Shown in pieces: positions 1 to 64,000 of a stretch of DNA of 64,000 nt. The translations under genes and the position numbers were made by a program. The stretch covers positions 10,754,041 through 10,818,040 of the forward strand of contig CM026562.1 of NCBI GenBank assembly GCA_015143295.1, given 5' to 3'. The notes under the pieces were generated by a model. It had not been told where the DNA came from and searched no databases. It saw only the letters and a list, made by a program, of their open reading frames with translations. How positions within the stretch are numbered: position 1 is the stretch's first letter; every line of letters starts with the position of its first letter. The DNA is from Tetracentron sinense (lineage: Eukaryota > Streptophyta > Magnoliopsida > Trochodendrales > Trochodendraceae).

Positions 1-1
1 T

Positions 2-1191
2 CTAAACGGGTACATTAATGAAGAAGTGTATGTAAATCAACCACCTTGCTTTGAAAATCATAAATTCCCTAATCATGTATTTAAGCTAACTAAAGCCTTA
101 TATGGATTAAAGCAAGCTCCAAGAACTTGGTATGATAGGCTAAGTAGCTTCTTAATTGAAAACGGATTCACAAGAGGTAAAATTGACACAACTTTATTTA
201 TAATGACCAAAAATGATGATATGCTAATAATTCAAATCTATGTAGATGACATCATATTTGGATCAACAAATGAATCTCTCTGTAGAATATTTGCTAAAAC
301 AATGCCAAAAGAGTTTGAAATGAGCATAATGGGTGAATTAACTTTTTTCTTAGGACTTCAAATCAAACAAACCAAACAAGGAACTTTCGTTAATCAAGCT
401 AAATATACTAAAGAACTACTTAAAAAGTTTGGAATGGAAAACACTAAAATAATGGATACTCCTATGAGTCTATCAACCAAACTTGATAAGGATAAAAAAG
501 GAAAAAATATTGATGAAAAAATCTATAGAGGCATGATTGGAAGTCTTTTGTATCTCACTGCAAGTAGACCTGACATTATGTTCAGTGTCTGTAGTTGTGC
601 AAGATTCCAATCCTGTCCAAAAGAATCTCACATAACTGCTGTACAAAGAATCTTTAGATACTTGCTTGGAACAATTGATTTAGGCTTATGGTATCCAAAA
701 GACACAAACTTAGATCTAATAAGCTATTCAGATGCAGACTTTACTGGATGCAAAGTAGATAGAAAAAGCACTAGTGAAACTTGTCACTTTTTAGGACATT
801 CTCTTGTTTCATGGTTTAGTAAGAAACAAAATTTAGTGGCCTTATCCACAGTTGAGGCTGAATACATGGCGGCTGGACTTTGTTGTACTCAAACTCCTAC
901 ATGAAACAACAGCTAGAAGATTTTAAACTTATCTATACTAAAATTCCTATTAAGTGTGATAATACAAGTGCAATTTGTATGACTAAGAATCTCATTCAAC
1001 ACTCAAGAACTAAACACATAGAAATAAGATATCACTTTATTAGAGATCATGTGCAAAATGGAAATGTTATCGTAGAATTTGTTGATACTATTAATCAGCT
1101 TGCTGATATCTTTACCAAACCTCTACAATCTGATAGGTTCAGTGCTTTGAGAAGAGAATTGGGAATGACTAGTCTAAATGATCTAACTTAA
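2..1191 (+). pseudogene. pol: Ty1/copia reverse transcriptase / RNase H, 3' part of pol
   Basis: The open frame continues from the left edge, so the start at 26 is not a real gene start. RT hallmarks are the segment KALYGLKQAP, the active-site box YVDD (in IYVDDIIFGS) and the ELTFFLGLQIK region. The RNase H domain follows, with YSDADFTGC and the EAEYMAA segment. A 1-nt frameshift lies at about 888-898; the frame from about 880 carries the rest of RNase H to a stop at 1191 (...SDRFSALRRELGM). The function would be synthesis of element cDNA in cytoplasmic particles. The single frameshift probably abolishes the RNase H C-terminus. Identification as copia SIRE-like pol is secure; activity is not expected. 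Confidence 0.95.
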
Positions 1192-1371
1192 TCAAGATCG
1201 AAAGTAATCAAAAATTGAAATCTTTGATTTGATCTACCTATAACTTGCTTGATTGTTTAATAGATTGATTTAAATACGCTATGATAATTTTAGATGTCTT
1301 GATGAATCTTTGACTTAAAGGAAAAAGGTAGAAAACTAAAGAGAAATCAATTCTTCATATTCCGGACTGAA

Positions 1372-1599
1372 TTCGGCGACGAATTCAATCTAGAATATGG
1401 TTTCGACGACGAATCTTTGGGAAATATAGAAAACAGAATGTTTTTTGTACCCATTTCGGCGGCGAACCTAGATGAGTCATCCATTTCGTCGACGAAGTCA
1501 ATCCGAAATTAAATACATTAGGGCTCCCAACTCAATTTCGGCGACGAAATCAGGGACGAAACCCATTTTGGCGACGAATTGAGTCGTGTGTATAAATAG
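1372..1599 (+). promoter_or_regulatory. Probable internal promoter of the env-like ORF: six 12-bp palindromic motifs plus TATA box
   Basis: Six copies of TTCGNCGACGAA-like 12-mers start at 1372, 1402, 1455, 1485, 1537 and 1567, with spacings of 30, 53, 30, 52 and 30 bp. One copy is the perfect palindrome TTCGTCGACGAA (1485). A TATA box, TATAAATAG, follows at 1591-1599. The ATG of the third ORF is 120 bp further on at 1719. The same six-motif array, with nearly the same spacing, lies upstream of the TATA box in this element's own LTR (4780-4987). The motifs, spacing and TATA box are seen directly; promoter activity is inferred. Confidence 0.6.
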
Positions 1600-1718
1600 T
1601 AACCCCCAAAATCCAAACTTTTTTCAAACCTAATCTTTCCCTCCAAAGTCCCTATTCCATTGCTCGTACACCCTTCTTTGTTCCAAGATCTAGGAAATCT
1701 TCCCAAATCTCTCGGAAA

Positions 1719-3828
1719 ATGCCTCCTAGAGTGAAGAATGCATCTGTGGAGCCACCAAAGAAGAAATCAAGAACTGATAAAGGAAAAGAACCGGCCTCAA
1801 GTTCAACTCCAGTCCCAGTAAAGTTCAAGGAAGCAAAGTTCGAGAAATTATTCAAAGAAAAATTCCTATCTCGTTTCCCTCTGTACTGTAAAATCGTTAA
1901 TTTCATTAGTTTTGATGCCTATGGGCTCGAACCCATAAAAACTCTCTTTTCTGCCCTAAAATGAGATAAATTTCTTGAATCTAATGAACCCATGTTTCCT
2001 GAGTTGGTCAAACTCTTTTACACTCACTTCCATTTCAATCAATCCGAATCACTTATTACTTCATTTGTCTTAGGTAAAAACATTTCTTTTCATTTAAATC
2101 AATTGCACTCAATTTTAAAAAATCCCTCAGTGTACCCTTCAAACTTTTGTGAATGGTCAGTGGACCAGTCATGAAGGATTTGATGTGGTTGAAGCACTGA
2201 AAATGATGTGCATAAACCAAGATTTCACCTCTCCTTTTCAACCTAAGGTTAAAGATCTTACCCTCACTGCTAGACTCCTTCACCATATAATCACTTATAA
2301 CCTAGTTCCCAGGGCTGGTGGTAGGGAGTATCTCACCTACTTCGATGTATTCCTTATGTGGTGCATCCTAACCACCACACCCATTGATCTCTCCTACATC
2401 ATTGTCCATTGTATGGATGATGCATTCAAGAGAAAATCAGGATGTCTCCCTTTTGGTCAGGTTCTGACTAAAATCTTTAAACACTTCAATGTTCCCTTAG
2501 CATCTCAAACTGTCATTGTCACCCCTGATGATTCCTCAATTTATAGCAAAGCAACCATTCAAAGAATGGGCTATATTTGGAATGACTCCCAGAAGGTTTG
2601 GACTCCCAAAACCTTTGCCCCTCAGTCCTCCTCCCTTCCTTCTAGCACTCCAGCTCTTATCCCTACTTCCTCCTTGCCTACTTCTGCTCCCTCTTCATCT
2701 ATTCCTATCTCTTCATCTGCACCCACAACAGAACTTCAGGCTGAGCAGCAGCAAGCATCAGTGCCAGAGGAGGAACCTCAGGCTGAGCAGCAGCCAGTAC
2801 CAAAAGAGGATCCTGCAGATCAGCTTCAGGGTGAGCAGTACCCCAGAGATGAGTTGCCTGACTGGTCTGATTTCATGGATGCTGGAGAGATTCCCGAGAG
2901 TTCTTATAGACAGGTGTCTCCTCATTTTGAGGACCTTGGTCAGTTCTACGAGGTGCCCAGCAGGCCAGCAGCTTCAAATGAGCAGTTGGACATCATGGCA
3001 GGGCAGATTGCCTCCATGTCCTCCAGCTTGGAGCAGTTTTAGTTGGAAATGAGGATAAGCCAGCAGGCTTTTCAAGAGGAAATAAGAGCATCCCTGCTCT
3101 CCTTCATGACAGAGACAAGGGAAAATCTTACTGCCATTCAAATCGAATCAAGGGAAAATCTTTAGAATCTCCATTCTTCTACTCTCTCCCGATTTGCAGC
3201 TCTTGAGCCTGAAATGAGCAAACTCCCCAAAGCAGTCCAGTCTTCTCTTGCCACGGTGCATAGTGATCTTAGAGAGTGTGCCAATGCCACCTACTCTGTC
3301 TTAGGGACAGTTAACATGGATACCTCAGTCACCAAAGATAGAGTTGACTCTGTGTCTTCATTTCTTCATAGGTTGGGGGCAGAACAATCCGAAGAAAGTA
3401 TCCGAATGGAGAAGGTCACAAAGATAATCCAAGGAATTGTAGAATCATTAGCTCTTCAATTGAAGACTCAAGGCAAGCTTCTTTTGGATATGGTAGAGCA
3501 TGACTCCATAGATGCCTCAATTACCTTGCGGGCCACTGATGAGTTGAAGAAAATGAATAATTGTCTGGTTAGTCTGGCTAGTGGAGCCACTTCTTCTCAG
3601 CCTCCTTCTCAAGCTCCCTCTTCTTCCAAAGGCACGAGACCAATGAAGGTAACCCCCTCCAAAAGGGGTCCAGCTACTGATTCCCCTATCATCTCCCTTC
3701 CTTCCGACTTAGATACCACCTCCTCTCCTTCAGACTCCCATGATGACTCCGATCCAGCTGAGCAATCAGAAGATGTCCTCACAAAGGTTACAGACCTCCT
3801 CAAAAAGCAGAAAGCAGACGGGCTATAA
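1719..3828 (+). pseudogene. Env-like third ORF of SIRE-type element (broken)
   Basis: A coding region between pol and the 3' LTR, where SIRE elements carry an envelope-like or 'plant transposon protein' ORF. It starts with ATG at 1719 (MPPRVKNASVEPPKKKSR, a basic N-terminus). A globular part runs to about 2600, then a Ser/Pro/Gln/Glu-rich linker with PQAEQQ repeats. The Lys- and Leu-rich C-terminal part (3050-3700) looks helical or coiled-coil, and the end is acidic. I see no clear signal peptide or hydrophobic membrane segment. Lesions: TGA at 1962-1964, a frameshift near 2120-2165, TAG at 3040-3042 and TAG at 3163-3165. Assignment rests on position and overall character; the biochemical role of this family is unknown. 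Confidence 0.7.
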
Positions 3829-3854
3829 TTTTTTTTCATCTTTTTGATGTTGCC

Positions 3855-4242
3855 ATAGGGGGAGAAACATGAAATGTAATGAAAATTTAAATTTGATGAT
3901 TGATGATTGATAAATGAAATGACATTTGAACTATTTGAAATATGATGTTTTTTTTGCATCTTTGGCAGTACACACATAATATGTCTTTTGCTTATGCAAT
4001 TCTATTCTTGTCTGGATCTAATATGTTGTGAAGAGAAATTAAAATTGAAACTTATCTTTGTACAACTTTTCTTGGTATATAACCAGGGTGATATATCCTT
4101 TAACTCATCATAAACTTATCTTTTTACAAATGCATATGCGTAGGGGGAGCTTACCTCAAAGTTTTTATGAAAAAACATGTCGTGAGGGGGAGCTTAACCC
4201 AATTTCATTACATTGTTGTGTCATCATCAAAAAGGGGGAGAT
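3855..4242 (+). other. Series of polypurine tracts before the 3' LTR
   Basis: Four GGGGGAG tracts occur in this noncoding stretch at about 3858, 4143, 4186 and 4234. The second and third share the extension GGGGGAGCTTA. The last, AAAAAGGGGGAGAT (4229-4242), directly abuts the LTR start TGTTAG and is the likely plus-strand primer. No coding sequence is visible in this stretch. Confidence 0.8.
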
Positions 4243-5751
4243 TGTTAGCCTCAGGGTTACAACCATAAGTACCCCTAATAATTTTGATAATAACATAATA
4301 ATATTATGAAATATTTGGTACTAATAAACTCGTTTAAGTGCGTGAACATTTCAAATTACATAAAGTTGATAGCACTCCAATCATGAAAAACAAAGGATGG
4401 AAATTACCCAAGAGGAAGTTCAACTCAATACAAGATGAAGATTCAAGAAGAAACCTTAGTCCAAGTCAAGACCATTGAAGACAAAATACAAAATCACAAG
4501 ACCCAAGTCAAGCCAAGATCATCTCTCATTATTCTAAATGTATTCTCTTGTTATTCTGAAAATGTATAAGAACTTATGTAAAAAGTCCTCAAAAGAAAGG
4601 TGAAGTGAATAAGCTCAAGAATCATAGATTGACCATAGGAGCCTAGGATACCTTTTGAAAATCGTCCTAAAGATCTAATTCATCATAAAATTACGATAAG
4701 AGTATAGCCAATTGACCTAGGAAATCAATCACATCCCTTCGGTCTGATCCTAGACTGAATTCAGAATATTCACTCTGAATTCGTCGACGAATTCTCTGGG
4801 AAGATCAAATTCGGCGACGAAGTCATTACAAAATTTTCTTAATTCAGTTCTGCCTCCTGATTTCGGCGACGAAATCTTTGGTTGGGTTAAGATTCGGCGA
4901 CGAAGTCGTTTCAGGATTTTTTGAAATCCAATTCTGTCTTTTGAATTCGGCGACGAAATTAAGTGGGAACTCCACTTCGTCGACGAAATCATGTTTGAAA
5001 CAGAATTTTTTTTTTTAATGGCTAGTTTGCAACGGACCTAAAAGCATTTAATGCTTCCCCAACGGCACTATTGGATCAAATGCTATAAAAGGAGTTCATT
5101 TATGAACTACAAACAACTCTTGATCACAGCAATAACTCCTATTAATCACTTATTCACTGCTATTGATTTTCACTCACTCTCACACTTAGAAAATCCTCAA
5201 AAAGTTTCTCTTGAGCTCATTCAAGTCTACTTTCTTTGAGAGACTTTATTAGAGTTTGTATTTCACTCGTATCCATCTCATTCAAGGAGCTTTCAATTCG
5301 GATCTTCAATCCAAAACTTATTTATTGAGATTAGTCAAGAATCCAGGATTCTTGCACTAAAGCTGTTGCTTCAGCCACATCAAGAGAGGGTTGCATTCTT
5401 GAAAGGTTTCAGCTTGGCCTAAAGGAGAACTTGAAAGGTGATATCTCGACCTGTAAAGAGAGATTGTAAGGGTTTGGACTCCACCTGTGAAGGAGCCTGT
5501 ACGATTAAGGAATCGTGGTGAATCCTCTAGCTGGAAGCTGAGGTGGGGAGTAGGCTGGTTTGTGAACCTCGAGAACAAATCTTGAGTTTGCACTCTTCTT
5601 ATCTCTTCTCTTTCTTTTAATATTCTATTATTTTATCTTGCTGCATATTATACTCTATTCCACTCTTTGAACTTGTAGTTCATACTATTTCTTTTTAAAA
5701 TCTGCCTTAGACCCTATTCACCCCCTCTTTAGGGTCATTTCCTGGCCAACA
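4243..5751 (+). repeat. 3' LTR of SIRE-1
   Basis: Starts TGTTAGCC after the polypurine tract and ends GGCCAACA, 1509 bp in all. It is recognisably related to the SIRE-2 5' LTR at 34243-35713. Shared parts include the start (gttacaacc / gttacattcc, then TACCCCTAATAATTTTGAT), the segment around the TATA box (GAGTTCATTTATGAACTA) and the CACCCCCTC end. No protein-coding capacity is seen; short open frames inside it are chance. Confidence 0.92.
4777..5090 (+). promoter_or_regulatory. U3 palindrome array and TATA box of SIRE-1 LTR
   Basis: Six 12-mers TTCG(T/G)CGACGAA start at 4780, 4810, 4862, 4893, 4946 and 4976 (spacings 30, 52, 31, 53, 30). The first lies inside the perfect 18-bp palindrome GAATTCGTCGACGAATTC (4777-4794), and the last is also perfect. 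A TATA box (TATAAAAGG) begins at 5084, about 96 bp after the last motif. The layout is three repeats of about 83 bp, each holding two motifs 30 bp apart. An enhancer role is inferred from its place in U3. Confidence 0.75.
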
Positions 5752-6653
5752 TCGATGACCATGATCTCCACGATCGATTTCCATCAATGACGGCTTCGGA
5801 TTCCACTGACCAAATCACTCTACTGCGATCCTTCTCCGATCGATCTCCTTCGCAAAGGCTCCAGAACACTCCGGCCAATTTGTTCTTTCCAGAACGGGTT
5901 GATGGTTTGATTAAAATCAAATCCTAGATGGATTCAATCAATGAGAAAGTCCAAGCAAGCAAGAATGGAACAATGACTTGCAAAATCTAGTATAGAAGAG
6001 AACTTAATGAAGGGAAGGTAAGAAAATAATTTTCAGAGTTTCTATGAACTCTAGAGATACCCCAAAGTACTCTCAACACACTCTCCAAGTCTACTTTTTC
6101 GGACAAGAAGGGTTCTAGTTAAATAGATAAGCAAAGCCAAGTTTATAGAAGTTGCTAAAAACCAAAAAGGCAATAAAATCTATATCAGGGTCGACCCAAG
6201 TGCCTCTCAGGGTCGACCCTCAATTATCTCATGTTCTGGAAATTTTGCCCATACAAACCTTTCCATATCAGGGTCGACCCTCAAATGGTTAGGGTCGACC
6301 CTAAAGAGCATTTTTGGCATTTTTCTTTCTTTTAATGCCTAATGCTTTGCATCAATTGGTCTAGGCTTTTTGGAATCATTTTCTATGATTTTGGGCATTT
6401 CCATATGAATGATTTTTGGTCTTCTAGGTCTCACTTACCATCCTAAAACTTGAGCCATTCTTGGATGATGATTCTTCATGCTTTATCATGGCTTCTTCTT
6501 CCCTTTTTATCTCGAACCAGATGATGTGACCTAAGGAGAACTATAGTCACATTTGGACTCGGAATTTTGTTAATACAAAAACATGACTTTACATTCTAGA
6601 CTCACTAATTTTGACACCGGAATAAGCCAACACTAAAATATGGACTTTACAAT
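5752..6653 (-). repeat. 3' LTR of Copia-1, truncated by SIRE-1
   Basis: Matches 10799-11747 from the segment ATCTCCACGATCGAT to the terminal ...GGACTTTACA. It begins abruptly at 5752 next to the SIRE-1 LTR end. The minus-strand LTR start reads TGTAAAGTCC at 6653. The palindrome AGGGTCGACCCT occurs at 6209-6220, 6270-6281 and 6291-6302, with the core GGGTCGACCC also at 6188-6197. A TATA-like CTATTTAACT (minus strand) lies at 6118-6127, downstream of the array in the transcription direction. Confidence 0.88.
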
Positions 6654-8405
6654 CTCCCCCTTTGGCAATTCCGTGGCAAAACCAAACTGAAGTACATGAC
6701 TTGACACAAACTCACCCAAACACATCAAACGGTGAATTAGGACATTACATGATTTCGACACAATTGCATGACTCCAATTGACAAATATTCTTAAAGTGAA
6801 GACACTGAAGCTCTTGTCAATTAAGATTTGTCTGCTACAACCATGCACCTGCACATGCTCATAAACAAAACACCCAATGAAGCATGTATGAAATATACAA
6901 ATAAATAAGCACAGGTATTGCAAGGAATGTACTGAACTTGGGAACTTATACCCAACATTCTCCCCCTTTTTGGTACAATTACCAAAGGTAGTCATGAAGC
7001 CAATATCACAAATAATATACTAATTTAACACATGTGAAATATCAAGACAACCACAATACACCCAAGCAAATGCAGACACTGAGGGGACTCAAGAGCGGGG
7101 AACAAAATAGCAATATAAAGCACAAACTCCCCCTCAACAACTCAACTTGATCTTCTCCCCCTAAGATCAAGGATACCACCAAAATCAGGGCACATATGCT
7201 AGAAAGGCCCATGCCAACCAATAAGGAAACACATAATAATATTTAAAAAAAAAATCATGTGCCACACACACATGCATCAAAAGCATTCCAAGCAGTAGTA
7301 ATTTAAAATTACAAATCCAATGAAGAACATGATTAGTTAGTCTGATTGAGGATACACGTCTAACTAAATCTCACGGAATGTTAAAGCATAGTCAATTTAC
7401 TTAGTCACATTTAGTAAACAGTTCAAAAGTGAAGCAATATGTGTGTTGTGGTGGTCTGACTAGATACTAGATCAAGGTTTCTTTCCCTTTCAAAGGATAT
7501 GACATTAACCACTAAGGGTACTCCCGGAGACATAAATCTTAAAAGTCAAACTAGTTAGATCCAGATATGCTGATTTTTTATATTTTGGTGCTCCTTTATC
7601 CATTTTATTTGACTCAATTTTTTTTTTTACTTTTGGTCAAATACCTCCAAACTTTGTAAGATTTCTTTTAATGTTCGTTATTTGAACATATCTTTTCATG
7701 CAATGATGAATTTCACACTATCTAGGTAGGTAGTCCTGGCTATTGGCAGCAAGGGCTTTCACTCTAGCGACCCAGATAGATAACTACTGTCCGCATAGGT
7801 AGCCATTACATACTGTTTGCATCCAATTGTGACTTTCACACTAGCCCAGTAGATAGCCATTTTCATTGCAACAATTTTTGCTAATGGAGGATACACAAAA
7901 TGGGGTTGACTAACAATATGGTCATTCTAAATTGGTCATCCAATGTCACACTTTTGGGATAAGACATACACCTACAGATTGGAAAATAGACCTCTCAACA
8001 GAATCAGTAAGAGTGCATGTAAAATTTTAAAGCATACACACATGAATAAGTCTCTAACTGTGCAAGATAAAACAAGTCTAATTTTCAGTCTAACTAAGAG
8101 AGTATGAAGGTGATATATCCTCAATCAGCAACAAACGTATGTTCAATCCTAGACAAGTATCGAAATAAAGATCACACAAGGAATGCAGATCATGCAAGTC
8201 AAACAAGGGCAACATAACAAAAATATTTTTGGATTTTATGGTTTTTCAATGTTTTTTAAATTTTTCAAAATAAAGAAAATAGAAAAACAAACCAAAACAA
8301 ATAACTACTAGTAAAAAAAATAAAATCTACTAATATATACAAGTAGCATAGCACTAGGACAAGATATAACAATACTTGCACACCCTAGACTATGACAGGC
8401 ACGGG
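6654..8405 (-). other. Noncoding 3' region of Copia-1 with polypurine tracts
   Basis: Immediately beside the LTR is the minus-strand polypurine tract AAAGGGGGAGA. Further C-runs (polypurine on the minus strand) lie at about 6960-6966, 7125 and 7156, echoing the multiple tracts in SIRE-1. The remaining 1.7 kb is AT-rich and shows no RT, RNase H or integrase motif in any frame. The open frame at 6633-6995 spans the LTR edge and is chance. Pol is absent, not merely frameshifted. Confidence 0.7.
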
Positions 8406-10327
8406 CTAAATGAAGCCCTTCTGACCTTCCTTTCTCACCCAAATGGTTTTAACAGTTTGATTGACCCTTTGGTCTCTAATCGTTTCAGTTGAGGTAGGTA
8501 AGACCTTTTGTCTCTTTCTCCTGTTCCTCCTTTTCCAGGATTGAGTCTTAGAAGTATGGCGGGCATTATGATTCTCCCCGTTACCTCCTTTATATCTAGC
8601 ATAAGGAGTATCATGACCATGCCACTGTCTAGAGTTGTGAGCAATTTTCATCACATCTTGACACAAACTCTTAGACTTCTCCACTAGGACCTCAACTCTC
8701 TTTTGAAGATTCCCATTAAGATTATTTTGGTTCTCAAAACCATGATTAGGCATTCTTTGAAGTTTAGGACATCGAGACTTAATATGACATTTCACTCCAC
8801 ATTTATGACATATAGGAATAAATTTCTGAGTTGAAGGGTCTTTCCTATTTTCAGGAGGGTGCCTTTTAGTATCAAGCTCAGTGTTCGAGGTAGATGGAGT
8901 TCCCTTCTCATCTTCATACCTCTAATTTTGCTCAAGATCAGCCAACTTGATTTCAAGGCTTATCTTTTCATCAAGACAAACATTCAAATCAGATTCAAGA
9001 AGCTGAGTTTTAACAAGGAGGGAAGCCTTCTCTTCCTCAAGATGGGACACAAGAGCTTTCAACCCTGAAGCCACTTGGTCTAAGGCATCTCTTTCCATTT
9101 CAATAGATTTGACCTCTTTGGTCATGGAAAATTGAACCCTTTTTAGCTTTAGGCATTCCTGAAATAGCTCATCATAGGCTGCCTCGAGGTCTCCCTCAGA
9201 ATCTGAGTCATTCTGACTCTCATCATCCTTACCATCACTATGATGTTGGTCACTCACAATATTTGAAGAAGATTCTTCAATCCCAGATAAGGATACAGTG
9301 AAGGCCATATAACCCCTAGTCTTCTCACAAAAAGAACTATATGATTCCTTAGATTCAAATTCACTGACATCCCTTGCCTTACCCTTAAATCTTTTCTTAT
9401 TAGAGTACTCAGTGGCAATATGGCCGTAGCCTTGGCATTCATAGCATTGAACACCTTGGGATTTACTATTTGCACTTTTAAGATGTGTCTTGTTTTCAAA
9501 GTGTTTGGACTTAGGCTTTTCAAAAGATTGTTGTCCTTTCAAATTAAATCTCTTGTTAAGTTTCAGAAATTTTTTTGAATTTCTTTGCAAATAGAGCCAT
9601 CTATTCTTCATCATCCTCAGAGTCATTATCTGAACCATCTATGGATTCCTTGACGGATTTCAAGGCAATAGATTTTGATTTCTTAGATGGGTTCAGATTT
9701 AACTCGTAGGTTTGGAGAGAACCAACCAACTCTTTCATTTGAGAGCTTCAACATTTTTGCTCTCTTTGATGGCGGTAACTTTCGATCAAAATCTCTCAAG
9801 TAGAGATCTCAAAATTTTTCTAACAATTTTGGACTCAGGAATTCTTTAACCTAGGTTAAAACAAGAATTAACAATGTCACTCAGATCAACATAAAAACCA
9901 TCAAAATTTCATCATCATTCATTCTCAGATTTTCAAATTTAGAAGTAAGCATTTAATGTTTGGAGATCATGATTGTTGTAGTCCCTTTACGGGTAAGTTT
10001 AAGAATGTCTCATGCCTCATTCGAAGTGTCACATTTAGAAATACGCCGAAATTCTTCGGGTGTGACAAAAGTGAAGATTGCATTTAGACCCTTATTGTTC
10101 CATCTACAACTTTCAAGATCTACATTGGTCAATTCAGAAGAAGGTTTAGGGATGATCTGGTCATCGATGGCCTTTGTTAGATGAGTCCAACCTTGTTCAA
10201 TGGAGATCCATACTCTCTCATCTAATTATTTTAGAAACGCTCTCATTCGAGCTTTCCAACAGGCATAATTATTCCCATCAAATAATGGGGGACAAGAGAT
10301 GGATCCTCCCTCTCTAATGTAATTCAT
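8406..10327 (-). pseudogene. gag: Copia-1 gag (nucleocapsid polyprotein)
   Basis: Minus-strand gag begins at ATG 10327-10325 (MNYIREGG), followed by the N-terminal copia gag signature LFDGNNYACWKARMRAFLK. A premature stop follows that signature near 10223. Downstream frames show the UBN2-type middle, a zinc knuckle CYECQGYGHIATEY at about 9420-9460 whose last metal-binding Cys is Tyr, an acidic and coiled-coil region (8922-9250), and a second, intact knuckle CHKCGVKCHIKSRC near 8770-8810. The reading frame is broken several times, so the parts fall in different frames. The product would form the particle shell and bind element RNA. It ends at a stop at 8406 without entering protease. Confidence 0.85.
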
Positions 10328-10376
10328 ATTCACCGAAAATATGAGATAAGATCACACTAATAAATTAGTGAACCTT

Positions 10377-10389
10377 CTTTGATACCAAT
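10377..10389 (-). other. Primer-binding site of Copia-1
   Basis: The minus strand reads AATTGGTATCAAAG next to the LTR end (TG on the plus strand at 10390). TGGTATCA is complementary to the 3' end of initiator-Met tRNA, the usual primer of plant copia elements. Confidence 0.85.
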
Positions 10390-11747
10390 TGAAAAAATAT
10401 CCGGTGAACCTCAAATCTAATGATTGAGTTGAGAACTCACAAATTCAAGAGGATGGTTAGGTCTCCCTAGAAGTCTATCTACCCTTTTTAAGATTAGGCA
10501 ATCAAATTATTGATTAAGAGATGATGAACTTTAAAGTGTGGAATAAGAGAAACAAGCAAACCACAACGTACACAAGGATTTTTACATGGAAACCCTTCCG
10601 GGAAAAACCACGGGACCTAGTCCAGCAATGAGAATCCACTAAGACAAAGAAACAAATACTTACAAGACTCGAACTGTACTCAACCGGACTCGACTTCCTC
10701 AATCCTCAGTACTCAGTACTCAGTCCTCCACGCCTTCGAAAGCAATCATGATCTCACAAGCCTCGCAATCTACCGTAGTAGCTTGTTCTTCTCTTGTGTC
10801 TCGATTACCACGATCTCCACGATCGATCTCCATCAATGAAGGCTTCGGATTCCACCGACCAAATCACTCTACCACGATTCTTCTCAGATCGATCTCATCC
10901 GCAAAGGCTCCAGAACACTCCGTCCAATTTTTTCTTTCCAGAACGGGTTGATGGTTTGATTAAAATCAAATCCTATATAGACTCCATCAATGGGAAAGTC
11001 CAAGCTAGCAAGAATGGAACAATGGCTTGCAAAATCTAGGATGGAAGAGAACTTAATTAAGGGAATGAGAGAAAATAATTTCCAGAGTTTCTATGAACTT
11101 TAGAGATACCCCAAAGTACTCTCAACACACTCCCCAAGTCTACTTTTTTAGACAAGAAGGGTTCTAGTTAAATAGAGAAGCAAAGCCAAGTTTATAGAAG
11201 TTGTAAAAACCAAAAAGGCAAGAAAGTTTATATCAGGGTCAACCCTGGGCCCTTTGGGTCGACCCAAATGTGCACTTCGGTCAACCCAAATGCCTCTCAG
11301 GGTCGACCCTCAATTATCTCATGTTCTAGAAATTTTTCCTATACAAAACCTTTCCATATCAGGGTCGACCCTTAAATGGTCAGGGTCGAGCCTTGAAGAG
11401 CATTTTTGGCATTTTTCTTCTGTTTAATGCCTAATGCTTTGCTTCAATTGGTCTAGGCTCTTTGGAATCATATTTTTTTTTAATGATTTTGAGCATTTCC
11501 ATATGAATGATTTTTGGTCTTCTAGGCCTCACTTACCATCCTAAAGCTTGAGACATTCTTGGATTATGATTCTTCATGCTTTATCATGACTTCTTCTTTG
11601 CTTTTCATCGAACCGGATGATGTGACCTAAGGAGAACTATACTCACATTTGGACTCGGAATTTTGCCAATACAAAAACATGACTTTACACTCTAGATTCA
11701 TTTGTTTTGACACCGGAATAGGCTAATACTAAAATATGGACTTTACA
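10390..11747 (-). repeat. 5' LTR of Copia-1
   Basis: 1358 bp, with TG at 10390 and CA at 11747 on the plus strand, beside the primer site. Its right 950 bp match 5752-6653. Palindromes with core GGGTCGACCC lie at 11256-11265 (inside the 16-bp perfect TTTGGGTCGACCCAAA, 11253-11268), 11299-11310 and 11361-11372. Degraded versions lie near 11235, 11278 and 11382, mostly 20-22 bp apart. Confidence 0.88.
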
Positions 11748-11866
11748 ATTCATTTAGACTATACATGGCTATGCGAGTTATGCGCACGAATGGGCTTGGG
11801 TTCGGGTGAGGGCAAGGGCAAACGGCTTTGTGTGCTATGAGGCATACGCACTTCGCATGTGCGCAT
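11748..11866. other. Unassigned 119-bp spacer
   Basis: Lies between the Copia-1 LTR end and the start of the W1 repeat. It contains several ATGCGCAC-like and GGGC-rich words but no recognised feature. Confidence 0.4.
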
Positions 11867-13456
11867 TGTGAGCACGGATTTTTATACTCATTTTTTGTAT
11901 TAGGAGTCGCCACTTATTAATTCTGAGGGATAAGTCCCGGATATGGGTAAGGTCTTATGATCTACATGAGAGTCTAGGTAAGAGATTCGATTAAGTCTAG
12001 GGAAGGTGTTAGGCACCCTGGGACTCCCATTTTGCAATGGTTACCTACTTTCTAGGTATAAGCCAAATTAATGTCAAATTTTTATGCATAAGTTTTAGAG
12101 TATACTAATCCTAAGAAAGGAAAAAATCCTAACTAGGGTCGAACCCGGGTTGGGTTGGCTACGTACTCACATGGGATGAGATCAGACTGAGCGTAGTTTT
12201 GGCACATGAGCCCGTACCAAGGATATGGGAGTGTGTGTGCACCGGGGTGGCTAAGGCTTTAGTCCAGGGACTAAAGTTTGGTTAACCGGGTTAGTCAAGT
12301 GCATGGTCTTGAGAGTTTGGGCATAGAGGCCAAGGCATGGGCCCGGAGGCCAAGGTTGAGCCTGGAGGTTAAGGGATTAGTCCGGTAGACTAAGGTTGGG
12401 CCCGGTAGGCCAATGTGGGTCCGGTAGGCCAATGTTGGGTCCTATAGGCTAGGGTTTAGCCCGATAGGTAGGAGGTGGGCCCAGAGGCCTAAGGTTGCGT
12501 AACCGGAGTTAAGAGGTGAGTTAACCATGGTTAGAGCTACTAACCATGGTTTACAAGGTCTAAGGTCAGATTTATGGTCCTTCTTGTATTTTTTAGATTT
12601 TTAAAGAATTTTTTGAATTTTTACTAATGTTAAATGGTCTTAACCATGGTTAAAAGTTAATTATGGTTAAGTTTAACCTCAGTTAAGGTTCTGGTCCGGT
12701 CAGGAGTGGACCCATATAGCATGGCAGGACCTAGAATGGCCTCCTACCTGATTTGGGTCATATGCAAAGCCCAAATAAATAGAAGTTAGAATTGGCGGTA
12801 CTGGCATTACCACCAATTCCAACCCTTCATAGGATTGGAATGGCGGTAAATGTTGTATCGCCATTTCCAGTTTCTTCTGAAAATGGTTTTGCTAGTCAGG
12901 GACACGGTTAGGGTGATGATCCAGAGATCCTCTGGACCCAAGAGCGTGTTCAGGGAACTTCAGGTCAAGTCTTGGGCCTGGTCTGGGCCTTTGGTCTGGA
13001 TTAGGACCACAGAGGCCATCTACAGTGAGAAGCAGGATACCCAGAATATCGGTAAACTGTTTACTGATATTCTGGATAACTTCAAAATTAGTTCATTTTA
13101 ACCATGGTTAAGCTGGTTTGAGGTGCTTGGAAGGACCAAGGAAGATGGGGGGAGCTCTCAGGGACTTAGGCCAGGTCTTGGAATGGATCAGGGCTCCTTG
13201 GAATGGGGCCTTGAGCTACTGGAATAGGGAAGACCCAGAATAATGGTACTGTGTTTAACGCCATTCTGAAAATTTTTGAGAAACTAGAATTTTCCCCTTA
13301 GGCTACAAACTAGGCTTGCCCCAGGGTATTCCTTATAGATTCAAGGATACCCAAGGAGCTTGGGGTAGTTTGAGGCATAGCTTTGAGGGCATGCAAGCTC
13401 ACACAAGACCGAAACCGATTTTTATCCTCATAGGAGGGTCCTCATGCATAAAACAT
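11867..13456 (+). mobile_element. W1: partial Tat/Ogre-like LTR, noncoding
   Basis: Begins TGTGAGCACGG and contains the word GAGTCGCCACTTATTAATT, typical of plant Tat/Ogre LTRs. It is homologous to W2 from 37820 in the same order. It carries a tandem of about 20-bp units around GGCCCGGTAGGCCAA (12300-12490), many CCATGGTTA words, and four long stem-loops (12789-12819, 12837-12868, 13041-13075, 13235-13267). The right edge is where Copia-2 pol homology begins, near 13456. No coding capacity is seen; the open frame 12850-13101 is formed by the hairpins. Orientation follows the TGTGAGC end and is uncertain. Confidence 0.65.
12789..13267. repeat. Four stem-loops of W1
   Basis: Stem 1: GAATTGGCGGTA at 12789-12800 pairs with 12808-12819 (one mismatch). 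Stem 2: GGAATGGCGGTA at 12837-12848 pairs with 12856-12868 (near match). Stem 3: CCAGAATATCGGTAAA at 13041-13056 pairs with 13060-13075 (16 bp, one mismatch, loop CTG). Stem 4: CAGAATAATGGTA at 13235-13247 pairs imperfectly with 13254-13267. The shared centre is GGTA...TACC, while the outer stem sequence differs between copies yet stays paired. Confidence 0.7.
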
Positions 13457-15876
13457 CTTTGCTAAGCTTTGTAGTAGTGCTCCTGGGAGTGTGAGCATAC
13501 TTAGCTGAGCTCATACCAATTTTTTACAAGGTCTTTGACATATTTGGTTTGAGATACAGAAATCTCATTTTGCATTTATCTAACCTGAAGACCAAGAAAG
13601 AAACTTAGTTCACCAACAATGCTCATTTCAAATTCATTCTTCATTTGTTTAGCAAATGAGTGAGCATAAGAGTTTGATGTGGAACCAAAGACTATATCAT
13701 CAACATAAATATGAGCAATGACCATATCATCCTTGATATTTTTAATGAATAGGGTCCTGTCTACTTCCCCTCTCGAAAATCTCTTTTCTAAGAGGTAGGT
13801 AGTCAGTCTCTCACACCAAGCTTTGGGAGCTTGCTTCAAACCATAGAGAGCCTTTTTTAACCTGTAAACCTGATCAAGATGATTTGGGTCCTCAAACCCT
13901 TTTGGTAGTTCCATATAGACTTCCTCCTGAAGAATACCATTCAGAAAGACACTCTTAACATCTATCTGAAAAAGCTTGAATTTTAGATGACATGCAACAG
14001 CTAACAAAATTCTAATTGAATCTAACCAGGCAATAGGAGCAAAGGTTTTATCGAAATCGATGCATTCAATCTGAGTGTATCCCTGTGCAACTAACCTGAC
14101 CTTGTTTCTTACAATAGTACCATATTCATCAGATTTGTTCTTGAAAATCCATTTGGTACCTATCACATTGGTGTCTTTCGACCTAGATACTAAAAACCAT
14201 ACATCATTCCTTGTATACTGATTCAACTCTTCTTGCATGACATTTATCAAATTTTCATCAATAAGAGCTTCAGATACATTTTTGAGTTCAAATGTGGAAG
14301 TGTAGCAAAGAACCTAACTTCATTTTCAATTTGATTTCGAGTTCTCACTCCACTTTTAAGATTTCTAATAATTTTAGTTGAGGAGTGAGGTCTCATAACC
14401 CTAAGATGTGTAGAATTTTTAGGAGGTGACATTGAAGGTGACTCATCTTCAGATTTAGATGTTGGAATAGTCACAACTTCATTAGTAGAGTCATCCTCTA
14501 GTTATACAATCTCCATTTCGGAGTCATCAACAATCACATTTATTGACTCCATGACAGTAGAGGTTCTCAAGTTGAACACTCGATAAGCCCTATTATTAGT
14601 AGAATACCCAAGAAAGATCACTTCATCACTACAGGACTCAAACTTACCCAGTTGCTCTCTATCCCTAAGGACATAACATTTACTCTTGAATACTCGAAAG
14701 TACTTGACATTGCGTTTCTTGTTATTCCACAACTCATACGGGGTCTTCCTTGTTCCAGGCCTAGCATAAACTTTATTTACAGTATAGCACGTAGTGCTAA
14801 CTGCTTCGGCCCAGAAATGATCAGCTAGGTTGTTGCTATGGAGCATCACTCTTGCCATCTCTTGGAGCACCTTATTCTTCCTCTCCACAGCAGCATTTTG
14901 CTGAGGTGTTATAGGAGCTGAGAATTCATGTTTGATGCCAGAATCATCACAAACTCATTGTACTTGGAGCTTTCAAACTCCTTTCCATGATCACTTCGAA
15001 TTCGAGTGATAGGGCATCCTTTTTCATTTTGAACTCTCTTGTAAATACTCTTGAAGTTCTCAATAGCATCTGACTTCTCTCTTATGAATGCCACCCATAA
15101 CATCCTTGACAAATCATCAACCATCACTAGAGTATATCGCTTACCACCTAGACTTTCAGTTCTAGTAGGACCCATGAGATCCATGTGAATTAATTCTAGT
15201 AGATGTAATATAGCAATATTTGAAGTCTTCTTGTGTGGGCTTTTAATTTGTTTGCAAATTTGACATGGCCCACACACAGCAGTAGAGAACTTCCTTAGTT
15301 TAGGCACACCTCTCACAAGTTCATGTCTCAAGAGTTTGTTGAGGTCTTTAAAGTTCATGCAACCTATCCTCCCATGCCATAAATCAGCTTCCTCAACTTT
15401 AGTCCTGTTGCAGATTTTAGAGGAACCCACACTTGGGATTAAGTCATAGCAATTATCAGTGGTCCTCAACCCTTCCAAAACACACATACATTTACCATCC
15501 ACAACAGAACATTTATTATTGGTAAAGTGCACAGCATGGTTATCATCAAACAGTTGGCTTATGCTAATTAGATTAGCTTTCAGCCCTTCCACAAAAAAGA
15601 CATCCTTCAGTTTTGGAATGTCTGGAGCTTGGATGATACATTTTCCTTTCACAAAGGATTTGCTTCCATCGCCAAAGGTAACAGTCCCATCTGAGCATCC
15701 TCAAGTTGACTGAAGAGGGACTTGTTACCTGTCATGTGTCTAGAACACCTACTATTGAAATACCACATGTCAGAATTTTGGGATTTCAAAGTAGTGTGAA
15801 TGACAAGGCACTTTAGGTCATCCTTTCTCACATATATGAATTTAGACTTTTGGTGAATTCTTCTGTTTTTATCCAT
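13457..15876 (-). pseudogene. pol: Copia-2 pol: protease, integrase, RT (incomplete)
   Basis: In minus-strand order. The protease region at 15876-15649 has the active site altered from DSG to NSR (WYFNSRCSRHMTG). The GAG-pre-integrase zinc site at 15652-14909 has LWHGRIGCMN, where the second His is Cys, then CGPCQIC. The integrase core shows HMDLMGP and RSDHGKEF, and its catalytic Glu lies in the next frame (VERKNK, 14888). A 1-nt loss in an A-run near 14951 causes that frame change. The RT at 14250-13576 has QIDVKSVFLNG, KALYGLKQAP and YVDD, then a stop after LGLQVR. Degraded RT continues to about 13457. The element is inactive. Confidence 0.92.
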
Positions 15877-15899
15877 TTTATTTGTTAGAGTGACCTTCT

Positions 15900-18093
15900 T
15901 CTTTTTAGATCATTTTTTCTTCTCATCTATGAAACCCTAGCACTTTGGTTCATCTTGTTACCTTCTTCATGATCAACATAAAAAGTGTCCGGACCATGTC
16001 GAGTACTAGAGAGTTGAGTAATTTTCATCACTTCTTCACTCAAACTCCTAGACTTTTCAGCTAAGGCTTGAATCTACCTTTGGAGATACCCTTGATGTTG
16101 AGTTTGGTTCCACGAACCATTACGGGGATTTCTCCTAAAAACATTACAGTTGGGTCGAGTGTGACCCTTCACTCCACACTGGAAGCACGTGGGAATGAAC
16201 CCGGGAGAAGGAGATCTTTTAACCTGAGGCTGAACCTTAATTCTATCAACTTCAATTGGAACTGAATCCTTACCATGTCCATAGGTGACATAGGTTTGAT
16301 ATAGTTAAGAACTTGGTATCCTAGATTTTGGTAGTGAGGGAGCAGAACTCTCATATCTTGGATTTTCATGTAATGGCTCAAATGTTGCATTAGCCATTGT
16401 ATTGACATTCATGGGACAAGGTGGTTTGTTTGAATGTCTTATGCCAGTTATGTTTACTATTGAGTGCTGCATGCTAGCTAATTTATCCAATATTTGAGTG
16501 TTACTAAGGAGTTTAGCTTCTTTTTCAAGTTCAGTTACTTTCTCAGCTAGCGCATCCTTAACTTTCAGGATATCGAGAAATTCCTTTTCTAGAAACCTAA
16601 CCTTTTCAAAAAGGTTATCTCTTTCAGATTCCAAATCTGAAATGAGGGTTTTTGACTTTTCAGACACATTCATGATGTTATCTCCCTCATACTCTAGAAC
16701 CTTGACCCATTTTGTCAGAGATAGATTTTCTTCCTCAAGACACTCTATCTTAGACACAAGTTCACTTCAAGTTCAAGCCGAGCTATTAGCTCATTCTTCC
16801 CTTCTACTTCTAGTTTGCAAGAATCTCTTTCATGTTGAGCTATTTTAAGTTTCTTGTTCCAAGAGATCTTGACCTTTTTTAGTTTCAAACTTTCAGAAAA
16901 CAACTTTTCATAAGCTGTATCCATATCTTCATTAGATTCAGAGACAGTGTGACTTTGATAATGATCTTCACTGGAATCGGTCTCTTGACCATTATCACAA
17001 TTGTCTTTCACTTCATCATTAGGAGAAGGTTCGACAATCTCGAATGAGGAGACAGTGAAAGCCATATGATTTACAGATTCCTCACTTGAGGTAGAGTTGT
17101 CAGATTTTTCATTCTTGGATTCACTATCATCCCATGTGGCATTCATCACCTTTCCCTTACTTTTCTTCTTTTTAGGGTAGTCAGATGATATATGACCATA
17201 ACCTTTGCATTCATAGCATTGTATGCCACGAGAATTTTTGTTAGTACCTTTGGATGATCTCTTAGTTTCCCAAGGTTTTGATTTTGGCTTTTCAAATAGT
17301 TTTCCTCCTAGTTTAGGATTAAACCTTCTATTCGATTTTAAGTATTTTTGAAATTTCTTAACGAATGAGTCAATTCCTTCTCTCCTAATTCAACTTCACT
17401 GTCATCTTCATCCAAATTTTCCTTGACAGTTTTCAAGGCTATTGACTTGTTTTTCTTGGATGGTTGAAGATTGAGTTCGTAGGTTTGGAGTAATCCGACC
17501 AATTCCTCAATCTTGAGAGCATCAACATTCTTGCTCTCCTCTATGATAGTGACCTTAGATTGAAATCTCTCAGGTAGAGATTTAAGGATTTTTCTCACAA
17601 TTTTGGACTCACTAATTTTCTCACTTAAATTGAAACTGGAATTAACAATGTCACTTAGTTTCGTATAGAATTCATCAAAAGTTTTATTATCATCCATTTT
17701 CAAATTTAGTGGTGAGCATTTGGAGCTTTGAGATCTTGATAGTGGTGGTACCTTCATGGGTCATCTCCAGAATATCCCATGCCTCCTTTGCTGTTTCACA
17801 TGAGGAAATTATTCTGAATTCCTCTACAGTGACTGCTGTAAAGATTGCTTTGAGACCTTTTGTGTTCCAACAACTTGTCTCGAGCTCATCTTTGTTCCAA
17901 TCTTTGGAACTCTTAGTCACTATTACATCACCAAGAATATTCATGGGCGTGGTCCACCCATCCTAAATAGACATCTAGATTCTCTCGTCCATTAATTTGA
18001 GAAACACTCTCATTCATGCTTTCCAATACACATAGTTATTCCCATCAAACAGTGGGGGACGAGAGATGGACCGCCCTCTCTTAGAGTAGTCAT
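15900..18093 (-). pseudogene. gag: Copia-2 gag
   Basis: Starts at minus-strand ATG 18093-18091. The LFDGNNYVYWKA signature is followed by a stop (CGA to TGA type). The UBN2-type middle is split between 17944-17690 and 17757-17338. The first zinc knuckle, CYECKGYGHISSDY near 17190-17230, again has Tyr in place of the last Cys. An acidic region (17149-16860) and a coiled coil (16757-16500) follow. The second knuckle, CFQCGVKGHTRPNC at about 16147-16190, is intact. Several frameshifts separate these pieces. The domain order matches Copia-1 gag. Confidence 0.88.
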
Positions 18094-18150
18094 TGACTTA
18101 AGGATAAATGCAAGATCACACTTAAGGGACTAACCTTATTAGTGAACCCG

Positions 18151-18163
18151 CTCTAATATCAAT
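18151..18163 (-). other. Degraded primer-binding site of Copia-2
   Basis: The minus strand reads AATTGATATTAGAG beside the LTR. This is the initiator-Met primer site TGGTATCAGAG with two transitions. Copy B has the same sequence before 23631. Confidence 0.7.
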
Positions 18164-19389
18164 TGAAATTCCCTAGTTCAATGATTTCCTTGCCCTAGAG
18201 GGGGGGGGGGGGTGAATAGGTCTAACTTAAGTTATCTACCAATTTTAATTTTAGCAATCACAAATAATCAATAACAAGTACACATGCAACTTTTTACGTG
18301 GAAAACCCTTTCGAGAAAAACCACGGGACCTAATCCAGCACAAAATTCACTATGAGAAGAATTAAGCCATACAAGACTCGAATCTTACCCAACCAGACAC
18401 GACACACCGTTCCTTGGTATTGATTCCTCGCGTTGAGTACCATGAACCCAGCTGGTTCGATCTTTGCCACAGCAGCTCTAATTCCTCACTGACCACTTTT
18501 TCTCAAAGCTTACACACCATGATCTTAAAAGATCGATTTCCGTCCTTGACGGCTTTGGCTCATGCCAACCAAATTCTCAACAGAGAAACACAGGGGATTT
18601 AATATTCAGAACACCTCTAGAGTGATCTCATTAATTGCTTGAGGATCAACCAATGCAATTTTGTATGATCTAGAAAAGAAGAACTTGCATATCTAGAGAA
18701 ACCAATGAGTGAGAGAGGAAAGAAATTAATCTAGAGTATTGAGAAATTCTAGGGCCTTCAAAAATAGGTCTTCAACACTCTCTCAATCCTCAGGATGAGC
18801 TAAGGAATGATCCAATAAATAGCCAAGGGAAAAGGAGTTGACAAATATGATTCAGATGGTTTTAGTAACATGATATACAAGGTCCATTCGAACGGCCATA
18901 AGGGGCATTCGAATAGCCTTGAATTTGGACAAGAATGGTTGAAAACAGGCTGGCAAGGAAGCTACTAGATTTGAACTTTAATTGCCCATTCAAATAGCTG
19001 GCTGGCCATTCTTGGGCATTCGAACGGCCAAGCTGGGCGTTCAAACGGTCAATATAGTTTTGCTTACTATTTTTCATACAGACCATGCCTCTTCAACCAT
19101 TCTTATACCAAGACCATCCAAAGGCTATTTTAAATACTTAAGTCAATTTCTAATCACCTAGGGCATGAGATATATTTTCTAAGTCAATTCCCCCTAAGGA
19201 AACCACATGGTATCTAGGTCAATTACCATCCTAAGAGCATGAGCGAAGCTTTAACTGGAATGCACTTCTCTTGGAGTCTTTGGAGCTTCATCTTCAACAA
19301 ACTTGATCAATCGGACGATCAATAACACTAGACTTAAATTGACACCATTTTGTCATCAGAATTAAGCTAATACAAAATATGACCTTACA
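18164..19389 (-). repeat. 5' LTR of Copia-2
   Basis: 1226 bp, TG at 18164 and CA at 19389 (plus strand). It shares blocks with the Copia-1 LTR (TTTTTACGTGGAAAACCC, AAAAACCACGGGACCTA, ACAAGACTCGAA), but its U3 differs. TTCGAA-centred repeats (GCATTCGAACGGCC and variants) have cores at 18887, 18908, 18989, 19009, 19019 and 19040, that is 21, 20, 10 and 21 bp apart within the two clusters. A TATA-like CTATTTATTGG (minus strand) is at about 18813-18823. A G-run of over ten bases lies near 18200. Confidence 0.88.
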
Positions 19390-20911
19390 AAGATAAAGGT
19401 CATTCACGAAATGCCCCCTCCAAGAAATCTGCGTGATCTGAAAGGACTTCAATGTCGACTTGCTTACATCTAGAGATTCATTTCTAACTTGGCCGAAAGG
19501 TGCCAACCCTTTTCCCGGCTGATGAAGAAGGGAATACCATTCCAATGGGATCAGGCATGTCAAAATGCCCTCGATAGCATCAAGACCTATCTCACCATTC
19601 CAATGGGATCAGGCCTGTCAAAATGCCCTCTAAAAGACGATGAAAGGGCAAGCCGTTACTGACTTCCTTGCAGCATATCCGGTTCCCGCAAACTCACCAT
19701 TGGTGACCGACCTCCATGATAAAGAAGTTATGCAGGTACAGGTCAAACCAGACTGGAAGATGTACTTTGATGGAGCTTCAAGAAGCCCCAATAGAATCAA
19801 ATGCATCAACATGAAGGAGAACAAGTCAAGTGTTGGTATTGTTTTTGTCACACTAGACAAAGCAATCCTACTCTATTCCTTCGCCCTAACAGAAGGATGC
19901 TCAAACAATGAAGCTGAATATGAGGCCCTGACAGCAGGTCTTGAAATTGCTCTTGAGATCACAGTGGATGAACTAACCGTCTATGGGGATTCTGAACTCG
20001 TCATCAAACAAGTCTAAGGTGAATATGCCGTACGAAGAGTCATCCTTCTTCCCTATCAGAAGAGAGTAGACCAGCTACTTGCTCAAATACCAAAGAGTAG
20101 CCTCTTCCATGTCCGTAGAGGAGTCAACAATCAAGCCGATGCTTTAGCCGGTCTTGTAGCATCTCTAACTCTACCAACAGACATGGTACTGACTATCACA
20201 GTAGGAGAAAGAAGAACTCTCAAACCCCTTCCGAATATAGATTTCAAGAAAACAGTTTGTTCTATGACAATCAAAGAAAAAGACGATGACTCGCGACAAC
20301 CTTTCATCGATTATCTCCAACATTGTCGATTACCCAGATACCGTGCCAAACTTGTTGAAGTCCGTCGACATGTCACAAAGTTCTTGATGCTGAAAGATAC
20401 TCTGTATAAATGATCCTTAGATTGTATCTTAATAAGGTGCCTCTCAGGAAATGAAATTGATGAAGCCATGCAAGAGACTTATGTCGGGATCTACGGTGCC
20501 CACCAAGCTGGGCCCAAACTCTAAATGCAGCTGAAAAGATTGGGCTACTACTAGTCGACGATAATCACTGATTGTCTCAACTATGCAAGAAAATGCAAAG
20601 TGTGTCAACTTCATGCTGACTTTATACACAGGGCTCTCGAGCCCCTCCACATGACATGTTCAAGGCCCTTCGCAGTATGGGGAATGGTTGTCATAGGACC
20701 ATTCACCCCACCATCATCTACCGGGCATCAATACATCCTGGCTATGATGGACTACTTCTCAAAATAGGCTGAAACCCTCACCCTCAAAGAGGTCAAACAC
20801 CACTCAGTGGCAGACTTCATCTAGACTAACATTATATATCGGTTCGGAATTCTTGAAAGCATCATCACAGATAATGGGCAACCTTTTCGAAGCACCTCGA
20901 TACACAAATTG
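19390..20911 (+). pseudogene. pol: Tat-lineage Ty3/gypsy pol fragment, copy A
   Basis: Frame from 19390: the RT C-terminal/connection region (EMPPPRN, RFISNLAERCQPFSRLMKKG, FQWDQACQNAL), an abrupt jump, then the additional RNase H of Tat elements (QVKPDWKMYFDGASRS, NNEAEYEALTAGL, YGDSELVIKQV). The integrase follows (LHADFIH zinc region, FSKWAE, ITDNGQPF). The first RNase H domain appears deleted at the 19541-19640 junction. The first catalytic Asp of integrase is Val (GMVVIGPF). Stops include TAG near 19471, TAA at 20015-20017, TGA at 20411-20413, TAG near 20766 and TAG near 20822. The sequence ends at 20911 against solo LTR X. Confidence 0.88.
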
Positions 20912-22962
20912 TGTCGCGACCCAAAACCCACCCTAGGAGTTAGAGTGAACTTTGGACGACTAATCATGGATTTCATGACTTGCTTGACAAACCAACCTGC
21001 AAAAACCCACAGAGCATATACAATAGAGGATAGAAATAGCGGAAACATACTCTAATATAACACAGCGGAAGTCTAAACAAACCTCTATGTATATACTTAC
21101 GCAAATCCAAGTTTATACAAAAGGTAACCATAAGAAAGTGCAGACATGCCCGCCAAAATACATAAATCTAACTCTCATCTCACCCACAGCTAATCCACTC
21201 AGAATCTAAAAGTACGGCTGAGCATGGAATACTCAGCGAGTACAAACTACTAGCTAACCATAACAATAGCGAAAGCATAACAACAGTGAGCAATACAAGA
21301 TATTAATTTAAAGCAATAGTGAAAGCATAAGATACATAGCCATATCTTGACATGCGTGTATGAATGCAAAAACCTCGGTAAAACTCATGTCTCGGAAACC
21401 TTTTTCGTGTCTCGGTCAAATCATGTATGTGTGTCGTGTCTTGTCTTGTATTTCATGTCTTGATTTGTTCTTGACTTGTATACTTGTGAGCCAGAGGCTA
21501 GCACCCTTCCTTGGGCTACCAACCTCCTTGTCATGTTCTTGTTCCATTTCACTTGTGAGCCAGAGGCTAGCACCCTTCCTTGGGCTACCAACCTCCTTGT
21601 CATGTTCTTGTTTCATTCCATATACAAATACAATCTTGGAAAACCCGGTTTCATGCATGCATGTGTGGTGTGTGTAGCACTTGTAATATCATGATGACAA
21701 TGCGACATGAAGAGTAGTGTATAGCAATTCAATCCACAGTATAACCATATAGGAATTTGAGTAATCTACGTGACATTTGAATAGTTCATCATTCATAAGA
21801 ACACATGCATAAGGTCTACTTTCATTTTCTTCATTTATGTCATTTATTCCTAGTTTAGGCATTTTGTCAAACACATAGCATGCAAGGTTCCTTAATGGTT
21901 CATCTTCTTCTTTTTAGTGCCTACTTTCCATCCAAAAATCAAGGTATGTTCATTATTGGTAAAGTACCCATCCACCATTTCCATCACCCAACATACACCT
22001 CGGCATCCAATCGCCACATCAACACCCACACACATCCATACCTTTTTCTTATCTTATTTAGGTTCATTGGAGATGATACATTTCATATGGGAGGCAAACA
22101 TAATAGCATAAATCACATTTCATAAGGAAAACCTAGATTTATTGCTAGGGTAAGTTAGTAGGGTGTACTAACCTTGAATCAAGGCTTGATCCTTGGTAGG
22201 GACCTTGATTGAAGCTCCAACTTGAAAGATGAAGCCTTTGCTTGAAAGAAGCTTGAGTTGGGGAAGAAATCTCTTTTAAAAAAACATGCGTGAGGGCTGC
22301 CCTAGCTTTGAGAATGCACCCCACCCGAGCTTGAGTTGAAATCTTGAAGAAAACGTGCTTGGGGACGATCTAGGGTCTTCACCCCTTTGATTTCTTCTCC
22401 AAAAGCAACCTAGGTTTAGAGCTTTCTCCTCTTCTTTCTCTATCTCTCAAAATCCCTCAAATGTTGTAAGTGAGGCCTCAAAGGGTCGAGCAAACCCTTA
22501 TGGGTAAGGGTTTAACACCCAAAAGATGAAAACGCCCTTACTGAAATTTCTGCAAAAACACGAAGACCGAGCGATCGGTGTTCATGACCGATCGATCGGT
22601 TGCCTACCGAGCGATCGGTGTTTATGACCGATCGACCGGTCAAAAACTCACTCTCTGGAAAATTTCCCCATACAAAATTTCTGACCGTGCGATAGCTACC
22701 GATCGATCGGTTATGGACCGATCGATCGCTGACTGGACCGAGCGATCGGTCTTCTGTATGTCTGGACTGTTTTGACCATATCTTTTGACTCGTTTGTCGG
22801 ATTTCGACGATTCAACTTGCGTTGGATCCGTCTTTCGAAAACGAACATTTCTGACGTTTCGGAATTTCCGATTTCTCCCTTATTTATTAATTAGACTATA
22901 AAAACGGCCAATTAGCTATGAAGGTGGTATTCATTAAGGATGAAAAAGTCTGGGGTGCTACA
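20912..22962 (-). repeat. X: solo LTR of chromovirus type with mismatched flanks
   Basis: Plus-strand ends are TGTCGCGACCC (20912) and GGGTGCTACA (22962); reversed, it starts TGTAGCACCCC. Both ends resemble the Z LTRs (40295-42581 and 59070-61405), for example GACAAACCA and TAATTAATAAATAAGG. It carries a 69-bp direct repeat (21482-21619) and palindromes ACCGATCGATCGGT and variants (22566-22750). The left 5-bp flank is AATTG and the right is CGACC, so there is no target duplication. No coding sequence is seen. Confidence 0.85.
22566..22750 (-). promoter_or_regulatory. Palindrome array of X
   Basis: Perfect ACCGATCGATCGGT at 22587-22600 and 22698-22711. Variants start at 22566, 22606, 22627, 22717 and 22737. 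Spacings inside each cluster are 19-21 bp. It lies in the 5' part of the minus-strand LTR, equivalent to the Z array before its TATA box. Confidence 0.7.
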
Positions 22963-23560
22963 CGACCAATTCCTTAATCTTGAGAGCATCAACATTCTTG
23001 CTCTCCTCTATGATAGTGACCTTAGATTGAAATCTCTCAGGTAGAGATTTAAGGATTTTTCTCACAATTTTGGACTCACTAATTTTCTCACTTAAATTGA
23101 AACTGGAATTAACAATGTCACTTAGTTTCGTATAGAATTCATCAAAAGTTTTATTATCATCCATTTTCAAATTTAGTGGTGAGCATTTGGAGCTTTGAGA
23201 TCTTGATAGTGGTGGTACCTTCATGGGTCATCTCCAGAATATCCCATGCCTCCTTTGCTGTTTCACATGAGGAAATTATTCTGAATTCCTCTACAGTGAC
23301 TGCTGTAAAGATTGCTTTGAGACCTTTTGTGTTCCAACAACTTGTCTCGAGCTCATCTTTGTTCCAATCTTTGGAACTCTTAGTCACTATTACATCACCA
23401 AGAATATTCATGGGCGTGGTCCACCCATCCTAAATAGACATCTAGATTCTCTCGTCCATTAATTTGAGAAACGCTCTCATTCATGCTTTCCAATACACAT
23501 AGTTATTCCCATCAAACAGTGGGGGACGAGAGATGGACCGCCCTCTCTTGGAGTAGTCAT
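22963..23560 (-). pseudogene. gag: Copia-2-type gag fragment in copy B
   Basis: The same UBN2-type gag sequence as 17496-18093, with the same frameshift between the two gag frames. It is truncated at 22963 by the X junction, so it lacks both zinc knuckles. It is not a functional gene. Confidence 0.88.
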
Positions 23561-23630
23561 TGACTTAAGGATAAATGCAAGATCACACTTAAGGGACTAA
23601 CCTTATCAGTGAACCCGCTCTAATATCAAT

Positions 23631-24856
23631 TGAAATTCCCTAGTTCAATGATTTCCTTGCCCTAGAGGGGGGGGGGGGTGAATAGGTCTAACTTAAGTTA
23701 TCTACCAATTTTAATTTTAGCAATCACAAATAATCAATAACAAGTACACATGCAACTTTTTACGTGGAAAACCCTTTCGAGAAAAACCACGGGACCTAAT
23801 CCAGCACAAAATTCACTATGAGAAGAATTAAGCCATACAAGACTCGAATCTTACCCAACCAGACACGACACACCGTTCCTTGGTATTGATTCCTCGTGTT
23901 GAGTACCATGAACCCAGCTGGTTCGATCTTTGCCACAGCAGCTCTAATTCCTCACTGACCACTTTTTCTCAAACCTTACACACCATGATCTTAAAAGATC
24001 GATTTCCGTCCTTGACGGCTTTGGCTCATGCCAACCAAATTCTCAACAGAGAAACACAGGGGATTTAATATTCAGAACACCTCTAGAGTGATCTCATCAA
24101 TTGCTTGAGGATCAACCAATGCAATTTTGTATGATCTAGAAAAGAAGAACTTGCATATCTAGAGAAACCAATGAGTGAGAGAGGAAAGAAATTAATCTAG
24201 AGTATTGAGAAATTCTAGTGCCTTCAAAAATAGGTCTTCAACTCTCTCTCAATCCTCAAGATGAGCTAAGGAATGATCCAATAAATAGCCAAGGGAAAAG
24301 GAGTTGACAAATATGATTCAGATGGTTTTAGTAACATGATATACAAGGTCCATTCGAACGGCCATAAGGGGCATTCGAATAGCCTTGAATTTGGACAAGA
24401 ATGGTTGAAAACGGGCTGGCAAGGAAGCTACTGGATTTGAACTTTAATTGCCCATTCAAATAGCTGGCTGGCCATTCTTGGGCATTTGAACGGCCAAGCT
24501 GGGCGTTCAAACGGTCAATATAGTTTTGCTTACTATTTTTCATACAGACCATGCCTCTTCAACCATTCTTATACCAAGACCATCCAAAGGCTATTTTAAA
24601 TACTTTGAGTCAATTTCTAATCACCTAGGGCATGAGATATATTTTCTAAGTCAATTCCCCCTAAGGAAACCACTTGGTATCTAGGTCAATTACCATCCTA
24701 AGAGCATGAGTGAAGCTTTAACTGGAATGCACTTCTCTTGGAGTCTTTGGAGCTTCATCTTCAACAAACTTGATCAATCGGACAATCAATAACACTAGAC
24801 TTACATTGACACCATTTTGTCATCAGAATTAAGCTAATACAAAATATGACCTTACA
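23631..24856 (-). repeat. Copia-2-type LTR in copy B
   Basis: Same length (1226 bp) and layout as 18164-19389, with a few substitutions and compensating single-base length changes (the G-run near 23667 and TACTTTGAG near 24601). It contains the same TTCGAA repeat array, from about 24354 to 24507. Confidence 0.9.
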
Positions 24857-26882
24857 AAGATAAAGGTCATTCACGAAATACCCCCTCCAAGAAATCTGCG
24901 TGAGCTGAAAGGACTTCAATGTCGACTTGCTTACATCTAGAGATTCATTTCTAACTTGGCCGAAAGGTGCCAACCCTTTTCCCGGCTGATGAAGAAGGGA
25001 ATACCATTCCAATGGGATCAGGCATGTCAAAATGCCCTCGATAGCATCAAGACCTATCTCACCATTCCAGTGGGATCAGGCCTGTCAAAATGCCCTCTAA
25101 AAGACGATGAAAGGGCAAGCCCTTACTGACTTCCTTGCAGCATATCCGGTTCCCGCAAACTCACCATTGGTGACCGACCTCCATGATAAAGAAGTTATGC
25201 AGGTACAGGTCAAACCAGACTGGAAGATGTACTTTGATGGAGCTTCAAGAAGCCCCAATAGAATCAAATGCATCAACACGAAGGAGAACAAGTCAAGTGT
25301 TGGTATTGTTTTTGTCACACTAGACAAAGCAATCCTACTCTATTCCTTCGCCCTAATAGAAGGATGCTCAAACAATGAAGCTGAATATGAGGCCCTGACA
25401 GCAGGTCTTGAAATTGCTCTTGAGATCACAGTGGATGAACTAACCGTCTATGGGGATTCTGAACTCGTCATCAAACAAGTCCGAGGTGAATATGCCGTAC
25501 GAAGAGTCATCCTTCTTCCCTATCAGAAGAGAGTAGACCAGCTACTTGCTCAAATACCAAAGAGTAGCCTCTTCCATGTCCTTAGAGGAGTCAACAATCA
25601 AGCCGATGCTTTGGCCGGTCTTGCAGCATCTCTAACTCTACTAACAGACATGGTACTGACTATCACAGTAGGAGAAAGAAGAACTCTCAAACCCCTTCCG
25701 AATATAGATTTCAAGAAAACAGTTTGTTCTATGACAATCAAAGAAAAAGACGAAGACTGGTGACAACCTTTCATCGATTATCTCCAACATTGTCGATTAC
25801 CCAGATACCGTGCCAAACTTGTTGAAGTCCGTCGACATGTCACAAAGTTCGTGATGCTGAAAGATACTCTGTATAAACGATCCTTAGATTGTATCTTAAT
25901 AAGGTGCCTCTCAGGAAATGAAATTGATGAAGCCATGGAAGAGACTTATGTCGGGATCTACGGTGCCCACCAAGCTGGGCCCAAACTCTAAATGCAGCTG
26001 AAAAGATTGGGCTACTACTAGTCGACGATGATCACTGATTGTCTCAACTATGCAAGAAAATGCAAAGTGTGTCAACTTCATGCTGACTTTATACACAGGG
26101 CTCTCGAGCCCCTGCACATGACATGTTCAAGGCCCTTCGCAGTATGGGGAATGGTTGTCATAGGACCATTCACCCCACCATCATCTACCGGGCATCAATA
26201 CATCCTGGCTATGATGGACTACTTCTCAAAATGGGCTGAAACCCTCACCCTCAAAGAGGTCAAACACCACTCAGTGGCAGACTTCATCTAGACTAACATT
26301 ATATATCGGTTCGGAATTCTTGAAAGCATCATCACAGATAATGGGCAACCTTTTCGAAGCACCTCGATACACAAATGGTATGTCAAATTTGACATCAAGG
26401 AGAACCATTTCACCTGGTATTATGTAGCCGCGAATGGTCTCACCGAAGTCATCAACAAGACTTTGTGCAAAATCCTCAAAAAAGTTGCGGACAAAAGAAA
26501 ATGGGACTGGCACGAATGCCTACCCGAAGCACTCTAGGTATACATGACTACTTACCGAATTCTGACATAGGCCATGTCATATTCCCTGGTATTCGGCAGT
26601 GAAGCAGTTCTCCTCCTAGAAATTCAAATTCCCTCCCTAAGGGTGGTAATTCAATAGTCTATCACAAATGAAGGCTCAACTAAGGTTCGTCTAGCAGAGC
26701 TCAAAACTCTTGATAAACATCGTCTTCGAGCCCAATAGAACTTAGATGTACAGACAAAGGCTAACTATTCAATAAAAGAGTAAGGCTAAGGTCTTTTAAA
26801 ACAAGGGATTTGGTTTTAATGGTCAGGACTCCAATCATCGTCACGCATCGAACTAAGGTAAAGCTCGAACTGAAGTGGGAAG
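24857..26882 (+). pseudogene. pol: Tat pol, copy B: connection, extra RNase H, integrase
   Basis: Same order as copy A but extends further. The RNase H frame runs 25107-25763, longer than in A because A's TAA at 20015 is CGA here. It ends at a TGA (25761-25763) where A has CGA. The integrase at 26028 onward reads CKVCQLHADFIH, GMVVIGPF (first catalytic Asp is Val), DYFSKWAE, ITDNGQPF (second Asp kept) and GLTEVINKTL (Glu kept). Stops are frequent beyond 26288. It is interrupted at 26882 by X2, within the WEGPY segment. Confidence 0.88.
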
Positions 26883-29063
26883 TGTCGCATCTCAAAATAC
26901 CCCCTAGGAGTTAAGGGATACTTTAGAGGTGACTATTCATACCTGTCAAACCATCCTGTACTGAACAAGGTGAATACAATGCAATAAAGACAATAATCAG
27001 AGTGCAGAAGCTAAACCTGAATGCGGAAACGTGAACTAACTTTTTCTTTTCATTCTATAACTCCAAAACAGTATTCCAAGTTAACATGTACATAATATAT
27101 CAAGTCAAAGGTGGACATGCCCACCTATCAAAATATCAAAATACAAAAAGGAACTATTGAGCCCACTATGTTCAACAGTAATCTAAGTAAGGCCAAACGT
27201 CGCGGTCCCTATCCTCTTGCGACTGTATTAGGATAGGAGGCTCCCTTTCCTCAACATACTCTTCCTCAACCCAAGGCTCAGGGTTGAGGGCTTTCTCGGT
27301 ACCTGCCGACATAAAAGTACGGTTGAGCATGGAATACTCAGCGAGTACAAGCTACTAGCTAACAATAGCAATAACAATCACACAAGGCAACAAGATATAG
27401 TTCATCACATCAACTCAAAACAAATAATAGATGCATATGACAATAGCATTGAAGGTAAAGCAATAGTCATGACATGCTTGAATGAATGCAAAAACTCCAG
27501 TAAAACTTGTACTTAAAAGCCATGTCTTATACTTGAAAATAGTCTTTCATGTTTTTTTCAAAACTTGTTCGTCATAATTAAAAACTTGTTTCTTGTCTTG
27601 GTCTTGTTCGTGAGAATCACACATGTCTTGCTTGTTCTTGTCATGTTCTTGACTTGACTTGCTTGTATACTTGTGAGCTAGAGGTTAGTGCCCTTGAGGT
27701 GACTTGTAAGCCGAGAATGTAAATTCCCTTCAGCGAAATATATATATAAGAAAGGTACACCAACCTCCTTGTTATGTTTTCTTGTGAGCCAGGTAAGACA
27801 TATCTTGCGATATGCCCTACCCTTGACATTCATGCTTGTTTTCCTTGTGAGCCAGGTATGACATATCCTAGGGATATGTCCTACCCCTGACCGACCAGAT
27901 GTCTGGCTTTATCGATTGTATTGTGAATCACATTCTTGTTCTCTTTTGTTTCATTCAAATACTTGTACTTTAAAAATGTCAGTTCATGCATGTAGGCGTG
28001 GGTGTGTGTAGCACTTGTAGTAATCGTGATGACAATATGACATGAAGGATAGTGTATAACATTTCAATTCATAGTATAAACATGTGAGAATTTAGATAAT
28101 CTATATGGCATTTGATCAAGGTTATGAATTTGAAGGAAACTACACATATTCATGCTTTAATATTCTTCATTGATAGGGGAACTTCTCATTTAGGCATTTA
28201 ATCAAACACATGGTATGCAACATTTCATAGTCATTTCATTTCCTCTTGTTAGTGCATACATTCCATCAAAACATCAAGGTGTATTCATTATTTGTAAGAT
28301 ACCCTTCCACCATTTTTCCATTACACACATTACACCACATCCACACGGCATCCAAATGCCTCAAACCCCTCATCCATCCATACATTCCATCATTCACATT
28401 ACCTTGTTTATATTTAGGGAATATAGCATATTTAGAGAAGAAGAGAAACACAAGATCGAAGGCATCATTTACAATAAAGAAAACTAGGTTATTGTTAAGT
28501 GAGTTAGTAGGGTGTACTAAACTTTAAAATTGGAGGAGAACTTGAGGGAAGATGAGATTAGATCTTTGGTGTAAGAAAACCTTGCTTGAAATGGGTTTTG
28601 AGAAAAAGCCTAGTTCTTCCCTTCTCTAATTCTCCCAAATATGATCTTTGAGGGTTTATGAAACCCTCACCTAGGAGTTGAAATTTCGTCCAAAACAGAC
28701 CAAATAGGCAAAGTGCTCGAGGAGCAGTCGATCGGTAAGCTAGCGGTCGACTGGTGATGAGGAGCGGTCAACCGGTAGGCTACGGGTCGACCGGTGGATG
28801 GAGCGGTCAACCGGTTAGTCTGTGTTTTGCCCATTTTGCTGATTTTTCATTATTTTTTTTCCACTTGGTATTTTGGCCATATCTTTTGACTCGTTAGTCG
28901 GATTTTGACGATTTAACTTGCGTTGGATTCATCTTTCGAAGAGGAACATTTCTCACATTTCAGAATCTTTGAATACTTCTTTATTTATTAATTAGACTAC
29001 GTGAAAGGCCAATTAGTTACAAGAACATTGTTCATTAGGTACGAAAAGTTTCGGGGCGCTACA
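26883..29063 (-). repeat. X2: solo LTR of chromovirus type
   Basis: Plus-strand ends are TGTCGCATC (26883) and GGGGCGCTACA (29063), 2181 bp. Flanks are GGAAG (26878-26882) and AGAAG (29064-29068), a 5-bp target duplication with one change that restores the Tat integrase frame across it. It is homologous to X and to the Z LTRs at both ends. Palindromes (AGCGGTCAACCGGT, AGCGGTCGACTGGT and similar) start at 28723, 28742, 28763, 28782 and 28802, 19-21 bp apart. Two CATATC...GATATG stems lie at 27797-27816 and 27860-27880. Confidence 0.9.
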
Positions 29064-29184
29064 AGAAGGTCCCTACATCATAGTGAATGAATATTCCAAC
29101 AGGGCTTACTTGTTGACTTCAATGGATGCAAAGCGAATCATCCCTCCAACCAATGCAAGATTCCTAAAGCGATATTATTCCTAA
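29064..29184 (+). pseudogene. pol: Tat integrase C-terminus
   Basis: Continues the frame cut by X2: GPYIIVNEYSNRAYLLTSMDAKR...RFLKRYYS, then TAA at 29182-29184. This is the usual end of Tat-type integrases. It shows that X2 entered a once-continuous coding sequence. Confidence 0.85.
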
Positions 29185-30545
29185 TAATCGAAAAGCTCAT
29201 TAGACCAAAACTTTAAAAGATGGTCTAGGAAAAAATTAGAGCACCCAAAAGACTCACTAAGTTAAAAATCCGAAGTCGAAACCTTCCTAGGTATGAATGG
29301 AAACTGCGTATTCGCTCTTAAAATACGAGTCAAAGCTTCAAAAGTCTGAAGATATAAGACCGAAGTAACACTATCCCCCTGGGATTCAAAATCATCGTTA
29401 TTGTCCCTCAATACGGATGAAACGAAGAAAAAAATTGCTACCTGTTGTATCAAGAAGAAACCAAAACTCTAAAGAAGGACTTCTCACCATCAAGGGAATG
29501 CGCTTAAATAAAGCATGTCTGATGAATACAATGGACGGACAACAAAATATCTTTCCCAACCAATATATGATTCTCAAAGTAATACCATCCAAGAGGATCA
29601 AATAAAAGCCCGCTACACCAAAATCTCAAAAGATGGTCTAGGCAAAAATTATGGCACCAAAATACCCGCTAAGTTGAAAATCCGAAAGGACGGCTTAGGC
29701 AAAATTGGGTCAAAATCAAAATGCTCGCTAGACTAACACTTCAAGAGTCAGTCTAGGAAAAAAGTAGGGCAACAAAAAGCTCGCTAAACTAACACTCTAA
29801 GAGTCAGTTTAGGAAAAAATTAGAGCGATTTGACAGGCTCCTAAGTACGAGCTAAAACTGTTCACTGTGATTCAAAAGTCTCCAAATACAAGACTGAAGT
29901 CCAAACCCTCCTAGGTATGAACAGAAACTGCCTATTCGCTCTCAAAATACGAATCAAAGCTTCAAAAGTCTTCAAGATACAAGATCGAAGCCAAAACCTT
30001 CCTAGGTATGAATGGAAACTACTTATTCGCTCTCAAAACGCGAATCTAAATGCCCATTTCTTGAACTACGTTTGGCTTAATCCTATCATGGGTACGTAGG
30101 CAGCCTGAGAAAATCAACTTGGGCTAAACCAATTCTTCTAAAAGAACACCATCCCCCTGGGATGTAAAAAACCATATTGCCTTCCAATATTGGGTGACTT
30201 GAAGAAAAAATGTTCACTGGATCAAAGTCTAGGTAAAAGTATAAGCAAAGTTGACAGGATCCTAAACACGAGTTAAAAGTGTTTAACATACCCCCGAGGG
30301 CTCCTTGACATAGGTCGAAGCTATTCACCAAAATTAACTTTCCTGGATATGAACAGAAACTATCCACGCCCTCCTTCAACTGCAAGTGACAAAGAAAGAG
30401 GGAAAAGAAGAAAAATGGTCAAAATATCGAAAACCCAAGGGAATGATCAAGATGAAGTTAGAGTGAAACAGTTGCTCCAACATTGCCAGGTTCGAGTTTT
30501 GTACAGCTCAAAGAAATCTCATTGCACGAATCTCGAAGGGGTATT
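29185..30545 (+). other. 3' untranslated region of the Tat element with diffuse repeats
   Basis: Noncoding. Recurrent blocks include CTAGGTATGAA(T/C)(G/A)GAAACT (about 29289, 29911, 30003, 30346), TTCGCTCT(C/T)AAAA and GGTCTAGG(A/C)AAAAATTA. Long gypsy 3' regions with such repeats are common in the Tat lineage. No conserved protein is visible; short open frames are chance. Confidence 0.6.
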
Positions 30546-31996
30546 TGTGGGCAGCAAAATTGCAACACCCTAACAAGTTGGACGCACCAAGTTTAATGCA
30601 TCTACCTACACCTGATCCCTGCCCCTGATCTGAGAGGTCAAAACCTCTTGAATGTCTCTTAGTGCTAGCCTCAATGGGCTTACATATGTTCAATACATGA
30701 GGGCCAAAACCTCACGGATGAATTCTTAGTGCCATCCAACCTTTAGGTGTCAACCTCTGAAAGCTGACACGTGTTTGAACCGTGAGGGTAAACCTCATGG
30801 ATCTAACCTTTACGTGCCAGCCTCCGGGAGGCTAACACGTGTTTGGTCCATGAGGATAAACCTCACGGATCCAACCTTTAGGTGCCAGCCTCCGTGAGGC
30901 TGACACGTATCTGATCCGTGAGGGCGAAGGCCCTCACTGATATAACTCTTTAGTAATAGCCTCCGAGAGACTGACACGTATCCTATCCGTGATGGTCAAA
31001 ACCTCACGGATAACTCTTTAGCGCTAGCCTCTGAGAAACTAACATCTGTCCAATCTGTGAAGGCCAAAACGTCATAGATAATTCTTAATTGTCAGCCTTT
31101 GAGAGGCTGACAGGTGTCTGATACGTGAGAATAAACCTCACGTATCAACCCTTTAAGAGTCATCCTTTTGAGATGCTGAAACGTGAATAATCCGAGAAGA
31201 CAAATCTCACAGATTTCATCCTACTAAGTATCAGCCTCCGAGAGGCTGATATATATTTGATCCATGAGGGTAAACCTCACGGATCAACTATTTAGGTGCC
31301 AGTCTCTGAGAGACCAACACGTGTTCATAAGATTAAATCTCATGAATTTAGATGGCAGTCAATAGTTGACTGCCACGTCCTGAAAAGTCTTAAAGGAGAT
31401 TCTCCTGGCTTTAGGGATCCTAAGATAAGGATCCCCCTCTTTTAAAATCCAATGGGATGCCACATGGCAACCCATAATCATTAAAGGAGTAGGAATTTAT
31501 CCTATATCCTAGGAAATGATGTGACTTAACATCCACATTTTGAGGAGAAGATATTATCTTCTTCTCCCGAATGGTATTAGGATTTCCCTCAAAAATGGGA
31601 AACCTAGTACAAGAGTCCTCAAAAGAAGAGGACTCTCTTTAGCTTTAGGAGTCTCCCAGATAAGGGAGACCCATGAGCAGGCCTCCTCTAAGAGGATATC
31701 TCAAGTTGACTTTCCTAAAATATGGGAGTCAAAGAGAGAGACCAAAAAGGACTCTCTCAAACCAATGAAAGGAGGGTTTCTCATAAGAAACCCACACGAA
31801 GACACACAGGAAGAAAAACAAAGAAATACGAAAAAGAGAGGAAAATCCCCTGGAAGAAACAACAAGCAAAAGCAAGCAAGTCGGAGAAGAAGAAGACTCC
31901 TTCTACATGGAGAATATCAGATGAGCCTCATAAAATGGTCACCCCTGTTCTTTCTTCTTTTTTGAAGACATTAAGAAAAAACCTCAAAGAGGTATC
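30546..31996 (+). repeat. Probable 3' LTR of the Tat element with hairpin array
   Basis: Starts TGTGGGCAGC after the purine-rich CGAAGGGGTATT. About nine degenerate units of 65-80 bp (30660-31330) each hold two stems: AGCCTC...GAGGCT and GATCCGTGAGG...CCTCACGGATC. Examples are 30819-30833, 30887-30901, 31092-31110, 31230-31250, 30984-31012 and 31120-31146. The right edge is set by the next LTR start at 31997. The exact LTR ends are uncertain because no second copy is available for comparison. Open frames at 31540-32036 are purine-rich chance frames. Confidence 0.5.
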
Positions 31997-34242
31997 TGTA
32001 ACGCCTACATGGGAATTGGGCAACCGCATTGAATAAATAATATTTTATTCAAATATTTGTTCTTCTTTTATTCTTCTTCTAATTAGAGGTACTTCTCCAA
32101 ATCGGGAAGGTAATTAACAGTTTGGGTTTACTCGGGTTGAAAGGATAGTTCCCCATACAAAATAATAAACTCCATACAACAATGGAGGAAATTTGACACG
32201 CAGATGAAATTTACGCGTTACAGTGCATACTAGTAAAACGGTTTTTCAATGAAATTGGGTTTTATCGACTATGATACATGCTATTGTTAGGAATGAATTA
32301 AAATTGGTATTTCCTTGAACTTGATGGTTCACCATGATATGAATGTTTTGAAATGAAAAACATGCTCTTATGATTTAATTCACAAGTACTCTTTAATGCT
32401 CACCAATACTTTAATCACATGTATGAATTCACTATGACTAAAATTCTATGGGCATTTGATGATTAAAAAAAAAGCTAAGTAACCCATGTATATGCTATAC
32501 TGCTATGCTAAGTAAACCATGTATATGATATATAATTTTGAGAAAACTAAGGTATATATTCGTATAGGTGTATGCTATTGAATGAAATAGAATGAAATTG
32601 GGTTTCAATTATGTATGATGGTTTCCTCACCTACCATGATAGCATAATCAAGATTTTATACGAATAGGGAAAATGATAGTTTTACCTTAAATTAAGCTTG
32701 GAATTATGCTTTGACGAAATAGGCTAAGTAGCCATGTATATATGCTATGCCATCTTCATAAATGAAATTCTATGTTTTGTTTCGATGTTTTAACTACTCT
32801 CTAAGATTACTATGATGCTCCTAAGTACTATATGATGCTACTCAATGTTAAAAGCTTTCTAGGATTATGATTACCATGATGCTCACAAGCACATTATGCA
32901 CATGTATAACCGAGGTTTCTCATAAATACGGGTATACGAAGAATCATAAGAAAGTTCATAAGAAACGTTTATAAGAAAGGAAATGCAAGCTCACAAGAAA
33001 ATAAGTAAGAAACGTAAAGCATGAAAGGATGTTAGTGTACTATGACCAGGTACGGGCACTAACATCTATTTTCAAGTAAATATGAGAGGATACTGGTATA
33101 CTATGATTAGGTACGGGTACTAGTATCTGTCTCAAGTAAAATAAATAATATGAAAGGATACTAGTGTACTATGACCAGATACGGACACAAGTATCTGTTT
33201 CCAAGATAAGTATGAAAGGATGTTAGCGTACTATGACTAGGTACGGGCACTAACATTTGTTTCCAAGTAAATATGAGAGGATACTGGTATATTATGACAA
33301 GGTACGGGTACTAGTATTTGTTTCCAAGTAAAATAAAGAATATGAAAGGATACTAGTGTACTATGACCGGGTACAGGCACTAGTATCTATTTCCAAGATA
33401 AGTATGAAAAGATGTTTACTGTACTATGACTAGGTACGGACATCTATTTCTATGCAAGCAAGATTATAAGAAACTCACAAGCAAGTTAACAAGAATATGA
33501 AAGGATACTAGTATACTATGACCAGGTACGAGCACTAGTATCTATTTCCAAGATAAGTATGAAAAGATGTTAGTGTACTATGACCAAGTACGAGCACTAA
33601 CATATGTTTTCAAGTAAACAAGAGACGATGCTAGTATACTATAACCAGGTATGGATACTAGCATCTGTCTCAAAGTAAGTACAAGATAAGTGAAAGGAAT
33701 GATCTCATAAGCTAAGAATCTAATAAGACGTGTAAGGAACCCACAAGATTCATAAGATGCATAAGGAACTCACAAGCCTCATAAGATATTTGAATAAGTT
33801 TTGTGAAAGCATGAACTTAAAGTATGATTTTTGAGATTATGCATTTGATATCTTGTTTTAACTTCCGCTCTCTGATTATGTATATGTTATGATAAACTGT
33901 ATCCTGTATGGCATATTAATGTATTGTAACATGGTTAATTAGTAGTATGTATACGCTGAGTATTCAATACTCAATCAAACTGTTATTTCAGTAGGTTCCA
34001 GGTTAGATGGTTGTGCTCTGGAGCCATGGGTCGAGGAGGCTCATGGAGAGCAGGAGCTTGGGTGGGATTATCAGATGTTAGGGGCCTTGAGATGTGGCCT
34101 TATGGTTGAGTTGAGTGATAGGGACATGTATTTTGGGATTTTTTTGTTGGGATTTTTTCATGTAGACTTGACTTGGTAACTCAAGTGTTGGATCTTTTGT
34201 ACAGGTTATAGTTTATATTCAGTCTTTTGTCTAGGTTATCAT
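31997..34242 (+). repeat. V: chromovirus-type LTR, truncated by SIRE-2
   Basis: Begins TGTAACGCCTAC, the usual start of plant chromovirus LTRs. Near 33955 it has the block GCTGAGTATTCAATACTC, then a TCGAGGAGGC region, resembling the 3' half of the Z LTR (CTGCTGAGTATTCCATGC, 42130). It ends at 34242 where the SIRE-2 LTR starts, and the remainder is not seen on the other side. It contains the covarying minisatellite at 33028-33665. No coding capacity was noted. Confidence 0.65.
33028..33665 (+). repeat. Minisatellite of about 65-bp units, each an inverted repeat with covarying arms
   Basis: Arms (left / right): GATGTTAGTG 33028 / CACTAACATC 33057; GATACTGGTA 33089 / TACTAGTATC 33118; GATACTAGTG 33157 / CACAAGTATC 33186; GATGTTAGCG 33219 / CACTAACATT 33248; GATACTGGTA 33280 / TACTAGTATT 33309; GATACTAGTG 33349 / CACTAGTATC 33378; GATACTAGTA 33504 / CACTAGTATC 33533; GATGTTAGTG 33566 / CACTAACATA 33595; GATGCTAGTAT 33627 / ATACTAGCATC 33655. 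The loop is constant, about TACTATGACCAGGTACGGG. A damaged unit lies near 33411-33445. Confidence 0.9.
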
Positions 34243-35713
34243 TATTAGCCTAAAGGTTACATTCCTGAGTACCCCTAATAATTTTGATAATGATACAATA
34301 ATGCAATGAGCATTTTTTAGTACTAATTGCCCTACCAAGTTTATGTCAATTTCAGATATAAAGAACATTAGTCATCATTGAAGAAAGATTCAGCATGTCC
34401 AAGATCTATCTTAAATCAAGCCAAGATCATTTGATGAAAAAGAAATCAAGAAAAAGGGCTACAAGAGCCAAATTGTATTTGAACTCAAAAGAAGATTCAA
34501 GAAGTCACCAAAAGTCCAAAGTTAGATCATGAAGCCAAAGAAGAAAATCATTCAAGATCAAGTCAAGGAAATTGAAGACTCATGATAGCTTTGTTGTTTT
34601 ATTTTAAGAGTCTAGGACTTTTGTAAAAAGTCCTCTTTTGGTTGAAATTAGTTCAAAAGCTCAAAAGCCTAGATTGACCTTAGGATTTCTTGACTTAATT
34701 GAAGAACAATCCTAGGCCCTAGGATAACTTAAAAGGTGACCAAAAACATGCTAAAGAAAGCCCAAAGGCCTATGAATTCATTCTCATGTTAAAAGTCTTT
34801 TAAAAATAGAGTGTTTGGTGAAAATAAGCTGTAAACGTCAACGTCAGAGAAGGCAACGTCGACGTTTACAATAACTCAGGAAAATTTCTATTTTGAAGAC
34901 ATTGACGTTTATGAACGTCGAATTTTGTGTATAACATAATGAATTGAAATTTTTCTGAGTTGCAGATGTCGACGTCTCAAGGCTAAACGTTGACGTCTGC
35001 CTACGGGAAACTTCAATGGCTAGTTTTTTAATGGCTAAAACCACATTAAATGCTTCACCAACAGCTATAATCATCCAATCCCTATAAATTGAGTTCATTT
35101 ATGAACTATGAACAACCACTGATCATACTTTAAGCTTACATTGATTATAGCATTTAACACTCGTCAATCATACGGTGAAAATCTCCAAATTCTTAAATCA
35201 TCCTATTTGAGCTTTTAACTCCCAATCATTTGAGTGATTTTTAGAAGTGTTTTCAATCTTATCTAGATTATTAAGGAGCCTTGTATTCTGATTCAAATCC
35301 AATCAACTTCTATACATTGAAGGAAATCAAGAATCTGTGTATTCTTGTGCGAGAAGCCGGATAGCTTCAAGAAGTCAAGAGAGGGTGTTCTCTTGCATCA
35401 AAGGTGGTCTCCCAACCTGTGAATGAAATTGTAAAGGTTAGGACTCGCCTGGGAGAAGTCTAATCGATTTGGTAATAAATCGTGTGAATCCTTGAAGCAG
35501 GAAGCTGAAAGGCAAAGACATAGACAACTTGTCAAACCTTGTGAACAAACCCTCAGTATTTGTATCTCTGTATCTCTCTACCTTTCACTTCTTCAAATTA
35601 TTGCTTGTTGTATAATCTTAATTTTATTAATTCCGTAAAATAGACCAAGGTAATTTTTTATTGTCCCATTGACCCTAATCACCCCCTCTCTAGAATCCAT
35701 TTACTGGGCAACA
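34243..35713 (+). repeat. 5' LTR of SIRE-2
   Basis: 1471 bp, ending GGGCAACA at 35713 just before the primer site. Related to the SIRE-1 LTR at its start, around the TATA box, in the 3' third and at the end, but the U3 palindromes have a different sequence. The open frame on the minus strand at 34844-35098 is chance. Confidence 0.9.
34830..35090 (+). promoter_or_regulatory. U3 palindromes and TATA box of SIRE-2
   Basis: The perfect palindrome AACGTCGACGTT is at 34855-34866, inside a larger stem (TGTAAACGTCAACGTC 34830-34845 with 34855-34870, two mismatches). A second stem is GCAGATGTCGACGT 34962-34975 with 34987-35000. GTCGAC-like cores are 21 bp apart in each pair (34837/34858 and 34968/34989). 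A TATA box, CTATAAATT, is at about 35082-35090. Confidence 0.7.
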
Positions 35714-35714
35714 A

Positions 35715-35727
35715 TTGGTATCAGAGT
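35715..35727 (+). other. Primer-binding site of SIRE-2
   Basis: TTGGTATCAGAGTC follows the LTR end, separated by one base. TGGTATCAGAG is complementary to the 3' end of plant initiator-Met tRNA. Confidence 0.92.
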
Positions 35728-35795
35728 CTGATCTCTAGTTTTTTTGGTTTAACAACCTTAGAGAAAAAGATCTATATTTATAGCAAACAATATTT

Positions 35796-37508
35796 TTGCA
35801 ACCAACTTAGGAGAAGGCCAATCAACCACTAGGCCACCACTGTTTAATGGAGAAAATTACAATTACTGAAAAACCGGATGATGTATTACATCCAAGCCCT
35901 CAACTATCAATGTTGGAAGGTGATAGTCAATGGCCCATTTCTTCCTACCAAAGAAATTGATGAGGTAACAATACTCAAGTTGAAAGAAGAATGGACTGAG
36001 GCCGATATTAAACTCATCCAAATAAATGTTAAGGCAATTAGCAATTATATTGTGCTTTAAGTCTTCAAGAGTTTAATAGAGTATTAGGATGTGACACAAC
36101 CAAGGAGATTTGGGATAAACTCCAAGTCACCTATGAGGATACTAATCAAGTAAAGGAAGAAAAGATTAGTATACTAGTTCATAAATATGAACTATTTAAA
36201 ATGGAAAAGGATGAGTCCATAGGAGACATATTTACCAGATTTACTAACATTTTGAATGGACTAAAGTCTCTTGGTAAGATCTATTCTAATGCAGAAAATG
36301 TGAGCAATGTGATTCGCTCACTACCAAAAGAATGGTCTCCAAAAGTGACTGACATCCAAGAGGCCAAAGATTTGACCAAGCTTCAAATGGATGAATTACT
36401 GGGGTCTCTAATGACTTATGAAGTCACTATGATAGGGCATCAAGACGATGAGCCCAAGCTCAAGAAAGGACTTGCCTTAAAAGCCTCAAAAGTAATTGAG
36501 AGTGAGGAAGAGGAAAGTGATGAGGATGATGATATTGCCCTCATGGCAAAAAAGTTCAAGAGATTCCTCAAACACAAGAAGAATTTCAAAAAGAGACCTT
36601 GCAAGAAGGAATTCTCCAAAGAAGTAGCTAAGGGAGAATTAAGCAAGAAGGACTCCATCATTTGTTTTGAGTGCAAGAAGCCAGGACACATCAAAATTGA
36701 ATGTCCCCAACTCAAGAAGAGGTAAATATATAAAAAGAAGGCTATGAAGGCAACTTGGGATGACTCCGATGAAAGCGGATCCGAATGCTCAAGTGAAGAG
36801 GAAGTTATCAACCTTTGTCTCATAGCAAAAGAAGAAAATGATGAGGTAAATCCTTCCCCAACTGAATCTCTTTCCTATGAAGAAATTAGGGAAGCTTTTG
36901 ATGAACTATATATGGAATTTTGAAAAATAGGTTCAAAGAACAAAATTCTTAGAAAAGATAATCTTTTGCTTTCCAGCTTAAATGAATCTTTGCTAAAAGA
37001 AAAAGATAGTTATGTAAAAGAAATTAAAATTTTGAAAAAGAAGAAATTGATAGTTGATCAAGTACCTCAACCTTCCACTAATGAATGTGATGAGCTTAAA
37101 GCTAAGGTTGAGGACTTAACAAAATCCTTACAAAAATTTGTAAATTGTGAAAAGAATCTAGAAAGAATTCTAGACCAACAAAGATTTGTATTTGAAAAAG
37201 CCAGAATTGGCTATCAACCCTTTCCCAAACAAAAGAATTATGAAAAATTCTTTAATGAACCACCCAAAACTTTAAAGACTCCTTCAAATGCTTTTCACAA
37301 ATTCTATGGTAATGAAAGTAAAGATAAAAATGTGTTCAAGAAAATTTGGGTCCCAAAGGGAACATTTACTCCCAAGACTAATCCTAAAGGACCAAAGATG
37401 ATTTGGGTTCCAAAGGAAATCTATCATCCCAAGATCAAAAATAAGTTAATCTGGGTACCAACCAAAGGGGTTTGGTTATCGGGAGGAACATACCTTGGAG
37501 TTACTTAA
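35796..37508 (+). pseudogene. gag: SIRE-2 gag
   Basis: The presumed start codon is TTG at 35796, probably a mutated ATG. The N-terminal signature (RPPLFNGENYNY) runs into TGA, then a frameshift near 35870. The 35878-36060 frame and, after a second shift near 36050, the 36060-36725 frame carry the UBN2-like core (DIFTRFTNILNGLKSLGK, SLPKEWSPKVTDIQEAKD). The zinc knuckle CFECKKPGHIKIEC at about 36661-36705 is intact. TAA at 36723 and TGA at 36921 interrupt an acidic and coiled-coil tail reaching 37508 (VWVP-type repeats IWVPKG, IWVPKE, IWVPTKG). Copia gag is the structural and RNA-binding protein. Confidence 0.88.
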
Positions 37509-37819
37509 ATTTATCTTGTAGGTATGTTTGAAGTCTAGCTCCTCCAAGACTACATGGTTCATGGATAGTGGTTGCTCAAGGCATATGTCGGGAAACAAAA
37601 GTCTATTTATGTCTATCACTCCTAAAGATGGTGGACATGTGACCTTCAGGGGAAGATCATCGGCATAGGTAATGTTGGTAAGTATGGCACTACTTGTATT
37701 GAAATGTTCTTTTAGTAGAAAGCTTAAAACATAATCTTATTAGCATTAGCCAATTATGCGATAAAGGATTGAATGTTTCTTTTAAAGCTAATATGTGCAT
37801 AATTAAAGAAAAAGAAAAT
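37509..37819 (+). pseudogene. pol: SIRE-2 pol start: protease active-site region
   Basis: A frame from about 37530 reads SSSSKTTWFMDSGCSRHMSGNKSLF, with the catalytic DSG kept, then GGHVTFRGRSSA and a stop near 37668. Related but frameshifted residues continue to about 37815, where W2 starts. The rest of pol is missing. Confidence 0.85.
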
Positions 37820-38864
37820 CATGAGCACGAGATTTTACTCCACCTCACTGGAGAGGTTATATCGAGAGTGGCCACCTATTAATTGAGAATGGATAAGTCC
37901 ACGGGTTATGGATAAGGTCTTAGTCTGCGTGAGAGTTCTGGGTAAGAGGTTCGGTTAAATCCTGGGAAATGTGTTAGGCACCCCAAGACCCACATTTTAT
38001 AATGGTCACCTACTTTCTAGGTGTAACCCAAATTAAAGTTAAGTTGTTGTTCAAATGCCTAATTGTTTAAAGTAATACTAACCCATGAAAGAAAAGCTAA
38101 TTAGGGTCGAACCCGGGTTGGGTTACCTACATACTCACAAGGGTGAGATCAGACCAAGCGTAGTTCTGACACATAAGCCCGTGCCAAGGCTAAGGGGTGT
38201 GTGTGTGTGTGCACCAGGGTGGCTAAGGGTCTAGCCTAGAGGCTAGGGTTTGGTTGACCGGTTGGTCAAGTCCATGGTTTAGGCTCGGTAGGTCAAGGGT
38301 TAGTCCGGTAGACTAGGACTAGGCCCGGTAGGCCAAGGGGTAGGTCCAGTAGACTAGATTTAGGCCCAGTAGGCCATGGTTGGACTTAACTAAGGTTAGG
38401 ATTACTAACCGGGGCTAAGGATCAAGCTAACCATGGTTAGGATTGCTATACATAGTTGAGGATAACAAGGCTGGGCCCGGTAGGCTAAGGGTAAGCTTGG
38501 TAGGCTAAGGGTAAGCTTGGTAGGCTAAGAGATTAGGCTCGGTAGGCCAAGAGGGGGTTTAACCAGAGTAGCACTGCTAACCGAGGTCAAAGGAGAAGTC
38601 AACCATAGTTAGGGCTTCTAACCTTTGTAAAAAGGTTCAAAGTCTGATCATTTTGGTCTCAATGCAAGTTTTGAGTGTTTTTAGCATTTTTCATATTTTT
38701 CAAAGGTTAAAAGTGTTTTAACCATGGTTCAAAGTTAATCGAGATTGAGTTAACCCTGGTTAAAGGTCTAGGTAGGTCTGGAATGGGCCCAGATAGCATG
38801 GCAGAGCCTATAATGGCCTCCTACCTGGTCTGAGCTCTGTGTAAAGCCCACTAATAGAAAAAAT

Positions 38865-40032
38865 GAGAGTGACGGTAAAGAGTCTACCGTCATTCTCAAA
38901 TTCTTCCTGACCTGGTTTTACTGACCTGGTGCATGGGTTAGGGATGAACCCAAGGGGTCTTAGACCCATAAGGTTGAAAAGGGGACTCCCCTGAATGTCC
39001 TAGGACTGCTGTAGGCCTAGGGGATGCTATGAAATGGGCCCACAGTGGGTGTAAAAGGAAGGCCAAAATGACGGTAATTGTTCTACCGCCATTTTGGACA
39101 GTCTCGGGTTCAGGGCGTATTAACCATGGTTAAACTGCACGGGTGACCCTGAAAGGACTAAGATAGATGAGGGTCTGAGGGAACAAACATGGGCCCTGAA
39201 ATGGACCAGGGCCCACCCAAATGGATGAAAAGCTACTGTATTGTAGAAGGCTAGGAATGACAGTATTGAGATTACCAACTTTCCTGGCATTTTCCAGAAA
39301 ACTTGCTTTCTGCTCTTGGGGTAAAGCCAGGGCACGTCCAGGGGATCCCTCATAGCCTGAGGGTCCCCCAGAACTAGAGGGGAGGTTCCATGCAAGGGTG
39401 GCCGTGGTGCAAGAGTTTATAAACCTCAAAGGGTTCCCCCATACCTATAAGGAAGTCAGGGGGACCCCCTATCCTTGGTTATAGCTATAATATAAGAACA
39501 ACAGAGGACCCTTGGAATAGGACCGGGGGTCTTACAGCAGTTTACAAAAGTAAAAAAGGGTAGGGTGGCCCTACCTCGTTGCTCATGATGATGGAACATT
39601 GGTGGTGGGCTGGCACACGGTTGAAGAACTATGGGGGTGGCCTGGTATGGCCCCTGGATGGCTTGGGGTGGTCTCAAGTGAAAGACCAAGGCTCAGAGGG
39701 TGGGTTTTTTTGTTGGTCAAAAACCTATAGAGTGATTTTATGGTTTTTTTTGGAATGCTTGAACCATAAAGAGGGGGATTTTATAGGATTAAATGGACCC
39801 AGGGGTAGTCTAGGGTTTACCAGGAGAGTGGAGAACCCAAGGGGGGTGGAGTTGCAATTGCCAAGGGGTGTCAGCAAGCATCTGAACCAATGTCTAGTAA
39901 TGGTAGTAGAAACTCTACCGCCATTTCCAGTTTTTTGCTAAATTGGGCCCAACCCTTTTTCCATTGGTCTGGGTTATTGTACAAGTTACTATTAATGGGA
40001 ATGGCGGTAATGTTATTATCGTAATTCCTGAA
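38865..40032. repeat. Stem-loops of W2
   Basis: GAGAGTGACGGTA 38865-38877 pairs with TACCGTCATTCTC 38885-38897. CCAAAATGACGGTA 39063-39076 pairs with TACCGCCATTTTGG 39084-39097. GGAATGGCGGTA near 39999-40010 pairs with TATCGTAATTCC near 40017-40028. Stems near 39253 and 39895 are weaker. The GGTA...TACC centre is shared with W1, and the flanking stem sequence is specific to each copy yet still paired. Confidence 0.7.
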
Positions 40033-40137
40033 ATTTTTGAATTTGAGACTGTGGGCCCCACACCAATGGCTTCCAGGGGTCTGTGGGCCCATGCTTGGCC
40101 CACAGAGGGTTTTGGCATTGGATTTTAGGGTTCTTGG

Positions 40138-40294
40138 CCCTAGGGGTAGACTAGGGTTTACCTAGGGTTAGGCCTGGGTTTACCTAGGTCTGACTAGAGT
40201 TTGACTAGGGTTTACCTAGGGTAAGACTAAGGTTTACCTAGGATTTAACTAGGGTTTTACCTAGGGATTGACTAGGGTTGACCTAGGGTTAGGG
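40138..40294 (+). repeat. Telobox-like tandem CTAGGGTTTAC
   Basis: Degenerate units of about 11 or 22 bp with core TAGGGTTTACC or TAGGGTTTGAC, continuing after Z at 61406-61440 (TAGGGTTTGTCC, TAGGGTTTGACTAGGGTTTTTAGGG). TAGGGTTT is the plant telobox word, but the period is not 7 bp. Z inserted inside this array. Confidence 0.7.
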
Positions 40295-42581
40295 TGTAGA
40301 ACCCTGAACTTTTCTTACCTAATTAATAGCACTCTCATAGCCAATTGGCCTTCCACTTAGTCCAATTAATAAATAAAAAAGAAATTGAAAATTCTAAAAG
40401 ATTGAAAATGTTCCTTTTTGAATGACAAGTCCAACGCAAGTTGAGTCGTCAAAATCCGACAAACGAGCCAAAAGTTATGGCTAAGACACCGAAGTAAGAA
40501 AAATGAGAGAAATCAGCAAAATGGTCAAAACACAAACCAACCGGTCCACCGCTCCTAGGACCGATCGATTGCTCTACCCACCGATCGACTGCTATCGCAC
40601 TAATTTTGTATGGGGGATTCATCTAGAGAGGGTCTTTTATACCGGTCGACCGCTCCTCATGACCGGTCAACCGCTACTTCACGAAATTGCCTAGTTTGGG
40701 TTTTTTAAGCAAATCATTAAGGGTATGATGGTCATTGACCTCCCCTTTTCCTATATAAACCCAAATTCGTGGGTTGAGGATTTCATAAATCCTCAAACTA
40801 GCATTTTGAGAGAGAGTGAGAAGAGGAGAAAGGGGTTTCTTCTAGGGCATCATCTTGGGAGAGATCAAGGGTTTGAAAACCCTAGATCATCACAAAGCTT
40901 AGATTTCTTCAAGCCCAAGCCTCAAGCTCGTGTGGAGATTCTCTTACAAGCATGGGCAACGCCTCCTTCAACCTTTCTCAAGGGTTTTTCTTCTCTCTTC
41001 AAGGTCGGTACCTTATGCTACCTTCTTAGTCATATTTTCTCATTTTCCTTTCTTCTGTCTTGTTTTCTCTAAATTATGAACATAATATGAGATGGATTGC
41101 ATGTGTGGAGATGGATGTTGGGTGATGGATGTCATGTGGATGTTGCGATGAATGAAATGAGAAAGGTATTTCATCAAATAATGAACACACAATTGATGAT
41201 GGATGAATTGGATGAATCATTTATCAAGAAAAGCATGATTTAAAGCATATGGAAATTTCAAGGGTTTATGAGAATGTGATTATTCGCTTTCTACAACAGC
41301 ATGAATATCTATGTGTTGAAATGAATATTATTTCATGTATTATTGAAATTCAAATGTCACGTTTAATTCTAAGCTAAAGTATGTACACGACTTCACGAGC
41401 ACGGCATGCATGACATGATTTATCGGTGTTCTTTTAAGACAAGGGTTTTATTCTCAATTCACGAACACCCTGACAAGGCCAAACGAAAGGGTTGGTAAAT
41501 AGAGGTAGGGCATATCTTAAGATATGTTTTGCCTCACTTTTGATAAGAACAAGAACAAGAAGAATGCATGTTTACTTTATTGCACTATGCATAAGAGGGG
41601 GTTCTAAACCACCCTCCCTCACAAGTTGCATCTCATTGAAAAGAGGGGTCTCTCTTCCCTCGCAAGTGCATCTCATTGGAAGAGGGGTCTCCTCTCCCTC
41701 GCAAGTGCATCTCATTGAAAAAGGGGGTTCTAAACCACTCTCCCTCACAAGTGCATCTCACAAGTTACATGAGAATGTTTAATTTCCAAGCAAGCATGAG
41801 TACAAACAAGAACATGACATGACATGACATGACATGCATGACATGACATGACATGACATGCATGACATGACATGACATGACATGCATGACATGACATGAC
41901 ACGCATGACACGACAAGACAAGCAAGACAGAACATGACAAGACAAGTTTTTCAAGCACGAAAAGAGTAGTTTAAGTCAAGTCAAGCACACGATGATTTCA
42001 AGAGTTTTCTGACTTTGATGTGATGCAAGTATGAAATATAAACTGCTTACTTTCCTTTCAATTATACGAACTGTTTCCTGCTTTATTTTGTGACTGTTAT
42101 GCTATGACTGTTGGTTAGTATTTGGTAACTGCTGAGTATTCCATGCTTAGCCGTACGTCTTATGTCGGCAGGTGCTAGTGGAGAGGCTGCTCCTTTTGAC
42201 ATCTGTGCTCCTGGCCCATGGGTGGAGGAGGAGTATATTGAGGAACCTATGGAGGAGCCTCCTGTAGGTGGTTACTATTAGGTGGTAGATTCTAGGTGAG
42301 TGTGGGTGAGCGTGTGAGATTTATACCCATATATTTTGGCGGGCATGTCCGCACTTTCTTTATTTTGTTTTCTCTTTTGTATAAACTTGGATCACATGTA
42401 TATACATAGAGGTTTTTGTTAGACTTTCGCTGTGCCATGTTAGTGTATGTTTCCGTTACTTTGTCCTCTATTGTAAATGCTCTGTGTGTTTTACAGGATG
42501 GTTTGTCAAGCATGCCAATTAGGTTATGATAAGTCGTCCAAGATTCACTCTAACTCCTAGGGTGGGTTTTGTGTCGCGACA
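40295..42581 (+). repeat. 5' LTR of Z
   Basis: 2287 bp. Contents: palindrome array (40540-40675), TATA box (40752), a CATATCTTAAGATATG palindrome (41511-41526), a 40-45-bp tandem with GAGGGG/CCCCTC-type stems (41594-41765) and a CATGA microsatellite (about 41813-41935). The open frames inside it are produced by these repeats and are not genes. Confidence 0.94.
40540..40759 (+). promoter_or_regulatory. Palindrome array and TATA box of Z 5' LTR
   Basis: Five 14-mers of the ACCGGTCGACCGCT type start at 40540, 40560, 40580, 40641 and 40662 (spacings 20, 20, 61 and 21). A TATA box, TATATAAA, is at 40752-40759, about 76 bp downstream. The 3' LTR has eight copies in the equivalent place. Confidence 0.72.
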
Positions 42582-42585
42582 GAAG

Positions 42586-42597
42586 TGATATCAGAGC
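42586..42597 (+). other. Primer-binding site of Z
   Basis: TGATATCAGAGC lies 4 bp after the LTR end. It matches the initiator-Met tRNA site TGGTATCAGAGC with one transition. Confidence 0.85.
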
Positions 42598-42928
42598 TTA
42601 GGCTTTAGGTCCTTAGGGTCACTTAGAATCTGGTACCACGGCTTAACAAGAGCATATGTCAGGAAGCAAGTTAGGAAGGAAGTGAGTCATGTTCCAAGTG
42701 TGAGACTAAACTTTAGTCTTAGTCTAAAATGGTTGCTTCAACCAAGTACGGGTCTTAGGGATGCTACAAGGCCAAAGTATACTATTATAAATACTTTGAT
42801 GACTTGATGTGATGAATATGATAGCACTATACTATTATTGATTGCAATATTGTGAGAATTAAATCAATACGATAATTTTTGGTTCCAAGTTAGACTTATG
42901 TGGTGCTATTGTTTTCAGGACTTTGGTC

Positions 42929-44146
42929 ATGAGGCAGGGCATATGGGGTCGCGGACCAAACACTAGAGCTTCTTCCTCTTCTCGAGATGAGGATGAGCAG
43001 CCGGACCTTTCTCAGGTCTTAGGCTCTATTGCTGAGACACTAGCCATACTGGCGACTAGGCAAACTATTCCATCATCGGCAGCACCTACTCCACTGCCTG
43101 CAGCTCCAGCACATCGCACAGCTGGGGGTCAGACATTTCGGAGAATCAGGCCTCTAGCATTTCATGGGAGTGTGGACCCTTTTGCTGCAAAGGCTTGGAT
43201 CCTCCAGTTGGAGAAGATCTTTGTGGTCCTCTCACCCACAGAGGAAGAAAAAGTGGCATGGATTGTTTTTATGCTAGAGGGTGAGGCCCACCATTGGTGG
43301 TTGTCTGCCTTGAGGACTCGGGAATTGACCAAGCAAGGTCAACCATGGATTTGGGATGAGTTCAAGGATGCCTTCTACAAGAAGTACTTCCCGGTTGGAG
43401 CTCGGGAAAAGGAGGAGAGGAATTTCATCAACCTTGAGCAAGGTTCTATGTCTGTGGCCCAATATGAGGCCAAGTTCTCGGAGCTATCACGCTTTGTGCC
43501 ACACATGATCGCTACGGAAGCGATGAAGGCAAGAAGATTTGAGCAAGGGCTCAGAGACATCATTATGGAGAGAGCCTCGGCCTCAGGCATGCCACTTATC
43601 TCGAGGTAGTGGACAAGCCCTTATTAATTGAGACCAACTCAGAGGCCGTGTCTAAGAAGAGGGATTTGACGAGAGGCCAATCCAGCAGTTCAGCACCTCC
43701 AGAGTGGCGGCCCCGGACTGGCCCTTATCAGTACACTTTACCAGCACCACCTCAGTATACATGGCCAGCACCACCACGGAGGCCATCTTATGCGCTTCCA
43801 GCTCTACGGCAGTATGCGCCTCAGGCACCACAACCTCAAGCTCTTCTGACCCCACGGCCTATTGCACCTCAGGCAGCAAAGTATGCTCCACCTCTGGCCT
43901 CTAACCTACAGATATGAGGTCTGCACGTCTTGTGGACGAAGGCACCTGGCAGGAGATTACCGGAAGGCATCGGGTGGATATTTTTACTGTGGTCACCAGG
44001 GCCATATGATCAAGGATTGTCCCAGTCAGCACTTACCAGGCCAGTCTCAGGGGATTAGGCCTCCAGTTCGCCCAGCAGGATCATATCAGGCATCCTCCCA
44101 GTTTGCACGGTCTGCACCTCCACCTCACCAGGTGAATCAGGGGTGA
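42929..44146 (+). pseudogene. gag: Z gag (Ty3/gypsy capsid and nucleocapsid)
   Basis: First ATG at 42929 (MRQGIWGRGPN). The capsid domain reads FHGSVDPFAAKAWILQLEKIF, EGEAHHWW, FYKKYFPVGAREKEERNFINLEQG and VAQYEAKFSELSRFVP. A frameshift near 43585 moves the frame to 43609-43917, a Pro/Ala/Gln-rich linker, and another shift leads to 43862-44146. The nucleocapsid motif reads YFYCGHQGHMIKDC, so the first zinc-binding Cys has become Tyr; an upstream GDYRK also shows Tyr where Cys is usual. Both fit G-to-A changes. It is non-functional as it stands. Confidence 0.9.
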
Positions 44147-44339
44147 GTATTTGCCTTGACAAAGGGAGATGCACTTGCATCGGATGATGTAGTACAAGGT
44201 ACGCATTTAGAGTTATTCGATTATCCATGATTGTCTTATTATGCCTTGTTCTTTGTGTACGTATGTGGCATCTTATATATCTATATACCTATATATATGA
44301 TGTTGATGCATGGATTGACTTAGCTAGTTATAATTTCAG

Positions 44340-46586
44340 GAACTGTATTAGTCAATGAATGTTTGACTCAAGTATTGATCGACACCGGGTCTACTCATTC
44401 ATTTGTCTCGCCGAGTTTTTTCCAAGGCTTTTCTATAGAGCCTAGTCAAATGGAACCAGAGTTATTCATTTCGACTCCTCTCAGCAAGACAGTGGTAGCA
44501 GATAGCATTTTCAAAGGCAGTAGAGTTCAAGTTGGAAGCCACGAATTGGCAGCTGATCTCATCATCCTTGGATTCCATTATTTTGATGTCATCTTGGGGA
44601 TGGATTGGTTAGCAGCTCACCCTGGTCAGGTGGCATGCTTTGAGAAGATGGTACTCTTTAAGCCAATGGAAGGGAAAAAAATTCATTTTCGGGGGTTGAG
44701 AAGTAAAGATATCGCCCACTTTGCAGCGTTGAGTCTAGCAAACCCCGAGGCTAAGGACTCTTCGACTATTTCAGTTGTGAGTGAATTTCTGGATGTATTT
44801 CCAAAAGAGTTGCCAGGGTTACCCCCAGACAGGGAGATTGAGCTTATGATTGAACTTGCACCAGGCACAGCTCCCATCTCTCGGGCTCCGTACAGGATGA
44901 CCCCAATTAAACTCAAAGAGTTAAAGACTCAATTGGAGGAGATACAGGACCTTGGTTTCATTTGACCAAGTGTCTCACCGTTGGGTGTCTCGGTGCTATT
45001 TGTCAAGAAGAAGGATGGCTCGATGCGGATGTGCATCGACTACAGGCAGTTAAACAAGGTCACAATAAAGAATAGGTATCCATTGCCTAGGATTGATGAC
45101 TTGCTCGATCAATTAAAGGGAGCAAAATTTTTCTCTAAGCTTGATTATCGGTCCGGTTACCACCAGTTAAAGATCAAGGCGGAAGATGTTCCCAAAACTG
45201 CATTCAGGACTCGATATGGGCATTACGAGTTCTTGGTGATGCCTTTTGGTCTCACGAACGCTCTTGTAGCCTTTATGGATCTGATGGACTGGGTGTTTCG
45301 ACCATACCTGGATCGTTGCGTGATAGTATTTGTAGATGACATCCTAGTCTATTCCCAGACATGAGAAGATCACACGCGAGACCTTCGCCTTGCTTTGGAA
45401 ATGCTGAGAGAGCACAAGTTATATGCCAAATTGAGCAAGTGTGAATTCTGGTTAGAGGAAGTGGCATTCCTAGGCCACGTGATTTCTGCGGAAGGTATCT
45501 CAGTAGATCCGAAGAAGATAAAGAAAGTCATGAGTTGGGTGAGGCCTAAGAGTGTCACTGAGATACGATGCTTCCTTGGGTTGGTAGGCTACTACAGGAG
45601 ATTCGTAGAGGGGTTCTCCAGCCTTGCAGTGCCACTTACATATTTGACCAGGAAGAATGCCAAGTTTATATGGAACGACAAGTGCGAGATCAGCTTCACA
45701 GAGCTAAAGAAGAGGCTTACCACGGCTCCCGTCTTTACAGTGTCATCCGGACGTGGTGGTTATGAGGTGTATAGTGATGCCTCGCACGTTGGGCTTGAGT
45801 GTGTTCTCATGCAGCACAAGAAGGTTATTGCCTATGCATTAAGGCAATTAAAGGAGCATGAAAGGAATTACCCCATGCACGACTTGGAGCTTGCTGCGAT
45901 ATTGTTTGCACTCAAGATTTGGCGACATTACCTTTATGGAGAAGAGTTCTATGTGTTCACGGATCACAAGAGCCTCAAGTACCTCTTTTCCCAAGAGGAG
46001 CTGAATTTACTGCAACGGCGTTAGATGAAATTTTTAAAAGACTACGAATGTACCTTCCAATACCACTCGGGCAAAGCAAATGTAGTGGCTGACGCTTTGA
46101 GTAGAAGACCTCTGGGGTTGTTGGCTCACATGTTGGTGCGAGAATGAAAGTTATTGAAAGATTTGGCAAATCTGGACATCAGTGTTAATGCTTCCGTCCG
46201 CAGTCCAGTGATGGTGAATATCACAGTTCGGCCGTACATTATAGATTGGATCCGAGAGTCACAGGCCTCGGATTTTGACTTGTTGGCTTTATGGGACAAG
46301 GAAGTTGCCAAGGGTAGTGCAGACTTCTCTCTGACTGATCGAGGTGCTATCACATTCAGGGGAAGACTTTGTGTCCCTGCTGATGCAGAGTTAAGTCGGG
46401 AGATTATGGATGAAGCCCACCATTCGAAGTATACAGTACATCCTGGGGGTACGAAGATGTACCGGAACCCAAGGGGTACTTTTGGTGGCGAAATATGAAG
46501 AGAGATGTTGTAGAGTATGTGGCACGGTGCTTGGTGTGCCAGCAGGTGAAAGCAGAGCACATACGACTCACAGGTCTATTACAGTC
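44340..46586 (+). pseudogene. pol: Z pol first part: protease, RT, RNase H, integrase zinc region
   Basis: A single frame broken by stops. Protease active site is LIDTGSTHSF (44378-44405). After TGA at 44963, the RT reads [43 protein letters not shown] and the catalytic FVDDILVYS. After TGA at 45362 comes the RT thumb ([20 protein letters not shown]), then RNase H with YSDAS, DLELAAI and FTDHKSL. TAG at 46022 and TGA at 46145 follow, then the integrase HHCC zinc site (HHSKYTVHPGG...CLVCQQV) with a 1-nt frameshift near 46480. Element Y interrupts at 46586. The region 44147-44340 carries no clear motif. Confidence 0.95.
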
Positions 46587-49500
46587 TGTAACGCCCCCGA
46601 ATTTTAAATAATAAAATTATGCGTTTATTGGTCCTTAACTGTGGTTAAATACTTAAGTGTTTGTTAAATTATTAAAAAGTGGGTTTTGCTCGAGATTGAA
46701 GTGCACCGAGGAAATCTCAGTATCTTTGTGCAAAAATCACAGACAGTGTGTCGGTCGACTGTCGGGACACACCCTAATCGTATCAGTTCCGTCAAGTATC
46801 ATTTCACGGGACCGCAGGGCCATTATGTGTGATAAAATTCAGAAAAATGGGAAATTTCTAGATTTCCAGAAATTATGTGGGACCCAATATCTGTTGGAGA
46901 TCCTAATAGAAATCTGTGCAGCTGGTACTAATGCATGCCGGTCGGCTGTGGGGACTAATGTCTGTCGTCTCAGCAGTTAGTTATCTCAGATGAAGAAACG
47001 ACAACCTGTTTTGTGTCTGAAATCAGAAAATTAGTGGGTTTTACAGTTTTCTTCCGGACTAAAGTGCAACTGTCAAAACTCAATATTTTTCCCCAAAATT
47101 TTTACAATAGGTTTCGGACTGTCCCAAGTTCGGTCACCTGAAGTTTCATCACTATCGGGTACCATATAATAGGGTTTCGGAGGGCATATACGTGAAAAAG
47201 TGGGAAACTCCGGTCAAATTGGTCAAACCTAGTCAAATCAGTCAACGCCACACCATTTTGGTCATGTGCGTTGCACATGATCTTACCCCATATCCTTGCC
47301 TATATAAAGGGGGGCAACCCCCCTCATTTCTCACAGAGTTTACAGAGAACCGAAGTGTTGCCCCGACTCCAATTTAGAGAGAGAAAGTGAGGAGAGACAA
47401 AGAGGAGAGAGAGAGAAAGGAAACGGGAGGTCACCTTGGGGTTTTTTGACATCCCTGACACATTAACGGCGTCTGATTTTCTCTCTGGTGTCTCAATTGG
47501 CGTGTAGAGAGAGAAAAAGGTAGAGAGAGAAAGTGGAGGGAGAAAGTTATATACGCTCTACCTTGGGGTTGATTGCCCTTTCGGACACATTGACGGTGAC
47601 CATTTTTGTACTAGCTATCTCGAAAAGCGTGAACCAAGAAAAAACCCCTTCCATCTCTTCTCTTTTCCCTATTATTTGTTATATTCTTTATGTGGAATGT
47701 ATGTGCGTTGATGGAAAAGGGTCTCAGACCCCGTGGATGTATTATGGGAAGGTGATTTGAGCATGGAAAATTAGTAAAAGGCTATAGCCCTCGGTTTTGG
47801 GTCTCAAAACCCAGGATTTAGACTCACCGTGTAAAAGGCGTTGATGGAAAACAGGTCGGAGACCCCTATGTGAGGTTGTGATTTTATGTGGACCTTCGGG
47901 GAGCCCAGATCGGGTCCCGGGTAAATTGTATCGTCATCCTGGGGTGTCGAAAAGTTATTTTACAGGTCGTATAAGGCTATGGACAAATCCATTAGCTTGG
48001 AAGCGTTCCCTAACGGGACAGGTGTTACCGGATTTGGATGACGGGCGTGAGGCCCTAGTATATTAGTTAACCAAGCGAGGCTTGGGTTAACTAGGGTTAA
48101 CCTATGATTAGAAAACCTAATCAGGGTTAAAGTATAATCCTCCGCGACTGGTAGTCGGTAGTGGGTGGATTTGATATCCATAGATCCTCTTTGACTAGGT
48201 CAGGCGAGAACAAATGGTTGTGTTATCTGATAGATATGCCGTACCGAGGCTAAGTCAATAGGTTGTGATGCCTCTGATAGATATGCCATCCGTACCGTGG
48301 CTAAGTCAAATGGTTGTGTTATCCGATAGATATGCCTTACGGAGGCTGAGTCAGTAGATTGTGATGCCTCTGATGGATATGTCATCCGTACCGTGGCTGA
48401 GTCAGATGGTTGTGTTATCTGATAGATATGCCGAACCGAGGCTGAGTTAGTAGGTTGTGATGCCTCCGATAGATATGTCGTCTGTACCGTGGCTGAGTCA
48501 GATGGTTGTGTTATCTGATAGAAATACCGTGAGGATAGAAGTCACCACCGTAGCTGAGTCAGATGGTTGTGTTATCTGATAGATATGTCGTACCGAAGCT
48601 GAGTCAGTAGGTTGTGATGCCTCTAATAGATATGCCATCCGTACCACGGCTGAGTCATATGGTTGTGTTATCTGATAGATATGCCATACCGAGACTGAGT
48701 CAGTAGGTTGTGCTACCTCTGATGGATATACCGTCCATACCGTGGCTGAGTTAGATGGTTGTGTTATCTAATAGATATGTCATACCGAGGTTGAGTCAGA
48801 AGGTTGTGATGCCTCTGATCGATATGTCGTCCGTACCGTGGCTGAGTCAATGGTTGTGTTATCTGATAGATATGCTGTGAGGATCGAAGTACCCACCGTG
48901 GCTGAGTCAGTTGGTTGTATTTTCTATAATCTGATAGATATGCCGTGAGGATAGAATTCTCCACCGTGGCTGAGTCAGATGGTTATGTTATCTGAGAGAT
49001 ATGTCGTACCAAGGCTGAGTCAGTAGGTTGTGATGCCTCTGATAGATTTGTCATCCATATCGTGGCTGAGTCAGATGGTTGTGTCATCTGATAGATATGT
49101 CGTGCCGTGGCTGAGTCAGTAGGTTGTGATTTCTCTAATAGATATGTCATCCATACCATTGCTGAGTCAGATAGTTGTGTTATCTGATAGATATACCATA
49201 CTGAGGCTGAGTCAGTAGGTTGTGATGCTTCCAATAGATATGCCGTCCGTACCGTGGCAGAGTCAGATGGTTGTGTTATCTGATAAATATGTCGTACCGA
49301 GGCTGAGTCAGTAGGTTGTGATGCCTCTGATAGATATACCGTCCATACCGTGGCTGAGTCAGATGGTTGTGTTATCTGATAGATTTGCCGTGAGGATAGA
49401 AGTCCCCACCGTGGCTGAGTCAGATGGTTGTGTTGTCTCTAATCTGATAGATATGCCGTGAGGATAGAATTTTCCACCGTGGCTGAGTCAAATGGTTATG

Positions 49501-50445
49501 TTGTCTGATAGAGATGCCATGAGGCTAGAGTTCCTCGCCATGGCTGAGATCAGACGATTGTGTTGGTTCTAGCGGATGAATGCCCGGATTATGTATCAAG
49601 TCTATAGACTTAAGGTTGTACATAGTCTAATGACTCAAGGTTATATGGAGTCTATGGACACAAGGTTGTACGAAGTCTAAGGACTCAAGGTTTGATTTCA
49701 TTGGGTGTTAGCCCAGTTGATCTCGATAGTTATCATGGGGGTATGGGATGTCATGGTAACAAAATTAATGTGAATGGATTTGGAAATGGATAGCGAGTCT
49801 ACGAACTCTAACTTGGATATTGAGTCTACGAACTCAGGTTGAATACGGGTCAAGGCCAGTTGATTGAGTCTGCGGACTTAAGGATAGAGTGTGAGCAATT
49901 GTCTGGAATGATAATCTAGTGGTGTAGACGATGATTGGATGAACTTAGAAATTAAGGTTGGGAACCTCGAAATAGGGTGAAATAGCCCTGAGTGACCTCG
50001 GGTCACGGATTACGAGATTACATATTATTATAATATGAGAATTGTATTGCAACACTATATCGTTATTGATGATGATGATTGTTACTAGGTGAAAAATAGC
50101 CTAGATGGATTGTGGATTTTGCTGGGCTTTATAGCTCATTCCTCTCATTTTGTGTCTTCAGATTTGGAAGCAGTTGCTGATTGGCAAGGAGTTATACTTA
50201 ATGGATTCTGAAAGTGTACTGGCACAGTTGTGACACCAAAAGTAATGGCTATTGTAGCCAGTGAGGTAATGTATTTGCTTATGATGGGTTATTGTGATGA
50301 CCGGTTGTTACTGCTTGTGTAAGCTCATCAAAGAAGTTGAAAAATCCCCACATTTTCGTGGGTAAAGTCTTCCGCATGCGTGGTTATGACGAACGAGCAC
50401 ACGTCTTGGAACTTGATTTCTCTGGCGTGGGTTCGGGGCGTCACA
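46587..50445 (+). repeat. 5' LTR of Y (3859 bp)
   Basis: Contents: a GTGTGTC/GACACAC stem around a GGTCGAC core (46746-46772), TATA box TATATAAAGG at 47301, a GA-rich leader (47370-47540) and a 97-bp tandem array (48190-49570). A block with repeats of GAGTCTA(T/C)G(G/A)ACT follows (49600-49880). No gene is visible; open frames in the array are repeat-derived. Confidence 0.93.
48190..49570 (+). repeat. Tandem array of about 97-bp dimeric units in Y LTR
   Basis: Alternating half-units of about 51 and 46 bp, both containing GGCTGAGTCAG, TGATAGATATG and CCGTACCG-type words. One half holds TCAGAT...ATCTGA arms around GGTTGTGTT; the other holds TCAGTAGG...CCTCTGA. The array recurs in the 3' LTR at about 55850-57040. 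Confidence 0.88.
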
Positions 50446-50726
50446 GTTGGTATCAAAGCTAAAAGCAATAACCATCATAACCCATCGTAATCGATACACT
50501 GTTGGTTTTGAATCAAACGACGATTTGAAACCTTCTGTATACGATAGGAGTGAACGCTAGAGGGATAGATCATTTCCAGAAGAGTGTAAGAGATAGTCTA
50601 ATTAGACTGGTAGAGGATTCAGGATAGCTAGGTGATATATTGTGGACGATCTTTTGATGAAATAGATTTTTGAATATCCCTATTGCGAAATAGTTAAGCA
50701 TTGTTGTTTTCGTGATAGGAAGAACG
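50446..50726 (+). other. Y leader with primer-binding site
   Basis: TGGTATCAAAG at 50448-50458, two bases after the LTR, is complementary to the initiator-Met tRNA end with one change. The remaining 270 bp to the gag ATG show no feature. Confidence 0.8.
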
Positions 50727-51695
50727 ATGACAGCCCGACGAGCACCTGAGGGTACATTAGCTGGAGCCTATGAGGCTATTGCTGCCTTGGCTAATCTGAT
50801 ACAGTAGCAACAAACTCAAAAGAGGAATGGGAATGGTAATTGCATTCCCATTGCTACCATTCTAGAGTATGGGAATGTGACCTGCCTAGAAAAGTTCAAG
50901 AGGCTGGGACCATCAGCCTTTACGGGTACAACAGATCCGTTAAAAGCAGAGAACTGGATCAGAGGCTTCGAGAAAATATTTCGGGCTATGTCTTGTCCAG
51001 AGGACACCAAGCCAGAGTTCACAATTTTCATGCTTGAGGGCGAGGCAGAACATTGGTGGACGACAGTTGAGAGAACAATCCCAGAGGATCAAAAGCCCGT
51101 GAGTTGGGCAAAGTTCATAGAGTTGTTTTATGAATGATATTTCTTTGCGTCCATGAAGAAGAAGAAAGAAATTGAATTTCTACAGCTAAACCAGGGGAAC
51201 ATGACCGTCAGTGAGTACGAGCAGAGGTTCAACCAACTCTCTAGGTTTGCTACCAAGTTCGTAGAGGACGAAATATGGAGAGTGAAAAAGTTTGAAGAAG
51301 GATTACGACCTGCTATAAAAGGGAAGTTAGCAGCTCAAAGATTTACATCGTTTTCTGAACTTCTAGATAGAGCACTCAGGGTAGAGAGAGTACACGAAGA
51401 AATGGCCAAAGCAAGTGTTGGCAAAGGAAATTGTCCAATAGAAAAGTTAGGGGAAAATAAAGAAGTGAGAGATAGGGACAACAAGAGGAAATTTGGAGAC
51501 TTCGATAAAAATACTACTTCAGAAGAGGTTAAGCAGCGAAATTGTGAGCGTTGTGGTCGGTTCCATCAGACGGAAGACTGTAAGGCCGGGGTTTGCTACC
51601 AGTGTGGCAAGTCAGGCCACATCAAGAAATATTGCCCAACCTTGGGACAGCAGTCGGGCAGTGGAGGAAAGGGTTGTGTTTTTACCATGACATAA
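50727..51695 (+). pseudogene. gag: Y gag (Ty3/gypsy type)
   Basis: ATG at 50727 (MTARRAPEGT). TAG at 50805-50807 and TGA at 51135-51137 interrupt one continuous frame that ends with TAA at 51693-51695. Capsid motifs: FTGTTDPLKAENWIRGFEKIF, EGEAEHWW, FFASMKKKKEIEFLQLNQG, VSEYEQRFNQLSRFA. Nucleocapsid: CERCGRFHQTEDC, then the zinc knuckle CYQCGKSGHIKKYC, both intact. It belongs to the same family as Z gag but is clearly diverged. No protease, RT or integrase follows; 51696-52017 is noncoding. Confidence 0.92.
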
Positions 51696-52017
51696 GCAGA
51701 AGGCCAACTCGACGATGACATCATCGAAGAGAAACTTTAGACGTCTGCATCCTACCTTAATAGACGTGCTTACTCTTTTGTCTTAGTGTGTTTTGGATAA
51801 GGATTGTACAGGAGGAAAACATCTTAATGTATGCATTTTGTGATAAGTATGGAATGATTTTATAATATAAACATTTTGGCTATTTAAATTCTTGAGAAAT
51901 TCGAAAACCCGAAGATATTAATAGTTTACATGAGAATACTAAAATGGGTACCCTCCACTATAGGGAGATATAAGTTGATCAAATTTCGAGGTCGAAATTT
52001 TTGTAAGGAGGGTAGAT
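51696..52017 (+). other. Y 3' noncoding region with stem and polypurine tract
   Basis: AAATTTCGAGGTCGAAATTT (51981-52000) is an 8-bp-arm palindrome immediately before AAGGAGGGTAGAT, the polypurine tract next to the 3' LTR at 52018. Z carries an equivalent stem at 59035-59054. Confidence 0.75.
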
Positions 52018-53338
52018 TGTAATGCCCCAGAATTTTAAATAATAAAATTATGCGTTTATTGGTCCTTAATTGGGGTTAAATACTTAAGTGTTTGTTAAAT
52101 TAATAAAAAGTGGGTTTTGCTCGGGATTGAAGTGCACCGAGGAAATCTCAGTATCTTTTTACGAAAATCACACACAGTGTGTCGGTCGACTGTCGGGACA
52201 CACCCTTATCGTATCGGTTCCGTCAAGTATCATTTCGCGGGACCGCGGGGCCATTATGTGAGATAAAATTGAGAAAAATGAGAAATTTCTAGATTTCCAG
52301 AAATTAAGTGGGACCCAATATCTGTTGGAGATCCTAATAGAAATTTGTGTAGCTGGTACTAATGCATGCCGGTTGGTTTTGGGGACTAATGTCTATCGTC
52401 TCAGCAGTTAGTTATCTCAGACGAAGAAACGGCGACCTGTTTTGTGTCCGAAATCAGAAAATTAGTGAGTTTTGCAGTTTTCTTCCGGACTAAAGTACAG
52501 CTGTCAAAACTCAGTTTTTTTTCCCAAAATTTTTACAGTAGGTGTCGGACTATCCCAAGTTTGGTCACTTGAAGTTTCATCACTATCAGGTATCATATAA
52601 TAGAGTTTCAGAGGGCATATGATTGAAAAAGTGGGAAACTCTGGTCAAACCGGTCAAATTGGTCAAACCTAGTCAAATCAGTCAACGCCACACCATTTTG
52701 GTCATGTGCGATGCACATGATCTTACCCCTTATCCTTGCCTATATAAAGGGGGGCAACCCCCCTCATTTGTCACAGAGTTTACAGAGCACCGAAGTGCTA
52801 CCCCGACTCTAATCTAGAGAGAGAAAGTGAGGAGAGAGAAAGAGGAGAGAGAAAGGAAGAGAGAGAAAAGGAAAGGGAGGTCACCTTAGGGTTTTTTGAT
52901 GTCCCCGATGAATAGGTAGCGTCTGATTTTCTCTCTGGTGTCTCGTTTGGCATGTAGAGAGAAAGAGAAAAAGGAAGAGAGAGAAAGTTGCATGTGCTCT
53001 ACCTTGGGGTTGATCGCCCTCCAGGACGCATTGGCGGTTCCCATTTTTGTACTAGTTACCTCGAAAAGCGTTAATCAAGTAAAAACCCCTTCCATCTCTT
53101 CTCTTTTCCCTGTTATTTGCTATATTCTTTATGTGAAATGTATGTGTGTTGATGGAAAAGGATCTTAGACCCCGTGGATGTGTTATGGGAAGGTGGTTGT
53201 GCATGAAAAATTAGTAGAGGGGTGTAGTCCTCGGTCTCGGGTCTCAAAACCCCGGATTTAGACTCACTATGTAAAAGGCGTTGATGGAAAAATGGTCGGA
53301 CACCCCTATGTGATGTTGTGATTTTATGTGGACCTTCG

Positions 53339-55535
53339 TGAAAGTATGCCTCTTTTTAATTTTAGAAACACAGTTCTTGGGAGGCATACATCGAATCCCA
53401 AGATTTGACTAAGATTCTAATTGATTTTATTCAATGAAGGTAGGAATAACATTCACCTTTGCGACTTTGAAATTGTTAAGTCAAATCCACGTTAGAATAG
53501 TACTCGCAAAACTTCACAAGTGTCAAGTCTCCTATCGATTCACACGAACCTTCTTTATCCTTTAAAGCTTTCTCTAATGGAAGCTAATGGCCCTTCCAAA
53601 TTTCTAGTTCTAGGAATCTTGAATAAAGATCCAATCTTTATTGATCAAGAACCTTTCTTGATGAACAAGATGAATTCTTTCTTTTCCTCAAGATCCAATC
53701 AAGAAGATAAAAGAAGAGAGAGATGGGTGTGACCGTACACCTCAAGGAGAGAGAGGGGAGGACGTGAGGTTTGAGGAGAGGGGAGAAGTTTCCAAATCTG
53801 AAAATTCTGGAAAATTCAAGAATGCCCAAAGCCTTGGACGTCCATCCCTTTTATAGGCTTCATTGGTTGCTTGCAACCAAAGTTTCCTAATCCTTATCCA
53901 ATAAGGATTCCTCAATTAGTTTCCTATTTGGTTTCTCCATAATTAATTAGGAATAATCAAAATAGAAATTAATCTCATCCAAATTAGTGTCCAACTAATC
54001 TTATCCTTATCCTAATCCAATTAGGATTCCTTGATTAGCAAGAAACTAATAGAATCCTTGTCCAACAAGGAATCTTTAATTAGTAACTAACTCTAACTAA
54101 CTAACTAACCTTATCCAATAAGGATATTAGTTATTAGAAACTAATTAAATAAATAATAACAATTATTATTTCCTCCTTGAAGTGGGCGTCCCAACCTAGG
54201 TGGGTCCCACTCCACACGCCCAAAGGGTTTCCAAAACCCTCTTGGTCACTTGAATTCTTCTTTTATAATAATTCTCAATGGGTCCTACCCATTTGGTTTT
54301 TCACATCTAATGTGATTCCACCTTTTAGAGCTTCACTATACCATATAGTGATTACTTAGAGAAATTAATTAATTTAATTATAAATTAAATTAAATACTTT
54401 AAGAAGGTCCTTGTGTGTGGGATCTAAAGGGATCTCCTATTTCCGGTTGTGGGACCAAGTACTTCACCTTTTTGGTTGAAGCATTGTTACTAGGAAACAC
54501 CTTTCCTAAAACTCCATTAGGATCATAGAATGTTATCTAAGTCCCTGGACTTCCACCAATCATAATTAATGTCCATTAACACAATGTGATTAACCTCCAG
54601 AAATTAGAGAATTGCTTGTAAGTACCATCTCACAATATATTTACAAATAAATCCTTCCACATTCCGATATCACTTGTAAGCTTCCGGGATTGGAACAATT
54701 CCACTGTCTTAGTCTCTAGCTTATGAATAGAACCCTTTCTTATGATTACTTTTTCAATGAACTGAACCTCCAAAACACTTTTGAAGAAACATTAGAAAAG
54801 AACTAACATATATATATTTATATATACTTTTCTATATTAAAAATATCAACTTCGATAAAGACCATTTTACCGAAAAGCACCAGTACTGGATTTAACAGTT
54901 CAGTTCAACAAGTATCACCTTGATATCATTATCTCCAATTAAGGAGTTGTGGATTCCTTATTGAGTGTTTACACACTTCTCCAAACATTGTGTACATGAC
55001 CCAACGTACCCGGAGTTAGTCTTGTGTATTGGACATTGCCGATTGGCACATCAAAGCCATATAGACAGATGTCTGAGAAAATGTTAACCTCTCAGGTCTA
55101 AGGAAAATTTGTCAAATGGATAACCCTAATACAATCTGACAGTGTATTCCATAGGGTATCCACTAGTGACCTGGTTCAGTATTATGTACTTGCTACATAT
55201 ACTCACATGTTAGTCAAGAGTCACCACTCTCTGTGAATGAGATTCATCACACTATCTCATAGAACTACACATGTGCAAGCCATGATGAAGTACGGCGCCC
55301 AACCAGTACTCTAGAGGCTTCGAACAATATTAGGTTTACAAGGAACCGGAAAATCATATCTCCTCGCAACCTTTGCATGATTTTCCTACAATGTTACCTA
55401 TGGAACTTTATGTCTTCATCATATGAGACAGTAATTAATATTAATACCCTTTATAGTTGGTTGTGTGAATATGATGCTTATCTAATCAACATAGAAAAGT
55501 CTCTTATTGGCCTTCGAGGGCATATATGTCCAACA
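53339..55535 (-). mobile_element. U: solo-LTR-like insertion, 2197 bp
   Basis: Flanked by the perfect 5-bp duplication CTTCG (53334-53338 and 55536-55540). Ends are TGAAAGTATGCC and ATATATGTCCAACA; on the minus strand it begins TGTTGGACATATATG, a copia-like LTR start. A minus-strand TATA box (TATAAAAGGG) lies at 53855-53846, directly downstream of a hairpin array (54123-53889). It has no coding content, primer site or polypurine tract, which fits a solo LTR. The family was not identified. Confidence 0.8.
53846..54123 (-). promoter_or_regulatory. U hairpin array with constant CCA loop, and TATA box
   Basis: Stems around a CCA loop: AATCCTTAT/ATAAGGATT (53889-53909), ATCCTAAT/ATTAGGAT (54009-54027), CCTTGT/ACAAGG (54056-54070), CCTTAT/ATAAGG (54109-54123). 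Arms differ but stay complementary. On the minus strand the array lies 34-270 bp upstream of the TATA box at 53846-53855. Confidence 0.72.
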
Positions 55536-57925
55536 CTTCGGGCAGCCCAGATCGGGTCCCGAGTAAATTGTATCGTCACCCTGGGGTGTCGAAAAGTTGT
55601 TTTGCAGGTCGAATAAGGCTTTGGATACATCAATTAACCTGGAAGCGTTCCTTAACGGGATGGTGTGTTACCGAATTTGGTTCACGGGCGTAAGGCCTGA
55701 GTATTTCAGTTAACCAGGTGAGGCTTGGGTTAACTGGGGTTAACCTATGATTAGAAAACCTAACCATGGTTAAAGTATAATCCTCCGCGACTGGTAGTCG
55801 GGAGTGGGTGGATCTGATATCCATAGATCCTTTTTGACTAGGTCAGGGGAGAACAAATTGTTGTGTTATCTGATAGATATGCCATACCGAGGCTGAGTCA
55901 GTAGGTTGTAATGCCTCTGATAGATATGTCGTCCGTACCGTGGCTGAGTCAAATGGTTGTGTTATCTGATAGATATGCAGTACCGAGGCTGAGTCAGTAG
56001 GTTGTGATGCCCCTGATAGATATGTCGTCCATACCGTGGCTAAGTCAAATGGTTGTGTTATCTAATAGATATGTCGTGAGGACAAAAGTCTCCTACTGTG
56101 GCTGAGTCAGATGGTTGTGTTATCTGATAGATATGCCGTACCAAGGCTGAGTCAGTAGTTTGTGATGCCTCTGATAGATATGCCGTCCGTACCGTGGCTA
56201 AGTCAGATGGTTGTGTTATCTGATAGATATGCTATACCAAGACTGAGTCAGTAGGTTGTGATACCTTTGATGGATATGTCGTCCGTACCATGACTGAGTC
56301 AGATGGTTGTGTTATCTGATAAAAATGCTGTACCGAGGCTGAGTCTGAAGGTTGTGATGCCTCTAATAGATATGTCGTCCGTATCATGGCTGCATCAGAT
56401 GGTTGTGTTATCTGATAGATATGCCGTGAGGATAGAAGTCTCCACCGTGGTTGAGTCAGATGGTTTTGTTATCTGATAGATATGCTATACCGAGGCTGAG
56501 TCAGTAGATTGTGATGCCTCTGATAGATATGTCGTCTGTACCATGGCTGAGACAGATGGTTGTGTTATCTTATAGATATGCCGTACCGAGGCTGAGTCAG
56601 TAGGTTGTGATTCCTCTAATAGATATGCCATCCGTACCATGGCTGAGTCAGATGGTTGTGTTCTTTGATAGATATGCCGTACCGAGGCTAAGTCAATAGG
56701 TTATGATGCCTCTGATAGATATGTTGTCCTTACCGTGGCTGAGTCAAATGGTTGTGTTATCTGATAGATATGCCGTACCGAGGCTGAGTAAGTAGGTTGT
56801 GATGCCTCTGATAGATATACCGTCCGTACCATGACTGAGTCAAATGGTTGTGTTATCTAATAGATATGCTTGAGGATAGAAGTCCCGACCGTGGCTGGGT
56901 CAGATGGTTGTGTTGTCTGTAATATGATAGATATACCGTGAGGATAGAATTCTCCACCGTGGCTGAGTTAGATGGTTGTGTTGTCTGATAGAGATGCCGT
57001 GAGGCTAGAGTTCCTCACCGTGGCTGAGATCAGACGATTGTTTTGGTTCTAGCGGATGAAGGCTAGGATTATGTATCGAGTCTATGGACTTAAGGTTGTA
57101 CAGAGTCTAATGACTCAAGGTTGTATGGAGTCTATGGACTCAAGGTTGTACGAAGTCTAAGGACTCAAGGTTTGATTTCATTGGGTGTAATCCTGGTTGA
57201 TCTCGATAGTTATCATGGGGGTATGGGACGTCATGGTAATAAAATTAATGTTAACGGATTTGGAAATGGATAGCGAGTCTACGAACTCTAACTTGGATAT
57301 TGAGTCTACGGACTCAGGTTGAATACGGGTCAAGGCCAATTGATTGAGTCTGTGGACTCAATGATAGAGTATGAGCAGTTGTCTGGAATGGTAATCTAGT
57401 GGTGTAGACGATGATTGGATGAACTTAGAAATTGAGGTTGGGACCTCGAAATAGGGTGAAATAGCCCTGAGTGACCTCGGGTCACGGATTACGTGATTAT
57501 ATATTATTATAATATGAGAATTGTATTGCAACACTATATCGTTATTGATGATGATGATTGTTACTAGGTGGAAAATAGCTTAGATGGATTGTGGATTTTG
57601 CTGGGCTTTATAGCTCACTCTTCTCATTTTATATCTTCAAATTTGGAAGCAGTTGCCGATTGACAAGGAGTTATACTTGATGGATTTTGAAAGTGTACTG
57701 GCATAGTTGTGGCGCCAAAAGTAACGGCTGTTGTAGCCAGTGAGGTAACGTATTTGCTTATGATGGGTTATTGTGATGACCTGGTTTTGACTGCTTATGT
57801 AAGCTCATCAAAGAAGTTGAAAAATCCCCGTATTTTTACGGGTAAAGTCTTCCGCATGCGTGGTTATGACGAACGAGCACGCGTCTTGGAACTTGATATC
57901 CCAGGCGCGGGTTCGGGATGTCACA

Positions 57926-58980
57926 CAATCTCTCCCTATTCCTGAGTGGAAATGGGAGCACATCTCCATGGACTTCATTGTTTGCTTGCGACGTACGGCA
58001 ATGAACTTAGATGCAATATGTGTTGTGGTAGACCGTTTGACGAAGTCTGCGCATTTCTTGCCTTATCGGACTACGTTCAACTCGAACCAGCTTGCGGCGT
58101 TGTATATTAAAGAAGTGGTTCGGTTGCATGGGATCCTAGATTTACATCTATGTTCTGGAAGAGTTTTCAGAGTGTCACGGGTTCCTGACTAGACTTTAGC
58201 ACAGCTTTCCACCCACAGACCGATGGGCAAACCGAGAGAGTAAATCAGGTGATAGAAGACATACTCCAAGCTTGCATACTGGATTTTAAAGGTAGTTGGG
58301 AAGATAACCTACCTTTGGTGGAATTCGCCTACAATAATAGCTACCAGGAAAGCATCCAGATGACACCATTTGAAGCCTTGTATGGGCGAAGTTGCAGGTC
58401 TCCCCTCTACTGTGATGAAGTGGGAGAGAGAAAAGTGCTAGGTCTTGAATTGATTGAGCAGACCACAAATAAGGTCAAGATCTTCCAGGATCAATTGAAA
58501 GCTGCTCAAGATTGTTAGAAGAGCTATGCTGATACTCACCGTAGGGACTTGGAATTCCAGGTTGGGGATCAAGTCTTTGTGAAGGTATCTCCTAGCAAGG
58601 GGATTATGAGATTTGGCAGGCGAGGCAAGCTCAGTCCTCGGTACGTCGGCCACTTTGAGATCATCACACGAGCTGGTGAAGTTGCTTACCAGGTAGCTCT
58701 TCCAACTCATATGACCACAGTCCACTATGTGTTCCACGTGTCAATGCTCCGGAAATACATTTCAAACCCTTCGCATGTCATCGACTTGGAACCATCAGAA
58801 ATCCATGAGGATCTCACTCTGGTTGAAAATTCAGTTCAGATATTGGATCAGTGAGATCAAGAACTTCGCAACAAGATTATCCCATTGGTTCTCGTGCAAT
58901 GGCAACATCATGCTCGAGATGAGGCAACATGGGAGCGTGAGACCGAAGTCAAAGTGAAGTACCCAGAGTTATTTGAATAG
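57926..58980 (+). pseudogene. pol: Z pol second part: integrase core and chromodomain-like C-terminus
   Basis: Resumes after Y with IPEWKWEHISMDFI (first catalytic Asp), VVDRLTKSAHF and LYIKEVVRLHG. The segment that should hold the second Asp (SDRD) is deleted near 58138, which also shifts the frame. The remainder includes AFHPQTDGQTERVNQ (Glu region), LVEFAYNNSY, EALYGRSCRSP, then the GPF-like FQVGDQVFVKVSP and LSPRYVGHFEII. The C-terminus LVLVQWQHHARDEATWERE...KYPELFE resembles the Tekay chromodomain-like tail. Stops are TGA near 58187, TAG at 58516 and TGA at 58852; the natural end is TAG at 58978-58980. Integrase would insert cDNA; this copy cannot. Confidence 0.92.
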
Positions 58981-59034
58981 GCTTTTGTATGTGTCATGTA
59001 ATTCTATTTTGGTTTTGTAATGTGTGGATCGTCC

Positions 59035-59069
59035 AAATTTCGGGGACGAAATTTTTTCAGGGGGGAGAA
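59035..59069 (+). other. Z stem and polypurine tract
   Basis: AAATTTCG...CGAAATTT arms with loop GGGA (59035-59054), then CAGGGGGGAGAA directly before the 3' LTR. This arrangement is shared with Y and is common in plant chromoviruses. Confidence 0.82.
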
Positions 59070-61405
59070 TGTAGAACCCCAAACTTTTCGTACTTAATGA
59101 ATAGCACTCTAATAGCCAATTGGCCTTCCACGTAGTCCAATTAATAAATAAAGAATAAATTGGAAATTCTAAAACACTAGAAATGTTCCTTTTTAAATGA
59201 CAAGTCCAACGCAAGTTGAATCGTCAAAATCCGACAAACGAGCCAAAAGTTATAACCAAGACACCGAAGTAGGAAAAATGAGAGAAATTAGCAAAATGGG
59301 CAAAACACAGACCAACCGGTCGACCGCTCCCAGGACCGATCGACCGGTAGCCTACTGCTCGACCGCTATCAGGACTGATCTATCGCTCGCCTACCGGTTG
59401 ACCGCTCTACCCACCGGTCGACCGCTATCGCACTAATTTTGTATAGGGGATTTTTCTAAAGAGGGTCTTTTAGACCGGTCGACCGCTCCTCATGATCGGT
59501 TGACCGCTCCTTCACGAAATTGCCCAGTTTGATTTTTTAAGCAAATCATTAAGGGTATGATGGTCATTGACCGCCCCTTTTCCTATATAAACCCAAATTT
59601 GTGGGTTGAGGGTTTCATAAACCCTCAAACTTGCATTTTGAGAGAGAGTGAGAAGAGGAGAAAGGGGTTTCTTCTATGGTATCATCTTGGGAGAGATCAA
59701 GGGTTTGAAAACCCTAGATCATCACAAAGCTTGGATTTCTTCAAGCCCAAGCCTCAAGATCGTGTGGAGATTCTCTTACAAGCACGGGCAACGCCTCCTT
59801 CAACCTTTCTCAAGGGTTTTTCTTCCCTCTTCAAGGTCGGTACCTTATGCTACCCTCTGAGTCATATTTTCTCCTTTTCCTTTCTTCTTTCTTGTTTTCC
59901 CAAAATTATGAACATAATATGAGATGAATTGCATGTGTGGAGATGGATGTTGGGTGATGGATACCATGTGGATGTTGTGATGAATGAAATGGGAAGGGTA
60001 TTTCATCAAATAATGAACACACAATGGATGATGGATGGATTGGATGAATCATTAATCAAGAAAAGCATGATTTAAAACATATGGAAATTTCTAGGGTTTA
60101 TGATAATGTGATTATTCACTTTCTACAACGACATGAATATTTATGTGTTGAAATGAATATTATTTCATGTATTATTGAATTTCAAATGTCACGTTTAATT
60201 CCAAGCTAAAGTATGTACACGACTTCACGAGCACAACATGTATGACATGGTTTATCGGTTGTTTTTTAAGACAAGGTTTTTATTCTCAATTCACGAACAC
60301 CATGACAAGGCTAAACGAAGGGGTTGGTAAATAGAGGTAGGGCATATCTTAAGATATGTTTTGCCTCACTGTTGACAAGAACAAGAACAAGAAGAATGCA
60401 TGTTAATTTACTTTATTGCACTATGTATAAGAGGGGGTTCTAAACCACCCTCCCTCACAAGTTGCATCTCATTGAAAAGAGGGGTCTCCCCTCCCTCGCA
60501 ACTGCATCTCATTGAAAAGAGGGATCTCCCCTCCCTCGCAAGTGCATCTCATTGGAAAGAGGGGTCTCCCCTCCCTCGCAAGTGCATCTCATTGAAAAGA
60601 GGGGGTTCTAAACCACCCTCCCTCACAAGTGCATCTCACAAGTTACATGAGCATGTTTAATTCCAAGCAAGCAAGCAAGTATGAGCACAAACAAGAACAT
60701 GACATAACATATATGACACGACATGACACGCATGACACAACAAGACAAGCAAGACAGAACATGACAAGACAAGTTTTTCAAGCACGAAAAGAATAGTTTA
60801 AGTCAAGTCCAGCACATGACAATTTCAAGAGTTTTCTGACTTTGATGTGATGCAAGTATGAAATACAAACTGTTTACTTTCCTGTCAATTATAGGAACTG
60901 CTTCCTGCTTTATTTTGCGACTATTATGCTATGACTATTGGTTAGTATTTAGTACCCGCTAAGTATTCCATGCTCAGCCGTATGTCATATGTCGGCAGGT
61001 GCTAGTGGAGCGGCTGCTCCTTTTGACACCTGTGCTCCTGGCCTATGGGTGGAGGAGTATGCTGAGGAACCTATAGAGGAGCCTCCGGTAGATGGTTACT
61101 ATTAGGTGGTAGATTCTGGATGAGTGTGGGTGAGCATGTGAGATTTATACCCATGTATTTTGGCGGGCATGTCTGCACTTTCTTTATTTTATTTTGTCTT
61201 TTGTACAAACTTGGATCACATGTATATACATATAGGTTTTTGTTAAACTTCCGTTGTGCCATGTTAGTGTATGTTTCTACTATTTTGTCCTCTATTGTAT
61301 ATGCTCCATGTGTTTTGCAGGATGGTTTGTCAAGCATGCCATGTAGGTCATGATAAGTCATCTAAGATTCACTCTAACTCCTAGGGTGGGATTTGGGTCG
61401 CGACA
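59070..61405 (+). repeat. 3' LTR of Z
   Basis: 2336 bp, same layout as the 5' LTR, with more copies in two internal repeats: eight instead of five palindromes (59315-59508) and five instead of four GAGGGG-type units (60422-60640). The CATGA microsatellite is shorter here. TATA box TATATAAA at 59584-59591; CATATCTTAAGATATG at 60343-60358. Confidence 0.94.
59315..59591 (+). promoter_or_regulatory. Palindrome array and TATA box of Z 3' LTR
   Basis: Eight 14-mers related to ACCGGTCGACCGCT start at 59315, 59335, 59354, 59374, 59393, 59416, 59474 and 59495; the first five are 19-20 bp apart. The TATA box follows at 59584. The 5' LTR array is explained by loss of three units between similar repeats. 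Confidence 0.72.
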
Positions 61406-61859
61406 TAGGGTTTGTCCTAGGGTTTGACTAGGGTTTTTAGGGGGATTAACCATGGTTAAGATATTTAATCATGATTAAATGAGTGTAAAAATTGGGTACT
61501 TACAGCTGCCCGTCTTTTTCAGAGAGTGCCAAGTTGACAATTAAACAGTAAAGACTGGAATCATCCTATTTTTACACCAAGATTGGATTTTAGGGAATGG
61601 TGATAGGTATGCATGTTTTGCAAGTGGTTGGTGCAATGTGCCTGCCTATACCTGCTGGGGATATGAGCGACTTATGCTGGGTAAAGAAGAAGTTGTCATG
61701 GCCACTCATGCTAGGGATTGATGGATGCTATAAAAGATGGTATGTCCTAGAGGGGCTAGCCAGATTGGTTACTTTGGTATTACCCCGGAGATGCTTAGCC
61801 AAAACTACCAAAGGACACGTGGAGTGTCGGAAGGAAGACATGCAGGAGGTGTAGCAGTA

Positions 61860-62470
61860 TGATAAGTGAGTTGTCAAGGTACACGCAAGATGTCAAAGAC
61901 ACATAGGGTGTCAAAGGGGTCATGCAGGAGGTATTGTGGTATGACGAGGTTGTCAAGGGATACACACGATGTCAGGGACATGTAGGAAGTAATATCACGG
62001 TATAATGAGATTATCAAGGGGCACACAGGATGTCGTGGACGCACGGAGATGTCGAAGGGGACATGTAGAAGGTATCGCGGTATGACGAGATTGTCAAGGG
62101 ATACACAGGATGTCAAGGACATGCATGAGATAATGTCGCGGTATGACGAGATTGTCAAGAGATACACAGGATGTCAAGGACACACGGGGGTGTCGAAGGG
62201 GGACATGCATGAGAAATTGAGGTATGATGAGATTGTCAAGGGATATATAGGATGTCAAGGACATGCAGGAGGTAATGCTGCAGTATGACAAGATTGTCAA
62301 GGGGCATACAGGATGTCGAGGACACACAGGGGTGTCGAAAGGAGACCTACAGGAGGTATTGCGGTATGACGAGATTGTCAAGGGATACACAAGATGTCAA
62401 GGACATGCAGGAGGTAATGACGTGATATAACGAGATTGTTAAGGGGCACACAGGATGTGAAGGATACACG
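61860..62470 (+). repeat. GC-richer minisatellite in W2
   Basis: Repeated words GGTATGACGAGATTGTCAAG, GGATGTCAAGGACA and CATGCAGGAGGTA alternate in units of roughly 60 and 75 bp, about nine units in total. Long open frames on both strands here arise from the repeat. Confidence 0.8.
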
Positions 62471-63210
62471 AGGGTGTCGAAGGGGTGTGGCCTGTCCAAG
62501 AGGCACTAGTCGGATTGATTTTGAAATGGCCGAGGGGCGCTAGATTTTGATGATGTCATGCAGGGTGTAAAGGTGAGGATGTTTTCCTATGACTCTATTG
62601 ACTGCAACTTGCTGGCAATACGCGGTGTCAGATTCTTCTGCTTGTTTTTACCGGGGCTGTTGATGCAAATTGGTATGACCAGGTCTCGGTACAGGAAGCT
62701 CTGTTTTGAAAACGTTTATAAAAAGTGTTGCGGACTTTTGCAAAAGTTTTTCATTTTAATAGAAAGAATGCTTAGCTAGCTTTTAGATTTGCCAGAAAAT
62801 TATCTTTGTCAGGGCTTAGGGGATTTTGTAGTCTGTCTTTTACTCTTGGAGAGTGGAGTATGACCCAAAAGAGGTTTCATCACCGCCAGGTATGTTTGGG
62901 GGTAAACATGCTTGTCTTACTACTACTAGAGATTGGGAACTCTGGCTAGGGAGAAGCTTGCTGAAGAACAATTCGAAGATTCTAGACTCTTGTAGGGGAG
63001 AGTGTTTGTAGAGAGCAATTGGAGGCTTCTACTGGGGTTCCGCTGGGGGAATTTGATACTGTTGCAGGCCACTGCTGGGAGTGGAACTTTGTTGTAGACC
63101 ACTGCTGGAGAGTCTGTTTCTCAGATCTGCTAGGGATGACCGGGAGTTCAGCAAGACTGATTGCTGCCGGATTTTGTTGTCACACTGCTCTTCAGCTTTT
63201 CTCCATTTTT

Positions 63211-63525
63211 TACCCTTGGAATGACCAAGTCACGAGGTTCACATAATTTTTGCGCAATGAGGCCGTTGCCGATTTTCCTAATGCCTGCAAACCTGGTTGA
63301 TTTTTATCCCTTTTTTACCCTTAGAATGACCAAGTCACGAGGTTCACATAATTTTTACGCAATGAGGCCGTTACCAATTTTCCTAATGCCTGCGAACCTG
63401 GTTGATTTTTGTCCCTTTTGTACCCCTAATCACAAGACTAGGTCTGGGGTCACGTGATTTTTACGCAATGCGGCCGTTGCCGGTTTTCACTCATGCCCAC
63501 GATTCATTGGGGAAATGGATCTTCT
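63211..63525 (+). repeat. 105-bp direct tandem repeat, three units
   Basis: Units start at TACCC (63211, 63316, 63421). Each contains AATTTTT(G/A)CGCAATG or a variant and CCGTT(G/A)CC, and the first two share CCAAGTCACGAGGTTCAC. The third unit is more diverged. Confidence 0.85.
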
Positions 63526-64000
63526 CCTTTCATTGCCCTGAATGGCACTCTACTGACAATTTGTGTTCCGCTGGAGATGTAGCTATGATACTGCGCTTGC
63601 ACTCATAGTTTCTAGGGGATCTAGGAGGACTTAGAGTGAGACAAAATGTAGGCTGAGGGATCGAAGTTTGGGACACCCTGGGATTTCTCCTAAGGTAGTT
63701 GATCTATACTATCCTGGGGATTTGTACCTTTCTGATGGAGATTTTTTTTTTGTCTCCGCTGGGGAATTTTCCTCTTTGATAGAGGCTAACTTTGGAGAGA
63801 TTGACTCCATTGGGGGGAGTTTTTGGGAGAGGTTGTCTTTACTTGAGAAGTATTTTTTGGGAGAGATTGTCCCTAAAAGGCTTCCACATTGATTCTGTTG
63901 GGGAAAGAGTCCGAAGAGGTTGTCTCTGTGGGGAGTCTCTGACTTTGAGAATGTTTCAATTTCTATTTTGGGTTTTCCTTTGACGGAAATTTTGTACCCT

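Follow-up and report, generated by a model that had tools for sequence, protein, structure and literature searches.

A candidate internal promoter upstream of the env-like ORF of a Tetracentron sinense Sirevirus, with a motif array resembling that of the LTR

The mode of expression of the Sirevirus env-like gene is not settled. A 2016 study reportedly dealt with palindromes in the LTRs of maize Sireviruses. Internal promoters were proposed in 2002 and 2010 without a defined promoter (as told in PMC2829016); the parts of Bousios et al. 2010 drawn on here report that palindromes recur in the LTRs of Sireviruses and again ahead of ENV, for which an internal promoter is favoured, none having been conclusively identified (PMC2829016). 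Here, we ask how the env-like third ORF (ORF3) may be transcribed in an element of Tetracentron sinense at the start of the window, a stretch of 64,000 nucleotides of contig CM026562.1 to which all coordinates refer. The candidate promoter described below has fixed coordinates and recurs in many copies and in diverged lineages.

The element lies on the forward strand and begins with the 3' part of pol (2–1191, from ORF calls; related copies were matched by tblastn). This part consists of a reverse transcriptase ORF that is open at the window edge (2–904; RVT_2, E=5.1e-39) and an ORF with the RNase H end in a different frame (880–1191). ORF3 spans 1719–3828 in three open stretches (1719–1964, 2149–3042 and 3214–3828), and both pol and ORF3 are broken in this copy. 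The middle piece of ORF3 has a weak match to Pfam Transposase_32 (46 bits, cut-off 45), and in a protein search none of 1337 candidates scored at E<=0.001 against it; a Sirevirus env-like ORF would have transmembrane and coiled-coil segments, and the highest 19-residue hydropathy in ORF3 is 1.61. Four polypurine tracts AGGGGGAG (3857–4240, starting at 3857, 4142, 4185 and 4233) precede the 3' LTR (4243–5751, TGTTAG...CCAACA), which is 96.5% identical to the 5' LTR over the 1014 bp compared; LTR comparisons took 4234–5751 and thus include 9 bp ahead of the LTR. Three features of a Sirevirus are present: a Ty1/copia reverse transcriptase, assigned by domain match and not by a tree, multiple polypurine tracts with the last starting 10 bp before the 3' LTR, and a polyC-rich integrase signal, judged by eye, with CACCCCCTC in the last 62 bp.

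The preliminary description had placed in this element a pair of arrays, each with six TTCGNCGACGAA-type motifs and followed by a TATA box, and its positions and spacings hold. The pre-ORF3 array (1372–1578) has motifs starting at 1372, 1402, 1455, 1485, 1537 and 1567, at intervals of 30-53-30-52-30 bp, and is separated by 12 bp from the TATA box TATAAATA (1591–1598). The LTR array (4780–4987) has motifs starting at 4780, 4810, 4862, 4893, 4946 and 4976, at intervals of 30-52-31-53-30 bp, and its last motif lies 96 bp upstream of the TATA box TATAAAAG (5084–5091). Ten of the 12 motifs are exactly TTCGNCGACGAA, and the two others have one mismatch each (TTCGGCGGCGAA at 1455 and TTTGGCGACGAA at 1567). 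When six motifs were placed at random with the span fixed, the rhythm was matched within 1 bp in 1 of 400,000 placements. Genome-wide, the motif pair has 529+646 matches, compared with 0 for the reversed pattern. In 200-bp windows across the first 6 kb, CpG observed/expected peaks at 1401 (1.93) and 4801 (2.01) and does not exceed 1.26 in any of the 28 remaining windows. The surroundings of a Ty1/copia fragment at 13516–13944, inspected by eye, contain no similar array. A text search of the literature for the motif letters returned no retrotransposon title among the matches listed.

The motifs are near-palindromes, and the predicted genomic RNA includes both arrays, which might therefore act as RNA or single-stranded DNA structures (hairpins, packaging signals or a source of small RNAs) instead of factor-binding sites. 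The motifs keep the same orientation, however: at each slot 29–30 of 30 have A as the eighth base, whereas the fifth base is mostly G, or T in the fourth slot, and the arms therefore do not pair best. When the pre-ORF3 spacers were tested for strict mirror symmetry, the results were mixed (z 4.2, -5.7, 3.4, 2.3 and -0.4), and folding relative to shuffles was therefore used instead. Better folding than in shuffles is seen for three of the five pre-ORF3 spacers (combined z -5.0, -5.7 and -5.6), which differ in sequence between families. The other two (z 0.8 and -0.7) and the short LTR spacers (-1.7) fold little beyond shuffles; the long LTR spacers do so weakly (-2.5). With the position of the array also fixed relative to the TATA box, we regard a purely structural role as improbable.

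The pre-ORF3 array and its TATA box recur together across the genome. Motif-TATA pairs of the ORF3 type, with TATAAATA, number 197 (89+108) against 4 (2+2) for the reversed-pattern control, and pairs of the LTR type 558 against 0, all counts being of copies that are kin and hence not independent. With 5–25 bp allowed between the last motif and TATAAATA, 99 of the 100 matches listed have a gap of 12 bp. The preliminary description suggested scoring related elements and held that their lack of the array would speak against its reading; among 20 copies chosen by pol alone, 19 carry the array and 16 the TATA box. The first batch of copies, in contrast, was selected by the array pattern. Another 20 loci (L029–L048) were picked from the listed pairs for an unusual sequence between last motif and TATA box, and 18 of them have each of the five upstream motifs, with up to three mismatches, no more than 6 bp from its usual position; the exceptions are L035, with three of five, and L044, with none.

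Conservation is concentrated on this block. In 300 pairs from 25 copies, binned by RNase H nucleotide identity (0.93, 0.85 and 0.78), motif identity declines through 0.91, 0.86 and 0.83, a measure flattered by taking for each slot the best match within 6 bp with up to 3 mismatches. The corresponding values are 0.89, 0.69 and 0.56 for short spacers, 0.87, 0.72 and 0.62 for long spacers, and 0.82, 0.65 and 0.55 for the leader, where random sequence gives 0.45–0.50. By rhythm, 20 copies form lineage A and six lineage B, and 10 of the 36 fit neither. The excess of A–B identity over shuffles falls mainly between -219 and +46 relative to the pre-ORF3 TATA box: it amounts to 0.115–0.248 for the blocks that run from the array up to +46, then to -0.012 at +46 to +84 and 0.032 at +84 to +122, and to 0.038–0.080 upstream of the array. 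These comparisons support the view that the array, the TATA box and the next 38 bp or so (1599–1636 in the window) form one conserved unit across diverged families.

Is the pre-ORF3 array a copy of the LTR enhancer, as had been claimed? This is not established, because the spacers are near background. The related statement that the spacers are largely different stands, apart from a faint trace of similarity: over all pairings in the window copy, LTR and pre-ORF3 spacers are 0.459 identical against 0.412 for shuffles (sd 0.018), about 2.6 sd. Pairs in register have z of 0.8, 0.8, -1.2, 1.5 and 2.3, and six further combinations lie about 1.8 to 3.8 sd above shuffles, with values within an element not exceeding those across families. 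Together with the shared motif and rhythm, this trace would fit a passive, functionless relic of a copied LTR fragment. We consider such a relic very unlikely, as a passive copy is expected to lose its CpG-rich motifs first, whereas here spacers drift while motifs and rhythm persist in many copies and in diverged families.

Expression of ORF3 could also begin at the LTR. Soybean SIRE1, of the same genus and likewise with an env-like ORF after pol, is reported to suppress the pol stop codon (cited in PMC2829016). Readthrough of this kind is contradicted by the sequence of the window copy and has next to no chance of explaining it, because pol and ORF3 are in different frames, separated by 527 bp from pol stop to ORF3 ATG, an interval whose three frames contain 7, 12 and 14 stops, counting the pol stop. 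In this respect the promoter proposed in the preliminary description as an alternative to readthrough gains ground.

A second possibility is that ORF3 is translated from spliced RNA initiated in the LTR, with an acceptor in the pyrimidine-rich stretch before the ATG and a different role for the array. The leaders average 65% pyrimidine, and acceptor-like sites occur in 19 of 36, compared with 23% of shuffles. Such a site (CTCTCAG) lies within 5 nt before the ORF3 ATG in 13 of 31 copies, another at +56 is common to L016, L024 and L048, and acceptors have been predicted for BAGY2 and Athila (PMC2829016). All 13 copies with the pre-ATG site belong, however, to the main family as judged by ORF3 start, and the scan for this site found none in the window copy or the diverged families. 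The leader past +46 is not conserved between lineages, and splicing leaves the TATA box at a fixed distance from the array unexplained. We consider splicing unlikely, while giving it some weight.

An internal promoter for ORF3 is probably the best explanation, judging from the sequence comparisons. The earlier claim that ORF3 has its own promoter thus draws on the conserved array/TATA unit and the exclusion of readthrough, and is tempered by the acceptor-like sites in excess of shuffles. The interval from 1372 to about 1636 would be an internal Sirevirus promoter for RNA polymerase II, with six directional near-palindromes, arranged as three dimers, as its upstream enhancer. The TATA box 12 bp past the array would set the start near 1620–1626, a position predicted from TATA distance and conservation that falls in the conserved stretch. 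A leader of roughly 100 nt, its remainder at 1637–1718, would then run to the ORF3 start codon. The window copy has no ATG between the TATA box and ORF3; the ORF3 ATG was not recognised in 5 of 36 copies, and 23 of the other 31 leaders are ATG-free, with an upstream ATG in eight. Leaders contain on average 0.26 ATG against 0.77 in shuffles, and the 300 bp before the TATA box 5.26 against 5.89. The LTR would have the same kind of enhancer ahead of its own TATA box, and a single DNA-binding factor may activate transcription of the genomic RNA as well as of a separate ORF3 mRNA.

The claim that the same factor controls LTR and ORF3 receives indirect support from the common motif and orientation and from 31-bp dimers in both arrays of the diverged lineage B, albeit in few LTRs. 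In lineage B, the dimer spacing is 31 bp in pre-ORF3 arrays and, in the LTRs of L025, L026, L081 and L084, in 8 of 8 dimers; the pre-ORF3 array of L025 was not read, and L084 was selected at a site for which a 31-bp pair had been listed beforehand. In nine main-family LTRs, readable outer dimers are 30 bp apart, as in their own pre-ORF3 arrays, with one 29-bp interval (L009). The 30/31 distinction has exceptions: of the eight main-family LTRs whose centre dimer could be read, three have a spacing of 31 bp there, and some copies mix 30- and 31-bp dimers. No array was present in three of four LTRs sampled blind.

A host factor is suggested by the presence of the same motif, at 30–31 bp spacing, in Ty3/gypsy LTRs as well. 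An initial comparison of gypsy and Sirevirus spacers (z 7.0, 2.4 and 6.6) was dropped, its spacers having been hand-picked, and was redone on the full set, with three distinct gypsy spacers against every distinct pre-ORF3 spacer from 36 copies and the spacers of seven LTRs. Identity is 0.476 against 0.387 for shuffles (sd 0.013) with Sirevirus LTR spacers, 0.451 against 0.377 (0.015) with the last pre-ORF3 spacer, and 0.414 against 0.359 (0.014) and 0.399 against 0.379 (0.011) with the other two short pre-ORF3 spacers. It is possible, although on balance doubtful, that one host factor drives the Sirevirus LTR, Sirevirus ORF3 and Ty3/gypsy LTR promoters and that the two superfamilies exchanged a composite enhancer (motif, spacer of about 18 bp, motif). 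Its motif in a second superfamily opens a way to a host factor on which several types of plant retroelements may rely.

The arrangement is not new in kind, as both the internal promoter and the sharing of palindromes between LTR and pre-ENV region were published in 2010 (PMC2829016). Like the Sirevirus RM boxes, which are palindromic CpG-rich repeats upstream of the LTR TATA box and of ENV, with CpG islands there (PMC2829016), the palindrome is repeated at CpG-rich spots upstream of the LTR TATA box and of ORF3. Published RMs share a CGG-CCG core except in Tnd-1, whereas TTCGNCGACGAA is without this core and is not among the 13 motifs of Table 3 in Bousios et al. 2010; nor do the parts of that paper drawn on here contain the shared rhythm of the two arrays (PMC2829016). 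New are the different motif, the shared rhythm, the location of a predicted core promoter and the occurrence of the motif in Ty3/gypsy LTRs. According to the portions of PMC8670036 and PMC4929722 cited here, foamy viruses similarly have one factor, Tas, that acts on the LTR and an additional internal promoter; Tas is virus-made, unlike the factor proposed here, more likely the host's, and foamy virus is an animal retrovirus and not a Ty1/copia element. A motif-pair scan of viral contigs returned 11 loci.

The window opens in the pol region of a Ty1/copia element (RVT_2 match in a profile search). The pol stop codon at 1191 is followed by 527 bp, a broken env-like third ORF (ORF3, 1719–3828), four polypurine tracts, and the 3′ LTR, an organization that fits the genus Sirevirus as described in PMC2829016. 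The two arrays of six motifs claimed in the preliminary description are present upstream of ORF3 (1372–1578) and in the LTR (4780–4987) with the expected rhythm, and each precedes a TATA box (1591 and 5084). The arrays share motif and orientation, and their spacers are barely alike, as had also been noted. The 5′ LTR lies on the same contig, outside the window, and is 96.5% identical to the 3′ LTR across the 1014 bp compared, which would correspond to an age of about 1.3 million years, assuming 1.3e-8 substitutions per site per year. The N-terminus of ORF3 is basic in the window copy (EPPKKKSR; 1719–1800) and similar across many copies; it looks more like a nuclear localisation signal than a signal peptide and matches the label envelope poorly.

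The motif pair has 529+646 matches genome-wide, compared with 0 for the reversed control pattern. The last motif followed by TATAAATA at 5–25 bp occurs 89+108 times (control, 2+2), with a gap of 12 bp in 99 of the 100 among the matches listed. The LTR-type motif–TATA pair has 250+308 matches, and its control none.

Absence of the pre-ORF3 array from related elements would have spoken against the preliminary description; the array is carried by 19 of 20 copies selected, without array bias, through an RNase H search (150 matches; 20 taken, on contigs C13 to C23). This sample represents the main family, since all 150 scored matches were close relatives (91% or more). Six motifs with at most 3 mismatches are present in 18 copies and five in L061. 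TATAAA is at the expected place in 16/20, counting L067, where it is 2 bp closer; it is missing in L050, L052, and L062, and L051 lacks both array and TATAAA. Among loci selected by the array pattern, all 17 pre-ORF3 ones (L009–L024, L026) have TATAAA 12 bp past the last motif, with motifs lost in some; the same batch contained an LTR (L025) and two gypsy-type loci (L027, L028). Twenty further loci (L029–L048) were chosen from 100 listed motif–TATA pairs because the sequence separating the last motif from TATA was unusual; in 18 of these all five upstream motifs lie within 6 bp of their standard places, with three in L035 and none in L044.

A strict search for last motif and TATA is passed by 36 of 38 pre-ORF3 loci (L019 and L022 fail), 30 of which have all six motif positions. 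Identity decays far more slowly in the motifs than in the spacers and the leader between TATA and ORF3 (300 pairs, 25 copies). At each of the six positions, 29–30 of the 30 copies keep both initial T, A as the eighth base, and the final A of the motif, and 26–30 keep the eleventh base. Most of the variation in these 30 copies falls on the CpG pairs and on the fifth base, which is free to vary, a pattern that deamination after insertion would give. Several families have inverted repeats, not alike in sequence, at the spacers 1414–1454, 1467–1484, and 1549–1566 (e.g. TGGGC..GCCCA, GGATGAGTCATCC, GGAAACA..TGTTTCC), which may be extra factor sites or hairpins.

Two lineages distinguished by array rhythm, A (20 copies) and B (6 copies), were compared in 120 pairs; 10 of the 36 copies belong to neither. 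Conservation above shuffles covers the array including spacers, the 12-bp gap, and 8–46 bp past TATA. It is absent at 46–84 bp in the 120 pairs, and conservation is low further downstream and also upstream of the array. Many copies have, by eye, TTTTCAAA or a near variant about 30–36 bp past TATA, a plausible candidate start site.

Repeats in the LTR and upstream of ENV, CpG islands, and the internal-promoter hypothesis are already known for Sireviruses from PMC2829016, which describes the promoter upstream of ENV as not conclusively identified. Stop codon suppression and an internal promoter are named as mechanisms in PMC3414828. Readthrough from pol to ORF3 cannot work in the window copy. 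The last 300 bp before TATA contain about five ATGs, near the shuffle number, which a ribosome scanning a long RNA would meet; the stretch from TATA to ORF3 is ATG-free in 23/31 copies. Expression of ORF3 from a spliced RNA is a less likely alternative with some support: acceptor-like sites occur in 19/36 leaders, compared with 23% in shuffles, and directly before the ORF3 ATG in 13/31 copies, all of which belong to the main family; the window copy has none. The excess over shuffles slightly lowers our confidence in an internal promoter upstream of ORF3, which nevertheless probably drives its expression and would account for the array, the TATA at a constant place, and the extent of the conserved stretch.

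The outer motif pairs (dimers) that could be read in nine LTRs of the main family have a spacing of 30 bp; that of the centre dimer is 30 or 31 bp (31 in 3/8). Lineage B has 31 bp in its pre-ORF3 dimers and in 8/8 dimers from four LTRs; for three of these (L026, L081, L084), the pre-ORF3 array of the same element was also read. The co-shift of spacing in the two arrays is only suggestive, because L084 was selected for a 31-bp pair already listed there and the LTR fetches L080, L082, and L083 contained no array. Many among the 100 LTRs listed keep AACGG repeats (TAACGGCTAGTTT..CAACGG) between array and TATA, which resemble the MYB3R-type AACGG box.

The motif also occurs in the LTRs of L027 and L086, as three copies spaced 31 and 30 bp, about 106 bp upstream of TATA. 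Domain matches identify both as Ty3/gypsy elements (L027: RVP_2, RVT_1, RT_RNaseH_2, integrase H2C2, SH3_Tf2-1; L086: RT_RNaseH, integrase H2C2, SH3_Tf2-1). L027 is probably a chromovirus, its chromodomain match scoring below the curated cut-off, perhaps of the Tekay type; ORF3 pieces of the window had no match in it. The gypsy-type pattern has 106+110 matches (control, 0), with about a dozen of the 100 listed being Sirevirus by eye. The simplest reading of these sequences would be a host DNA-binding factor common to Sirevirus and gypsy elements; possibly, an enhancer module was exchanged between them. No report on the motif or a shared Sirevirus/gypsy enhancer was recognised among the listed titles and abstract beginnings in a search of largely open-access literature. 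A single TTCGACGACGAA lies directly upstream of the L027 polypurine tract (L027:8986), and TTCGGGGACGAA is found at window position 59039; this may be a feature of gypsy ends that has nothing to do with the enhancer.

Elsewhere in the window, 17496–20912 and 22963–26379 (3.4 kb each) share 98.8% identity and represent either a recent duplication or a pair of repeats. A second repeat family (5752–6653 and 10801–11749, 86.9% alike) carries GGGTCGACCC palindromes at 6188–6301 and 11236–11392, several of them paired 20–22 bp apart. It contains 9 of the 12 window matches to GGGTCGACCC with at most 1 mismatch (0.5 expected), and the set looks like a different repeated-motif array.
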